Source of the DNA: an uncultured Lysobacteraceae bacterium
Lineage (GTDB): Bacteria > Pseudomonadota > Gammaproteobacteria > Xanthomonadales > Xanthomonadaceae
Assembly: GCA_902825775.1 (NCBI GenBank)
Contig: CADECF010000017.1
Coordinates: 1 to 50,050 of the forward strand
Direction of reading: 5' to 3'
Length of the DNA: 50,050 nt
The position numbers and the translations under genes were made by a program. Within the stretch, counting starts at the first letter, position 1; each line of letters opens with the position of its first letter. This document shows, piece by piece, positions 1 to 50,050 of this stretch. The notes under the pieces were generated by a model. The model made no database searches. It had not been told where the DNA came from and saw only the letters and a program-made list of their open reading frames with translations.

Positions 1-2
1 AA

Positions 3-1235
3 GGCCAGCAGCAGGCGCAGAAGCAGCCCAAGCCGCAGCAACAGGCCCAGCAGCAGGCGCAGAAGCAGCCCAAGCCGCAGGATCAGAACCGCGAACCGCG
101 TCCGCCCAAGCAAGAGCGTGCTGAAGCGTCCGTGCAGCAGCAGGCCGCGCCCGCCGAACAGGCCAAGCCGAAACAAACGCCGGTGACGGAAGCCGCAGCC
201 ACCGCTGCAGCGATGGCGCCCAACATCGCGCACTTCGACATCGGCCCTGCGCCGGCCGCGCAAACCGATAGCCCCGCTTCGCCTGCCGACGAAGCTGCAG
301 ACGCCGCGGCGCAAGCGACCGAAGGCGGCGACAACGCACGCCGCCGCCGCGGCCGCCGTGGTGGCCGTCGTCGTCGCCGTGGCGGCGCCGAAGGCGTAGC
401 CGGCAACGAATCCGCCGTCGAAACCCAGCACGACGAAGACGAGGCCAACGCCGTCGCCGCGCAACGTTCGCAACCGGAATTCGATTTCGACGATGCGCCG
501 CAACCGTCGCGACCGGCTGTGCCCGCTGCGCCGGTCATCGAACCGTCGAAGAACGAGTACGCCGCCGAAGTCTCGCCTGCGTTGCGCGCGCCGCAATATG
601 CGGCTGCGGTAGAACCCGCGTTCGTGTCCGAAGCGGCGCAGGCCGAGCCTGCTGCGATCGAATCGGCGCCGTCGCCTGCTCAGGCTGCTGCGGTCGAACC
701 TGCTCGTGTCGAGTCGGCACCTGTTGAGGCGTCTCCCGCCGAAGTCGCCGCCGTCGAAGCCGCCGCGGCCACACCGGAACCCGCACCGGCATCCGCTGTT
801 CAAACCGCACAGGCCGCGGCCTCCCCGACGAACGACGCGCAAACCGACAAACCCAAAGAAACGACGAAGGAAGCCGTAACGCCGGCGCGTCCGCCGCGCG
901 CGGCGGCGCAGCAGAGCGAGTCGATCCATGCCCTGCCCTTGTCTGCGGCTATTGCGGTTTCGCTGGCCGAAAGCGCCTATCGCCCGGCCATCAAGCCGGC
1001 ACCGGAAAAACCCGCGGCAGAACCGACGCCCGTTGCGGCAGCACCGGAAGCGCCGCTACAGGAGGAAGCGCAAGCTCCCGAAGCGATCGCGGCTACGGGC
1101 TTCGTCGAGCCCGGCACGCCGCAGACGCCCGGCCTGTTCGATGAAGCGCCTGCCGCACCGGCGGAAGAAGCCGCCGCGCAAGTCGCCGCCAGGCAGCCGA
1201 CGCAGGATCCGAACGAAGCGCCGCGCGACGCCTAA
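3..1235 (+). CDS. rne: ribonuclease E, C-terminal scaffold region (5' end outside window)
   Basis: The frame is open from the first bases of the window to the TAA at 1233-1235, so only about 410 C-terminal residues are seen and the catalytic half lies upstream. The visible part is low-complexity and probably disordered: a Gln/Lys/Pro segment with an 11-residue unit (QQQAQKQPKPQ) repeated twice near the left edge, then an Arg-rich patch (ARRRRGRRGGRRRRRGG) around nt 337-390, then several hundred Ala/Pro/Glu-rich residues. An Arg-rich RNA-binding site within a disordered tail is typical of the RNase E degradosome scaffold in Xanthomonadaceae; the enzyme itself matures and degrades RNA at the inner membrane. 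The assignment rests on composition and on known family architecture, because no S1 or nuclease domain is inside the window. Another long Ala/Pro/Glu-rich protein is the alternative. Confidence 0.72.
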   Translation, partial: GQQQAQKQPKPQQQAQQQAQKQPKPQDQNREPRPPKQERAEASVQQQAAPAEQAKPKQTPVTEAAATAAAMAPNIAHFDIGPAPAAQTDSPASPADEAADAAAQATEGGDNARRRRGRRGGRRRRRGGAEGVAGNESAVETQHDEDEANAVAAQRSQPEFDFDDAPQPSRPAVPAAPVIEPSKNEYAAEVSPALRAPQYAAAVEPAFVSEAAQAEPAAIESAPSPAQAAAVEPARVESAPVEASPAEVAAVEAAAATPEPAPASAVQTAQAAASPTNDAQTDKPKETTKEAVTPARPPRAAAQQSESIHALPLSAAIAVSLAESAYRPAIKPAPEKPAAEPTPVAAAPEAPLQEEAQAPEAIAATGFVEPGTPQTPGLFDEAPAAPAEEAAAQVAARQPTQDPNEAPRDA

Positions 1236-1254
1236 GCGGCCAGCCCGCGCACGC

Positions 1255-1902
1255 TTACACGGCGTGCGCGGGGTTGCCTACGCCGTATTGGCTGGCCAGC
1301 CGCGCCAGCGCGATACTGTCGCTCACCCCGAGTTTCTCGAACAGACGCGTCTTATGCGTGTTGACGGTCTTGGCGCTCAAGCTGAGGCGTTTGGCGATGT
1401 CTTCCTGGCGCAGGCCCTGGGTCAGCAGCAGGGCGATTTCCATCTCGCGCGGCGACAAGGTATCGAACGGCGAAGCGCCGCCCTGTATGCCCGACAAAGC
1501 CAGGTTCTGGGCCACGCTGCTGGCGAGATAACGCTTGCCGCGCGCCACGTCGCGCACCGCGCGCAACAACTCGGCGCTGTCGCCGCCTTTGCCCACGTAA
1601 CCGGACGCGCCTGCCTCGAGCAAGCGCTTGGGCATCGGCCCGTCTTCTAGCACCGACACCACGATCACGCGCGTGCCGTGATCGCCTTTGACCACACGTT
1701 CGGTGACTTCAAGCCCGCTGACGCCGGGCAAGTGCAAATCGCACAGCACCACGTCGGGCTTGAGCTTGCGTATCTGCGGCAAAGCGTCTTCGCCGCTCTG
1801 GGCTTCGCCGACGACTTCGATGTCGACTTCGCCGCCCAGGATCATCTTCATCCCGGCGCGGACCAAAGCATGGTCGTCGACCAGGAATACACGGATAGTC
1901 AT
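1255..1902 (-). CDS. uvrY: NarL/FixJ-type response regulator, UvrY/GacA-like
   Basis: A 215-residue two-domain response regulator. The receiver domain (about 1-120) has the acidic pair D9-D10, the phosphoacceptor D55 in CDLHLPG, and K105. The LuxR-type helix-turn-helix (about 145-205) has the LSPREMEIALLL and KTVNTHKTRLFEKL signatures. The linker GKRYLASSVAQNLALSG and the overall length match the UvrY/GacA/SirA group, whose members are phosphorylated by a BarA/GacS-type kinase and activate CsrB-like small RNAs. Its usual partner uvrC is not adjacent: rne converges from the left and a ZIP transporter lies to the right. No cognate kinase is next to it. Orthology to UvrY is inferred from sequence resemblance; membership of the NarL/FixJ family is near certain. 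Confidence 0.85.
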   Translation of the reverse strand: MTIRVFLVDDHALVRAGMKMILGGEVDIEVVGEAQSGEDALPQIRKLKPDVVLCDLHLPGVSGLEVTERVVKGDHGTRVIVVSVLEDGPMPKRLLEAGASGYVGKGGDSAELLRAVRDVARGKRYLASSVAQNLALSGIQGGASPFDTLSPREMEIALLLTQGLRQEDIAKRLSLSAKTVNTHKTRLFEKLGVSDSIALARLASQYGVGNPAHAV

Positions 1903-2009
1903 CCCTGCAACTCCCCTCTCCCACCGCCAGCGTAGGTGCCGGGTCCGGAGATGGCAAGCATGGCGGGGCGCAAAACGGTTCGCATCGGCATCGGAACGAT
2001 CTCAGGCGC

Positions 2010-2903
2010 TCAGCCGAGCGCCGTATCCAGCAACATCATCACCACGAAACCCAGGATAAGCCCGCCGGTGGCGAAGGCCTCATGCCCCTTGCGGTGCGAT
2101 TCGGGGATGATTTCGTGGCTGATCACGAACAGCATCGCGCCCGCCGCGAACGCCAGGCCCCAGGGCAGCAGTGCTGCCGACAGGCCGACCACGACCGCGC
2201 CGATCACTGCGCCCACCGGCTCGACCAAGCCCGACGCCATCCCGATCAATACCGCCAGCCCACGCTTGTAGCCGGCCGAGACCAGCGCCACCGCCACGAC
2301 CAGGCCCTCGGGCACGTCCTGGATCGAGATGCCCATGGCGAGCGCGCTCGCACGCACCGGATCGTTGCCGGCGTAGCCCACGCCTATCGCCAGGCCTTCG
2401 GGCAGGTTGTGCAGCACGATCGCGAAAACGAACAGCCAAGTGCGCCGCAACGCGCGCGCGGCATGCCCTTCCACACCCTTGATGAAATGTTCGTGCGGCA
2501 GATAGCGCTCCATCAACAGCAGCAGCGCCGCGCCCAGGATGATGCCCCCGCCGACGATCAGGCCCGATTCCCAATTGCCGGAACCGCGCGCTTCGGCCGC
2601 GCCGATCGCAGGCACGATCAGCGAGAACGAACACGCCGCCAACATCACGCCCGCGCCGAAGCCGAACAGGCTGTCCTGCACGCGGTCCGACAGGCGTTGC
2701 GAGAACCACACCGGCAACGCGCCCAATGCGGTCGCGATGGCGGCCATCGTGCCGCCGAGGAAGGCGTTGAACACAGGCGCGGGATAGTCCGAGCGCAGGT
2801 GCTGCCACAAGCCCTGCAGCATCGCGAAGAGCCCGAGCACGACGATCCCCATGCCCAGCCAACGGCGGAATACGGCGGCGGGCGGCAGCGAGGGACTGTG
2901 CAT
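2010..2903 (-). CDS. ZIP family divalent metal transporter
   Basis: An inner-membrane protein of about 297 residues with eight hydrophobic segments. The two ZIP metal-site motifs are clear: HNLPEG at about 165-170 in TM4 and QDVPEG at about 195-200 in TM5, plus HEIIPE at about 263-268. A Gly-rich hydrophobic TM3 region (GGGIILGAALLLL) fits the GufA/ZupT-like branch. Family members carry Zn(II), Fe(II) or Mn(II) into the cytoplasm; substrate cannot be read from the sequence. The frame stays open to 2999, which would nearly abut the divergent peptidase gene. I chose ATG 2903 because the extra N-terminal residues are Arg/Pro-rich and unlike a membrane protein; ATG 2921 is also possible and neither has a strong ribosome binding site. 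Confidence 0.88.
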   Translation of the reverse strand: MHSPSLPPAAVFRRWLGMGIVVLGLFAMLQGLWQHLRSDYPAPVFNAFLGGTMAAIATALGALPVWFSQRLSDRVQDSLFGFGAGVMLAACSFSLIVPAIGAAEARGSGNWESGLIVGGGIILGAALLLLMERYLPHEHFIKGVEGHAARALRRTWLFVFAIVLHNLPEGLAIGVGYAGNDPVRASALAMGISIQDVPEGLVVAVALVSAGYKRGLAVLIGMASGLVEPVGAVIGAVVVGLSAALLPWGLAFAAGAMLFVISHEIIPESHRKGHEAFATGGLILGFVVMMLLDTALG

Positions 2904-3010
2904 AGCCCAATCTGACCACATTGCCCGCGCAGTGGGTAGCCGTTCGTGCCGCCGTGGGCCGGTAGACGGGCGGATCGGGCAAACTACGGCTTTCATCACA
3001 GGGGGTTCCG

Positions 3011-3919
3011 ATGCGTTCTTTCATCCCATACCGCGGCCTGGCACTGGCCGGCGCATTGTTTTTGACCGCATGCGCATCTTCCGCGCCGGTCGCCACGCCG
3101 CCGGAAGCGGCGACGGTTTCCGCCCAACCCAGCCCGGCGCAAGCCTGGATGAACGATGTGTCGGCGATCGCCGCAGCGCAGGACAACGCAGGCCGCCGCG
3201 CCGCGATCGAAAGCGCGCTCGCCGCATCGGGAATACAGGCGCGCCAGGCGCCGTTCGCGTTCGAGAAGCACAAAGGCACCAACTTGCTGGCCGATATCGG
3301 CGGCCCGGCGGATGCGCCATTGCTGCTGATCGGCGCCCACTCGGACAAAGTGAAGGAAGGCGACGGCGCCACCGACAACGCTTCCGGCAGCGCGGTCGCG
3401 CTCGCGCTCGCGCAACGCCTCAAGCAGCGTCCGTTGCAGCACCATCGCGTCACGGTCGCGTTCTGGGATCTCGAAGAGCTGGGCCTGATCGGTGCGCGCG
3501 CCTACATCGCCGACGGCGGCGCCAAACCGGCGATGTACGTGAACTTCGACGTCTTCGGCTGGGGCGATGCGTTGTGGATGATGACGCAGGACGAATCGCA
3601 CGCGCTGGTCTCGGCGAGCCGCGACGCGACGCAGGCCGCCGGCATCGCGCTTTCCGCGGGCGACAAATATCCGCCGACCGATCATCTCGCGTTCCAAAAA
3701 GCCGGCTGGCCGGCCGTCTCTTATTCGCTCGTCGGCAAGAACGAAATTCCGAGCATTTTGAAGGCGTTTTCGCACCAGAAAGCCGAGCCGCCGGCGAAAG
3801 TGATGCAGGTCATCCACAGCGACGACGACACCCTGGCGCAGATCGATGCCGACGAAGCCGCGCGCGGCGTGGCCGCAGTGGAAGACGCGTTGCGGCGCTG
3901 GGATGCAGTGTCGCGGTAG
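3011..3919 (+). CDS. M28 family zinc aminopeptidase, lipoprotein
   Basis: A 302-residue secreted peptidase. A signal sequence ends in the lipobox LTAC with the lipidated Cys at position 21, so the protein should be membrane-anchored in the periplasm or outer membrane. The co-catalytic zinc site of family M28 is complete: H110 (GAHSD), D122 (GATDNASG), the Glu pair E155-E156 (DLEELG), D180 (NFDVFGWGD) and H225 (PTDH). The family removes N-terminal residues from peptides. The length suits a compact M28 enzyme without PA or C-terminal accessory domains. It is transcribed away from the ZIP gene; a zinc link between them is tempting but unproven. A gggg-rich stretch just before ATG 3011 may serve as the ribosome binding site. 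Confidence 0.9.
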   Translation: MRSFIPYRGLALAGALFLTACASSAPVATPPEAATVSAQPSPAQAWMNDVSAIAAAQDNAGRRAAIESALAASGIQARQAPFAFEKHKGTNLLADIGGPADAPLLLIGAHSDKVKEGDGATDNASGSAVALALAQRLKQRPLQHHRVTVAFWDLEELGLIGARAYIADGGAKPAMYVNFDVFGWGDALWMMTQDESHALVSASRDATQAAGIALSAGDKYPPTDHLAFQKAGWPAVSYSLVGKNEIPSILKAFSHQKAEPPAKVMQVIHSDDDTLAQIDADEAARGVAAVEDALRRWDAVSR

Positions 3920-3997
3920 TTTGTCCGAAAACGGCGAGCCGGAAGCTCGCCGTTGCGGCAAAATCGCGACACGCGAAACAGATAAAGGAATTCCTCG

Positions 3998-4807
3998 ATG
4001 TCCGGTAACGATGCCGCCGCAGCGCTGCGCCAACTCCATCAAGAAGGCTTGTTGCTGCTCGCGAACGTGTGGGACGCCGGCACGGCGCGATTGGTCCAGA
4101 GCCTCGGCGCGAAAGCGATAGCCACCACTAGCGCCGGCGTCGCCTGGTCGCTGGGCTATCCGGACGGCGATGCGTTGCCGGTCGCGAAGCTGGCCGATGC
4201 CGTCTCCGGCATCTCGCGCGTGCTGCGGGTGCCGCTGACGGTGGATAGCGAGTCCGGATATTCGGACGACCCGGCGACCGTCGCCGACAACATCGCGCGA
4301 TTGATCGATGCCGGCGCCGCCGGCATCAATCTCGAGGATGGCGACCGCGATCCCGCCCTGCTCTGCGCCAAGATCGAACACATCAAGAGCGCTTGCTCGC
4401 GCCGCGGCGTGGACGTGTTCGTCAATGCCCGTACCGATGTCTATCTCGCCGGCCTCGCGCCGGAAAGCAAACGCGTGGAAGAGACGCTGGCGCGGGCGAA
4501 GCGCTACCGCGAATCGGGCGCCGACGGATTGTTCGTGCCGGGCGTCGTGGACAACGATCAGATCCGTGCGATCGCAACCGGTGCCGGCCTGCCGCTAAAC
4601 GTGCTGGCGCGGCCGAATCTGGCGCCGGCCGCTGAATTGGAACGGCTCGGCGTGCGCCGTCTGAGCGCCGGCTCGGGCACTGCGCAATCGGCCTACGGCA
4701 GGATCGCCGAACTTTCCCGCGATTTTCTCCGCGACGGCGCGTCCACGCCGCTGGCAGCGGGCGCGATGGGCTATTCCGACATCAACGCCCTGTTCGCAGA
4801 TCTTTGA
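3998..4807 (+). CDS. isocitrate lyase/PEP mutase superfamily protein
   Basis: A 269-residue TIM-barrel enzyme of the PEP mutase/isocitrate lyase superfamily. Signatures include NVWDAGTARL near residue 27, TTSAGVAWSLGYPDG near 48, the VDSESGY strand near 86, and NLEDG near 115 with the metal-binding acidic residues, then VFVNARTD near 145. The superfamily forms or cleaves C-C or C-P bonds next to a carboxylate, in reactions such as those of methylisocitrate lyase, oxaloacetate decarboxylase and carboxyphosphonoenolpyruvate mutase. The KKCGH motif of true isocitrate/methylisocitrate lyases is absent, which points to the small stand-alone group often annotated isocitrate lyase/phosphoenolpyruvate mutase family protein. 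A good AAGGA lies 8-12 nt before the ATG. The substrate is unknown. Confidence 0.88.
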   Translation: MSGNDAAAALRQLHQEGLLLLANVWDAGTARLVQSLGAKAIATTSAGVAWSLGYPDGDALPVAKLADAVSGISRVLRVPLTVDSESGYSDDPATVADNIARLIDAGAAGINLEDGDRDPALLCAKIEHIKSACSRRGVDVFVNARTDVYLAGLAPESKRVEETLARAKRYRESGADGLFVPGVVDNDQIRAIATGAGLPLNVLARPNLAPAAELERLGVRRLSAGSGTAQSAYGRIAELSRDFLRDGASTPLAAGAMGYSDINALFADL

Positions 4808-4813
4808 GAGGTT

Positions 4814-4888
4814 TTTGTAGGCGCGGCTTTAGCCGCGGGCCTTTGCCAGCCGATGAACAAAGAGCTCGCGTCTAAAGCCGCTCTTACA
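4814..4888. repeat. intergenic inverted repeat, family A copy 1
   Basis: Two diverging copies of a TTTGTAGG-CGCGGCTTTAGCCGCG-type element face each other across a short spacer. The arms are imperfect: the right arm reads AGAGCTCGCGTCTAAAGCCG. Each arm is itself nearly palindromic (GCGGCTTTAGCCGC). Related copies lie at 26995-27114, 29397-29510 and 31258-31361. All are strictly intergenic, and this one directly follows a stop codon. Confidence 0.75.
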
Positions 4889-4965
4889 GAAAGCCTTGCA
4901 GCGCAGCTTTTGTTTGCCGGTACGGGCATGAGAGGATGGGTTTCGAGCCCCATTCAACGCATTCC

Positions 4966-6552
4966 ATGCGCGACGACCTGCGGATAATGTGGCAGCAAGC
5001 CCGCAACCTCGAGGTCGCTGGCGATCACGCCGGTGCGCTCGCGGCCTATGCGGCGATCGTGCGCGAAGAACCCGGACATCTGCCTGCGCATCTGCGCGTG
5101 TCGGCGTTGGAACAAGCCTTAGGTCATTACCGCCGCTCGCGCGCGCATGCGCTCATGGCCGCAGATGCGGTGCGCAAAGGATACTGGAGCGACATAGGCG
5201 CGGCGACGCGCCTGTTGCTTGCCTTCGACGAGGGCCAGGCGCTGCGCGATCTCATCTACGAGAGCGATTGGAAAAGCGTCGACGTCATCCGCAACTCGCC
5301 GTTGCTGGCCCAGCAGCTATACCTGACCGGCCATGTGGACGATGCGCTTGAGCTGATCGATGCCGTCATGGCCCGCGCGGCCACCAGCGAGCACCTCAGC
5401 TACGCCCGGGCCAATGCGCTGCGCTATAGCGGACGCATGGACGAAGCCACCGAAGAATACGAACGCTGCCTGCGCCTGCAACCGAACTACCCTTACGCGC
5501 ATTGGGCGTTGGCTTATCACCAGAAGTCGGATCCGCCGTTGTCGCGCATCGGACGGATCGAAAAAACACGCGCTACATTGCCCGCCGACGGGTTGGAACA
5601 GGCGTACTTGAGTTACGCCTTTTTCAAGGAATACGACGATGCGGGCGAAACGGAGCTGGCTTGGCAGAACCTAGCCGCCGGCGCGTTGATCAAGCGCCGG
5701 ACGCTTCGTTACGATCCGGATGCGGAGCGCAAGGGTTTCGATGCGCTACGCCAGGCGATCGATGCCGATTTCGTCGGTCGCGGCAGCCCGCCCCGAATCG
5801 ATTCGGACCAACGCCCCATCTTCATCGTCGGCATGCCGCGCACCGGCACCACCTTGCTGGAACGCATCCTAGGCAATCACAGCCAGGTCGCCACCGGCGG
5901 CGAATTGCGCGACTTCAATACCTCGTTGTGCCGGGAGACGGATAGCTTCGTCTCCTCCTCGGCTACGGCTGCGTTGGTCGAACGCCTGCGCGGCGTCGAT
6001 TGGGCGCACGTGGGCGAAGAGTATCTGCAACGCACCGCGTCGCTGTACGCGGGCGGCCGTTATCTGGTCGACAAGAACCCGATGAATTTCATCTATGCCG
6101 GGTACATCGCCAGAGCGCTGCCGCAAGCGAAGATCCTGTGCCTGCGCCGCTCGCCGATGGACGCCTGTTTTTCCAATTTGAAGGAACTCTTCACCAACGT
6201 CGCTTACGGCCACAGCTACGACCAGGCCGAACTCGCGGATCACTACGCCCGCTTCGTAACGCTGAGCGACCACTGGCTGCAGATCATGCCGGAGCGCTTC
6301 GAAATCGTGAATTACGAAGACCTGGTTTCCGACCCCCTGCCCGCTTCGGAACGCATCATGCGGTTCTGCGGTCTCGCCTTCGAGCCGCACAGCATCGACA
6401 TCACCCGGAATACGGCCGCTGTGGCCACCGCCAGCAGCTCCCAGGTTCGGCAGCCGATCCATACCCGAAGCGTGGCCGGTTGGCGAAAATATGCTGCGCA
6501 TCTGCAGCCGCTGCGGGAACGTCTCGAGAGCATGCTTTCGAACGTCGCTTAG
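4966..6552 (+). CDS. TPR-containing sulfotransferase family protein
   Basis: About 528 residues. The N-terminal half (about 1-230) is helical with tetratricopeptide-like units (AGDHAGALAAYAAIV, SGRMDEATEEYERCLRLQPNYPYAHWAL). The C-terminal half is a P-loop-like sulfotransferase: IFIVGMPRTGTTLLERIL near residue 290 is the 5'-phosphosulfate loop, and LPQAKILCLRRSPMDACFSN further on is the 3'-phosphate site for the donor PAPS. This domain order is common in proteobacterial proteins of unknown acceptor, cytoplasmic by lack of a signal peptide. I take ATG 4966 (MRDDLRIMW) as start; an in-frame ATG at 4936 would add ten residues. No PAPS synthesis gene is in the window. Target protein or glycan is not predictable. 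Confidence 0.87.
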   Translation: MRDDLRIMWQQARNLEVAGDHAGALAAYAAIVREEPGHLPAHLRVSALEQALGHYRRSRAHALMAADAVRKGYWSDIGAATRLLLAFDEGQALRDLIYESDWKSVDVIRNSPLLAQQLYLTGHVDDALELIDAVMARAATSEHLSYARANALRYSGRMDEATEEYERCLRLQPNYPYAHWALAYHQKSDPPLSRIGRIEKTRATLPADGLEQAYLSYAFFKEYDDAGETELAWQNLAAGALIKRRTLRYDPDAERKGFDALRQAIDADFVGRGSPPRIDSDQRPIFIVGMPRTGTTLLERILGNHSQVATGGELRDFNTSLCRETDSFVSSSATAALVERLRGVDWAHVGEEYLQRTASLYAGGRYLVDKNPMNFIYAGYIARALPQAKILCLRRSPMDACFSNLKELFTNVAYGHSYDQAELADHYARFVTLSDHWLQIMPERFEIVNYEDLVSDPLPASERIMRFCGLAFEPHSIDITRNTAAVATASSSQVRQPIHTRSVAGWRKYAAHLQPLRERLESMLSNVA

Positions 6553-6562
6553 CGCCTCGAAC

Positions 6563-6592
6563 AAAAAAAACGGCGGCATTCGCATGCCGCCG
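6563..6592 (-). terminator. Rho-independent terminator for the small minus-strand gene
   Basis: On the minus strand a perfect 9-bp stem CGGCGGCAT/ATGCCGCCG (6571-6592) with a 4-nt loop is followed by eight T residues (6570-6563). It lies 24 nt beyond the stop codon of the 39-residue gene and also separates it from the converging sulfotransferase gene. Confidence 0.85.
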
Positions 6593-6615
6593 CTACTACG
6601 CAAAACGTTCGTTAT

Positions 6616-6735
6616 TCAGAACGCGCCGGGTTCGACCGGAGCCGGACACTCTTCGAAGACGCCCGGCGCGGACGAGACCGGCTGCGCGGAAAAGGTGGAC
6701 GAAACGGCGAACAGCGAGAAGAACAGAAAAGACAT
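6616..6735 (-). CDS. small secreted peptide, 39 residues
   Basis: A 39-codon frame supported by three independent signals. A GAGGA ribosome binding site lies 10 nt before the ATG. The first 18 residues form a convincing signal peptide (hydrophobic MSFLFFSLFAVSSTFSA, then Gln). The gene ends 24 nt before a strong terminator with a T8 run. The predicted mature peptide is about 21 residues, Pro-rich and acidic, with one Cys (EECPAP). I recognise no family. A leader peptide, toxin-like peptide or small envelope factor are all possible. It is convergent to the sulfotransferase gene and has no partner on its own strand. Coding status is inferred from these signals, not from homology. Confidence 0.55.
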   Translation of the reverse strand: MSFLFFSLFAVSSTFSAQPVSSAPGVFEECPAPVEPGAF

Positions 6736-7168
6736 GTGTGAAAAATCCTCGGGGGAAGGAGCAGGGATAGCGTCCGCATCGTGCATACAGACGCGAACCA
6801 GGGGACGGGCAGGTGCATCGCGCACGTCGCATGCGGCACTGGCCGCGATGCCGGCATAGCTTCGGCGCAATGGATTCCCGTCGCCAGAACCCATAGACAG
6901 GCGCTGCGCCTGCTATCGGACAGGGCTGCCGGGTGGCATCAGACAGGGGCGCGTCGGGCAGCACGGCTTGAACTCGCGATAATCGCTTATCCCAAGCAGA
7001 CGACCCGGTCGGCGACCTTCAACCAGCAGCGTTACGACGCGGACAAGTTCGGCGCCACGGTTCCGCTTGCAACAACTGGCTGCAATGCGCCGCGATATCT
7101 GCCACATGCGTTCCGGGTACCAACGGCTTCGGTTTAGCGGGCGTCGCCTGCCCTGCGCCGAGCCGCGC
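6736..7168. other. gene-free interval upstream of the small peptide and downstream of arr
   Basis: About 430 bp without a convincing coding frame on either strand. Frames that cross it are Arg/Pro-rich and lack ribosome binding sites. It should hold the promoter of the small peptide gene (minus strand) and the 3' end of arr transcription. I see no clear hairpin with a T-run here, and no tRNA or repeat. Confidence 0.5.
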
Positions 7169-7570
7169 TCACTCTTCGATGGCCTCGATACCCTGCTGCT
7201 TGAGCTTCTCAAGATGATCGTGCATTTCTTTGAGCCGTTCAGGGGAGTGGCCTTGCCAATCCATAACCTCGCCGACGATGCGGAATGGATCGCGGGAACG
7301 GTAAGACTTCGTAGGATTTCCGGGAAATCTCTTATTGGTCAGGTTCGGATCGTCTTCGATGGATCCTGTCGGCTCGACGATGTAGATCCTGCCTCGTCCA
7401 TCGCCGATGGCCAGCTCGGCGCCCCAGATGGCCGCTTCCAGTGTTGCCGCCAGATAGACGAAGTTTCCGTATTTCCTGCTGCCGTAGTTGGAGGCATAGC
7501 CCGGCTCGATGAGGTCGCCCACTTTCAGGTCGGCTTTGGTGCCGTGGTAGTAAATTTCCGAATCGGTCAT
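7169..7570 (-). CDS. arr: NAD(+)-rifampin ADP-ribosyltransferase
   Basis: A 133-residue protein matching the Arr family over its whole length. Conserved blocks are YYHGTKADLKVGDLIEPGY near the N-terminus, NYGSRKYGNFVYLAATLEAA, the AELAIGDGRGRIYIVEPTGS core, DDPNLTNKRFPGNPTKSYRS and GEVMDWQGHSPE. Arr transfers ADP-ribose from NAD+ to the C23 hydroxyl of rifamycins and so blocks RNA polymerase binding. The family is widespread in environmental bacteria and is usually chromosomal. The start at ATG 7570 is set by GGAG seven bases upstream and by family length; the frame stays open much further upstream, but that extension only mirrors the antisense of the next gene. It is a single gene, divergent from the DUF1254 gene to its right. 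Confidence 0.93.
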   Translation of the reverse strand: MTDSEIYYHGTKADLKVGDLIEPGYASNYGSRKYGNFVYLAATLEAAIWGAELAIGDGRGRIYIVEPTGSIEDDPNLTNKRFPGNPTKSYRSRDPFRIVGEVMDWQGHSPERLKEMHDHLEKLKQQGIEAIEE

Positions 7571-7631
7571 CGCGTCGCTCCGGTTTGCTGCCAATTCGAC
7601 AGGCTGGCGATGCTGCATCACGCACTGGGTC

Positions 7632-7660
7632 TTGCCGCAAGCCCCCCTGTGTTGTATAAA
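7632..7660 (+). promoter_or_regulatory. candidate sigma-70 promoter
   Basis: TTGCCG (7632-7637), a 17-nt spacer, then TATAAA (7655-7660), in the 228-bp gap between divergent arr and the first DUF1254 gene and pointing to the latter. The predicted start near 7667 lies just before a terminator hairpin. Pattern only; no experimental support. Confidence 0.45.
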
Positions 7661-7670
7661 TTCATTGTGG

Positions 7671-7695
7671 GGAGGCGCGCGGCGCCTCCTTTTTT
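7671..7695 (+). terminator. intrinsic terminator directly after a promoter (possible attenuator)
   Basis: Perfect 8-bp stem GGAGGCGC/GCGCCTCC with a 3-nt loop, followed by TTTTTT. It is oriented on the plus strand but no plus-strand gene lies to its left. It begins only about 4 nt after the start predicted from the promoter at 7632-7660 and lies about 100 nt before the DUF1254 gene. Confidence 0.7.
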
Positions 7696-7798
7696 CTTGG
7701 GCGTTCAGTAGATATACGGACTCCGCCTCGGCAGTTTTTCGCTGGTGACGGATGCGTGATTTCCGAAGAATGAGGCACCCGACCACCCGGATGCCGTC

Positions 7799-9298
7799 AT
7801 GCCCGCCGTACAGACGAGTGGCTCCTACGAAAGCCGGGCCTTCACGCCCGCGCACCCGAATCTCAAGAACGCCGCAGGTGTTCCGGCCACGCTCGCGAAC
7901 GCACGCTACGTGGAGGCGTTGGCGCGCATGGTCTATTACTGGGGTTATCCCGCGGTGGATACGTGGGGACGCACGAGCGCATGGGAGGTCATGAAAATCT
8001 CCGGGCCCGGCGCCACGATGGGCCTTTTCCCCGGCGGGCCGAAGAACCGGCTGGGTTATCTCGACGACTACATGCCGCCCTCGCAGCGCAAGGTGGTGAC
8101 GCCGAACAACGACACCATTTACGGAGCCGGGTTCGCCGACCTCGGCGAAGACAGCGTAGTCGTCCAGACGCCGATCGATGCGCCTGCCGGTCATTACTGG
8201 ACCGTCCAGATCGTCGATCTGTTCACGACCGTGACGCATCAACTCGGCTCCGCATCGAGTACGCCGGGCGGCAAGTTCCTGCTCGTCGGCCCTCAATGGC
8301 AGGGGGGAAAACCGGAAGGTTTTATCGACATCCTGCGCTCGCCGACAAATCTGGCAGGCGTCTTCGGCCGTAGCTTCACTGCGCATTCGCCGGATTCGAA
8401 ACGGCAGGCGCGAGCCGTGCTCGATCAGATCGGCATCTATCCGTTGCGGGAAGACACGGCGGCGCGGCGCGACTTCGATTGCCAAGCCAGCGCTCGCAAC
8501 AAGGTCTTTCCCCCGGGCGTCACCGCCGAAATGGTGACCGCCGATCCGAACATGCTGCGCGTACGGCCCGTCGATCCGGCGAAATTCTGGGATGTGCTGC
8601 GCGACGCGCTCGATGCGAATCCGGTGGTGTCTACGGTCGATACGCCGATGGCGGAACAGGCGCGCACCCTTCTCGTCCTGCGCGACAGCGGACCGCAATG
8701 GCGCGCGCTGCTCGACCGTGTCGCACTGGAAAGCGATGCCGACCTCCAGCAATCCGCGCGTTACGCGCAGGTCGGCATCGACGCCGGCAACGGGTGGCAG
8801 CGTCAGGACAACGGCGGGGCATGGGGGACGGACTGGTTCGGCCGCGCGCAGGCGGCGGTGGTGTACATCTACGTCAACGATTTCCATGAAGCGATCTATT
8901 CCATCCGGGAAACCGATGCGCAGGGCGAACTGCTCTTCGGGCGTTACCGTTACACGATGACGTTCCCAAAGGACGGCCTGCCGCCGGTAGACCGCTCGAA
9001 AGGCGGATTCTGGTCGCTCTCGATGTACGACAAGGATTACTTCATGCTGGCGACGAGTCCGAACGGCCGGCCGAACATCGGTACGGTCAATCTCGACGCG
9101 AACGAACTGAAATTTTCGCCGGACGGCTCGCTGACCCTGCACCTGTCGCACGCGCCGCCCGCGAGCAAGGACGCGCAGGCCAATTGGCTACCAGCGCCGG
9201 ACGGGCAATTCGCACTGATCGTGCGCACGTACGTGCCGGAACAGCCCATGCTGGACAAGCGTTACACGTTGCCGGACGTGCAGCGTCTGCATGCCTGA
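7799..9298 (+). CDS. DUF1254/DUF1214 protein, paralogue 1
   Basis: A 499-residue protein with an N-terminal DUF1254 region (about 35-180: ARMVYYWGYPAVDTWGR, then TPNNDTIYGAGFADL) and a C-terminal DUF1214 region (about 330-480: YRYTMTFPKDGLPPVDRSKG, FWSLSMYDKDYFM, NWLPAPDGQFALIVRTY). The biochemical function of this pair of domains is not established. Unlike the two following paralogues it has no signal peptide from ATG 7799. The frame is closed by a TGA at 7757-7759 and offers no alternative start between, so either the protein is cytoplasmic or its 5' end has been lost or shifted. No clear ribosome binding site precedes the ATG. Next downstream is paralogue 2 after a 146-nt gap. Confidence 0.82.
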   Translation: MPAVQTSGSYESRAFTPAHPNLKNAAGVPATLANARYVEALARMVYYWGYPAVDTWGRTSAWEVMKISGPGATMGLFPGGPKNRLGYLDDYMPPSQRKVVTPNNDTIYGAGFADLGEDSVVVQTPIDAPAGHYWTVQIVDLFTTVTHQLGSASSTPGGKFLLVGPQWQGGKPEGFIDILRSPTNLAGVFGRSFTAHSPDSKRQARAVLDQIGIYPLREDTAARRDFDCQASARNKVFPPGVTAEMVTADPNMLRVRPVDPAKFWDVLRDALDANPVVSTVDTPMAEQARTLLVLRDSGPQWRALLDRVALESDADLQQSARYAQVGIDAGNGWQRQDNGGAWGTDWFGRAQAAVVYIYVNDFHEAIYSIRETDAQGELLFGRYRYTMTFPKDGLPPVDRSKGGFWSLSMYDKDYFMLATSPNGRPNIGTVNLDANELKFSPDGSLTLHLSHAPPASKDAQANWLPAPDGQFALIVRTYVPEQPMLDKRYTLPDVQRLHA

Positions 9299-9444
9299 AG
9301 AACCGGTGGAAACACAATGGCGACGCAGTTCAAGCACCGCCGTGCTCGACAGCAACTGCGCCGAGGCCTATTGGCCGGATGCCACGATCCTCGATGGATC
9401 CTGGGCCAACGAAATTCGAGCCGGCGCAATGAAGGACTAAGACC

Positions 9445-10818
9445 ATGAACCGCATCGCATTGATATCGTGCTTCGCCGCATTGGCATGCGTGCCGATCGC
9501 CTGCAATCGCTCGACTCCGGAGGTTACGCCGTCCTCGGCGTCGACGGCAGCTTCTGCGCCCGCGCAAGCGAAGTCCGCATACTCCGACCAGGACATCAGC
9601 GACGCCTGGATCTACCTGCTCGGCCGTATGCTCGTGTTGCGCCAGCAGAAGACCGATCTCGCGGAAGGCTTCAAATGGAACGAGATGACCCACCGCAAAC
9701 CCGGCGCGGTGGAGTGGCCGAATCCGAACCTCGACGTCGCCTACTCCGAAGCCTGGGTCGCCGTCGACGAAAACAGCTGCACGATCGTCGCCGTACCCAA
9801 AGTCTCCGGACGCTACTACACCGTGCAGTTCCTCAACGGCTGGGGCGAAACGGTCGCCAATATCAACGAGCGTACGCAGGCGGCGAAGCCCGCGGGCGAT
9901 TTCGCCGTGTGCCTGCAGGACGCGAACGTCAAATTGCCGGAGAACGTCACGCGCATCGACGTACCGGTGAAGTACATGCGCGTGCTGGCGCGCGTCGAAC
10001 TCGGCGACAATTGGGACCAGGCCGTAGCCCTGCAGCACAAATTCGCGATGCGCGCGACGGGAACGCCGGCGCCGCCGACGATTCCGGACACTCCGGACTT
10101 CGATGTGCAGCATCTGCCAGGCGTGGAAGCGTTCGAGAACGCTCCCGCCATCCTCGACAGCGAAAAAGACATCAATCCGGGCATGGAAGGCGTGGCGGCG
10201 AAGGCGCGCGCCATCGCCGAAGGCATCCGCGATGCGGCCGAACGCGCGCGCGTCGACAAGGTGATTCGGGAAAAGGCGATGGCCGATCTGGGCAAGGCCT
10301 CGCCCACGATCGGACATGGCAAGCGTAAGGACGGCTGGGTTCGCCCGGCCGTGATCGGTACTTACGGAGACGACTGGCTCGGCCGCACGCTCGTCAATAT
10401 GGGCGGAATTTGGGCGAATCGGATGGACGAAGTCGTCTACTACAAGAGCAGCGACGACGGCACCGGCACGCAACTCAACGGAACCCATATCTACACGATG
10501 ACGTTCCCGAAAGACGACCTGCCGCCCAAGTACGCGAACTATTTCTGGTCGGTAATCGCGGTCGATCCGGTGTTCGCGCGTGTGCTGCCCAATCCTAAGA
10601 ATCGCTTCCTGCTCAATCGCGAGTCGGGGCTCAAGTACAACGCCGACGGCTCGCTCACGTTGTACTTCGCACCCGAGAAGCCCGCCGATGCTCCCGATCC
10701 GAACTGGCTACCCACGCCGGCAGGCAAGGACTATCGCCTGACGTTCCGTTTCTACGGACCGAAAGGTGGCGTTGCCGATGGCAGCTACTACCCGCCGCCG
10801 CTGGTCAAGAAATCATGA
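9445..10818 (+). CDS. DUF1254/DUF1214 lipoprotein, paralogue 2
   Basis: A 457-residue protein with a lipoprotein signal (VPIAC, Cys20), so probably anchored in the envelope. The DUF1254-type region is divergent (DAWIYLLGRMLVLRQQ, then NPNLDVAYSEAWVAVDE). The C-terminal DUF1214 region is typical (HIYTMTFPKDDLPPKYANY, FWSVIAVDPV, NWLPTPAGKDYRLTFRFYGPKG). AAGGA lies 8 nt before the ATG. Its stop codon overlaps the start of the acid phosphatase gene (ATGA), so the two are probably co-translated. Function unknown; the tight coupling to a periplasmic phosphatase is the best functional hint. Confidence 0.85.
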   Translation: MNRIALISCFAALACVPIACNRSTPEVTPSSASTAASAPAQAKSAYSDQDISDAWIYLLGRMLVLRQQKTDLAEGFKWNEMTHRKPGAVEWPNPNLDVAYSEAWVAVDENSCTIVAVPKVSGRYYTVQFLNGWGETVANINERTQAAKPAGDFAVCLQDANVKLPENVTRIDVPVKYMRVLARVELGDNWDQAVALQHKFAMRATGTPAPPTIPDTPDFDVQHLPGVEAFENAPAILDSEKDINPGMEGVAAKARAIAEGIRDAAERARVDKVIREKAMADLGKASPTIGHGKRKDGWVRPAVIGTYGDDWLGRTLVNMGGIWANRMDEVVYYKSSDDGTGTQLNGTHIYTMTFPKDDLPPKYANYFWSVIAVDPVFARVLPNPKNRFLLNRESGLKYNADGSLTLYFAPEKPADAPDPNWLPTPAGKDYRLTFRFYGPKGGVADGSYYPPPLVKKS

Positions 10819-11654
10819 GGAAACATGCCTTGCTGTTTTCGTCCTGCGTGTGCGCCGCGACTTTGGCCGCGTGCGCCGGCGGCGCCGTCGAAAAAAATCT
10901 TGCGCCGCCAACCACTGTCGCCAAGGTGCCCGAACTCAAGCCGGGCGTTCCCGCCGGATACCTGGGCCGCGCGCTGCCCGACAGCCTGGCCTTGGTGCCA
11001 TCGCCGCCGGCCGCGGGTTCGCCCGCGTTCGCGCAGGACGAAGCGATCCACACCGCAGCGCAGGCTTTGCGAAACGGTCCGCGCGGCACGCTGGCGACAG
11101 CGGATGCCGATCTGCATTTTCCGCATGCGCCCAGCGCCTTCGCCTGCGCGCTGGACAAGTCGATCACGCAGTCGGACACGCCGCGCCTCTATCTGCTCAT
11201 GCAGCGCACGATGGTCGACGCCGGCATGGCGACGTATCGCGCGAAGGACCATTACAAGCGCGAGCGTCCGTTCGTCCATTACAAGGAATCGACGTGCATG
11301 CCCAGCGATGAGGCGGCGTTGCGCAACGACGGATCTTACCCGTCGGGACACACGTCGATCGGATGGACCTGGGGCCTAATCCTCGTGGAGCTGGCGCCCG
11401 AGCGCGCCGATGCGTTGCTGGCGAGGGCGCGATCGTTCGGCGAAAGCCGTCTGGTGTGCAACGCGCATTGGCAGAGCGACATCGTCGCCGGACGCACGGT
11501 CGCCGCCGGCGCGGTCGCGCGCCTGCATGCGGATGAAACTTTTCTCGCCGACCTCGCTGCGGCCCGAACGGAGATTCAACGCGCCAGCGCTTCGGACGCT
11601 GCGAAGTGCGCCGCCGAGGCCGCCTTGGTCGCGCCGATTGCGGGCGCCCTCTGA
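10815..11654 (+). CDS. class A non-specific acid phosphatase (PAP2 superfamily)
   Basis: A 279-residue phosphatase with the full three-part vanadate-type active site: KX6RP at 144-152 (KDHYKRERP), PSGH at 176-179 inside the class A signature GSYPSGHTS, and SRX5HX3D at 211-222 (SRLVCNAHWQSD). The nucleophile should be H218 with H179 as acid/base. An N-terminal signal ends LAAC (Cys20), so it is exported and perhaps lipidated. PhoN/PhoC relatives hydrolyse a broad range of phosphomonoesters in the periplasm. The ATG overlaps the stop of the DUF1254 gene upstream by the sequence ATGA. The degraded tRNA-Ser copy begins 10 nt after its stop codon. Confidence 0.92.
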   Translation: MRKHALLFSSCVCAATLAACAGGAVEKNLAPPTTVAKVPELKPGVPAGYLGRALPDSLALVPSPPAAGSPAFAQDEAIHTAAQALRNGPRGTLATADADLHFPHAPSAFACALDKSITQSDTPRLYLLMQRTMVDAGMATYRAKDHYKRERPFVHYKESTCMPSDEAALRNDGSYPSGHTSIGWTWGLILVELAPERADALLARARSFGESRLVCNAHWQSDIVAGRTVAAGAVARLHADETFLADLAAARTEIQRASASDAAKCAAEAALVAPIAGAL

Positions 11655-11664
11655 CTATAGGCTT

Positions 11665-11722
11665 TGGCGGAGAAAGTGGGATTCGAGCCCACGGAGGGTT
11701 TGACCCATCGCCGGCTTTCAAG
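11665..11722 (-). pseudogene. degenerate 3' half of tRNA-Ser
   Basis: About 58 bp matching the intact tRNA-Ser(TGA) at 13270-13359 from the encoded CCA end through the T arm and variable arm into the anticodon loop, with roughly 6-8 mismatches, in the same orientation. Similarity stops near the anticodon; the 5' half is missing, so it cannot be a working tRNA. It lies directly after the acid phosphatase gene. Confidence 0.85.
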
Positions 11723-11764
11723 CACGGAACCTCAGCAATCGTCGATCTAACTTAGGAGTAAATC

Positions 11765-13234
11765 ATGCGCTCGAGAGCTACCCCGTTCGCAATTGCCTTG
11801 CTGATCCTTGCCATCGCCGGTTGTTCGCGCGAACAGTCGCCCGCGAATACAGCAACCCATGGCCAGGCCAAGCCGAACGCCACGAGCATCGCAGCTCCAT
11901 CAGCGGATATGTCCGAGCAAGAGGCGTACGCAATCGCCAAGGACGCATATGTCTACGCCTACCCGATGATGCTGACGTACACGACCCTGCGAAAGCTGAG
12001 CAATTTCGCCGAGCCCATCCCGGGCGATACTTTCGGCCCGCCCAACCAGTTCCATCACGCGCTCGCCTACCCCAATGCCGACGACAAGATCGTCGTCCGC
12101 ACCAATGTGGATACGCTGTATTCAGCGGCAACGCTCGACCTGAAGTCCGAGCCGCAAGTGTTGTCGGTGCCGGCGACCGACCGTTACTTCATGCTGCCGA
12201 TGCTGAGTTTGTGGTCGGACGTATTCGCCGTGCCCGGTACGCGCACTACCGGTAGGAGCACGGCGCGCGATTTCCTGGTGGTCGGACCGCAGTGGCGTGG
12301 CGACGCGCCGGCCGGGCTCGAACTGATCCGTAGCCCCACCCGCTACGTGTGGATCATCGGCCGCACCCAAACCAACGGTCCTTCCGACTACGACAACGTC
12401 CACAAGATCCAGGCCGGCTACAAGCTGCGACCGCTGTCGGCCTGGGGCAAGGGCGATTACACGCCGCCCAAAGGCACGGTCGACCCCAGCATCGACATGA
12501 AAGCCGATCCGCCGAAGGCAGTGGAGCAGATGGATGCGGCGACCTACTACGGCCAGTTCGCCGAACTGCTGAAGGACAACCCGCCCAACCAGGTCGACTA
12601 CCCGATCGTGCATCGCCTCGAGCGCACCGGCTTCACGGTCGGCGAAAGTTTCGACCTGGGCAAGCTTCCGGAGAGGATTCGCGCGGCGTTCGAGCGCGGC
12701 CATGCCGACGGCAAGGCATCGGTAGTGGCCGAAGGGAATAAGGCCGCCGGCAAAGGCGGCAAGGGTTGGGTTTACAGCCTGAGTGGCGGCACCTACGGCA
12801 CGGACTATCTGTACCGCGCGGCCGTCGCCAATTTTGGCCTGGGCCTGAATTTGCCGCAGGACGCCGTCTATCCCTCACTCTCCAACGACAACGAAGACCG
12901 CCCCCTCGATGGCAATCACGATTACGTGCTGCACTTCGACAAGGACAAGTGGCCGCCGGTAGACGCGTTCTGGTCAGTCACGGCTTACGACGCCGACGGT
13001 TACTTCATCCCAAACGCGATCAAACGCCAAGCCATCGGCGACCGCGATAAGCTCGTCGCCAATGCCGACGGCTCGCTCGACCTATACATCCAAACCGATT
13101 CGCCGGGCGCGGACAAGGAAAACAACTGGCTGCCTGTCGCCAAGGCGCCATTCACGCTATTGCTGCGCATGTACGCGCCGCGCGAAGAATTCCTAGAAGG
13201 AGGATGGGAACCCCCTCCGGTCGTACGGAAGTGA
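11765..13234 (+). CDS. DUF1254/DUF1214 lipoprotein, paralogue 3
   Basis: A 489-residue exported protein with lipobox LAIAGC (Cys20). The DUF1254 region (about 45-190) is the most canonical of the three: DAYVYAYPMMLTYTTLRKL, TNVDTLYSAATLDLKSEPQV, then DRYFMLPMLSLWSDVF. The DUF1214 region (about 370-480) has HDYVLHFDKDKWPPVDAFWSV (first 20 residues) and NWLPVAKAPFTLLLRMYAPR. AGGAG precedes the ATG by 8 nt. The gene is the only content between the tRNA-Ser fragment and intact tRNA-Ser, and its closest recognisable relatives are not its neighbours by sequence: its N-terminal half differs strongly from paralogues 1 and 2. Separate acquisition is therefore more likely than a recent duplication. Function unknown. 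Confidence 0.87.
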   Translation: MRSRATPFAIALLILAIAGCSREQSPANTATHGQAKPNATSIAAPSADMSEQEAYAIAKDAYVYAYPMMLTYTTLRKLSNFAEPIPGDTFGPPNQFHHALAYPNADDKIVVRTNVDTLYSAATLDLKSEPQVLSVPATDRYFMLPMLSLWSDVFAVPGTRTTGRSTARDFLVVGPQWRGDAPAGLELIRSPTRYVWIIGRTQTNGPSDYDNVHKIQAGYKLRPLSAWGKGDYTPPKGTVDPSIDMKADPPKAVEQMDAATYYGQFAELLKDNPPNQVDYPIVHRLERTGFTVGESFDLGKLPERIRAAFERGHADGKASVVAEGNKAAGKGGKGWVYSLSGGTYGTDYLYRAAVANFGLGLNLPQDAVYPSLSNDNEDRPLDGNHDYVLHFDKDKWPPVDAFWSVTAYDADGYFIPNAIKRQAIGDRDKLVANADGSLDLYIQTDSPGADKENNWLPVAKAPFTLLLRMYAPREEFLEGGWEPPPVVRK

Positions 13235-13269
13235 CTTGCTGGCAGCACGCTGCCGCACGGGAACAGAAA

Positions 13270-13359
13270 TGGCGGAGAGGGTGGGATTCGAACCCACGGA
13301 TGGTTTGACCCATCGCCGGTTTTCAAGACCGGTGCCTTAAACCGCTCGGCCACCTCTCC
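13270..13359 (-). tRNA. tRNA-Ser(TGA)
   Basis: A 90-nt class II tRNA with encoded CCA. The acceptor stem GGAGAGG pairs with CCTCTCC, there is a long variable arm, the T loop is GGTTCGAATCC, and the anticodon loop CTTGAAA gives TGA. The sequence agrees almost base for base with proteobacterial tRNA-Ser(UGA). Confidence 0.97.
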
Positions 13360-13377
13360 GGTTGCTTCACTTAGCGC

Positions 13378-13404
13378 ACCGGCCGCATTGCGCGGCCGGT
13401 TTTG
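13378..13404 (+). terminator. intrinsic terminator, plus strand
   Basis: Stem ACCGGCCGC/GCGGCCGGT (9 bp, 5-nt loop), then TTTTGATTTT. It is oriented for plus-strand transcripts, that is for the DUF1254 gene reading antisense through the tRNA-Ser, and it also separates that unit from the converging LysR gene. Confidence 0.7.
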
Positions 13405-13435
13405 ATTTTATAGCGGAAACGAAACCCTGCCCCGC

Positions 13436-14443
13436 TCAGGCGATTGTCGCATGCGCCGCTTCGTCGGCGCTGCGCTTGCCGGGTTTGCCGCCCTTCTCCG
13501 CCGGTTTGCCCTTCTGGCAGTTCTGGCAATCCAGGCGCGAGGATTCGATCAGCGGCGGCAGTTTTTCGGCCAGGAAGTCGATGAAGACGCGCACCGCCGG
13601 CAGCAGGCCGCGGCGCGAGGCGAAGACGGCGTGGGCGATGCCCTGCGGCAAGCGCCATTCCGGCAACACCACTTCCAGCTCGCCCTTGCGCACCGCTTCG
13701 GCGCACAGGGTTTCGGGCAGCATGGTGATGCCCAGGCCGCCCTTGGCCAGCGCCATCAGCATCGGGAAATCGAAGCCGGAGACGCGCGGCTTGAGGTCGA
13801 TCTTGCGAACCTCGCCATCGCGGCCCTGCAGCTCCCAGCGCTGGCGCGCCTCGTCCTCGTTCATGGTCAGAGTGACGTGGTCGTGCAGCTCTTCGGGCGT
13901 GTTCGGGCGGCCGGCGCGATCCAAATATTTCGGACTGGCGACCAGCAATTCCTGGATCTGGCCGAAACTGCGCATCACCAGGCTGCCGTCGTCGTCCAAC
14001 TTGGAACGCACGCGCACGGCGACGTCGAAGCCTTCGTTGATCACATCCACGCGCCGGTTGCTCACGTGCAACTGCACGCGCACCTGCGGAAATTTGGCCA
14101 GGAATTCCGGCAGCAGTGCCGGCATCTGCTGCTGCGCCAAACCGACCGGCACGCTGACGCGAACCACGCCGCGCGGCTCGGCGCTGAGCCGGTCGACGAC
14201 TTCGCGCGCGGCTTGGGCTTCGGCCAGCATCGATTGCGCGTGGCGATGCACGCTCTGGCCGACATCGGTCACCGCGAAACGGCGCGTCGAACGCTGCAAC
14301 AAGCGCACGCCCAGATCGTTTTCGAGCTGGCTGATGCGCCGGCTCAGGCGCGACTTGGGAATGCCCAGCGCACGTTCGGCGGCGGCGAAACCGCCGTGGT
14401 CGACGACGGCGGAAAAGTAGTAAAGGTCGTTGAGATCCTGCAT
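13436..14443 (-). CDS. LysR-family transcriptional regulator
   Basis: A 335-residue LysR-type regulator. The winged helix-turn-helix occupies residues 1-60 (DLYYFSAVVDHGGFAAAERA, then KSRLSRRISQLENDLGVRLL), followed by a periplasmic-binding-protein-like effector domain (about 90-295). The C-terminus carries an unusual Lys/Gly-rich tail with a CQNC pair (about 300-335) beyond the normal end of the family. It is divergent from the azoreductase gene with 115 bp between the starts, the classical arrangement in which LysR controls both its own gene and its neighbour. The effector is unknown; electrophiles or quinones would fit the target. The CQNC pair might bind metal or sense redox state (inference). 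Confidence 0.92.
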   Translation of the reverse strand: MQDLNDLYYFSAVVDHGGFAAAERALGIPKSRLSRRISQLENDLGVRLLQRSTRRFAVTDVGQSVHRHAQSMLAEAQAAREVVDRLSAEPRGVVRVSVPVGLAQQQMPALLPEFLAKFPQVRVQLHVSNRRVDVINEGFDVAVRVRSKLDDDGSLVMRSFGQIQELLVASPKYLDRAGRPNTPEELHDHVTLTMNEDEARQRWELQGRDGEVRKIDLKPRVSGFDFPMLMALAKGGLGITMLPETLCAEAVRKGELEVVLPEWRLPQGIAHAVFASRRGLLPAVRVFIDFLAEKLPPLIESSRLDCQNCQKGKPAEKGGKPGKRSADEAAHATIA

Positions 14444-14558
14444 GGCGATAATTCCATCCTCAGAACGCTACGGGATATTTGACCACCTTTATCCTACTAA
14501 AGCAACAACCCATAGTTTGTCCCAGACCGCGGCGCCCTGCCGCCACCGGAGACCCGCT
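14444..14558. promoter_or_regulatory. divergent LysR/azoR control region
   Basis: 115 bp between divergent starts, noticeably more AT-rich than its surroundings, including TTTGACC and CTTTATCCTACTAAAG. It should contain both promoters and a LysR site of the T-N11-A type, but I cannot place a single convincing operator. Confidence 0.5.
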
Positions 14559-15140
14559 ATGAAGCTGCTGCACCTCGATTCCAGCGCCCTGGGCGCCGAT
14601 TCCGTCACCCGCGAGCTCAGCGCCGCCATCGTCGCCCGCTGGCAGGAGACCGTGCCCGGGCTGACCGTCGAATACATGGATCTGGACGCCAATCCCATCC
14701 CCCACCTGACCGGCCGCACCCTGGCCCGCACCGACGCCATCTGCAACGAGAAGGAAGACGCGATGGTGCAGCAGTTCCTGGACGCCGATACGGTGGTGAT
14801 CGGCGCGCCGATGTACAACTTCGCGATTCCGTCGACGCTCAAGGCCTGGATCGACCGCATCACCGTGCGCGGCAAGACCTTCCGCTACACCGAAAAGGGC
14901 GCCGAAGGCCTGGCCGGCGGCAAGCGCGTGATCATCGCCACCGGACGCGGCAGCGCGCATGGCGACAATGCGCCGAGCGATTTCCAGGAGCCGTATCTGC
15001 GCTACCTGTTCGGTTTCATCGGCATCAAGGACGTGGAATTCGTTCGCGCCGAAGGCGTCGGCCTGTCGCCGCAGCATCGCGCGGATGCACTGGCGGCTGC
15101 GCATGCGGCGATTCCGGTGCCGTTATCCAAAGCTGCTTGA
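14559..15140 (+). CDS. azoR: FMN-dependent NADH-azoreductase
   Basis: A 193-residue flavodoxin-fold protein. MKLLHLDSSALGADSVTREL at the start is the FMN phosphate loop; PMYNFAIPSTLKAWIDRITV near residue 87 and the GRGSAHG segment near 135 are typical of AzoR. The enzyme reduces azo dyes and, physiologically, quinones by two-electron transfer from NADH, which protects against electrophile stress. GGAG lies 8 nt before ATG 14559; the frame continues upstream to 14430 but that part would overlap the LysR start and is not conserved in type. Probably regulated by the divergent LysR protein. Confidence 0.93.
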   Translation: MKLLHLDSSALGADSVTRELSAAIVARWQETVPGLTVEYMDLDANPIPHLTGRTLARTDAICNEKEDAMVQQFLDADTVVIGAPMYNFAIPSTLKAWIDRITVRGKTFRYTEKGAEGLAGGKRVIIATGRGSAHGDNAPSDFQEPYLRYLFGFIGIKDVEFVRAEGVGLSPQHRADALAAAHAAIPVPLSKAA

Positions 15141-15164
15141 TTGTTTGCAGCCGTTCTTCTTTGA

Positions 15165-15196
15165 GCCGTCATTCCCGCCTTCGCGGAAATGACGGC
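15165..15196. terminator. palindromic hairpin between azoR and serS
   Basis: Near-perfect inverted repeat GCCGTCATTCCCGC/GCGGAAATGACGGC separated by three bases, between convergent azoR and serS. It may serve both genes as a terminator, although the T-run is short. It resembles the family C repeat (GTCATCCCGA-type) found at 27911 and 49517. Confidence 0.55.
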
Positions 15197-15218
15197 TTTG
15201 GAGCGCCGGCCAACCCGG

Positions 15219-16823
<1,605 letters not shown>

Positions 16824-16836
16824 TTAGTCCGCATCG

Positions 16837-17484
16837 ATGAGCACATCTACACCGCCGCCGGCGACTCCAGGAAAGGGCGCGCAGACGCCGTTCTGGCGGC
16901 TTTCGCTTCGTACCTGGCTGTTGATCGGCGCCGCATTCGCGGCCGGCCTGCTGCTGTTCTTGCTGTTGTGGTCGGGCAAGCGCCAACATGATTTCTTCCG
17001 CGCTGCGCCCATCGCCAGCCCCGGCGGCAGCGAGGAGTACGAGCCGTTGCCCGCGCCATTGCCGGCCGATCAGGGCGGCAGCCGCCCTGCACCCGCCGCC
17101 GCTGCGGACACTGCGCCGTCGGAAACGCCGAGAATCGTGGAACGGGCGCCCACCCCGCCTCCGTCGGCACCCGCACCGCCGCCGGTGCCCCGCACCGGCG
17201 CGATGGCTTCGGGCCCCTCGCCCGTGCCGATCGAAATGCCCACGCCCCGCTACCCGGCCCAGGCCGCGCGCCGGGGCTTGGGCGGTATCGTCCGCGTCCG
17301 CGCAGACGTGGGCGCAGACGGCGTGCCGACGGCCGTGGCCGTGGTCGAAGGCAGCGGCACGCGCGAATTGGATCGCGCCGCACTGGATGCCGTACGCCGT
17401 TGGCGATTCCGGCCCGGACAAGTCGACGGTCAGCCCGTGCCGGGCAGTGTCGTGGTGCCGATCGAATTCTCGATGCGGCGCTGA
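16837..17484 (+). CDS. energy transducer TonB, paralogue 1
   Basis: A 215-residue TonB-type protein. One transmembrane helix near residues 25-46 (WLLIGAAFAAGLLLFLLLW) is followed by a Pro/Ala-rich periplasmic spacer (about 55-130) and a TonB C-terminal domain (about 135-215: PTPRYPAQAARRGLGGIVRV, then ELDRAALDAVRRWRFRPG). TonB couples ExbBD and the proton motive force to outer-membrane receptors. No exbB/exbD lies nearby. A second tonB with the same plan follows after 147 nt. Confidence 0.9.
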   Translation: MSTSTPPPATPGKGAQTPFWRLSLRTWLLIGAAFAAGLLLFLLLWSGKRQHDFFRAAPIASPGGSEEYEPLPAPLPADQGGSRPAPAAAADTAPSETPRIVERAPTPPPSAPAPPPVPRTGAMASGPSPVPIEMPTPRYPAQAARRGLGGIVRVRADVGADGVPTAVAVVEGSGTRELDRAALDAVRRWRFRPGQVDGQPVPGSVVVPIEFSMRR

Positions 17485-17507
17485 CGGCGTCTTCGCTGCG
17501 TGAAAAA

Positions 17508-17529
17508 AGCGGCATGAACAGGCCGCTTC
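17508..17529 (+). terminator. weak hairpin after tonB paralogue 1
   Basis: AGCGGC/GCCGCT stem with an 8-nt loop, preceded by an A-run and lacking a good T-run on the plus strand. It may be a weak terminator or a processing signal between the two tonB genes. Confidence 0.3.
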
Positions 17530-17631
17530 GATCCGGTCCATGTGAAAGAACCGTTATCGGTCGCTCACGGGGCATCTACAAAGCCGCATGCAAGACTCGC
17601 CCCGTCGTATGACGGCGAGGGAGCATGAGCG

Positions 17632-18219
17632 ATGAACGAGATTCCGAAGAATCCCGACGATCCGGGCCGCAATCGCAACGATAACAACGACGCCATACCC
17701 CGCAAACGCAACAACGCGATGCTGTGGCTATTGCTGGTGGTCGCCTTACTGCTGCTGGGCTGGTGGTGGTTCGGCCAGCGCGGCGTGCAGGAAGTCCCGG
17801 AACCCGCGCCCGGCGCGGTCGCCGAAGAACCGGCCACAGCCGCCGCGGAGGCCGAGAAAGCCGCTGCCGAAGCGCGCAAAAAGGAAGCCGCCGAAACAGC
17901 CAAACCGCGTAAACCCGCCAAGCCGGTCGCCCCGCGCACTATCGAGCCTAAGCCGATAGCCGGCGCGAACCCCCAACCGGACTACCCGCGCGATGCGCAG
18001 CGCCGCGGTCAGAGCGGTCGCGTGCTGCTGCGGGTGGACGTGGCCGCAGACGGTAGCGCCACCAATGTCGACTTCGTGCAGCGCAGCGGCACGCCCGAAT
18101 TGGATCGCGCGGCGATGAATGCCGTACGCAAATGGCGCTTCTCGCCGGCCCGCCGCGACGGCAGGGCCGTACCCAGCAGCGTCAACGTGCCGATCGATTT
18201 CGTGTTGCCGAAAAACTGA
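17632..18219 (+). CDS. energy transducer TonB, paralogue 2
   Basis: A 195-residue TonB-type protein with a basic, Asn/Asp-rich cytoplasmic start, a transmembrane helix near 29-47 (AMLWLLLVVALLLLGWWWFG), an Ala/Glu/Lys-rich spacer (about 55-100) and a C-terminal TonB domain (about 105-195: PQPDYPRDAQRRGQSGRVLL, then ELDRAAMNAVRKWRFSP). The spacer differs from paralogue 1 (Ala/Glu/Lys instead of Pro/Ala), but the C-terminal domains are clearly alike, which suggests tandem duplication with different reach across the periplasm. It converges on the O-antigen ligase gene across a shared hairpin. Confidence 0.9.
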   Translation: MNEIPKNPDDPGRNRNDNNDAIPRKRNNAMLWLLLVVALLLLGWWWFGQRGVQEVPEPAPGAVAEEPATAAAEAEKAAAEARKKEAAETAKPRKPAKPVAPRTIEPKPIAGANPQPDYPRDAQRRGQSGRVLLRVDVAADGSATNVDFVQRSGTPELDRAAMNAVRKWRFSPARRDGRAVPSSVNVPIDFVLPKN

Positions 18220-18245
18220 GCGTCAACCCAGGCGATGCCGACCGA

Positions 18246-18275
18246 GGATGCCGCCCGTTTCAACGGGCGGCATCC
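18246..18275. terminator. bidirectional terminator hairpin overlapping a stop codon
   Basis: Perfect 14-bp inverted repeat GGATGCCGCCCGTT/AACGGGCGGCATCC with a 2-nt centre. It lies between convergent tonB and the O-antigen ligase gene; the last codons and stop of the ligase gene are inside the right arm. Confidence 0.7.
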
Positions 18276-19696
18276 GCTTGCCTCCGCCTGATCAGGCCGT
18301 ACGCCACGCAGCAACCGAACACGATCTCCAGCGGGGCCCGCGAATAGTCGTAGCGCCAGAGCAGAGAGTCGAAGCCGTTTGCGATCAGCACGATGCCGAT
18401 GCAGCCGGCCACCATCAAGAAGCCCGCGTTCGACACGACGCCGTACCGCCACGCGCCCACCAGTTCGCCAGCCAGCAACACCACGAACAAGCCCAGCAGG
18501 CAGACGCCGATCGCCCCCATGCCCACCAGAGCATCGATGTAGGCGCTGTGCAGGTGGGCATGGCGTTGGCCGTCCAGGCGCAATCCGGACCCGGCGATCA
18601 GCGCAGACGTGCTACGTAAACCCCAACCGAGCAGCGGCCGCTCCCGCCAGCGCTCCAGCCCGAATTCGTACAGCGACATCCGCACGCTGATGGCGTGGTT
18701 GTTCACCTTGGCCGAGTGGACGTTCTTGGACGTTTGCGGGCCAGCGTTGGGGCCGTGCTTCGCATTCTTGTGTGTCGGCCCGGAACGTTCGCCCAAGGAC
18801 GCCTCGGACTCGCCTCGTTGCGGCGCATCCGATACTTGCGGCAGCAATTGCTCCGCACCCGCGAATCGCTGCGCGACGATATCGCGCGCGCCCAGCACCA
18901 ACAGCAGCGAAACCGCAGCCACGCCGATCAAAGGCGGCCAAGGCACAGCGCCGCCGTCCTCGCGCTTGCTCGTGTACCAGACGCTCAGCGCGACCACCGG
19001 CAAAGTGGCGACGAAAGCCAGCCACGCGCCGCGCGATTGCGAAAACAGCAGCGCGCAGAAGCTGCCGACATAGGCCAGCAGGCACATCGCCATCAACCCG
19101 CGTCGCCGGTGGAAACGTCCATGCGCGTTCCACGATTTCAGCAACAGGCATAGGGCCAGCCATCCGCCCAGCGCAGCGAGCTGCCCTGCCAGGTTTTCGG
19201 GCATGCCCAATTTCGGGCGCAGTTGGCCGTCCCATATCTGCGGCATGTTCGCCCACGGCATATAGGCCAGTACCGCCGTCAGCAAGCCGGCGATCATCAG
19301 ACCGAACAGCACCGGGATTGCGCGCGGCATGAGCGACAGCCACCATCCGATCACGCAACTGAATACGCCCAACCGGACCAATTCGGAAGCCGCGCTCAGC
19401 TGCTTGGAATAGCTGATCGAAGGAAAAACGGCCGTCGCATAGCCGGCATGCCCGATCACGAAAAAGACGAAGAAGCCCAGCAGCCACGCGACCGGCAGCC
19501 GTGCCAACTCGCGCCACGCGGAAAGGCCGGCGAACAGCATCAGCAGCGTCGCCATGAACGCCCCGTACTCGGGCTTCCACTGGCCGCCGAAATCGGTCAT
19601 CGCAAAGAAGGCGTGGAAAGAAAGCGCCACCAGCGCCGCGGATTTGAGCCGGAAATGAACCGAGTCGTCCGATAGGGGAATAGAGATGGAGGTCAT
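18260..19696 (-). CDS. O-antigen ligase/polymerase family membrane protein
   Basis: About 478 residues with some ten hydrophobic helices. The pattern fits the Wzy/WaaL O-antigen ligase family: a large soluble loop in the second half (about 300-370), and after it the RERPLLGWGLRS segment and H/Arg-containing loop that typify the PF04932 domain. Such proteins join or polymerise lipid-linked glycans on the periplasmic face of the inner membrane. The start at ATG 19696 leaves 11 nt after the glycosyltransferase gene, so the two are one operon. The loop contains an unusual Ser/Lys/His/Asn-rich stretch (SGPTHKNAKHGPNAGPQTSK). Whether it acts on O-antigen or another glycan is not determined. Confidence 0.85.
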   Translation of the reverse strand: MTSISIPLSDDSVHFRLKSAALVALSFHAFFAMTDFGGQWKPEYGAFMATLLMLFAGLSAWRELARLPVAWLLGFFVFFVIGHAGYATAVFPSISYSKQLSAASELVRLGVFSCVIGWWLSLMPRAIPVLFGLMIAGLLTAVLAYMPWANMPQIWDGQLRPKLGMPENLAGQLAALGGWLALCLLLKSWNAHGRFHRRRGLMAMCLLAYVGSFCALLFSQSRGAWLAFVATLPVVALSVWYTSKREDGGAVPWPPLIGVAAVSLLLVLGARDIVAQRFAGAEQLLPQVSDAPQRGESEASLGERSGPTHKNAKHGPNAGPQTSKNVHSAKVNNHAISVRMSLYEFGLERWRERPLLGWGLRSTSALIAGSGLRLDGQRHAHLHSAYIDALVGMGAIGVCLLGLFVVLLAGELVGAWRYGVVSNAGFLMVAGCIGIVLIANGFDSLLWRYDYSRAPLEIVFGCCVAYGLIRRRQADAAR

Positions 19697-19707
19697 CGCG
19701 ACGCCGC

Positions 19708-20697
19708 TCAATCGAGGCCGCGCAGTGCGGCGACCACCGCCACGCGGAACGATTTGTCGTTGTCCTCGAACCAGACGCGCGCGCTGCGGCCCATCGCGAC
19801 CAGTTGCGAGATATCCATGCCGCGCAGGGCTTCGATCGTCGACTCCATCGCGGCATCGTCGAAATCGAAAGTGACCGCAAGGTTCTGCCTGCCAGAAGGC
19901 ATGGCCCGCACCAGCATGCCGCGCTCGGGCTGCACCAGTTCGTTCATCGGTTCGGCATCCAGCGTGACGGTCACCGCACCCGCACTCATCGCCTCGGCGA
20001 TGTAGTGCCCGAAACCCTCCGTCTCGGAAGGGCACAGGTGGAACATGTGAGCGTTCTGCAGGTCCGCCAGTTCGTCGTCCGTGAGGTAATCCACGCGATG
20101 GTCGATATTGTCGACCTTCTCCTGCAACTGCGCTTCGGACGGATGCTGCAGAATGGTCAGAGGCGGCCAGTCCGGATGGCGTCGCCATAGTTCGATCAGC
20201 CTGCGCGTGCCTTTGCGCGCGCTGCGGCCGGCGAGATGGAAGAACGCCATCTCTTTCTGCACGCCTTCGCGGCGCCGGTCGACGCTGGTGAAACCTACGT
20301 AGCGGGTCGGCACGCCCAGCGCCGTGAAGGCGCGCGTGCCGTGCCGGGTCTTGGTCAGCGCCAAATCGATGGCGTCGACGTGGCGCGCATCGCGCGCATC
20401 GAACCATTCCGGATTCGGCACCAACAGGTTGCGCCGCGCGAACGGCAAGAATTCCGGACGCACGTGTTCGAGCATCAGGTTGATGTCGTAGCGACGCTCA
20501 TCGAAGCGGCCGCTCAGGCGGTACCACTGCAAACGCAGGCGCACTAACTGCGGGCCGAACCATTTGCGCAGCTTGCCGCGCCGCAGCGAAGTCAAAGTGA
20601 CCGCGAAGCCGGCGTCGCTCAATACGTCGGCCAGCAGGCGCATGTCACGTGCTAAGCCGACTCCATTGTCCCAGCCGATCACATTTACACGTACCAC
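19708..20697 (-). CDS. glycosyltransferase, GT-B fold (GT4-like)
   Basis: A 329-residue glycosyltransferase. The C-terminal nucleotide-sugar site is clear: LCPSETEGFGHYIAEAMSAG near 225-245, followed by PMNEL, the EX7E pattern of retaining GT4 enzymes. The N-terminal half has a Rossmann-like start (MVRVNVIGWDNGVGLARDMR). It lacks a signal peptide, so it acts on the cytoplasmic face, presumably adding sugar to a lipid-linked or surface glycan handled by the ligase-like protein encoded just downstream. The donor and acceptor are unknown. A 160-bp gap with the probable promoter lies between it and aroA, which is transcribed in the same direction further upstream. Confidence 0.88.
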   Translation of the reverse strand: MVRVNVIGWDNGVGLARDMRLLADVLSDAGFAVTLTSLRRGKLRKWFGPQLVRLRLQWYRLSGRFDERRYDINLMLEHVRPEFLPFARRNLLVPNPEWFDARDARHVDAIDLALTKTRHGTRAFTALGVPTRYVGFTSVDRRREGVQKEMAFFHLAGRSARKGTRRLIELWRRHPDWPPLTILQHPSEAQLQEKVDNIDHRVDYLTDDELADLQNAHMFHLCPSETEGFGHYIAEAMSAGAVTVTLDAEPMNELVQPERGMLVRAMPSGRQNLAVTFDFDDAAMESTIEALRGMDISQLVAMGRSARVWFEDNDKSFRVAVVAALRGLD

Positions 20698-20858
20698 TTA
20701 CCTGTCCTTGACTGCAGCGAGCGCTCATGTCCGCCAGCGGCGCCCGAACGGCGGAGCATAGGGACCCGGCATTGCGCCCCCCTTAGCGCAACGCGTTCTT
20801 GTCGATTCGAAGCCGTTAACGAAAGGCCGAGTATAAACAACGCAGCGTATTGCTCAAG

Positions 20859-22166
20859 TTAGGTCGCTCGGCCTACCTGCAGCCCCACCGCGTTCGCGCA
20901 TGCGTCGAAATCGGGAAAGGATGTCGCCACATTGCCGACATCGGCAATGCGTATGCGCCCCCGACTCATTTGCGCTGCGACCGCGAACGCCATCGCGATG
21001 CGATGGTCGCCATGACTTTCGACACTCCCGCCACGCAGGGTCCCGCCGTAGATGTCGGCGCCGTCTGCGGTTTCGTCCACGCGTATGCCAAGCTCGGCCA
21101 GGCCCGCCGCCATCGTCGCCAGCCGATCGGATTCCTTCACCCGCAGCTCGGCCGCACCGCGGACCCGGGTTATGCCTTGCGCGCAAGCCGCCGCCACGAA
21201 CAGCGCCGGGAATTCGTCGATCATGTCCGCGACGTGCTCCAGCGGCACATCGATGCCGCGCAATCGCGCATGACGCACTCGCAGATCGGCTACCGGCTCT
21301 CCGCCGCGCTCGTTGCGGCGCTCTTCCGCGATGTCGGCGCCCATCGCGCGCAGCACATGCAGCAGTCCGGTGCGGCGCGGGTTGAGTCCGATGTTCTTCA
21401 GCACCAGCTCCGAACCCGGCACTAGCGTCGCGGCGACGATGAAGAAGGCCGCAGACGAAAAATCGGCCGGCACCGCGATGTCCGAAGCCCGCAGGCGATG
21501 GCCGCCGCTCAGCCTGGCAATGCCGGGCGAAAATTCGATCGGCCAGCCGAACGCCGCAAGCATACGTTCGCTGTAATCGCGGGTAGGTTGCGCCTCTCGC
21601 ACGACGGTCTCGCCGTGCGCGCGCAAACCGGCCAACAGCACGGCGGATTTGACCTGCGCGCTGGCGACTTCGGTCGTGTAGTCGATGCCTCGCAAAGCGC
21701 GGCCGCCACGGATGCGCAAGGGCGGCAAACCGCCGTTCGCGGCCTCGACCTGCGCGCCCATGCGCATCAGCGGATCCATGACGCGCCGCATCGGCCGTTT
21801 GGAAAGCGAGGCGTCTCCGATCAATTCGCAATCGAAATCCTGTCCGCACAGCAAACCGGCCAGCAGGCGCATAGCGGTGCCGGCATTGCCGCAATCCAGC
21901 GGCGCGCTCGGCTCGCGCAGGCCGTCGAGGCCGACGCCGTGGACGATGCGTACGCCGTCCGAGGGCGCCTCGATGCGCACGCCCATCTGCCCGAAAACAG
22001 CGGCCGTGGCGCGCGTGTCTTCGCCCTCCAGGAATCCGTCGATGCGCGAAACGCCATCGGCGACCGCGGCAAACATGATCGCGCGGTGCGATATCGACTT
22101 ATCGCCCGAAATATCCATCTCGCCGTGCAATGCGGCGCCGGATCCGGCGATCCAGTCAATGCTCAT
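20859..22166 (-). CDS. aroA: 3-phosphoshikimate 1-carboxyvinyltransferase (EPSP synthase)
   Basis: A 435-residue enzyme of the shikimate pathway that joins PEP and shikimate 3-phosphate. Family motifs are the N-terminal SGDKSISHRA with K23, LDCGNAGTAMRLL near 95, the KSAVLLAGL segment, the DEFPALFVAA aspartate block near 315, and VKESDRL with the catalytic Lys/Glu, then HGDHRIAM near the end. ATG 22166 overlaps the end of hisC by 11 nt, so it is translated from the same mRNA. It is the last gene of the serC-pheA-hisC-aroA operon here; tyrA, cmk and rpsA, which follow in other gammaproteobacteria, are absent. Confidence 0.97.
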   Translation of the reverse strand: MSIDWIAGSGAALHGEMDISGDKSISHRAIMFAAVADGVSRIDGFLEGEDTRATAAVFGQMGVRIEAPSDGVRIVHGVGLDGLREPSAPLDCGNAGTAMRLLAGLLCGQDFDCELIGDASLSKRPMRRVMDPLMRMGAQVEAANGGLPPLRIRGGRALRGIDYTTEVASAQVKSAVLLAGLRAHGETVVREAQPTRDYSERMLAAFGWPIEFSPGIARLSGGHRLRASDIAVPADFSSAAFFIVAATLVPGSELVLKNIGLNPRRTGLLHVLRAMGADIAEERRNERGGEPVADLRVRHARLRGIDVPLEHVADMIDEFPALFVAAACAQGITRVRGAAELRVKESDRLATMAAGLAELGIRVDETADGADIYGGTLRGGSVESHGDHRIAMAFAVAAQMSRGRIRIADVGNVATSFPDFDACANAVGLQVGRAT

Positions 22167-23289
22167 GCCGCACCTCGTCGATCGCCTGCAGCAGCCGTGC
22201 GTTCTCCGCGGCGTCGCCGACGGTGATGCGCAGGCATTCCGGCAGCCCGTAACCCACCATCGGCCTGAGCACCACGCCACGCGCCACCAGTCCGCTTTCG
22301 AGCGCGACGCTCCGCGGGCCGAACTCGGTCAGCAGAAAATTGGTCTGCGACGGATACACGGCATAGCCCCGCTCGCGTAAATCGCGGGCGAGAGCTTCGC
22401 GTCGCTCAAGATTGCCTGCGCAACCCAAGCGCAGATGTTCTTCATCGGCCAATGCCGCTTCCGCCGCCGCGAGCCCGAGCGCGTTGACGTTGAAGCTCTC
22501 GCGCACCCGTTCCATCACCGCGATCAGCGCCGGATGCGCGACGGCATACCCGATCCGCAGCGCAGCCAGCGCGTAGGCCTTGCTGAAGGTGCGCGTCACG
22601 ACGAGATTCGGATAGCGCGCGAGCAGCGAGATCGCCGAAGCGTAATCGGGCGCATCGGCGAGTTCGGCATAGGCTTCATCGACGACCACAAGCACGTCGC
22701 CGGGCACTTTCGCCATGAAGGCCGCCAATGCCGGCGCACCGAACCAGGTGCCGGTCGGATTGTTCGGGTTGGCCAGATAGACCAGCCGCGTCGCAGGTTC
22801 GATCGCCGTGGCGATGGCATCCAGATCGTGTCCGTGCGGCATCGCGTGCCCGCGCGGGAAAGCCGGCGCCGCGACGAAACGGGCGCCCGACGCCTGCGCG
22901 GCGAGCGCGTACACCGCGAAGCCGTATTGCGAAGCGACTATCGACGAATCCAGCCCGGCGAACACCTGCGCGAACTGCATCAGCAGTTCGTGCGAACCGT
23001 TGCCCAGCAGCAATTGCGGCAGCGTCACGCCGTGTTTCGCGGCCAGCGCGCGCTTGAGTCCGCTGCCGAGCGGGTCGGGATAGCGGTGGATGTCCGCGAG
23101 CGCGGCGAGAACCGCTTCGCGCACGCGCGGGCTGGGGCCGTACGGGTTTTCGTTGGACCCCAATTCCACCAGCCGATCGGCGCCGAAGCGTTGCCGCAGC
23201 GCGATCAGATCGTGGCCCGGATCGTAAGCGCGCAAGCGGCGGATGCCGTCGCTGGTCAGCCGTTCGAAATCGATACCGCCTGGGTTCAC
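22156..23289 (-). CDS. hisC: histidinol-phosphate/aromatic aminotransferase
   Basis: A 377-residue class I/II PLP aminotransferase. The PLP lysine is in RTFSKAYALAALRIGYA near residue 218; NPNNPTGTWF near 160 and the DEAYAELAD block near 190 contact cofactor and substrate. In this operon position (between pheA and aroA) HisC-type enzymes are usually thought to serve phenylalanine/tyrosine synthesis as well as, or instead of, histidine synthesis. The start is most likely GTG 23289, which overlaps the pheA stop as GTGA, so translation is coupled. Substrate preference is inferred from context only. Confidence 0.93.
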   Translation of the reverse strand: MNPGGIDFERLTSDGIRRLRAYDPGHDLIALRQRFGADRLVELGSNENPYGPSPRVREAVLAALADIHRYPDPLGSGLKRALAAKHGVTLPQLLLGNGSHELLMQFAQVFAGLDSSIVASQYGFAVYALAAQASGARFVAAPAFPRGHAMPHGHDLDAIATAIEPATRLVYLANPNNPTGTWFGAPALAAFMAKVPGDVLVVVDEAYAELADAPDYASAISLLARYPNLVVTRTFSKAYALAALRIGYAVAHPALIAVMERVRESFNVNALGLAAAEAALADEEHLRLGCAGNLERREALARDLRERGYAVYPSQTNFLLTEFGPRSVALESGLVARGVVLRPMVGYGLPECLRITVGDAAENARLLQAIDEVRHEH

Positions 23290-24473
23290 AGCACGGCGAC
23301 CGGATACGAGCCCAGCACGCGCACGTCGCCCGCGCTCTCGCCCACTTCGGCCAGCGCGTCGCGCAGCGGCGATTCGTCGACGTGCCCGGCGACATCGATG
23401 AAGAACGCGTACTGCCACAAACCGCCGTGCGCCGGCCGCGATTCGATCCGGTTCATGCTGATGCCGCGCCGCGCCAACGGTTCGAGCACGCCGTACAGCG
23501 CACCGGGCCGATCGCGGATGAATACCAGCAGCGATGTGCGGTCGTGCCCCGACGGCGGGAAAGATTCGCGTCCGAGCACGAGGAAGCGCGTGGTGTTGTC
23601 GGAGCGGTCCTCGATCGGACCGGCGATGGTCTTCAAACCGTAGACGTGCGCTGCGGTCTCGCCGGCGATCGCGGCGGCGTCGTCGGCGTTGCGCGCGCGG
23701 CGTGCGGCTTCGGCATTGCTCGATACCGGGATCTTTTCCGCGCCGGGCAGGTTCTGGCGCAGCCAGCCGCTGCATTGCGCCAGCGACATCGGATGCGAGT
23801 AGACGCGTTCGACGTCCTCCAGGCGGCCGGTCCGCGACAGCAGGTGCTGATGCACGCGCAACTCGACTTCGCCGCAGATCCGCAGCGGCGAAGTGAGGAA
23901 CATGTCCAGCGTCGACTGGATCGTGCCTTGCCCCGAATTCTCCACCGGCACCACGCCGAAGTCGGCGTGCTTGGCGGCCACTTCCTGGAACACTTCTTCG
24001 ATGCTCGCCAACGGCAGGCCTTTGGCGGAATGGCCGAAATGCTTGTGCACCGCCTGCTGCGAGAAGGTGCCTTCCGGGCCCAGATAACCGACTTTCAACG
24101 GCTCCTGTTGGGCGAGGCATGCCGACATGATTTCGCGGAACAGGCGCACCAGCGTTTCGTCGCCGAGCGGACCCTCGTTGCGGTCGACCACGCGACGCAA
24201 CACCTGCGCTTCGCGCTCGGGCCGGTAGTAATCCACCGCCGCCGCCAGTTTGCCCTTGGCCTTGCCGACTTGATGCGCCCATTGCGCGCGCTCGGCGATC
24301 AGCTGTTGGATCTGGCGGTCGAGGCCGTCGATCTGCGCGCGGACCTGCAGCAGGTCCGGCTTTTCCGGTGCCGCCGGTTCCGGCGCGCGCTTGCCCGCCG
24401 CCGGCTTCTTGATGACGGTCTTCTTGGCCGGCGGCTTGGCCTTACCGGCGTTGGGTGTTTTGCGCTTAGCCAT
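23286..24473 (-). CDS. pheA: bifunctional chorismate mutase/prephenate dehydratase (P-protein)
   Basis: A 395-residue P-protein that converts chorismate to prephenate and then phenylpyruvate. In order: an N-terminal Lys/Ala/Pro-rich tail of about 40 residues that ordinary P-proteins lack, a chorismate mutase (about 42-125: [20 protein letters not shown]), a prephenate dehydratase (about 127-310: [15 protein letters not shown] near the start and the catalytic [10 protein letters not shown] near the end), and an ACT domain (about 318-395) with the ESRP phenylalanine-binding motif, which predicts feedback inhibition. The basic tail could bind nucleic acid or simply be a lineage-specific disordered extension. 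It overlaps serC by 8 nt and hisC by 4 nt. Confidence 0.97.
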
Positions 24474-25551
24474 GACGTTTCTGGAAGTCCTTCATGAAAT
24501 CCGCGAGCGCCTGCACACCCTCTTCCGGCATCGCGTTGTAGATGGAAGCGCGCATGCCGCCGAGCGCGCGATGGCCCTTCAACGAAATGAGCCCGGCGTC
24601 CGAAGCTTCTTTCAGGAACGGTTTTTCCAGCGCTTCGTCGCGCAGGAAGAACGGAACGTTCATGCGCGAGCGCACGGCCGGATCAACTTCGTTGCGGTAG
24701 AAGCCGCCGGAGCCGTCGATGGTCGAATACAGCAAGGCCGATTTGCGCGCATTGCGTCGAGCGAATTCCTGCGCGCCGCCTTCGGCGAGCATCCACTTGA
24801 ACACCAGCCCGGCCAGATACCAATTCCAGGTCGGCGGCGTGTTGAGCATCGACTCGCCTTTGAGGTGCGAGCGGTAATCGAAGATATCGGCGCGCGGCTG
24901 GCCGGCGCGTTCCAGCAGGTCGCGGCGCAGGATCACCACACTGATGCCCACCGGGCCGAGGTTCTTCTGCGCGCCGGCATAGATCAGGCCGTATTTGGAC
25001 ACATCGACCGGCTCGGAAGCGATGCTGGAACTGAAATCGGCGAACAGCGGCACCGCACCGACGTCGGGCGTGTCGCGGAATTCGACGCCGTGGATGGTCT
25101 CGTTGGCCGTGATGTGCACGTAAGCGGCGTCGGCGGACAACTGCCAGGTCGCCGTATCGGGAATCGTGCGGAAACCGTCTGCTTCGCTGCTGGCGGCGAT
25201 CCGCGCATCCACGTAAGGCTTGACCTGTTTAATCGCTGTCTTGCCCCAATGGCCGCTGATCACGTAATCGGCGGCTTGGCCCGGGGCGGCGAAGTTGAGC
25301 GCGATCAGCGCCTGTTGCGTGGTCGCCCCGCCCTGCGTGAACAGCACCGCATAATCGTCCGGTATGCCCACGAGTTTGCGCAGGTCGGCTTCGGCTTCGG
25401 CCGCGACGCTCATGAACTCGGGCCCGCGATGGCTCAACTCGACGATCGAGGCGCCGACGCCGTGCCAGTCGAGCATTTCATCCTGGGCTTGGCGTAGCAC
25501 CGGTTCGGGCAGCGTGGCGGGACCGGCACTGAAATTGAAGGCACGTGGCAT
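24466..25551 (-). CDS. serC: phosphoserine aminotransferase
   Basis: A 361-residue class V PLP aminotransferase that makes 3-phosphoserine for serine synthesis and can also serve pyridoxal phosphate synthesis. It begins with the standard [17 protein letters not shown]; the PLP lysine lies in [20 protein letters not shown] near residue 195, and [18 protein letters not shown] near 245 and [16 protein letters not shown] near the C-terminus are conserved. First gene of the serC-pheA-hisC-aroA operon; its promoter should lie in the 250-bp gap before it that also holds a long inverted repeat. Confidence 0.97.
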
Positions 25552-25653
25552 TGCGGGGTTCCGTGGGAGGACACCCTAGTATGCCGCAGTGCAGCACGCG
25601 CGCCGACGGTTTCGGCTGGAACTATTTCCAGCCCGGGAGCCTTGCCTGGCTTT

Positions 25654-25789
25654 GTAGAGCGGAGCGTGCTCCGCTGCTTCGGCTAGTGATCCCGCAGGTG
25701 CGAATTCATTCGCACGCTTTTGATTTTCCGATGGAAAGCGTGCGAATGAATTCGCACCTATAAAGCAGCGGAGCACGCTCCGCTCTACA
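25654..25789. repeat. nested inverted repeat, families B and B'
   Basis: A 136-bp structure between serC and the FHA gene. Outer arms of about 26 bp (GTAGAGCGGAGCGTGCTCCG... and its complement) enclose inner arms of about 25 bp (AGGTGCGAATTCATTCGCAC... and its complement). Each arm is itself a palindrome, so the whole can fold as one long hairpin or as four small ones. A lone half-copy of the outer element lies at 34523-34549. Confidence 0.85.
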
Positions 25790-25804
25790 GAGCCGGCCCG
25801 GGGA

Positions 25805-26623
25805 CTACTTCGCGCCGAACCAGAACAGCGCGGCCAACGCCGCGGCCAAGAAGGCCGCGGCCAGCAACAGCCAAGGCAGGCGCCATGGCGAACCGGCCGG
25901 AATGCGGCGCGCTTCGCCGGGCGCGTCCGCATCGAGCAGCCGCTCCTGGGCCGCTGCCGCCTGCGCGGCGGCCGTGGTGCGCGCCGGCGCTTCGACTACG
26001 AAGCGATGATGGGCGTCGAACACGATCTGGTCGCCTGGCGACAGCACCGCGTCGCGAATCCGCTCGCCGTTGACCACGCTACCCTCGTACGAGCCCAGAT
26101 CGCGCAGAACCACCTGCTCGCCGTGCAACTCGATCCGCGCATGGCGATCGGCGAAAGCCGGATCGTCGATGCGTATATCGGATTGTTCCAGCCGCCCAAC
26201 CACCCGCGGCCGCTCCAGCGTGAAGCAGCGGCCGTGGTACTGGCCGCCGACGCCGCGCAGCACGGTACGCAGGTTGCCGTTGCCGTCGGCAGGCGCATTG
26301 GCCAGTTCGCGCGGCAGGCCTTCGGTCACGCCCGTGCCGGCCAGCACCATTTCGATGCCTTCGACATGCACGCTGTCGCCCAGGCGCAGCATGGTCATGC
26401 GCAATACCGGGCGGCCGTTCACGTGGACGCCGCGGATGCCATCGGCCACCGCCAACCACACGCCGCGGCGATCGACGCAGAATTGGACCAACGCATCCTG
26501 CGCCGAATCGACGACGTCGATGGCGCGATCGTGGTAGGGATCGCGGCCTATGCCATGCACGCCCATGCCGATCGGGATGTCGGGGTGGTCGTGGCTCGGG
26601 AATCGCAGTTTCAGGTCGTTCAC
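25805..26623 (-). CDS. FHA-domain membrane protein
   Basis: About 272 residues. A clear FHA phosphopeptide-binding domain occupies about 150-220 (RVVGRLEQSDIRIDDPAFAD, then RHARIE and GSVVNG). The N-terminal 110 residues look like a second, divergent FHA-like fold (GIGRDPYHDRAIDVVD, later RGVHVNGRPV). A single hydrophobic helix ends the protein (LPWLLLAAAFLAAALAALFW), so it is tail-anchored with the FHA domains in the cytoplasm. FHA proteins bind phosphothreonine, which implies a Ser/Thr kinase elsewhere. I chose GTG 26623; an open frame continues upstream into the divergent gene and is not credible. It is divergent from the PHA-system gene. Confidence 0.75.
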   Translation of the reverse strand: MNDLKLRFPSHDHPDIPIGMGVHGIGRDPYHDRAIDVVDSAQDALVQFCVDRRGVWLAVADGIRGVHVNGRPVLRMTMLRLGDSVHVEGIEMVLAGTGVTEGLPRELANAPADGNGNLRTVLRGVGGQYHGRCFTLERPRVVGRLEQSDIRIDDPAFADRHARIELHGEQVVLRDLGSYEGSVVNGERIRDAVLSPGDQIVFDAHHRFVVEAPARTTAAAQAAAAQERLLDADAPGEARRIPAGSPWRLPWLLLAAAFLAAALAALFWFGAK

Positions 26624-26707
26624 GCCGGGCAATCTTACATGGCCGCGCGCTTGGATCGCGCAGAAGCAGGCCCCACAATGCCGGCAAAGCCTGTCCGGAG
26701 CCGCTGT

Positions 26708-26983
26708 ATGCCCAGTATCGATATCCGCCATCCGCACTCGTTGCCGCTGCCCAAGGCGCGCAAGGCGGTCGAGGAAGTCGCCAAGAAACTGGCCGAACGC
26801 TTCGGCATCGATTACGAGTGGGACGACGACACGCTCAACTTCAACCGCTCCGGTGTCGACGGCAAAATCGCGCTGCAGCCCAAGCAATTGCGGGTCAGCG
26901 CCGAGCTCGGCTTCCTACTGTCGGCGTTGAAGGGGCCGATCGAGGCCGAGATCCGCCGGGTGCTGGAAGAACGCTTCAAGTAA
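26708..26983 (+). CDS. polyhydroxyalkanoic acid system family protein
   Basis: A 91-residue soluble protein matching the PHA_gran_rgn type (PF09650): IRHPHSLPLPKARKAVEEVA at the start, a FGIDYEWDDDTLNF middle and an amphipathic C-terminal helix (GPIEAEIRRVLEERF). Members occur near PHA synthesis genes in gammaproteobacteria; their role is not settled. The ATG at 26708 gives the normal family length. Phasin, patatin and FFLEELY-type genes lie within the next 3.5 kb, which supports a storage-granule context, although no phaC is present in the window. Confidence 0.82.
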   Translation: MPSIDIRHPHSLPLPKARKAVEEVAKKLAERFGIDYEWDDDTLNFNRSGVDGKIALQPKQLRVSAELGFLLSALKGPIEAEIRRVLEERFK

Positions 26984-26994
26984 CCCCGGCTTTT

Positions 26995-27114
26995 TTGTAG
27001 GAGCGGCTTTGTAGGAGCGGTTTTGTGGGAGCGGCTTCAGCCGCGAGCTCTTTTCCGCAACCCGCCGCGCTTGTGCCTAAAGAGCTCGCGGCTGAAGCCG
27101 CTCCCACAAAAAGT
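26995..27114. repeat. intergenic inverted repeat, family A copy 2
   Basis: Begins with three tandem 14-bp units (TTTGTAGGAGCGGC type), the last running into GGGAGCGGCTTCAGCCGCGA and AGCTCTT. After a 20-nt spacer the complement returns (AAAGAGCTCGCGGCTGAAGC, CGCTCCCACAAA). It fills the space between convergent genes and almost touches the stop codon of the FFLEELY gene. Confidence 0.85.
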
Positions 27115-27121
27115 CGTCGGG

Positions 27122-27841
27122 CTACGCCGCGCCGAAGGGCCGCTCATGGCCCGCGAAAAGCCGTCGCGCCACCTCACGCTCGTTGCGGCCGATCCGCGCC
27201 AGGAAGGCGTCGGCGTCGCCGAGCGCCGCGAAAGCCTCGAAACCGCGCTCCAGGAAGCCCTGCAGTTGGCCTAGCCCGGCCGCTTTGGCGGGCCCCCGGG
27301 ACAGCTTGAGCAGGGTCGCCACGCCGGGCATCCGCAACGCACCCGCCAATCCCTGACCCACCTGCACGATCAGGCCGATCTGCCGCTCGCGCAGCCGCGG
27401 CAAACCCACTTCGCGGTAGGCGCGAGCGTACAAAGTCTCGTCCAGCCGTTTGCGCGTCGGCGCCAGTCGTTCCAGCGCTTCGGCCAGGCGTAGATCGAAG
27501 GCGTGGGTCAGGGCGCCGAGTTCGATGCCGTCGGCGACCGTGCGCAGCAGCGCTTCGGGCAGCAGGCGCTGCATCATCGGCAGGACTTTCGCGATATCGG
27601 CGTCGCGGCGGCTGAAATCGTGGTCGCCATACACGTCGGTCAGGAAGAAACGCGCAGCCGGCGCGCTGCGCGGATCGTCCAGGAATTCGGCGAAGCTGGC
27701 CTCCAGCCGCCGCGCCTGCCAGCGTTGCAACTCCGGCAGCCAGCGCGAACGGTTGCGCGGTTCGCGGCGCGGATCGTAAAGCGCTTGGTGGCAGGCCAGT
27801 CGGCGCTGCAGGCGCGGGACGATGGAGCGTGGCCGGGGCAT
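27122..27841 (-). CDS. FFLEELY-motif-type conserved protein
   Basis: A 239-residue mainly helical soluble protein. The central motif ARFFLTDVYGDHDFSRRDAD near residue 60 resembles the FFLxDLYG signature of the proteins named FFLEELY motif protein, common and of unknown function in Xanthomonadaceae. Basic N-terminus (MPRPRSIVPRLQRRLACHQA). ATG 27841 is preferred; an upstream in-frame ATG would pull in residues encoded by the family C repeat. It is convergent with the PHA-system gene and divergent from the patatin gene. Function is not known; the neighbourhood suggests lipid or storage granules (inference). Confidence 0.72.
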   Translation of the reverse strand: MPRPRSIVPRLQRRLACHQALYDPRREPRNRSRWLPELQRWQARRLEASFAEFLDDPRSAPAARFFLTDVYGDHDFSRRDADIAKVLPMMQRLLPEALLRTVADGIELGALTHAFDLRLAEALERLAPTRKRLDETLYARAYREVGLPRLRERQIGLIVQVGQGLAGALRMPGVATLLKLSRGPAKAAGLGQLQGFLERGFEAFAALGDADAFLARIGRNEREVARRLFAGHERPFGAA

Positions 27842-27910
27842 GGGCGCAACTTTAGCGGATGCGCGCGGCGGCTTGCGGGCGATGCGCGTACACGAGCAAT
27901 GCCCGGTTCT

Positions 27911-28001
27911 GTCATCCCGAGCGCAGCGAGGGATCTCCGGCATGGCCGGCCCCGCACGAGAGTGAAAGCGGATCCCTCACTGCGTTCGGGATGACAGAAC
28001 T
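27911..28001. repeat. intergenic inverted repeat, family C copy
   Basis: GTCATCCCGAGCGCAGCGAG-GGATC in one direction and its near complement GGATCCCTCACTGCGTTCGG-GATGAC 45 nt later, between divergent FFLEELY and patatin genes. A single-arm copy lies at 49517-49545 and a shortened relative at 15165-15196. Confidence 0.85.
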
Positions 28002-28098
28002 GGAGTGACGCGCGGGCGCTTCAAAGTGCAGAGCCGCCGCCCACCGTCCACCGATAGCGATCGGCTACACTCGCCGCACTTCCGCCGCGCGACCGTCG

Positions 28099-29373
28099 AT
28101 GCTGCTACTCCACCAGGCCCGCAACCGGCCCCAGACTTCCGCCAAGGCGCGATCGGGCTCGCAACCGCCGAAAATCGGCCTGGCGATCGCCGGCGGCGGC
28201 CCGATCGGCGGCATGTACGAACTCGGCGCCCTGCGTGCGCTCGACGAAGCGCTCGACGGCCTCGATCTGACGCGACTGGATTGCTACGTCGGCGTCAGCT
28301 CCGGCGCCTTCCTCGCCGCCGGCCTGGCCAACCGCATGAGCACGGCGGAGATGTGCCGGATATTCATCACCGGCACCAGCGACGATGTGGAATTCCGGCC
28401 GGAAACCTTCCTGCGCCCGGCGATCCTGGAATACGTGCGCCGCGCTTCCAACCTGCCCCGGCTGGTGGCCGAATGGTGGCGCGAGCTGTTGTTTTCGCCG
28501 GGCGAAGCGCGCTGGGCCGACCTGATCACCCGCTTCGGCGGATTGGTGCCTACCGGCTTGTTCGACAATCGCGAGGTCGAGCGCTTCCTGCGCGAAGTCT
28601 TCGAACGCCGCGGCCGCAGCAACGATTTCCGCGAACTGGGCCGCCCGCTGTACGTAGTGGCCGTGGACCTGGACAGCGGCGAGGCCGTGCGTTTCGGCGG
28701 ACCCGGCTGGGACGACGTGCCGATCTCGCGCGCCATCCAGGCCAGCGCCGCCCTGCCCGGCCTGTATCCGCCGGTGCAGGTGCGCAACCGTCATTTCGTC
28801 GATGGCGCCTTGCGCCGCACGATGCATGCGTCTGTCGTGCTGGAACGCGGCGTCGATCTGCTGCTGGGCATCAATCCGCTGGTGCCGTTCGACAACAGCG
28901 CGACGCCTCAGCGCGGTGCCGAACGCGACCCCCTGGGTCTGGCCGGCGGCGGTCTGCCTGCCGTGCTGTCGCAAACCTTCCGCACCATGCTGCAGTCGCG
29001 GATGGAAATCGGGCTGGCCAAATACGCGCAACAGTATCCGAACGTCGATCAGTTGGTGTTCGAGCCCAATGCCGACGACGGCGAGCTGTTCTTCACCAAT
29101 CTTTTCAGTTTCTCCTCGCGCCACCGTGTCTGCCAGCTCGCCTATCGCAACACGCTTGCCGACCTGCGCAAGCGCGCCGACACGCTGCGCCCGCTGCTGG
29201 CCGCGCACGGCATCCGCCTGCGCGACGAGATCCTCGACGACCCGCGCCGCTCGATCCTCGACGGCCTGGACGTGCCGCCGCGCATGACCGAAACCACCGC
29301 CAGGCTGCGCCGGGCGCTGGACGACGTCGACCAAGTGGTCGCTGCGCAACGGGCCAAACGCCGCGCGCGCTAG
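28099..29373 (+). CDS. patatin-like phospholipase
   Basis: A 424-residue patatin-type acyl hydrolase. The Ser-Asp dyad is visible: the nucleophile elbow GVSSGAFLAAGLANRM near residue 71 and the aspartate in HFVDGALRRTM near 235, with the oxyanion loop GGGPIGGMYELGALRAL near 33. Long C-terminal extension (about 290-424) typical of the Xanthomonadaceae/Pseudomonas members that sit near PHA and phasin genes. Family members release fatty acids from phospholipids or neutral lipids. No signal peptide, so cytoplasmic or granule-associated. Followed by the phasin gene after a repeat; co-function in lipid storage is an inference. Confidence 0.9.
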   Translation: MLLLHQARNRPQTSAKARSGSQPPKIGLAIAGGGPIGGMYELGALRALDEALDGLDLTRLDCYVGVSSGAFLAAGLANRMSTAEMCRIFITGTSDDVEFRPETFLRPAILEYVRRASNLPRLVAEWWRELLFSPGEARWADLITRFGGLVPTGLFDNREVERFLREVFERRGRSNDFRELGRPLYVVAVDLDSGEAVRFGGPGWDDVPISRAIQASAALPGLYPPVQVRNRHFVDGALRRTMHASVVLERGVDLLLGINPLVPFDNSATPQRGAERDPLGLAGGGLPAVLSQTFRTMLQSRMEIGLAKYAQQYPNVDQLVFEPNADDGELFFTNLFSFSSRHRVCQLAYRNTLADLRKRADTLRPLLAAHGIRLRDEILDDPRRSILDGLDVPPRMTETTARLRRALDDVDQVVAAQRAKRRAR

Positions 29374-29396
29374 TCTGCTCTTTTGCAGACGCGGCT

Positions 29397-29510
29397 TTTT
29401 TGTAGGAGCGGCTTTGTAGGAGCGGCTTTGTGGGAGCGGCTTTAGCCGCGAGCTCTTCCAGTATGGCTTGCGCTTGCCGAAAAGCTCGCGGCTGAAACCG
29501 CTCCTACAAA
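29397..29510. repeat. intergenic inverted repeat, family A copy 3
   Basis: Same plan as the copy at 26995-27114: three tandem 14-bp units of TTTGTAGGAGCGGC type, the palindromic GCGGCTTTAGCCGC, AGCTCTT, a 22-nt spacer, then the complement ending CCGCTCCTACAAA. It lies between the patatin and phasin genes. Confidence 0.85.
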
Positions 29511-29589
29511 GGCGCGTGACGGCTTGGTGTGAATGCTCTAGACACCGCGACCAGACTGGATCGCACTACCCACTGCGCGCGAGAGAGCC

Positions 29590-30138
29590 ATGGCCAAGTT
29601 CAAGAAAGCCTCCAAGAAGAAGTCCACTGGCAATGCCGGCGCGCAGGCCCACGCCGAGCAACTGCCGGGCAAGCTCAGCGAATCGGCGCAGCAGATCTGG
29701 CTGGCCGGCGTCGGCGCTTTCGGCCGCGCCCAAGCCGAAGGCACCAAGCTGTTCGAAGCGCTGGTGAAGGAAGGCCTGTCGTTCGAGCAGACCGCACGCA
29801 AGTTCGCCGGCGGCCGCGCCGATGCCGTGCGCGACGCCGTCGAGAACCGCGTCGGCGTGGCGCGCGAACGCGCCGCCGACACTTGGGACAAGCTGGAAAA
29901 AGTATTCGAGGACCGCGTACAGCGCGCCCTGACCAAGCTCGGCGTACCGGGCCGCGACGACCTCAATGCCTTGATCGATCGCGTCGACGCCCTCAACGCG
30001 GAACTGCGCAAAGTCAACGGCTCCCCGGCGCCGCGCAATCGCAGCGCGGCCAAATCCGCTTCGAGCAAGGCCGCTCCAAGCAAAGCTGCCCCGCGCAAGG
30101 CCGCCCGCAAGGCGCCTGCCCGCAAACAGGCGCAGTAA
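29590..30138 (+). CDS. phaF: phasin with histone-like C-terminal tail (PhaF-type)
   Basis: A 182-residue protein. The phasin domain (about 20-130) has the typical SAQQIWLAGVGAFGRAQAEG start followed by a long amphipathic helix that can coat polyhydroxyalkanoate or lipid granules. The last 40 residues are Ala/Lys/Pro repeats (SKAAPSKAAPRKAARKAPAR), like the histone-type tail with which PhaF of Pseudomonas binds DNA and helps distribute granules at division. The N-terminus is also Lys-rich. Upstream is a patatin gene, and a second phasin-like gene lies at 35113. The symbol follows architecture, not a verified orthology. Confidence 0.88.
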   Translation: MAKFKKASKKKSTGNAGAQAHAEQLPGKLSESAQQIWLAGVGAFGRAQAEGTKLFEALVKEGLSFEQTARKFAGGRADAVRDAVENRVGVARERAADTWDKLEKVFEDRVQRALTKLGVPGRDDLNALIDRVDALNAELRKVNGSPAPRNRSAAKSASSKAAPSKAAPRKAARKAPARKQAQ

Positions 30139-30174
30139 ACAGCTACGAGTCGCGGCTGCGGCCGCGCCGGTTCA

Positions 30175-30244
30175 GCCCGCCAGTCCAATACGAAGTTCGT
30201 AGGCTCCCCTCCCCCTCACGGCTTCGGACTGGCGGGCTTCTCTT
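30175..30244 (+). terminator. long-armed inverted repeat after phaF
   Basis: Perfect 12-bp arms GCCCGCCAGTCC (30175-30186) and GGACTGGCGGGC (30226-30237) around a 39-nt centre, followed by TTCTCTTT. Probably the transcription terminator of the phasin gene. Confidence 0.6.
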
Positions 30245-30312
30245 TATGCGCGGCCGGCCGACATCCGCCGCCATCGCGCTATAGTGCGGGCCAGCGAATC
30301 AGGGGTCGCCGG

Positions 30313-31254
30313 ATGTCGTCACTTATGCTCGGATTGCTTTGCGCGCTGATCGTGGGCGCGGCCGCCACGTTCTATTTCTGGGTCGTGCGCCGTCGCCAGG
30401 ACGAATCCATCGAAGGCATCCACAGCCTCAGCGCCATGCGTTGGCGCGAATTCGCCGGCCTGGTGCTGGAAATGCTGTTCCGGCGCGGATACGTCGCAGC
30501 CGAGTTGCATCCGCTGGGCAGCGGCGACCAATCCGACATCCTCCTCAAACGCGAAGACGGCCTGTGCGTGCTGTCCTGCAAGCACGGCTCGGCCTATCGC
30601 CTCGGCGGCAGCGCGGTCGAAGAACTCGCCAACAGCGTGCGCATGAACGACGCCGCCGGCGGCATCATGGTCACGCCCGGCAGTTTTGCGCCCGACGCCT
30701 ACGCGCATGCCAGGCATCAGCGGATCGAACTGATCGACGGCAAGGCGCTATGGCCTGAGATCGAGCCTTTGCTGCCCGAGCCGCTGCGCAAGCAGGTGCA
30801 GGCTTACGCGGCCGGGCGCGCCAAACGCGGCCTCAGCATCGGTTGGACGGCAGCGCTGGTGGCGGGCCTGGCGGTCGCGTTGTTGCTGCCGCGTTCGGAT
30901 AGCGACACGTCCCAGGCGCCTGCGGCCGTTACGGCGCCCGCTCCGAACGCTGCCGCAACCGCGAAGCCCGTCGCCGCCGCACCGCAGGCGGCCGCCGCGC
31001 AGACCGAATCGCAGCAGGAACAGCGCCGCAAGGACGCCGCCAGCGCGATCGCAGCCTTGCCGGGCGTCGAGCGCGCGCTGTGGTCGACTCAGTCCACGCT
31101 ATCGCTGGACGTCAGCAACGACCGCCCGGAGTTGTGGACCGGCATCTGCGGCATCATCGACCGCTACGAAGAATTGCGTGCGACCCGCGTGCAACTCAAT
31201 CCGCCGCCGGGCAGCGGGTTGCCGGTGCGGTTCAAGCAGTGCCACGCCTACTAA
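30313..31254 (+). CDS. membrane-anchored Mrr-type restriction-endonuclease-like protein
   Basis: A 313-residue protein. An N-terminal transmembrane helix (about 4-24) is followed by an Mrr_cat-like nuclease fold (about 35-165): a WREFAGLVLEMLFRRGY helix, then the active-site pattern GDQSDILLKREDGLCVLSCK, in which D and the xCxK lysine correspond to the D-(E/Q)xK catalytic core, and SAVEELANSVRMNDAAGGIM. A second transmembrane helix lies near 172-192, then an Ala/Pro-rich linker and a small C-terminal domain. Such membrane-tethered Mrr-like proteins occur in many proteobacteria without methylase partners; their target is unknown. Whether it cuts DNA, or is a defunct fold used for binding, cannot be told here. 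Confidence 0.78.
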   Translation: MSSLMLGLLCALIVGAAATFYFWVVRRRQDESIEGIHSLSAMRWREFAGLVLEMLFRRGYVAAELHPLGSGDQSDILLKREDGLCVLSCKHGSAYRLGGSAVEELANSVRMNDAAGGIMVTPGSFAPDAYAHARHQRIELIDGKALWPEIEPLLPEPLRKQVQAYAAGRAKRGLSIGWTAALVAGLAVALLLPRSDSDTSQAPAAVTAPAPNAAATAKPVAAAPQAAAAQTESQQEQRRKDAASAIAALPGVERALWSTQSTLSLDVSNDRPELWTGICGIIDRYEELRATRVQLNPPPGSGLPVRFKQCHAY

Positions 31255-31257
31255 TCT

Positions 31258-31361
31258 TTTGTGGGACCGGCTTTTTGTGGGAGCGGCTTTAGCCGCGAGC
31301 TTTTGCAAAAAATCGCAGACACTCTGAAAAGCTCGCGGCTAAAGCCGCTCCCCCAACAAAA
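31258..31361. repeat. intergenic inverted repeat, family A copy 4
   Basis: TTTTGTGGGACCGG and TTTTGTGGGAGCGGC in tandem, then GCGGCTTTAGCCGCGAGCTT, a 25-nt spacer, and the complement AAGCTCGCGGCTAAAGCCGC-TCCCC. Lies between convergent genes, a few bases after the Mrr-like stop codon. Confidence 0.85.
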
Positions 31362-31393
31362 CCGCTGCAAGCAAGCGTTGAACCTGCGTTGTT

Positions 31394-33385
31394 TCACCAA
31401 TGCACGCCGCGCATCAGCGCAGCGAACGCGATCTGCTCGCCGCTGGGCTGGGTCTCGCCCTTCAGCGCCTTCTTGTCTCCCTTGGCCGCGGCCGAATCCG
31501 GGAACAGTTCGAACGCGGTGTTCATCACCACTTCGTAAGCCTTCGGCGCCACCGCGTTGATCAACGCGGCGAAGATGCCCAGACGGGTCGCTATGCGGCT
31601 CGGCTTTTCGATGATCGCCTTCACCAGCAGATCCGCGGCCTCGTCCGGGCTCAGCGTCGGCACGCTGTCGTACATCTTGGTCGGCGCGATCATCGGCGTC
31701 TTCACCAGCGGCATGTTGATCGTGGTGAACGAGATGCCCTTGCCAGACAGCTCGCCCTGCGCGCAGCGGCTGAATGCGTCCAGCGCCGCCTTCGATGCGA
31801 CGTAGGCCGAAAAACGCGGCGAATTGGCCAGCACGCCGATCGAACTGATGTTGATGATGTGCCCCTTGCGCCGGTGCGTCATGGTCGGCATGAAGCCCAT
31901 GATCAGGCGCAGGCTGCCGAAATAGTTCAGCTGCATGGTGCGTTCGAAATCGTGGAAGCGGTCGTAGCTGAGTTCGATCGAACGGCGGATCGAACGGCCC
32001 GCATTGTTGATCAGGATGTCGACGTGGCCGTGTTCCTTCAGCACCTTCTCGACCAGTTTGTCGCAGTCGGCCATGTCGGCCAGGTCCGCGGTATAAGCGA
32101 AGACCTTGCCGCCGGCCTTCTTCATTTCGTCGCGGGCCTTGAACAACTCCTCCTCGCCGCGCGCCACGATGATCGTCACCGCGCCCGCCTCGGCCACGCG
32201 TTGCGCGGTCGACAGGCCGATGCCGGACGAACCGCCGGTGATCACCACCACTTTGTTGCGCACCTTGCCCTTCAGCGTGCGGTCGACGAAGAGGTCGGGA
32301 TCCAGATGGCGTTCCCAGTAGTCCCACAGACGCCAGGCATAGTCGTCCAGCCGCGGCACCGCGATGCCGCTGCCGCGCAGCGCGCGCTCGGTTTCGCGGT
32401 TGTCGAAGCGGGTCGGATAGGTGATGAATTTCAGCGTCTGTTTGGGGATGCGGAAATCCTTAAGCAGCATGCCGACGAAACGCCGCACCGGTGGCAGGTT
32501 GCCGACCGCGCCGCGGATGCTGCTGGGCACGAACGCGAACATGCGCGCGTCGATGCGCATCGTCATCTCCGGCGCATGGCCGGCGCGCGCGAACGCGTTG
32601 AGCACCTCGCCCACGCGCATCGGCTCGGGATCGGTCAGGTGGAAGGTGTGGCCGTCGAGCTTGGGTTTGTGCGCGATGTGGTCCATCGCGTCGACCACGT
32701 AGTCCACCGGCACGATATTGATGCGCCCGCCTTCGATGCCCAGCGTCGGCATCCACTGCGGCAGCATCTCGCGCAGCTTCTTGATGAAGGTGAAGAAGTA
32801 GTACGGGCCGTCGATCTTGTCCATCTCGCCGGTCTGCGAATGGCCCACCACCATGCCGGGGCGGTAGATGCGCCACGGGATGCGCTTCTCTTCGCGCACC
32901 AGGCCTTCGGAGTCGTGCTTGGTGCGCAGGTAGGGATCGTCCAGGCCTTCGGCCTCGTCGAACATGTCCTCGCGGAAGACGCCCGGGTACAGGCCCGCAG
33001 CGGCGATGGAACTCGTATGGTGGAAACAACCCGCGCCGATCGCGGCGGCCAGGTCCAATGCGTACTGCGTGCCATCCACATTCGCGGCGCGCTGGCTTTC
33101 GGCATTCGCCGACAGGTCGTAGATGGCCGCCAGGTGAAAGAAATGCTTCACCTTGCCGGACAAAGCGCGGATCTGCGCCGCCGACAGACCGCATTTGGCC
33201 GCGGTCATGTCGCCGTGGACCACCACGATGCGTTTCATGTCCCAGCCCATCTTCTTGGCGATGGCCTCGAGCTTCTTCTGCGAGTCCTTGCGCACCAGCA
33301 CATGGATGCTGCCCTTGCGCTTGAGCAGGTTGCCGACCAGGTAGCGGCCGAGGAAACCGGTGGCGCCGGTGACGAAATAGCTCAT
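31394..33385 (-). CDS. two-domain SDR fatty acyl-CoA reductase (alcohol-forming type)
   Basis: A 663-residue fusion of two Rossmann domains. The N-terminal, male-sterility/extended-SDR part (about 1-360) has VTGATGFLGRYLVG, HFFHLAAIYDLSA, DPYLRTKHDSEGLV (YxxxK-like) and YRPGMVVGHSQTGEMDKIDG. The C-terminal classical SDR (about 375-600) has VVITGGSSGIGLS, NNAGRSIRRS and SAYVASKAALDAFSRCA. Domain order, length and many blocks (for example FHDFERTMQLNYFGS and NMPLVKTPMIAPTKMYDSVP) correspond to the Marinobacter enzyme that reduces fatty acyl-CoA to fatty alcohol with NADPH. Start ATG 33385 (MSYFVTGATG) matches the family. Divergent from the acyl-CoA-binding protein gene. Substrate is inferred; mycobacterial relatives annotated simply as SDR are the alternative. 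Confidence 0.88.
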   Translation of the reverse strand: MSYFVTGATGFLGRYLVGNLLKRKGSIHVLVRKDSQKKLEAIAKKMGWDMKRIVVVHGDMTAAKCGLSAAQIRALSGKVKHFFHLAAIYDLSANAESQRAANVDGTQYALDLAAAIGAGCFHHTSSIAAAGLYPGVFREDMFDEAEGLDDPYLRTKHDSEGLVREEKRIPWRIYRPGMVVGHSQTGEMDKIDGPYYFFTFIKKLREMLPQWMPTLGIEGGRINIVPVDYVVDAMDHIAHKPKLDGHTFHLTDPEPMRVGEVLNAFARAGHAPEMTMRIDARMFAFVPSSIRGAVGNLPPVRRFVGMLLKDFRIPKQTLKFITYPTRFDNRETERALRGSGIAVPRLDDYAWRLWDYWERHLDPDLFVDRTLKGKVRNKVVVITGGSSGIGLSTAQRVAEAGAVTIIVARGEEELFKARDEMKKAGGKVFAYTADLADMADCDKLVEKVLKEHGHVDILINNAGRSIRRSIELSYDRFHDFERTMQLNYFGSLRLIMGFMPTMTHRRKGHIINISSIGVLANSPRFSAYVASKAALDAFSRCAQGELSGKGISFTTINMPLVKTPMIAPTKMYDSVPTLSPDEAADLLVKAIIEKPSRIATRLGIFAALINAVAPKAYEVVMNTAFELFPDSAAAKGDKKALKGETQPSGEQIAFAALMRGVHW

Positions 33386-33525
33386 GACCTCTCCCGAACC
33401 GAACCAGGACCGCAAGGCGGCCGTCGCGCCTACGTTGCCAGAGCACGGCGTCCGCGACAATTCCCCTGCGTATTGACCACCCCGCCGGTGCGTGCTGTCA
33501 TGCCGCTCTCGCCGGGAGGTTGACC

Positions 33526-33783
33526 ATGTCTGATCTGCAGAAGCGTTTCGAACAAGCCACCAAAGACATCCAGGCCCTGCCCGAAAGACCCGACAACGAC
33601 ACCCTGCTGCGCCTGTACGCCCTCTACAAACAGGGTTCGGAAGGCGACGTCAGCGGCGACAAGCCCGGTTTCTTCGATTTCGTCGGCACCGCCAAGTACG
33701 AGGCCTGGGCCAAGCTCAAGGGCACTTCGCAGGAAGATGCCATGAAGAAATACGTCGATCTCGTCAAGAAGCTGACGGCTTGA
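33526..33783 (+). CDS. acyl-CoA-binding protein
   Basis: An 85-residue four-helix acyl-CoA-binding protein. Conserved elements are LQKRFEQATKDIQALP at the start, the YALYKQGSEGDVSGDKPGF loop with ligand-binding Tyr and Lys, and AKYEAWAKLKGTSQEDAMKK. It binds medium- and long-chain acyl-CoA esters in the cytoplasm. GGAGG lies 7 nt before ATG 33526. It is divergent from the fatty acyl-CoA reductase gene (about 140 bp apart), so carrier and reductase probably share a control region. ACBP genes are patchy in bacteria. Confidence 0.95.
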   Translation: MSDLQKRFEQATKDIQALPERPDNDTLLRLYALYKQGSEGDVSGDKPGFFDFVGTAKYEAWAKLKGTSQEDAMKKYVDLVKKLTA

Positions 33784-33886
33784 CTCCCTCCCCTTCAAGG
33801 GGAGGGTTGGGGTGGGGATGGGTTTCGTCGCGCCTGATAGGAAAACCATCCCCATCCCAGCCTTCCCCTTGAAGGGGAAGGAGCGA
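33783..33886. repeat. intergenic inverted repeat, family F
   Basis: CTCCCTCCCCTTCAAGGGGA-GGGTTGGGGTGGGGATGG, a short spacer, then the return arm CCATCCCCATCCCAGCCTTC-CCCTTGAAGGGGAAGGAG. Each arm contains the small palindrome CCCCTTCAAGGGG. It fills the entire gap between the ACBP and TetR genes; the GAAGGAG end may double as the ribosome binding site of the TetR gene. Confidence 0.8.
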
Positions 33887-33891
33887 AAAGA

Positions 33892-34518
33892 ATGGCCCGC
33901 GAAACCCGCCAACGCATCCTCGACTGCTCGCTTGCGATGTTCAATACGCAGGGCGAGCCCAACGTCACCACCAACCATATCGCCGACGAGCTGGAGATCA
34001 GCCCGGGCAATCTGTATTACCACTTCCGCAACAAGGACGACATCATCGAGCAACTGTTCGGCGGTTACGAACAGCGCATCGATACCGCGCTGGCGCCGCC
34101 GTCGGGACGCCTGCCCGAACTCGAGGACATCTGGCTGCAACTGCACCTGGTGTTCGAGTGCATCTGGGATTACCGGTTCCTATACCGCGACCTGGTCGAC
34201 ATCCTCAGCCGCAACCGTCGCCTGCGCATCCGTTTCGCCCGCATCCTCAAACGCGCCGACGACAGCGCGCATCAGGTGATGCGCGGGCTGACCCAGTCCG
34301 GTGTGATGCGCGCTTCGGCCGCCGAACTCGACGCCGCGGCGACCAATATCCTGGTGATCGCTACGTTCTGGCTGAACTATGCGTCGGTGCGCGGCGAAAA
34401 GGACGAACAGGCCGCGATCCGTGCCGGCATCGTGCAGGTGATGATGCTGCTGGCGCCGTTCCTGCGCGATGCGGAGCGGATGCATCTGAACACGCTCACG
34501 CAAGCCTATCTCGACTGA
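33892..34518 (+). CDS. TetR-family transcriptional regulator
   Basis: A 208-residue TetR-type repressor. The helix-turn-helix is at about 8-55 (RQRILDCSLAMFNTQGEPNV, TTNHIADELEISPGNLYYHF). The C-terminal ligand domain (about 75-205) is helical and fits the sub-group with long aromatic-rich helices (LVFECIWDYRFLYRDLVDIL). Placed after the ACBP and acyl-CoA reductase genes, it may sense acyl-CoA or fatty acids and control this cluster, as many TetR proteins of lipid metabolism do (inference). The GGAAGGAG end of the preceding repeat is positioned as its ribosome binding site. Confidence 0.92.
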   Translation: MARETRQRILDCSLAMFNTQGEPNVTTNHIADELEISPGNLYYHFRNKDDIIEQLFGGYEQRIDTALAPPSGRLPELEDIWLQLHLVFECIWDYRFLYRDLVDILSRNRRLRIRFARILKRADDSAHQVMRGLTQSGVMRASAAELDAAATNILVIATFWLNYASVRGEKDEQAAIRAGIVQVMMLLAPFLRDAERMHLNTLTQAYLD

Positions 34519-34522
34519 AGCT

Positions 34523-34549
34523 TTGTAGAGCGGAGCTTGCTCCGCTGCA
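34523..34549. repeat. half-copy of repeat family B
   Basis: TTTGTAGAGCGGAGCTTGCT-CCGCTGC directly after the TetR stop codon. It is the single-arm version of the outer arms of the element at 25654-25789 and forms an AGCGGAGC/GCTCCGCT hairpin. Confidence 0.75.
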
Positions 34550-34674
34550 TTTCTTGCGATCTTCTGCAAGTCGGAATTTAGCCGCACACTTTTTCGCGGA
34601 TCACAAGCATGCGATAAATTCCCACGCGCTCTGCCTTCTCGCTCAAGCAGGTGCGGCAGCCCGCGCCATCGCTC

Positions 34675-34711
34675 AAAAACAGACGCCAGTTAATGCATGG
34701 CGTCTGTTTTT
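34675..34711. terminator. bidirectional intrinsic terminator
   Basis: AAAAACAGACGCCA, 9-nt loop, TGGCGTCTGTTTTT: a perfect stem of 14 bp if the A/T ends are included. It lies between convergent TetR and the small secreted protein gene and has a T-run on both strands. Confidence 0.9.
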
Positions 34712-34727
34712 CGGTGAATAGGAGCCG

Positions 34728-34991
34728 TTATGGGATCGGGATGGGATGCGTTTTCCAACCGACGATCTCGCACACGCTTATCTCATTCTCGCGATCCGTA
34801 AAACAGCTGTAGATGGGGCAGGTCATCGAATACCCCTTGGTAAAGCACCGCGGGTCAAACTCGCCGCCCTGCTCTGACGCAACCATTTCATCGGTTCCTT
34901 CTTGATCGCCCGACTCTTCCGCCAGCGCATGACCTGCTCCGATCGTCAACGCTAAGCAGACGGCCAACCCCTCCCATACAGAGGACTTCAT
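34728..34991 (-). CDS. small secreted Cys-containing protein
   Basis: An 87-residue protein with a classical signal peptide (SSVWEGLAVCLALTIGAGHA, then LA and cleavage before EE at about residue 25). The mature part is acidic at first (EESGDQEGTDEM) and then has four Cys in CFTKGYSMTCPIYSCFTDRE, with one more block ending in C, a spacing that would allow two disulfides. GGAG stands 8 nt before ATG 34991; an open frame upstream overlaps a terminator and is not used. I know no family with this pattern. Envelope or secreted, function unknown. Confidence 0.72.
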   Translation of the reverse strand: MKSSVWEGLAVCLALTIGAGHALAEESGDQEGTDEMVASEQGGEFDPRCFTKGYSMTCPIYSCFTDRENEISVCEIVGWKTHPIPIP

Positions 34992-35062
34992 CGGTGTTCT
35001 CCAAGTTATACGCCGAACATCGGCACATGTAAGACGTAAAAAACCTGTCGAAGCGGCTCCTG

Positions 35063-35091
35063 AAAAGCGAACGCCCCGCATAGCGGGGCGT
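35063..35091 (-). terminator. terminator of the phasin-like gene
   Basis: On the minus strand ACGCCCCGC/GCGGGGCGT, 9-bp stem with a 3-nt loop, then TCGCTTTT. It lies 22 nt after the stop codon of the phasin-like gene and separates it from the secreted protein gene. Confidence 0.8.
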
Positions 35092-35112
35092 CGGATAAGC
35101 CGGCAACGCGGA

Positions 35113-35508
35113 TTAGCGCCGCACGCCGCGAGCCCGCTTCACTGGGGTACGGACGACACGCCGGGACTTCGCGGCAGGCCGCCGTGCTTTGCGGACGGGA
35201 CGGCGCGACTTCGGCGTCAAGCCCAACTTGGCCAGTATGGGCGCCAATCGGTTTTCGATATCGCCGCCCGCCTGCCGGAGCTTCGGCTCGATCCGCTCGG
35301 CGACCGTCAGCAAACCGCCGCGGGCGACGGTGACCGCATCGGCCGCAAAATACCCGGCACGTCCGCGCAGCTTGCCGGCTTCTTCCACGGCGATTTCGAA
35401 CGCGGTACGCGCTTCGCGGCGGGCGACTACGGCCGCGCCGATCGCGGCGAGCCATACATGGCGCAGCGTGGTTTCTTTGCTGGCGCGGGGATTCTTCTTG
35501 GCAACCAT
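35113..35508 (-). CDS. phasin-like, basic-tailed protein
   Basis: A 131-residue protein. The segment VWLAAIGAAVVARREARTAF near residue 20 and the following amphipathic helix resemble the beginning of phasin family domains, and the last 35 residues are an Arg/Lys/Pro/Ala tail (RRPVRKARRPAAKSRRVVRT) like the DNA-binding tail of PhaF. It has the same overall plan as the phasin at 29590 in a smaller form, so it may be a second granule- or nucleoid-associated phasin. Start ATG 35508; an ATG six codons upstream is also in frame. Similarity is short, so a histone-like protein without phasin function is the alternative. Confidence 0.62.
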   Translation of the reverse strand: MVAKKNPRASKETTLRHVWLAAIGAAVVARREARTAFEIAVEEAGKLRGRAGYFAADAVTVARGGLLTVAERIEPKLRQAGGDIENRLAPILAKLGLTPKSRRPVRKARRPAAKSRRVVRTPVKRARGVRR

Positions 35509-35647
35509 CTTCAGGCTCCGGTGCACCGGCGCGATGCCGGTTTCTCGATGCCTAGCCTGCGCGAGGCCGCTGGAGCAATCACACTACCCTTGCCAGCCGC
35601 CGTTCATCGCGTGATGCTTGCGGCCTCGCGCATACGAAGGATCGAAC

Positions 35648-36499
35648 ATGGCCGCCAAGTCCGCCTGGGCTCCGTTTCCGCACGACGCCAAGGCTTATGC
35701 CTACGCCGGCGACGCGCTCAAGAAAGCCTGGTCCCGGCTGCATGCCGGCGACGCCGAAGCCTTCCCCGATGCCAAGCGTGCACAGGCGCTGATCGATGCC
35801 GTCGGCAAAGCCGCCAAGATGGCCAAAGCCGAGACGCTGGCGACCGAGCTGCAAGACGCCTGGCGCGCCTTCCATCGCGGCGATTTCAAGGCGGCGTTCG
35901 ATGCCGGCTCCGCGTTGGGCCCGCTCGGCGCCTCGGTCGCGGTCAAGGCGATCGGCATCCATGCCACGTATCTGGTGGACGACGATGCGGAAAAGCTCAA
36001 ACGTTTTGAACAGGCCGCCAAGCTGGCCGAGGCTGCGATCAAGGCCTTGCCCGACGACGCCAACAGCCATTACCGCCACGCCTTCGCGCTGGGCCGCTAC
36101 AGCCAGGGGCTGAGCATCGCCAAGGCGCTGAAACAAGGCATCGCCGGCAAAGTCCGCGAATCACTGGACGCCGCACTGGAGCTGGCGCCCAAGCACGCCG
36201 AAGCGCACACCGCGCTGGCGCTGTACCACGCCGAGATCATCGGCAAGATCGGCGCGATGATCGGCGGCCTGACCTACGGCGCCAAAGCGGCCGAAGCCGA
36301 ATCGCATATCAAAACCGCGCTCAAACTGACCCCGGACTCGCCGATCGCCCACATCGAACACGGCAACATCCTGATGCTGCTGTACGGCGACAAGAAAGAG
36401 GACGCCGCCGCCGCGGCCTACGAAAAAGCCGCCAAATTGAAGCCGCAGGACGCAATGGAAGCCCTGGATGCGGGCTATGCCAAAGAACAGCTGGAATAA
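35648..36499 (+). CDS. TPR-like repeat protein
   Basis: A 283-residue, all-helical, Ala-rich protein without signal peptide. TPR-like units are visible at about 50-100, 115-150 (LAEAAIKALPDDANSHYRHA), 175-200 (LDAALELAPKHAEAHTALAL) and 220-270 (IKTALKLTPDSPIAHIEHGN). It should be a soluble scaffold. It is divergent from the phasin-like gene; no enzyme partner is adjacent. I cannot name a function. The ATG at 35648 is favoured over an upstream in-frame codon because of the conserved-looking MAAKSAWAPFPHDAKAYAYA start. Confidence 0.78.
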   Translation: MAAKSAWAPFPHDAKAYAYAGDALKKAWSRLHAGDAEAFPDAKRAQALIDAVGKAAKMAKAETLATELQDAWRAFHRGDFKAAFDAGSALGPLGASVAVKAIGIHATYLVDDDAEKLKRFEQAAKLAEAAIKALPDDANSHYRHAFALGRYSQGLSIAKALKQGIAGKVRESLDAALELAPKHAEAHTALALYHAEIIGKIGAMIGGLTYGAKAAEAESHIKTALKLTPDSPIAHIEHGNILMLLYGDKKEDAAAAAYEKAAKLKPQDAMEALDAGYAKEQLE

Positions 36500-36505
36500 C
36501 ACCCG

Positions 36506-36670
36506 AGCCCTCTCCCGCTCGCGACTCTAGCCCTCTCCTGCCGCTGCTTTAGCCCTCTCCCGCTTGCGGGGCTCAGCCGCACTGCTTGCGCGGCATGCCG
36601 CGCGTGCAGCTGAGCGCCCGCGCAAAGCGCGGGCCGGGGCGCGGAGCGGGGTTGGGAGAGGACGCGCGCC
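36506..36670. repeat. intergenic repeat, family D copy 1
   Basis: Three CCCTCTCCC-GC-type starts in a row, then CCCTCTCCCGCTTGCGGGGC, a CAGCCGCAC...GCGGCATGCCGC segment, CCCGCGCAAAGCGCGGGCC and CGGGGCGCGGAGCGGGG-TTGGGAGAGGACGCGCGCC. Several small palindromes are nested inside. The copy at 39389-39512 is in opposite orientation. Confidence 0.8.
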
Positions 36671-36746
36671 ACCACAATGAACTTCGACCCGACCTGGAGG
36701 ACCAGACTTGTCCCCCACCCACCCCACCCCCTAAAATGCCCGGCTC

Positions 36747-36821
36747 GGGCGGTTAGCTCAGCGGTAGAGCATTGCCTTCACACGGCAAGGGTCACAGGTT
36801 CGAACCCTGTACCGCCCACCA
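36747..36821 (+). tRNA. tRNA-Val(CAC)
   Basis: A 75-nt cloverleaf with encoded CCA. Acceptor GGGCGGT/ACCGCCC, D arm GCTC...GAGC, anticodon stem TTGCC/GGCAA with loop TTCACAC (anticodon CAC), T loop GGTTCGAACCC. CAC reads GUG. Confidence 0.96.
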
Positions 36822-36844
36822 TAAAAACAATGGTTTTTTGAAGA

Positions 36845-36866
36845 GCCGGCCTAGTGCCGGCTTTTT
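36845..36866 (+). terminator. terminator of tRNA-Val
   Basis: GCCGGC/GCCGGC stem with a 5-nt loop followed by TTTTT, 24 nt after the tRNA 3' end. Confidence 0.85.
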
Positions 36867-36987
36867 CGTAACAGCGAAGTAACAGAATTATTCGGGCGCT
36901 GAGGCCCAGTTCTCCATGGAACAAAGTCTTCCTCGCCTCTGTCTGGGCGGCCGATCGAGTGTAAATAGGCTGAAGCGGCTGTCACTC

Positions 36988-37407
36988 TTACTCAGAGCCG
37001 CCCTCGCGTACGACCAGCCCTAAGCCCTTTACCAACTCTTCCCCAATAGTCGCTCTCACGCGAAGTACGCAAGGCTCCGAGAGCAGAAGTGGGGAAAAAA
37101 CAAAGTTCCCATAGAGCATCTCTACGGAGTCGGGGCTGCCATCAGATGATTCTTCCGGATCACGCTCAAACCGAGGCTCAGTTGCAACGAGCTCTTCGTC
37201 GCCTTTGAGCACAAATATGCGAATGGCTCCGTCGAAGCGCTCGCGAGTGGGAGTCATGAGTCGAACGAATACACAAAGCTTCGGTAGAACAGCAGGAAAT
37301 CTTGGCACGATCAGATCTGGGCCGTAGCAGCCGATCAGTGAAAACTTCCCACCAATTTCAGCGCGAATATCGTCGCAAAATACGCCACTTAGTGTCCGCT
37401 GCGACAT
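36988..37407 (-). CDS. conserved unknown protein, third gene of a toxin-antitoxin-like operon
   Basis: A 139-residue soluble protein. Notable parts are FCDDIRAEIGGKFSLIGCYG at residues 10-29, LPKLCVFVRLMTPTRERFDG, and FSPLLLSEPCVLRVRATIGE with GLGLVVREG at the end. The alternation of short hydrophobic stretches suggests a beta-sandwich. It resembles, from memory, the conserved-unknown group called DUF6941, but I am not sure of that name. It begins 2 nt after the XRE gene stop, so all three genes of the set are one transcript. Base composition is clearly lower in GC than the flanking chromosome. In the known toxin-antitoxin-chaperone systems this third position is held by a SecB-like protein; I do not see SecB motifs here. 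Confidence 0.7.
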   Translation of the reverse strand: MSQRTLSGVFCDDIRAEIGGKFSLIGCYGPDLIVPRFPAVLPKLCVFVRLMTPTRERFDGAIRIFVLKGDEELVATEPRFERDPEESSDGSPDSVEMLYGNFVFSPLLLSEPCVLRVRATIGEELVKGLGLVVREGGSE

Positions 37408-37409
37408 TG

Positions 37410-37868
37410 TTAAGCCTCTTTAGAGACGCAAAACGCCTGACCAATCCGATTCAAGTCCACGGAAAAAACTTGTGCTAGGCGGCGACAAGTATCTAGAGTC
37501 GGCTGCGATGTTCCGGCCTCAAGCCGCGCAACATGCGCTTGGCTTGTGCCTAGCAACTTTGCCAAATGAGTTTGCGACAGACCAGCATCTAGTCGCAGAG
37601 ATCTAATGCTTTCACTGCTCCCATCCGGCATCTTCGAACGAAGCCGCCGACGAGCTCGTTGTAGCATTTCAGTTCGGCCTTTCTGATCCCAAGAGGCCGC
37701 TACATCGCTAACGCTGCGAGTACGCGCAGGCGCACTCTCGATCAGCTGGAAGCTAGCAAACTGGAATATTTCGCAAGGAGTGCCAGTGGTTGTCGCGTTA
37801 GTCGCTTCCCCCTCAAAGGGCCTCGTAAGCTCGCAAAAGTCTGTGTGTAAATTGCTCGTGCGCGCCAT
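37410..37868 (-). CDS. XRE-family antitoxin-like regulator
   Basis: A 152-residue protein. The helix-turn-helix is in the C-terminal part (about 93-145: SIRSLRLDAGLSQTHLAKLL, TSQAHVARLEAGTSQPTLDT), as in HigA-type antitoxins. The N-terminal 85 residues have no clear relative and could be the part that binds the toxin. ATG 37868 is the better start; an ATG at 37898 is in frame. Both lie inside the end of the toxin gene, so the two frames overlap by about 56 nt and translation is coupled. Probably represses the operon by binding the palindrome at 38220-38239 (inference). Confidence 0.82.
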   Translation of the reverse strand: MARTSNLHTDFCELTRPFEGEATNATTTGTPCEIFQFASFQLIESAPARTRSVSDVAASWDQKGRTEMLQRARRRLRSKMPDGSSESIRSLRLDAGLSQTHLAKLLGTSQAHVARLEAGTSQPTLDTCRRLAQVFSVDLNRIGQAFCVSKEA

Positions 37869-38220
37869 AGTTAAATTCTCCCCGATTAAATATGCCAAGT
37901 ACTACGTATGCGCTTCGCTTTGGTATAAAAGCGTAAACGACTCTGTACTTGAAGCCATCATCTTCCAACTCCCAGGATTTGAGTCGCCACAAATTGACAT
38001 TACTGTTCCACTGTTCAATCCATCTCTGAACATCAAGATTGGCGACCCAATCGTCGCTGGCCCTTATGCTGAAACCATGTTGGCTGAGTCGATCCAAAAG
38101 AGTTTGGTCGGCCGAAATTTCCTCAAGCCAAGTCAAGATAAATGCCGCGCTATCGGGATCCTTCGAGAAGATCCGCTCCAAATCATCTTCCGCATCTTCA
38201 TGAATGGTCAGGCTGTACAC
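37813..38220 (-). CDS. RelE/HigB-like toxin component
   Basis: A 135-residue protein that begins with GTG 38220, preceded by AGGAAGG at about 6 nt. The N-terminus YSLTIHEDAEDDLERIFSKD and the C-terminal YRVVYAFIPKRSAYVVLGIF-NRGEFNY segment fit the RelE/ParE/HigB ribonuclease fold. Members usually cleave mRNA at the ribosome when the antitoxin is lost. The protein is larger than typical RelE (about 95 residues), with an insertion between residues 30 and 80. Gene order toxin first, antitoxin second is that of higBA. Toxic activity is an inference, because catalytic residues vary in this family. Confidence 0.75.
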   Translation of the reverse strand: MYSLTIHEDAEDDLERIFSKDPDSAAFILTWLEEISADQTLLDRLSQHGFSIRASDDWVANLDVQRWIEQWNSNVNLWRLKSWELEDDGFKYRVVYAFIPKRSAYVVLGIFNRGEFNYGAHEQFTHRLLRAYEAL

Positions 38221-38239
38221 TATACCTTCCTAGGTATAG
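38220..38239. promoter_or_regulatory. palindromic operator over the toxin start
   Basis: Perfect inverted repeat CTATACCT - TCCT - AGGTATAG. It covers the Shine-Dalgarno sequence and the first base of the GTG start of the toxin gene, so a bound protein (likely the XRE antitoxin) would block both transcription and translation starts. Confidence 0.7.
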
Positions 38240-38599
38240 AAATTCTATCCATAGATTAGCAGCTATTCATTTGCCGCGTTGTTTATAAAGGTCTTTATAT
38301 TCAATTGCTTATACGATATGGTGCCAATCTATACTCGTAATATGGTCGTTCCCGCGTCTACGGCCACTGGCTCACTTCACAAGGGTCGAACCGCGATCGT
38401 AAATCTTAATGTGCGCGGCTGATGCCGAGATGGTGAATGGGCCAGGCGTTAGAGTTGCAGTCGAATCTTCTATAGTGCAAGTCGCCATTTACCTATCCGC
38501 CGATCCGTTGACGAAGCGCTGATTGTCCGGATATGGGTAGGCCGAAACGGTCGCTGATGAACCCCAAATAGCGCCGACGACCAGAAGTGGGATGCTCAG
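38240..38599. other. low-GC intergenic stretch between toxin and CPBP genes
   Basis: About 360 bp with no credible coding frame. The first 110 bp are strongly AT-rich (for example TTTATAAAGGTCTTTATATT) and should hold the toxin operon promoter. The composition returns to the chromosomal norm at about 38480. I find no second copy of the tRNA-Val end here. Confidence 0.55.
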
Positions 38600-39316
38600 A
38601 TGCTCCTCGACCTGATCTACGTCGCTCTGTTCGCGGTCGCCTTCCCGCTATGGGACTACCTCGTCTATTGGCCGGCATTCCAACGGCAGTTGCAGGTCGA
38701 TCCGGCCGGGGCTCGGAAGCGGCTTTGGACAGCGGCCAGCATTTGGCCGTGGGTGCTGGTCGCCATCGGGGCGGCGCTGTGGATGGCGAACGGTCGGAGC
38801 TGGGCGTCGTTCGGATTTTCCGTGCCCCACGGCTGGCGGTTATGGACCTCCCTCGCCTTGTTGCTGCTGGTCGTGGCCTACTACGTTTATGCGACGGCGG
38901 CCGTCGCCCGCAGCGCCGATGCGCGGGCGAGCGTCCTGCGGAACGAAACGCTCACCATCGTCATGCCGCACACGCGGGCGGAATTGCATCGATGGAATGG
39001 CGTGGCGCTGACTGCGGGATTCTGCGAGGAATTCCTGTATCGCGGTTACTTCATCTGGGTGTTCGCGCCGTGGCTAGGCTGGTGGGGCGCCGCGGCCCTG
39101 TCCGTTGCCTTCTTCGCAACTGGGCATGCTTACCAAGGATGGAAGGGCGTCCTGCACACGGGCATCGTCGGCGCGCTCTTCGCGCTGGTCGTGGCGACGT
39201 TCGACTCGCTCTGGCCGGCGATCGCGCTGCACGCCGCCGTGGATCTCGGCTCGGGCGCGATCGCGTGGCTGGCGCTGCGCGAAGAACAAGCGGCTCAGGT
39301 GGAGGCCGCGCCGTAG
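38600..39316 (+). CDS. CPBP family intramembrane glutamic endopeptidase
   Basis: A 238-residue membrane protein with about seven helices. The CAAX-protease/bacteriocin-processing (CPBP) motifs are complete: EEFLYR at 143-148 (EExxxR), H176 in FFATGHAYQG and HAAVD at 211-215. Family members cut within or near the membrane and are involved in bacteriocin self-immunity or peptide processing in some bacteria; the substrate here is unknown. The stop codon TAG lies inside a family E repeat. Upstream lies the low-GC toxin-antitoxin patch; downstream are repeats and then a convergent response regulator gene. Confidence 0.92.
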   Translation: MLLDLIYVALFAVAFPLWDYLVYWPAFQRQLQVDPAGARKRLWTAASIWPWVLVAIGAALWMANGRSWASFGFSVPHGWRLWTSLALLLLVVAYYVYATAAVARSADARASVLRNETLTIVMPHTRAELHRWNGVALTAGFCEEFLYRGYFIWVFAPWLGWWGAAALSVAFFATGHAYQGWKGVLHTGIVGALFALVVATFDSLWPAIALHAAVDLGSGAIAWLALREEQAAQVEAAP

Positions 39317-39343
39317 GTTGGGGTGAAACCCCAACATCGCGAG
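39314..39343. repeat. repeat family E copy 1
   Basis: TAGGTTGGGGTGAAACCCCA-ACATCGCGA, which contains the palindrome GTTGGGGT/ACCCCAAC. The repeat supplies the TAG stop codon of the CPBP gene. A second copy at 49437-49464 does the same for another gene. Confidence 0.8.
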
Positions 39344-39388
39344 CCCACGAATACGACGAAACATCAAACGCGCGTCGCTATCTGAGAT

Positions 39389-39512
39389 GACGCGCGCCCT
39401 CACTCCAGCCCCGCTCCGCGCCCCGGCCCGCGCTTCGCGCGTGCGCTCAGCCGCACGCGCGGCGATGCCGCGCAAGCTTGTGCGGCTTCACCCCGCAAGC
39501 AGGAGAGGGAGC
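39389..39512. repeat. intergenic repeat, family D copy 2 (inverted)
   Basis: GACGCGCGCCCTCACTCCAG-CCCCGCTCCGCGCCCCGGCC ... GCAAGCAGGAGAGGG. It reads as the reverse complement of the family D element at 36506-36670 with minor changes, so the two are inverted with respect to each other. Confidence 0.78.
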
Positions 39513-39568
39513 GATCGGCGCGGCCTGCTATGTATGCGGAATACCCGCGACTATCGCGAATGCCGAGC

Positions 39569-39955
39569 TCATCCGTTATTGGCGACGGACCCAGGCCCCA
39601 CAAGCTGTTCCAGACTTTCCAACAATTGCCCGATCCGATAAGGCTTCGGCAAAAAATGCACTCCCTTAGGAATCGGCGGCAATTGCCCTTTCGCGAAACC
39701 GGAGGCCAGCAGCACGCGTATGCCGGGACGGATCTCGGCGGCGCGTTCGGCCAACTCCACGCCGGACATGCCGTTGGGCATGCTGACGTCGCTGAAGACC
39801 ACGTCGATACGCATCGGCCCCGTCAACAACGCGATCGCGCCCGGACCGTCGGAGGCGACCAGTACTTCGTAGCCGTTGTCCTGCAGCGCTTCGACGACCA
39901 CGTCGCGCAGCATCACTTCGTCGTCCACGAACAATATCGAATGGCCGTTGCTCAT
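39569..39955 (-). CDS. stand-alone response regulator receiver protein
   Basis: A 128-residue single receiver domain (CheY-like). Acidic pair D11-D12, phosphoacceptor D56 in VFSDVSMPNGMSG and K104 in LPKPYRIGQLL are all present. No output domain, so it probably acts by protein interaction or phosphotransfer. Its ATG overlaps the stop of the histidine kinase gene upstream (ATGA), which makes the pair one translationally coupled unit. Such kinase-receiver pairs in Xanthomonadaceae and rhizobia often derive from hybrid kinases split in two. Confidence 0.93.
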   Translation of the reverse strand: MSNGHSILFVDDEVMLRDVVVEALQDNGYEVLVASDGPGAIALLTGPMRIDVVFSDVSMPNGMSGVELAERAAEIRPGIRVLLASGFAKGQLPPIPKGVHFLPKPYRIGQLLESLEQLVGPGSVANNG

Positions 39956-41124
39956 TGCGGCGGCTCGTCGCTGACGGGAAGGCAGATCGAAACGCTGGTG
40001 CCCGTCCCTGGCTGGCTGACGATGTCGGCGAATCCGCCCGACTGCGTAGCGAATCCATATACCTGACTCAGACCCAGCCCGCTGCCCTTGCCCACTTCCT
40101 TGGTCGTGTAGAACGGCTCGATGGCGCGCTCCTGCACGTCCGCGCTCATGCCCGAACCGTTGTCGGTGACGGTCACGCATATGTAGCGCGCCTCCGCCGC
40201 GTCGGGCTTGTCCGACGGGGACGCGTAACGCAGACGGGTGCTGATGCGGATGGCGCCGCCGCTGGGCATCGCGTCGCGGCTGTTGATGACCAGGTTGAGT
40301 ACGGCCGCTTCGAATTGGGCGGCGTCGACGAAGACCAGCGGCAACTCCTCGCCGGGCTCGAATCGCACATCGATCGCGGTGTCGCAAGCGCGGCGGTAAA
40401 GCGATTCCGATCTGGCCAGGAGATCGTTGATGTCGTGCCATTCCGGTACGAGGTTCTGGCCGCGCGCGAAAGCCAGCAACTGCCGGGTCAGCAGTGCGCC
40501 GCGGTCGGCGGCGCGCGACGCGCCTTCGGCCAACCGCTCCACGCGCTCGCCGTCGCCAGGATGCGTCTGTATCAGATCCAGGCTATTGATGATCACGGTG
40601 AGCAGGTTGTTGAAATCGTGCGCCAGTCCGAAGGTCAGCTTGCCCACGGCTTCGATCTTCTGCGATTGCGCCAACGCCTGCTGGGCCAGTTCGAGCCGCT
40701 TCTGGGTTTCGTAACGCTCGGTGATGTCGCGCGTAATCTTGGCGTAGCCGACCAGTTTGCCGTCCTGCCATATCGGATCGATCACGATACTGGCCCAGAA
40801 CCGCGAGCCGTTCTTGCGCAGGCGCCAGCCTTCCTTCTCGTGCCGGCCGCGTTCGCGCGCCATCAGCAATCCGTGTTCGGGTTCGCCGGCCAGACGGTCT
40901 TCATCGGTGTAGAACTTGGAAAAGTGCTGACCCACGATCTCCTCGCGGGTATAACCCTTGATACGTTGCCCGCCTGGATTCCAGTTGCTGATGATGCCGT
41001 TCGGATCCAGCATGTAGATCGCGTAGTCCGTGATGCTCTGTACCAACAGCCGGAATTGCTGCTCGTCGTCGGTAAGCGGAATGGACTCTGTTGCCGTAGT
41101 TTTCAGCACACGCGTAGCACACAT
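39952..41124 (-). CDS. PAS-domain sensor histidine kinase
   Basis: A 390-residue cytoplasmic kinase without membrane helices. A PAS domain spans about 20-140 (TDYAIYMLDPNGIISNWNPG, GYTREEIVGQHFSKFYTDED) with a PAC motif, a HisKA-type H box follows with H169 in GLAHDFNNLLTVI, and an HATPase_c domain closes the protein (about 270-385: NLVINSRDAMP, TDNGSGM, GKGSGLGLSQVYGF). The HDFNNLL form of the H box is typical of PAS hybrid kinases related to oxygen/light/redox sensors. Phosphate acceptor is most likely the receiver protein encoded just downstream. The signal is unknown; no cysteine or flavin-binding motif was identified with confidence in the PAS domain. Confidence 0.93.
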   Translation of the reverse strand: MCATRVLKTTATESIPLTDDEQQFRLLVQSITDYAIYMLDPNGIISNWNPGGQRIKGYTREEIVGQHFSKFYTDEDRLAGEPEHGLLMARERGRHEKEGWRLRKNGSRFWASIVIDPIWQDGKLVGYAKITRDITERYETQKRLELAQQALAQSQKIEAVGKLTFGLAHDFNNLLTVIINSLDLIQTHPGDGERVERLAEGASRAADRGALLTRQLLAFARGQNLVPEWHDINDLLARSESLYRRACDTAIDVRFEPGEELPLVFVDAAQFEAAVLNLVINSRDAMPSGGAIRISTRLRYASPSDKPDAAEARYICVTVTDNGSGMSADVQERAIEPFYTTKEVGKGSGLGLSQVYGFATQSGGFADIVSQPGTGTSVSICLPVSDEPPQ

Positions 41125-41221
41125 CCGGACACCCCCTGGTCCGCGAAGGCTGAATGGCGGCGCGTGAAGACTGCGTTTAAGGTGTCGCGATTAACGCTTC
41201 AGGATCTGCCCGATGGCGGAT

Positions 41222-42841
41222 TCAGAGCGATTTGCCGATGCGCAACGCGCTCACGCGCTCCGGCGCGGCGAAACTGTCGCTGCGTGCGACCGCCCAGAAA
41301 TGGCGGAAAACCGCGTGGTCGGGGATGCCGGCGATCAGTTCGCCCGGCCGCAGGAAGTTGTAGAGCGTGCCGAGCGACTGGATTTCCACGGCCGAAACGC
41401 GTCGCAGGATATGTTCCGGCCCCAGCTGCGAAGGGTGCTCCAGCCCCGCCGCGCAGAGCAGATCGCGGAAAGCCTTCAACGTGTTCTGGTGGTACTGGAA
41501 AACACGGGTGGCTTTGTCCGGCACGTCCAGCCGCTTCCAGCGCTTCGGATCCTGCGTGGCCACGCCGGTCGGGCAACGGTCGGTGTGGCAGCTCTGCGAC
41601 TGGATGCAGCCGAGCGCGAACATGAAACCGCGCGCGGCGTTGCACCAGTCCGCGCCCAGCGCGAGGATGCGCGCGATTTCGAAGGCGCTGGTGATTTTGC
41701 CTGCGGCGCCGATCCTGATCTTGTCGCGCAGGTCCAGGCCGACCAGCGTGTTATGGACCAGCACCAGCGCTTCGCGCATCGGCACGCCGACGTGTTCGAT
41801 GAATTCGGCCGGCGCCGCACCGGTGCCGCCTTCGGCGCCGTCGACGACGATGAAGTCCGGCAGCACGCCGGTTTCGGCCATCGCTTTGGCGATGCCGAAC
41901 CATTCCCAGGGATGGCCGATGGCCAGCTTGAAGCCCGTCGGCTTGCCGCCCGACAGCTCGCGCAGGCGCGCGACGAATTGCAACAGCCCCGCCGGCGTCG
42001 AGAACGCGCTGTGTTGCGCAGGCGAGACGCATTCCACGCCTTCCGGAACGCCACGCGTTACGGCGATCTCCGCGCTGACCTTGGCCGCGGGTAGCACGCC
42101 GCCGTGACCGGGTTTGGCGCCCTGCGACAGTTTGATCTCGATCATTTTCACTTGCGGGTCGTGCGCATTCTTGGCGAAACGCGCTTCGTCGAAGCGCCCC
42201 GCCTCGTCGCGGCAGCCGAAATAGCCCGAACCGATCTCCCAGACCAGATCGCCGCCGTTCTCGCGGTGGTACGGCGAGATCGAACCTTCGCCGGTATCGT
42301 GATAGAAACCGCCGCGTTTGGCGCCGCCGTTCAAGGCGCGGATCGCATTGGCCGACAACGAGCCGAAGCTCATCGCCGAAATGTTGAACACGCTGGCGTC
42401 GTAGGGTTGCGCGCAGTTCTCGCCGATGCGGACGCGGAAATCGTGCGAGGCGATCTTCGTCGGCACCATCGAATGGTTGATCCATTCATAATCGACGCTG
42501 TACACGTCGCGTTCGGTGCCGAACGGCACCACGTCCAGCGCCTGCTTGGCGCGCTGGTAGACCAGCGCCCGCTGTTCGCGCGAGAACGGCGACTCCTGCA
42601 GGTCGCTTTCGATGAAGTACTGGCGGATCTCCGGCCCTATCGACTCCAGGCCATAGCGGAAATGCGCCAGGATCGGATAATTGCGCCGCAGCGTGCTGCG
42701 CTTCTGCAGCAGGTCCCAGGTGCCGATGGCGGACAGCGCGCCGAACACGGCCACGCCCCACAGCCAGTCGCGGTAGGCGATCGCCAGCGCAAGCGACACG
42801 GCGAACAGCAGCAGGCTGGCGGCATAGGCGGCGTAGCGCAT
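41222..42841 (-). CDS. FMN-binding glutamate synthase family protein
   Basis: A 539-residue protein that corresponds to the FMN/3Fe-4S barrel of glutamate synthase without the amidotransferase part. One or two N-terminal transmembrane helices (about 4-42) anchor it. The barrel has SAMSFGSLSANAIRALNGGA, GEGSISPYH, KLSQGAKPGHGGVLPAAKVS, VDGAEGGTGAAP and an iron-sulfur-type cysteine cluster near 415 (CIQSQSCHTDRCPTGVATQD). Stand-alone members are widespread and of unproven function, so a true glutamate synthase role should not be assumed. It ends 97 nt from the kinase gene and begins 5 nt after the tviB stop, in the same direction. Confidence 0.9.
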   Translation of the reverse strand: MRYAAYAASLLLFAVSLALAIAYRDWLWGVAVFGALSAIGTWDLLQKRSTLRRNYPILAHFRYGLESIGPEIRQYFIESDLQESPFSREQRALVYQRAKQALDVVPFGTERDVYSVDYEWINHSMVPTKIASHDFRVRIGENCAQPYDASVFNISAMSFGSLSANAIRALNGGAKRGGFYHDTGEGSISPYHRENGGDLVWEIGSGYFGCRDEAGRFDEARFAKNAHDPQVKMIEIKLSQGAKPGHGGVLPAAKVSAEIAVTRGVPEGVECVSPAQHSAFSTPAGLLQFVARLRELSGGKPTGFKLAIGHPWEWFGIAKAMAETGVLPDFIVVDGAEGGTGAAPAEFIEHVGVPMREALVLVHNTLVGLDLRDKIRIGAAGKITSAFEIARILALGADWCNAARGFMFALGCIQSQSCHTDRCPTGVATQDPKRWKRLDVPDKATRVFQYHQNTLKAFRDLLCAAGLEHPSQLGPEHILRRVSAVEIQSLGTLYNFLRPGELIAGIPDHAVFRHFWAVARSDSFAAPERVSALRIGKSL

Positions 42842-42846
42842 CGTCG

Positions 42847-44124
42847 TTACAGCCTATCGTCCACGGCTTCGCGGGGCCAGACCGATTTGACGTCGTATAC
42901 CACCGCGCCCGGTTTGCCCAGCGCACGGATCTCTTCGACGCTCATCTGCGCGAACTGGCGATGGGCCACCGCCAGCACCACCGCGTCGTAACGGCCGCGC
43001 TCGGGTTCGTCCACCGGGCGGATGCCGAACTCGCGCTCGGCTTCGCCGGCATCGGCCCAGGGATCGCAGGCATCGACGGAGGCGCCGGCCGCGCGCAAGG
43101 CCTCGATCACATTCATCACCCGGCTGTTGCGCAGGTCCGGCGTGTTTTCTTTGAACGTCAGGCCGAGGATCAGCACCCTCGCCTGCCCGGCATCCACGCT
43201 GCGCTCGCGCAGCAAGGCCAGGATGCGATCGGCCACATGCCGCTCGACCTTGTTGTTGACCGCGCGCGCGGTCTCGATCAGATCCGGGTGATAGCCCGCC
43301 GCCTCGGATTTGTGCATCAGGTAATACGGATCCACGCCTATGCAGTGGCCGCCGACCAGGCCCGGGCGGAACGGCAGGAAATTCCATTTGGTGCCCGCCG
43401 CTTCGAGCACGTCGAGCGTATCGATCCCGAGCCGGTCGAAGATCAGCGACAGTTCGTTGACCAATGCGATGTTGACATCGCGCTGCACGTTCTCGATCAC
43501 CTTCGCCGCTTCCGCGACGCGGATCGACGGCGCGCGGTGAGTGCCGGCGGCGATGATGTCCGCATACAGCGCATCGACGAAATCGGCGATTTCGGGCGTG
43601 GAACCGGACGTGACCTTCACGATCGAAGGCAGAGGCCGTTTACGATCGCCGGGATTGATCCGCTCCGGACTGTAACCGCAGAAGAAACCTGCATTGAAAG
43701 CCAGGCCCGAGCCCCGTTCTAGCAACGGCACGCAGACCTCTTCAGTCGTGCCCGGATACACCGTGGATTCGTAGATCACCACGTCGCCTTGTTTGAGTAC
43801 GGTCGCCAGCATCGCGCTGGCGCGCTGCAGCGGGCCCAGGTCCGGGCGCTGCTGCGCATCGATCGGCGTCGGCACGGTGACGATATAGACGTCGCAAGCG
43901 CGCAGGTCTTCCACGCTGTCGGTATAACGCACCCGCGAAGCTGCGCGCAGTTCGGCGCTATCGGCTTCCAACGTGCGGTCGTGGCCCGCGCGCAACTCGG
44001 CGACCCGCTGCGCATCGATGTCGAAGCCGGCCACGTCGCGCCGCCTGCCGAACTCGATCGCCAACGGCAATCCGACATAGCCGAGGCCGATGATGGCGAT
44101 GCGGGCTTCGGCGATGTCGCGCAT
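42847..44124 (-). CDS. tviB: UDP-N-acetyl-hexosamine 6-dehydrogenase (TviB/WbpA-type nucleotide sugar dehydrogenase)
   Basis: A 425-residue NAD-dependent dehydrogenase. The Rossmann start IAIIGLGYVGLPLAIEFG is near residue 9, YESTVYPGTTEEVCVPLL near 118, the EAAKVIENVQRDVNIALVNE helix near 205, and the catalytic Cys261 in LVGGHCIGVDPYYLMHKSEA. The closest remembered match is TviB of the Vi antigen pathway, which oxidises UDP-GlcNAc/UDP-GalNAc C6 to the uronic acid by two steps. Its usual epimerase partner tviC is not adjacent. Substrate inferred from similarity. An AT-rich promoter region lies directly upstream. Confidence 0.92.
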   Translation of the reverse strand: MRDIAEARIAIIGLGYVGLPLAIEFGRRRDVAGFDIDAQRVAELRAGHDRTLEADSAELRAASRVRYTDSVEDLRACDVYIVTVPTPIDAQQRPDLGPLQRASAMLATVLKQGDVVIYESTVYPGTTEEVCVPLLERGSGLAFNAGFFCGYSPERINPGDRKRPLPSIVKVTSGSTPEIADFVDALYADIIAAGTHRAPSIRVAEAAKVIENVQRDVNIALVNELSLIFDRLGIDTLDVLEAAGTKWNFLPFRPGLVGGHCIGVDPYYLMHKSEAAGYHPDLIETARAVNNKVERHVADRILALLRERSVDAGQARVLILGLTFKENTPDLRNSRVMNVIEALRAAGASVDACDPWADAGEAEREFGIRPVDEPERGRYDAVVLAVAHRQFAQMSVEEIRALGKPGAVVYDVKSVWPREAVDDRL

Positions 44125-44139
44125 GCAACTCCCGTCTAA

Positions 44140-44210
44140 TTTAAGGGTGATCCCGCATCAGCATTACATAACCAATTGATTTAATTGATTATATTATAAT
44201 GCGAAGACGG
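44140..44210. promoter_or_regulatory. AT-rich control region upstream of tviB
   Basis: A conspicuous AT-rich patch (TAACCAATTGATTTAATTGA, TTATATTATAATGC) in otherwise GC-rich DNA, between tviB and the GIY-YIG-like gene. It contains CAATT/AATTG direct and inverted elements and several TATAAT-like hexamers. Likely to hold the tviB promoter; low GC may also suit a nucleoid protein such as H-NS-like silencers (inference). Confidence 0.45.
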
Positions 44211-44290
44211 TTTTCGGCGGATCGGGTCGATCGGTTCGCGATTACTTTAGACGCCTGGACGGCTTTGCCAAAGCCTTGCTCGCGATCGCG

Positions 44291-44914
44291 TCAAAAACGG
44301 CCGCCGCGCAGGCGCCATCGTATGACGTCCTCCGGCAGCAGCGGCGCCAGGTCGATGTCCAGCGCTGCGTACGCATCCAGCACGTCGAGCAAGGTCTGGC
44401 GCAGGCGAGCCCACTGCGGAAACGGATCGGCGTCGCCGGGATGGAGGGACAACTCGGCTAAGGCCTTGTCGGCCCAGGAATACAGCTCCGCACTCTGCTG
44501 CTGCAGCCGATGCCGCAACCACGGCCGCAACGAAGCGTGATGCACGAACCCTTGTTCCGACAGCGACCGCGCGCGCTCGTCGAGAATTCCGTACGCACCG
44601 CGGAACCATTCCGTATGGCCGCCGGCCTGCTCGCGCACCACCAGCGGCGCCGGCGCGTTATGGAGGGCGAGTTCCTTGTGCAGCATCGTTTCCAGTCCTC
44701 GCGCTTCGCGCACCGTGTCGGTTTCGATCAGAAAGCCCGCATCCAGATCGAAGAACTCGTAGAACCTGCGGTGCAGCGTGTGCAAGCGGGCCAAGGGATC
44801 GCGCGCGATGCCCACTTTCAGGATGTCTTCGTAAACGCAGGGCGCCACGTACAGCAGGCACGGTCCCCGGCTCGGCGTCCGGTTAGTCTCGTCGCGGGAT
44901 TCGAGCGGAATCAT
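44291..44914 (-). CDS. GIY-YIG-like nuclease domain protein
   Basis: A 207-residue protein. The N-terminal half (about 20-100) resembles the T5orf172/GIY-YIG group: LLYVAPCVYEDILKVGIARD, PLARLHTL and REARGLETMLHKELA with a conserved Glu, although the classic GIY tripeptide is replaced. The C-terminal half is helical with no recognised domain. It lies 16 nt after the exonuclease III gene in the same direction, so the two are probably co-transcribed, which hints at a DNA-repair or nuclease role. Catalytic competence is not certain. Start at ATG 44914 (MIPLESRDE). Confidence 0.7.
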   Translation of the reverse strand: MIPLESRDETNRTPSRGPCLLYVAPCVYEDILKVGIARDPLARLHTLHRRFYEFFDLDAGFLIETDTVREARGLETMLHKELALHNAPAPLVVREQAGGHTEWFRGAYGILDERARSLSEQGFVHHASLRPWLRHRLQQQSAELYSWADKALAELSLHPGDADPFPQWARLRQTLLDVLDAYAALDIDLAPLLPEDVIRWRLRGGRF

Positions 44915-44930
44915 GCGGGTTCTACCGCCT

Positions 44931-45743
44931 CTACTTTCGCTTGGGCCTGGCAGTAACGCTGCCCAGATCCACCCAGGTCGGCGCATGATCGCTGGCCTTG
45001 GACAATCCGCGCACCCAACGGTCGACGCCGGCGCGTTTCAGCCGCGGAGCGAGCTCCGCGTTGAGCAGGATGTGGTCGATGCGCAAGCCGGCATCACGCT
45101 GCCAATGCTGGCGGAAATAATCCCAAAACGTGTAGATGCGCTCTTCCGGATGCAGTTCGCGCAGCGAATCGACCCAGCCCTGCTCGAGCAATTTCCGATA
45201 ACGCTCCCGGCTTTCCGGCTGCAGCAGCGCATCCTTCAACCAAGAGCGCGGGTTGTAGATGTCGAAATCGGTCGGCACGACATTGAAATCGCCGGCCAGC
45301 GCCACCGGATGGCCGCAGTCGTACAACGATCTCGCATGCCGGATCAGGCGGTCGAACCATTTCAGCTTGTAGTCGAACTTCGGACCCGGTTGCGGATTGC
45401 CGTTGGGCAGGTAAAGACAGCCGACGACGATGCCGTGCGCGGCGGCTTCGAGGTAACGGCTCTGATCGTCTCCGCCGTCGCCCGGCAGCACCCGCGTGCT
45501 TTCCACCGGATAGGCGCCTTTGGCCAGGATCGCCACGCCGTTCCACGAACGTTGCCCTTTCCACAAGGCGCCGTAACCGGCCTTGCGGATGTCGTCGGCC
45601 GGAAAACCTTCGTCGATCGCTTTCAACTCCTGCAGGCAGGCGATATCCGGCGCTTCCTTCTCCAGCCACGCGAGCAGATGCGGCAGCCGCGACTTGATGC
45701 CATTGACGTTATACGTGGCCAGCTTGAGCGTTTTGCGCGCCAT
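44931..45743 (-). CDS. xthA: exodeoxyribonuclease III (AP endonuclease)
   Basis: A 270-residue exonuclease-endonuclease-phosphatase-fold enzyme that cuts DNA at abasic sites and removes 3'-blocking groups. Motifs: LATYNVNGIKSRLPHLLAWL near 8, the metal-binding E39 in CLQELKAID, GDFNVVPTDFDIYNPRSWLK near 150, RIDHILLN near 225 and the closing SDHAPTWVDL. The ATG at 45743 (MARKTLKLATYN) is the family start; a codon 12 residues upstream is also in frame. Upstream gene of the xthA/GIY-YIG pair. Confidence 0.95.
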   Translation of the reverse strand: MARKTLKLATYNVNGIKSRLPHLLAWLEKEAPDIACLQELKAIDEGFPADDIRKAGYGALWKGQRSWNGVAILAKGAYPVESTRVLPGDGGDDQSRYLEAAAHGIVVGCLYLPNGNPQPGPKFDYKLKWFDRLIRHARSLYDCGHPVALAGDFNVVPTDFDIYNPRSWLKDALLQPESRERYRKLLEQGWVDSLRELHPEERIYTFWDYFRQHWQRDAGLRIDHILLNAELAPRLKRAGVDRWVRGLSKASDHAPTWVDLGSVTARPKRK

Positions 45744-45847
45744 GCCTCTCGGGTTCCTGCATCCGGATATTCGCGCCAAGCGATGTTGACGCGGCGATCA
45801 ATCCCGCCCCGTTATGCTGTCGGGTACGTAAAAAAGGCGTGCAGGCC

Positions 45848-46045
45848 ATGACCAAACTAGATAAGGCGCTTCGCCGGGAAGTCGATATCGGCGACATGCC
45901 GCATACGCTCACCATCGATCCCGACGGCTTGAAGCTCGTCGAGAAAGGCAAGCGCAAGGGCATCGAACTCAAATGGACCGATCTGGTCAACGGCGACGCC
46001 GCGCTGGCGGCTGCGCTGCAGGCTTCGGTCGCGGCGAATCGCTAA
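45848..46045 (+). CDS. small conserved-looking protein
   Basis: A 65-residue soluble, charged protein (MTKLDKALRREVDIGDMPHT ... GLKLVEKGKRKGIELKWTDL). Codon use is typical of the neighbourhood, with GC-rich third positions, and the frame is closed by TAA. No family name can be given; the LKLVEKGKRKGIELKW core suggests a small beta-hairpin domain. It is divergent from xthA and convergent with the tiny gene at 46066. Confidence 0.68.
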   Translation: MTKLDKALRREVDIGDMPHTLTIDPDGLKLVEKGKRKGIELKWTDLVNGDAALAAALQASVAANR

Positions 46046-46065
46046 CGCACCGGCGGCCGAACGCA

Positions 46066-46194
46066 TCACCCGCGCTTCTGGTTGTCTTCGGCCTGCTTGT
46101 TGCGCTCTTCCTGCGTGCGCTGGTCGCGTTTCTCGTCGCGCTCCTGATCGGAGAGGCGCTTGTTGCCGTTCGGGTTTTTCTTGTCTTCTTCCAA
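46066..46194 (-). CDS. very small hydrophilic protein with TTG start
   Basis: A 42-codon frame (start TTG 46194, GGAG 9 nt upstream). The product is highly charged (EEDKKNPNGNKRLSDQERDE, KRDQRTQEERNKQAEDNQKR), coiled-coil-like, with no hydrophobic core. Codon third positions are GC-rich, which supports coding. I recall similar short lysine/glutamate-rich proteins in Xanthomonadaceae but cannot name a family. A CTG directly before could also start it. It is downstream of the HzsA-related gene on the same strand, beyond a hairpin. Confidence 0.5.
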   Translation of the reverse strand: MEEDKKNPNGNKRLSDQERDEKRDQRTQEERNKQAEDNQKRG

Positions 46195-46217
46195 CAGATC
46201 GTACTCCTACGAGCTAG

Positions 46218-46244
46218 CGGCCTCCGACTCTATGCCGGAGGCCG
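46218..46244 (-). terminator. hairpin between HzsA-related gene and the small gene
   Basis: CGGCCTCCG/CGGAGGCCG, perfect 9-bp stem with a 9-nt loop, 30 nt after the large gene. There is no T-run, so it may be an mRNA-stability element rather than a terminator. Confidence 0.45.
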
Positions 46245-46273
46245 TGAACCCGCCGTGGAGTCGATCGGCTCGG

Positions 46274-48523
46274 CTATTTGGGCGGAATGCGGGGCTGCGC
46301 GCCGTTCTTTTCGATCGCGTCGTCTTTGATCTGCAGCCAGTGCAGCAGCAACTCGCGCAACGCCTTCGGCTTGTTGGTGGCTGCGGGCTTGCCCGCCTGA
46401 TTCTTGGTGTTCTCGCCGTGGCACCCGGCGCAGGTGCGTATCTCGCCCGGCTGCATGGAGATCCAAACCCGCTCGCGCACGATAGGTTCGCCGGCGCCGT
46501 CGGTCGTTTGCCAGGTCACCGAGCGGTGCGCCGGCACGAACGCCGCCGTCGAACCGTCGTTGGCAATCCTGACGCTTCCAGGCGGCCCGCCCGGATTGGC
46601 AGGATTGCCCTGCACGCTCATCGGCTGTGCGATCGGCCGCAAGCCGCCCTCGGCGCCGTTGAAATTATCGTAGCCGCGTATCAGGTTCGCCTGCAGGATC
46701 TGATAGTGCACGATGTCGTAAAGGAACTTGTCGTTGCCGATCGTCTTGATGCCGCCGGGCACCTGGAGATTGTAAGGTTGCGAGCGATCGTTGCGGTCGC
46801 GGCTGGTCTGGTTGCGGGTGACGATCAGCGCGAGATTCCGGGACTTGAGCCAGTCGCGCAGTTCCGTCTCGTTCACCTGCAGCTCGGTCAGCACCGACTT
46901 TTCGATCGGATCGATGGCGAGCGTTTTCGCGGGCGGCGGCGTCCTGGCGACGACTTCGACCGGATCGATCTCCCACAGCAGTCCGTTGTAACTGTCCTGC
47001 ACGTCCGGCGTCCACCAGGTCAGGTTTTTCGTCGTGCCCGTACCGGTCAGCACAGTGCCGGCGACGAATTTGCCGTTGCTGTCGGTGCCGAGCTGCTGCA
47101 GGCGCATTTGGCCGGTGCTCGACGAGTACGCGCTGGCGACCATCTGTCCGGTGCTCATCGGCAACGGCGAGCGGAAGCGGCCGTTGGAGACGCCGGTGAT
47201 TTTCATCTGCTCGGCATTGAGGGTCGGCGCGCCGGTGATGCGCACGATCTCGTCCGCGACAAGGCGGCCGAATTCATCGGTGTAGACGCCATAGAAGATG
47301 CCGGGTTGCGTGGGATCTTCGCGGATGTTGAGGATGCCGTTGTCCTGGCGGATCAGCTTCCTGTTCAAGAAGAAGGCGTTGTTGGATCCTGCCTGGAGTG
47401 CCGGGTCGTTGAGGAAAGATTCGGGCAGATTGCCGGGAGAATCAAAGAACAATTCATGCCGGCCGATGTGATTGAGCGAAAGCTCGTCGGTGCCGTCCTG
47501 GTTCATCTGCCAAGGAGTGAAAAGGTTATAGGTGTGGGCCGAAACCGTGCCGTAAGGCGTACCCGAAGTATTCGCGCCGCGCTTTTCAGGGAATGTCTCC
47601 ACGGCCGCTTGTTTCTTTGCGTTGGGAGCTTCGCTGGCGCGGTTGTAGGGCTGCAAAGCGGTGCCTTCTGCCTGCTGGTCGCGCTGCAAGTGGTCCCAAC
47701 GGGTGAAAATCACGCGCCCGAAGCTATCGATGATGGGCGAAAACGCACCGCTGACCGTATGGTTGAGCAACGACACCTGGCCCGTGGCCTGATCGAGGCG
47801 GTAGATGCCTGTGATCGTAGGCGTACTCTCGTACTCGTCCACTTGCGGGTGAAGATGCGCTTTGCCGTTGTGCGGCCGATCGGACGTGAAAAGGATGCGG
47901 CCCTCGCTGTCGTAGAGCGGCGAAACGTTGTTGTAGGGATAGCCCGGTTGCTTGGCCACTTTGGTGATGACTGGCGTCTGTCCCTTGGCCAAACCAGTGA
48001 TCTCGTATAGCTGCCAACTCGTTTCGGGGCGGTGGTGCTTTTCAGGCGCAGCGCCGATCAGCATGCTGAAAATCGCTTTCTGCCCATTCCAATGCACCGC
48101 AGGTTCGCGCACGGCGATCGCCTTGTCGGTTTGCAAACCCTTCTGTCCGTAGCCGGCCAGCTCGGTGAGATTGCGCACTGCACCGTCCGGATAGCGGATC
48201 ATCAGGTCGCCGCCGCGCACCACCGAGTCGAGATCGGCCATGTGGTTGGCGAAGACGTTCATGCGACCGGGGAATTGGTCGGCGGGCATCGGCACCTGGG
48301 TGACGTACAGAATCGGATTGGCGATGGCCGCCGCTGCGGCCGGGGCGGCGCTGGCGGCGGGCCGTATCGACGCGAACGACGTGCTTGCGGGCTTCGCGTT
48401 CGGTTTCTGCTCGGATGCGCTCGACGAAACCTGCGCGCCGTCGCAGGCCGAGATCAACGCGCACAGCGCCATGAGCGCGATAGCCGGGACCCGGCCCATC
48501 GCGAAACGATACGAATTCTTCAT
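46274..48523 (-). CDS. HzsA-related lipoprotein with C-terminal haem c motif
   Basis: A 749-residue exported protein: signal with lipobox LISAC (Cys27), Ala/Ser-rich linker, then a long beta-propeller-like region (about 75-560) with repeated DxxGRI/VxFT blades (DSEGRILFTSDRPHNGKAHL, DSFGRVIFTRWDHLQRDQQA), and a C-terminal part with a single c-type haem attachment site CAGCH at about 698-702 (EIRTCAGCHGENT). This architecture matches proteins that databases call HzsA-related, named for a domain in the hydrazine synthase alpha subunit; ordinary heterotrophs do not make hydrazine, so the real function is unknown. Electron transfer in the periplasm is the plausible role. No cytochrome-maturation gene is nearby. 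Confidence 0.78.
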   Translation of the reverse strand: MKNSYRFAMGRVPAIALMALCALISACDGAQVSSSASEQKPNAKPASTSFASIRPAASAAPAAAAAIANPILYVTQVPMPADQFPGRMNVFANHMADLDSVVRGGDLMIRYPDGAVRNLTELAGYGQKGLQTDKAIAVREPAVHWNGQKAIFSMLIGAAPEKHHRPETSWQLYEITGLAKGQTPVITKVAKQPGYPYNNVSPLYDSEGRILFTSDRPHNGKAHLHPQVDEYESTPTITGIYRLDQATGQVSLLNHTVSGAFSPIIDSFGRVIFTRWDHLQRDQQAEGTALQPYNRASEAPNAKKQAAVETFPEKRGANTSGTPYGTVSAHTYNLFTPWQMNQDGTDELSLNHIGRHELFFDSPGNLPESFLNDPALQAGSNNAFFLNRKLIRQDNGILNIREDPTQPGIFYGVYTDEFGRLVADEIVRITGAPTLNAEQMKITGVSNGRFRSPLPMSTGQMVASAYSSSTGQMRLQQLGTDSNGKFVAGTVLTGTGTTKNLTWWTPDVQDSYNGLLWEIDPVEVVARTPPPAKTLAIDPIEKSVLTELQVNETELRDWLKSRNLALIVTRNQTSRDRNDRSQPYNLQVPGGIKTIGNDKFLYDIVHYQILQANLIRGYDNFNGAEGGLRPIAQPMSVQGNPANPGGPPGSVRIANDGSTAAFVPAHRSVTWQTTDGAGEPIVRERVWISMQPGEIRTCAGCHGENTKNQAGKPAATNKPKALRELLLHWLQIKDDAIEKNGAQPRIPPK

Positions 48524-48884
48524 TCAGCCCCCCGCTGAGAAAATTGTCCGGCGATGCCGGTGGCGTCTGCTCGCATTGCGGACATATGGCGACGCGCGCG
48601 CAAACGAAAGCGCCTGAATTGTCGCGACCTGCGCGAGGCGGCGTAAGCCCGCATCGTCCGTGGACGAGACCTGTCTTTAGTTAGCGGGTGTTCCCTCGCT
48701 AACCGCTCATCAAGCGCCGTGCTTGCTTGTGTATCGTCCTGAACGCGGCAGCTGAAGTATTGAATGCGTCCGAAAACGGCCAGCAATGGGTTCCTGTCGC
48801 AGGTATCACTTGGCGCGCTTAGTTGCGCATATCCGCAAGAACAAGCGTCCTCAGCCGACAGGCTCATCAAAAAATGGAAAACCC
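48524..48884. other. gene-free interval upstream of HzsA-related gene
   Basis: About 360 bp between divergent genes. It should contain the promoters of both. The only structure I see is GTTAGCG/CGCTAAC (48680-48703, 10-nt loop). Frames through it are short or Arg-rich; an in-frame extension of the plus-strand gene up to 48786 is not supported by a signal peptide. Confidence 0.5.
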
Positions 48885-49439
48885 ATGATCCAGACCGTTC
48901 GACTCAAATATCTACAGATCGCACTGGCAGCCGTTGGCGCCACTTTCGCCGCGCAAGCCGCCGCGGCCCCTGCCGCCGGGGCGCCTGCGTCGCCCCACTG
49001 CAGTGCCGTCGAATACCATCAGTTGGACTTCTGGATCGGCGATTGGGACACTTTCGAGAGCGATGCGCCGGACGGCGAATCGCTGGCTCGCGCCCGCGTC
49101 TATCCCATCGCCGGAGGCTGCGCCATCCATGAGCTCTACGAGCAGAACGACGGACTCATCGGCGACAGCATCCTGAGCTACGACCCGGTGCAAAAACACT
49201 GGCAACAGACCTGGGTCACCAATCGCGGTTCGATCATGGTGATCGTGGGGAACTTCAAGGACGGCGCGCTCGTTCTCGAAGGCGAAGCGCATTTGAAAGA
49301 CGGAACATCGGTGATGCAGCGCATTTCCTGGGAACGCAAGGACGATGGCGTGCGCGAGTGGGCCGTGATGTCGAAAGACGGCGGCAAAACCTGGACGCCG
49401 GCGTTCGACGTGCTGTTCCGGAAACGCAAAGCGCCGTAA
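48885..49439 (+). CDS. secreted conserved protein, lipocalin/DUF1579-like
   Basis: A 184-residue protein with a signal peptide (LKYLQIALAAVGATFAAQAA, cleavage near 28). The mature part starts CSAVEYHQLDFWIGDWDTFE, a pattern found at the start of small lipocalin-like beta-barrels of the DUF1579 kind, then continues with alternating strands (YDPVQKHWQQTWVTNRGSIM, GNFKDGALVLEGEAHLKDGT). Periplasmic or secreted; ligand unknown. ATG 48885 is preferred because it places the signal peptide at the N-terminus. The final codons and stop (GCGCCGTAA) coincide with the beginning of a family E repeat. Confidence 0.82.
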   Translation: MIQTVRLKYLQIALAAVGATFAAQAAAAPAAGAPASPHCSAVEYHQLDFWIGDWDTFESDAPDGESLARARVYPIAGGCAIHELYEQNDGLIGDSILSYDPVQKHWQQTWVTNRGSIMVIVGNFKDGALVLEGEAHLKDGTSVMQRISWERKDDGVREWAVMSKDGGKTWTPAFDVLFRKRKAP

Positions 49440-49464
49440 GTTGGGGTGACCCCAACGTCGCGAT
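49437..49464. repeat. repeat family E copy 2
   Basis: TAAGTTGGGGTGACCCCAAC-GTCGCGA. The TAA is the stop codon of the secreted protein gene. Same design as the copy at 39314-39343. Confidence 0.78.
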
Positions 49465-49516
49465 TTTCCAAGATTAGCGATGCGCGGGCCGCGATTCGAT
49501 CCGCTGTATCGGCAAG

Positions 49517-49545
49517 CAGATCCCTCGCTGCGCTCGGGATGACAG
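49517..49545. repeat. single arm of repeat family C
   Basis: CAGATCCCTCGCTGCGCTCG-GGATGACAG, 23 nt beyond the 3' end of tRNA-Leu. It matches one arm of the paired element at 27911-28001. Confidence 0.75.
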
Positions 49546-49567
49546 GACTCTGGAGATGACGGAACCA

Positions 49568-49654
49568 TGGTGCCCGGGGCGGGGGTCGAACCCGCATGGC
49601 CTTGCGGCCGAGGGATTTTAAGTCCCTTGCGTATACCAGTTTCGCCACCCGGGC
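49568..49654 (-). tRNA. tRNA-Leu(TAA)
   Basis: 87-nt class II tRNA with long variable arm and encoded CCA. Acceptor GCCCGGG/CCCGGGC, anticodon loop CTTAAAA (anticodon TAA), T loop GGTTCGACCCC. Last gene of a Gly-Cys-Leu cluster. Confidence 0.96.
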
Positions 49655-49708
49655 TTGGACGGCATCGGCAGGTTTGGACCTACCGTTTGAACGCATGGTA
49701 AGCGCGCA

Positions 49709-49728
49709 ACAAAAAACCCGCACGCGGC
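49709..49728 (-). terminator. hairpin after tRNA-Cys
   Basis: Minus strand ACCCGCCGCGTGCGGGTTTT: stem CCCGC/GCGGG with following T-run (TTTTTTG). It lies between tRNA-Cys and tRNA-Leu and could attenuate the cluster or end a shorter transcript. Confidence 0.65.
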
Positions 49729-49793
49729 GGGTCGTTTGCGGAGCGCGTCCGCCATTGCGGAGCGGCTCTGGAGTCGGGAATCCGCTCTGGGTT

Positions 49794-49867
49794 TGGAGGC
49801 CTGGGTCGGAATTGAACCGGCGTACGCGGATTTGCAGTCCGCTGCATAACCACTCTGCCACCAGGCC
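49794..49867 (-). tRNA. tRNA-Cys(GCA)
   Basis: 74-nt tRNA with encoded CCA. Acceptor GGCCTGG/CCAGGCC, anticodon loop CTGCAAA (GCA), T loop GGTTCAATTCC. Confidence 0.96.
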
Positions 49868-49945
49868 GGTGACGTTTCGTCGAAAAACAGCTTATTGCGT
49901 CCGGGCGACGAATGCACGGACGCCTTCCAGAACCCTATTAAAACG

Positions 49946-49967
49946 AAACCCCGGCGAGCCGGGGTTG
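49946..49967 (-). terminator. hairpin after tRNA-Gly
   Basis: Minus strand AACCCCGGC/GCCGGGGTT around a 2-3 nt loop, followed by TCGTTTT. It starts 8 nt after the tRNA-Gly 3' end, so each upstream tRNA of the cluster has its own hairpin. Confidence 0.65.
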
Positions 49968-49974
49968 CTGGATC

Positions 49975-50050
<76 letters not shown>

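Follow-up and report, generated by a model that had tools for sequence, protein, structure and literature searches.

A tRNA-Ser(TGA) fragment and a single DUF1254 gene: the probable remains of an integrated island

The tRNA-Ser(TGA) locus and its displaced 3′ part

The window, that is, the whole stretch of DNA analysed, is one complete contig (C17, 50,050 bases) among the 26 that make up a 3.76-Mb genome. It carries an intact tRNA-Ser(TGA) gene, to the right of which lie genes for a LysR regulator, a flavodoxin-like protein, seryl-tRNA synthetase and two TonB C-terminal proteins. To its left, at a repeat-to-repeat distance of ∼1.6 kb, lies a partial copy of the same tRNA (the half-copy), and DUF1254 gene 3 is the sole gene between the two. 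Further left are genes for a sulfotransferase, a rifampin ADP-ribosyltransferase (Arr; 7169-7627, minus strand, in the variable left stretch and, with a GC of 0.566, the lowest of 23 ORFs compared), DUF1254 genes 1 and 2, and a PAP2 acid phosphatase; the first bases of the phosphatase gene overlap the last of gene 2. The features of the locus are as follows.

4930-4950, minus strand: putative older tRNA-Ser 3′ remnant (weak), T-arm-like, between the PEP mutase and sulfotransferase genes; 18/21 bases identical
10815-11654, plus strand: PAP2/acid phosphatase gene on the far side of the half-copy (Pfam PF01569, ORF list)
11665-11722, minus strand: displaced, decaying 3′ part of tRNA-Ser(TGA), nt 33-90 (putative far attachment site); 53/58 bases identical
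11723-11764: junction between half-copy and gene 3; blastn likeness to the relatives in G032 and L061 begins only at 11910, within the gene
11765-13234, plus strand: DUF1254/DUF1214 gene 3, 489 aa, lipoprotein-type N-terminus (Pfam PF06863 and PF06742)
13235-13269: junction of 35 bases separating gene 3 from the tRNA, the expected place of an integrase if arranged as in G029
13270-13359, minus strand: intact tRNA-Ser(TGA), CCA at 13270-13272 (ARAGORN; Rfam tRNA, 62.7 bits)

The half-copy aligns with 13270-13327 without gaps and shares the orientation of the intact gene. It extends from the CCA end to the anticodon loop (tRNA nt 33-90), as the initial annotation had described, although the six to eight mismatches reported there are in fact five in 58 bases (91% identity), at 13279, 13280, 13292, 13301 and 13320 in the coordinates of the intact copy. 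In a search of its own 3.76-Mb genome the match has an E value of 3.5e-17, and its local score of 91 compares with 27 or less for window tiles clear of both copy and tRNA, so that the likeness is beyond chance. Identity stops at both limits, with no extra base on either side. The T arm is retained in the predicted fold of the intact 3′ part and is gone from that of the half-copy.

The half-copy sits outside conserved protein domains, between the PAP2 stop (11654) and the start of gene 3 (11765); a mechanical ORF on the minus strand (11197-11721) overlaps the half-copy, and the domain check behind this statement covered the PAP2 gene and gene 3. The intact tRNA is identical at 90/90 positions in two congeners (G001 and G003) and 84% identical in a third (G002).

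The single gene between the repeats

Gene 3 contains both Pfam domains of the DUF1254/DUF1214 family, with scores of 151.3 and 120.4 bits against cut-offs of 22.2 and 25. Its N-terminus includes IAGC, which we take to be lipobox-like, and the N-terminus of the acid phosphatase is presumably of lipoprotein type likewise. Judged by its sequence, the product of gene 3 is probably a secreted DUF1254/DUF1214 lipoprotein. Comparison with a relative in G032 (79% identity over 469 residues) gave a dS of 1.01, which is near saturation, a dN of 0.135 and hence a dN/dS of ∼0.13, indicating that gene 3 is maintained by purifying selection. Genes 1, 2 and 3 are 31–34% identical in pairwise comparisons; gene 3 is therefore not a recent local duplicate.

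The claim that the interval holds only this third DUF1254 paralogue and no integrase is borne out: one gene occupies 11765-13234, and tblastn with the integrases of two elements described below (in G029 and G689) gave no hit at E values up to 1, whether in the interval or across the window. The DNA of the interval shows no similarity to the elements of G029, G664 and G689 other than two 14-base matches (E 0.31). A comparison of GC and codon use, proposed along with that claim, did not distinguish gene 3 from the other two DUF1254 genes or from its neighbours. A foreign composition was accordingly rejected, since genes 1–3 and the acid phosphatase gene resemble neighbouring genes in GC, GC3 and codon use, within a comparison set whose spread is widened by 3 of 17 ORFs of low GC3 that may be in the wrong frame. 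The short junction at 11723-11764 may hold part of an attachment-site arm together with the ribosome-binding site.

A simple scan of 10800-13500 gave no promoter-like site and four terminator-like sites in all, against 2.7 expected by chance. The only one of these on the plus strand is at 13378-13400, past the tRNA, so that transcription of the acid phosphatase gene may continue into gene 3. That site is a hairpin with a T-run just past the tRNA and would end gene 3 transcripts only after antisense passage through tRNA-Ser; similar hairpins are found past tRNA-Ser in G001 and past an array of tRNA 5′ parts in G003.

Relatives of gene 3 at E values up to 1e-140 were found in 4 of 390 family genomes, counting the one that carries the window, and in none of the three congeners. 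Others, 65–76% identical, were found in Bradyrhizobium, Mesorhizobium, Mycoplana, Reyranella, Ensifer and Cupriavidus, and at 58% in Paraburkholderia (25 loci, 34–76%). This patchy spread would be consistent with horizontal gain. No tRNA-Ser was seen near gene 3 relatives in the 21 of 26 loci scanned, L072, L076, L079, L080 and L083 having been left out. A second DUF1254 gene lies at most 8 kb away in 7 of the 25 loci, some of which are short contigs, and a Bradyrhizobium locus (L059) has relatives of genes 2 and 3 (67% and 76%) within 5 kb. The initial view that a third DUF1254 gene beside two others is an odd coincidence is thus not supported. G032 has relatives of genes 1–3 spread over three places; at two of these a gene-1-like gene is paired with a relative of gene 2. 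Searches of plasmids with the DNA and with three proteins returned only distant DUF1254, PAP2 and LysR matches among the matches listed.

tRNA-Ser loci in related genomes

Sixty relatives were compared by DNA, providing 18 tRNA-Ser loci that were picked partly for extra tRNA hits. The right flank of the tRNA is LysR in 15 of the 18 (of the other three, L044 stops 415 bases past the tRNA), whereas the left flank varies. No displaced 3′ part was seen in the tRNA-Ser loci of congeners G001, G002 and G003, where the strict pattern described below is also without a match, and the same loci have no match to genes 1 and 2 or to the acid phosphatase gene. Gene 3 itself is unmatched in G001 and G003, and its matches in G002 are of 36–38% only and lie elsewhere. 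Neither the copy nor a close relative of gene 3 was thus found in any of the three congeners; the sample includes no other strain of the same species. The initial annotation had predicted relatives with acid phosphatase directly before tRNA-Ser. None was found; relatives of the acid phosphatase lie off-site, at 61% identity in G003 (∼470 kb away) and 43% in G002. Neither an exact empty site nor a complete version of the island was found in any genome compared.

A counterpart of the half-copy is present in G029 (L045), where a 58-base piece, identical at 58/58 positions to that genome's own tRNA, lies 10 kb from it and extends no further on either side. It was found by plain BLAST, independently of the pattern search described below. 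Its limits are those of the half-copy to the base at both ends, the fragment ending in the anticodon loop. Genes for a tyrosine integrase, a phage capsid family protein and an AAA_25 protein lie in the 10-kb interval, the integrase ORF stopping 66 bases short of the tRNA, along with an int-alpA RNA and three further ORFs without a Pfam match. The identity of limits at both ends favours an integrase over slippage. By our own estimate, which concerns one independent comparison, the chance of such agreement (within ∼1 base, for random break points in a 90-base gene) is roughly one in a thousand.

Integrase genes elsewhere were also considered. In G020 a PF00589-matching gene lies 85 bases from tRNA-Ser. 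The genome that carries the window has 11 PF00589 places, none of them on the window contig; one weak place is ∼0.9 kb from tRNA-Ser(GGA), and the best relative of the G029 integrase (33%) adjoins tRNA-Ala. Among the six of these 11 places that were inspected, the two strongest not being among them, no resident integrase for tRNA-Ser(TGA) was evident.

A pattern for the displaced 3′ part matched 5 of 395 family genomes. One match (G478) was an intact variant tRNA and was dropped, leaving G000, G029, G664 and G689; because an exact pattern was used, 4 of 395 is a lower bound. A second pattern, for the 5′ part, matched three of the 395 (G582, G664 and G689). The loci with a split tRNA are as follows.

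L100, 16900-18450: split-tRNA element of G664
L105, 1461-10043: split-tRNA element of G689
L114, 18884-19019: split-tRNA locus of G582

The inserts of G664 and G689 interrupt the native tRNA-Ser within its anticodon loop: one end of each is flanked by the 3′ part and the other by 41 bases of the 5′ part, and both ends share the core GTTTTCAAG. Since the pattern demands divergence right after CAAG, the agreement of G664 and G689 at that end arises by construction, while the reach to the CCA end is not forced. The inserts, of 1452 bases in G664 and 8484 in G689, each contain a whole tRNA-Ser(TGA) of their own, with ∼76% identity across the part that matched; G582 likewise possesses one (79%), but no 3′ part was seen in the nearly 19 kb to its left. 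In these genomes a heterologous tRNA-Ser(TGA) is supplied in place of restoring the native gene. The cargo in G689 comprises an integrase with an arm-binding domain, an AAA_25 protein, MerR, MerT and a heavy-metal-associated protein, and that in G664 a single trypsin-like gene plus an ORF of 66 codons running across the tRNA, with no integrase match in the insert. The G664 insert is the nearest size parallel to the window interval.

This parallel bears on whether the window interval ever had an integrase of its own. A short cassette with a tRNA 3′ part might have been integrated by the integrase of another element, and the G664 insert, with its single trypsin-like gene and own tRNA-Ser, is the kind of arrangement that this would produce. 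Deletion gives the same anatomy, however; a second copy of the cassette was found neither in the same genome nor at the tRNA-Ser loci compared, and the integrases of known extent here (G029 and G689) belong to elements of 8–10 kb. We therefore regard movement in trans as possible but unlikely. It is less likely still that tRNA-Ser(TGA) serves this family as a loading dock for integrase-less one-gene cassettes moved by the integrases of other elements; were it so, single cargo genes would accrete beside the tRNA, and the window and G664 would hold two such cassettes.

Other pieces of tRNA-Ser are scattered among the relatives. Fragments with other limits, from other families, include a 33-base 3′ piece in G040 and 19-base 3′ repeats in G054, where (L041, 3402-3750, oriented) repeats of period 165, two copies and the tRNA itself, lie downstream of tRNA-Ser and each open with its last 19 bases. 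In 8 (L036, L038, L039, L040, L041, L042, L043 and L044) of the 18 loci, a set picked in part for extra hits, one to three 5′ parts of 31–46 bases precede the intact tRNA, spaced by 76–165 bases (273 in L044). The spacers are similar within a genome in L036, L040, L041 and L042, and several of them, in the sense of the tRNA, appear by eye to lengthen the anticodon stem into a long hairpin. A 3′ copy in G019 (L038) was discarded as a probable assembly artefact, as it abuts N and repeats its own flank. An Rfam sX4 match beside the tRNA scored 28.3 bits against a cut-off of 70, and no sX4 reached the gathering threshold in eight relative loci.

Such pieces lend some colour to the idea that the half-copy arose by slippage or unequal crossover of the tRNA 3′ part, with no integrase involved, since tRNA-Ser pieces have evidently been duplicated in relatives. 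Nevertheless, most of those arrays consist of 5′ parts and lie upstream of the tRNA, and in genomes where at least two copies are seen the spacers resemble one another; the arrays differ from the window half-copy in side, part and spacer. The window has just one 3′ part, which coincides exactly in its limits with the G029 repeat and brackets a unique gene. A slip duplication is accordingly improbable. Reduction by deletion is the simplest of the three origins offered in the initial annotation, of which movement in trans is possible and slip duplication unlikely.

Origin of the interval and comparison with known systems

We conclude that the half-copy and gene 3 are probably what is left of an old island at tRNA-Ser, which has lost its integrase and kept one selected gene. 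On the comparison of sequences, integration at the tRNA is well supported as the origin, because the limits of the half-copy equal base for base those of an element with an integrase, and because neither the copy nor a close relative of gene 3 was found in three congeners; the initial reading of the repeats as a trace of integration is upheld to this extent. The contrast between the conserved LysR side and the variable other side, the PF00589 gene of G020 and the splits in the anticodon loop in G664 and G689 lend further support. Against an island count the absence of an integrase match, native-like GC and codon use, the want of an exact empty site or complete island, the lack of DNA likeness to the elements of G029, G664 and G689, and the fragments with other limits in G040 and G054.

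From the repeat and its counterpart in G029 we infer that an integrase acted here and that the rest of the island was lost by deletion. An element with a tyrosine integrase would have entered tRNA-Ser(TGA) by recombination in the anticodon loop; tRNA nt 33-90, brought in on its attachment site, would have rebuilt the gene at 13270-13359, and the original 3′ part would have been displaced to the far end at 11665-11722. A later deletion would have removed the integrase and nearly all else, leaving one cargo gene, and the displaced part, free of selection, would have drifted at 5 of its 58 bases.

The old island may not have been the only one. A tentative extension of this explanation, which we consider rather less likely than not to be correct, is that two or more old tRNA-Ser islands lie one behind another in ∼4950-13269, with the half-copy as the inner boundary and 4930-4950 as the outer. 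The gap between PEP mutase and tRNA-Ser measures 8.46 kb in the window, against 5.15 kb in G001 and 34 bases in G002 (no PEP mutase match was found in the 14 kb examined at the G003 locus), and genes 1 and 2 and the acid phosphatase gene are unmatched in the tRNA-Ser loci of the three congeners. The 18 of 21 bases shared by the putative remnant, equalled in 0 of 2000 shuffles of 4808-4968, weakly suggest earlier rounds at the same tRNA. A score of 26 also arises elsewhere in the window, on the other strand, which makes the match weak on the scale of the window; tests of five further short stretches of it revealed no tRNA remnant. Moreover, a relative of the sulfotransferase lies near tRNA-Ser in G001 and G003 without a remnant before it, the stretches concerned scoring 17 (115/200 shuffles) and 10 (200/200), respectively. 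In G003, a gapped match of score 24 between sulfotransferase and tRNA, with 1/200 shuffles as good and coming from one of five stretches tested, could be either a chance likeness or another remnant.

The single old island that we favour can be set beside those catalogued by Islander. The Islander report (PMC4383910) describes islands in tRNA genes, of which an anticodon-centred class makes up 2083 of 3919. Like them, the window has a restored tRNA, a 3′ fragment downstream in the same orientation and a crossover in the anticodon loop; unlike them, its interval has no integrase gene and measures ∼1.6 kb against a criterion of at least 2 kb, so that the filters described there would reject it. 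By these published criteria the interval is not a complete island, but it is probably derived from one.

The G029 element has the same repeat limits, the same 58 bases and the same tRNA, but is 10 kb long, with integrase, capsid and AAA genes and identical repeats. G664 and G689 share with the window a displaced 3′ part of tRNA-Ser(TGA), and G664 also its size of ∼1.5 kb, its single gene and its lack of an integrase match, yet both interrupt the native tRNA and supply a complete heterologous one. Gene 3 matches in sequence the DUF1254/DUF1214 chains of PDB 3u07, 3vb9 and 2p3y (VPA0106, VPA0735), which are named uncharacterized or hypothetical, the likeness leaving aside comparison of the N-termini. 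Among the papers listed on DUF1254/DUF1214, on anticodon-loop islands at tRNA-Ser, on mini-islands lacking an integrase, on islands that bring a tRNA, on sX4 and on tRNA-Ser islands of Lysobacter, none was recognised as the same case.

On this reading the interval is an ordinary genome fossil. If read correctly, it shows how far an island can shrink, down to a single gene under selection whose origin is betrayed only by a worn tRNA fragment, and such remnants form a class that integrase-based finders such as Islander reject by design. In this family tRNA-Ser(TGA) is an integration site for elements of more than one design.
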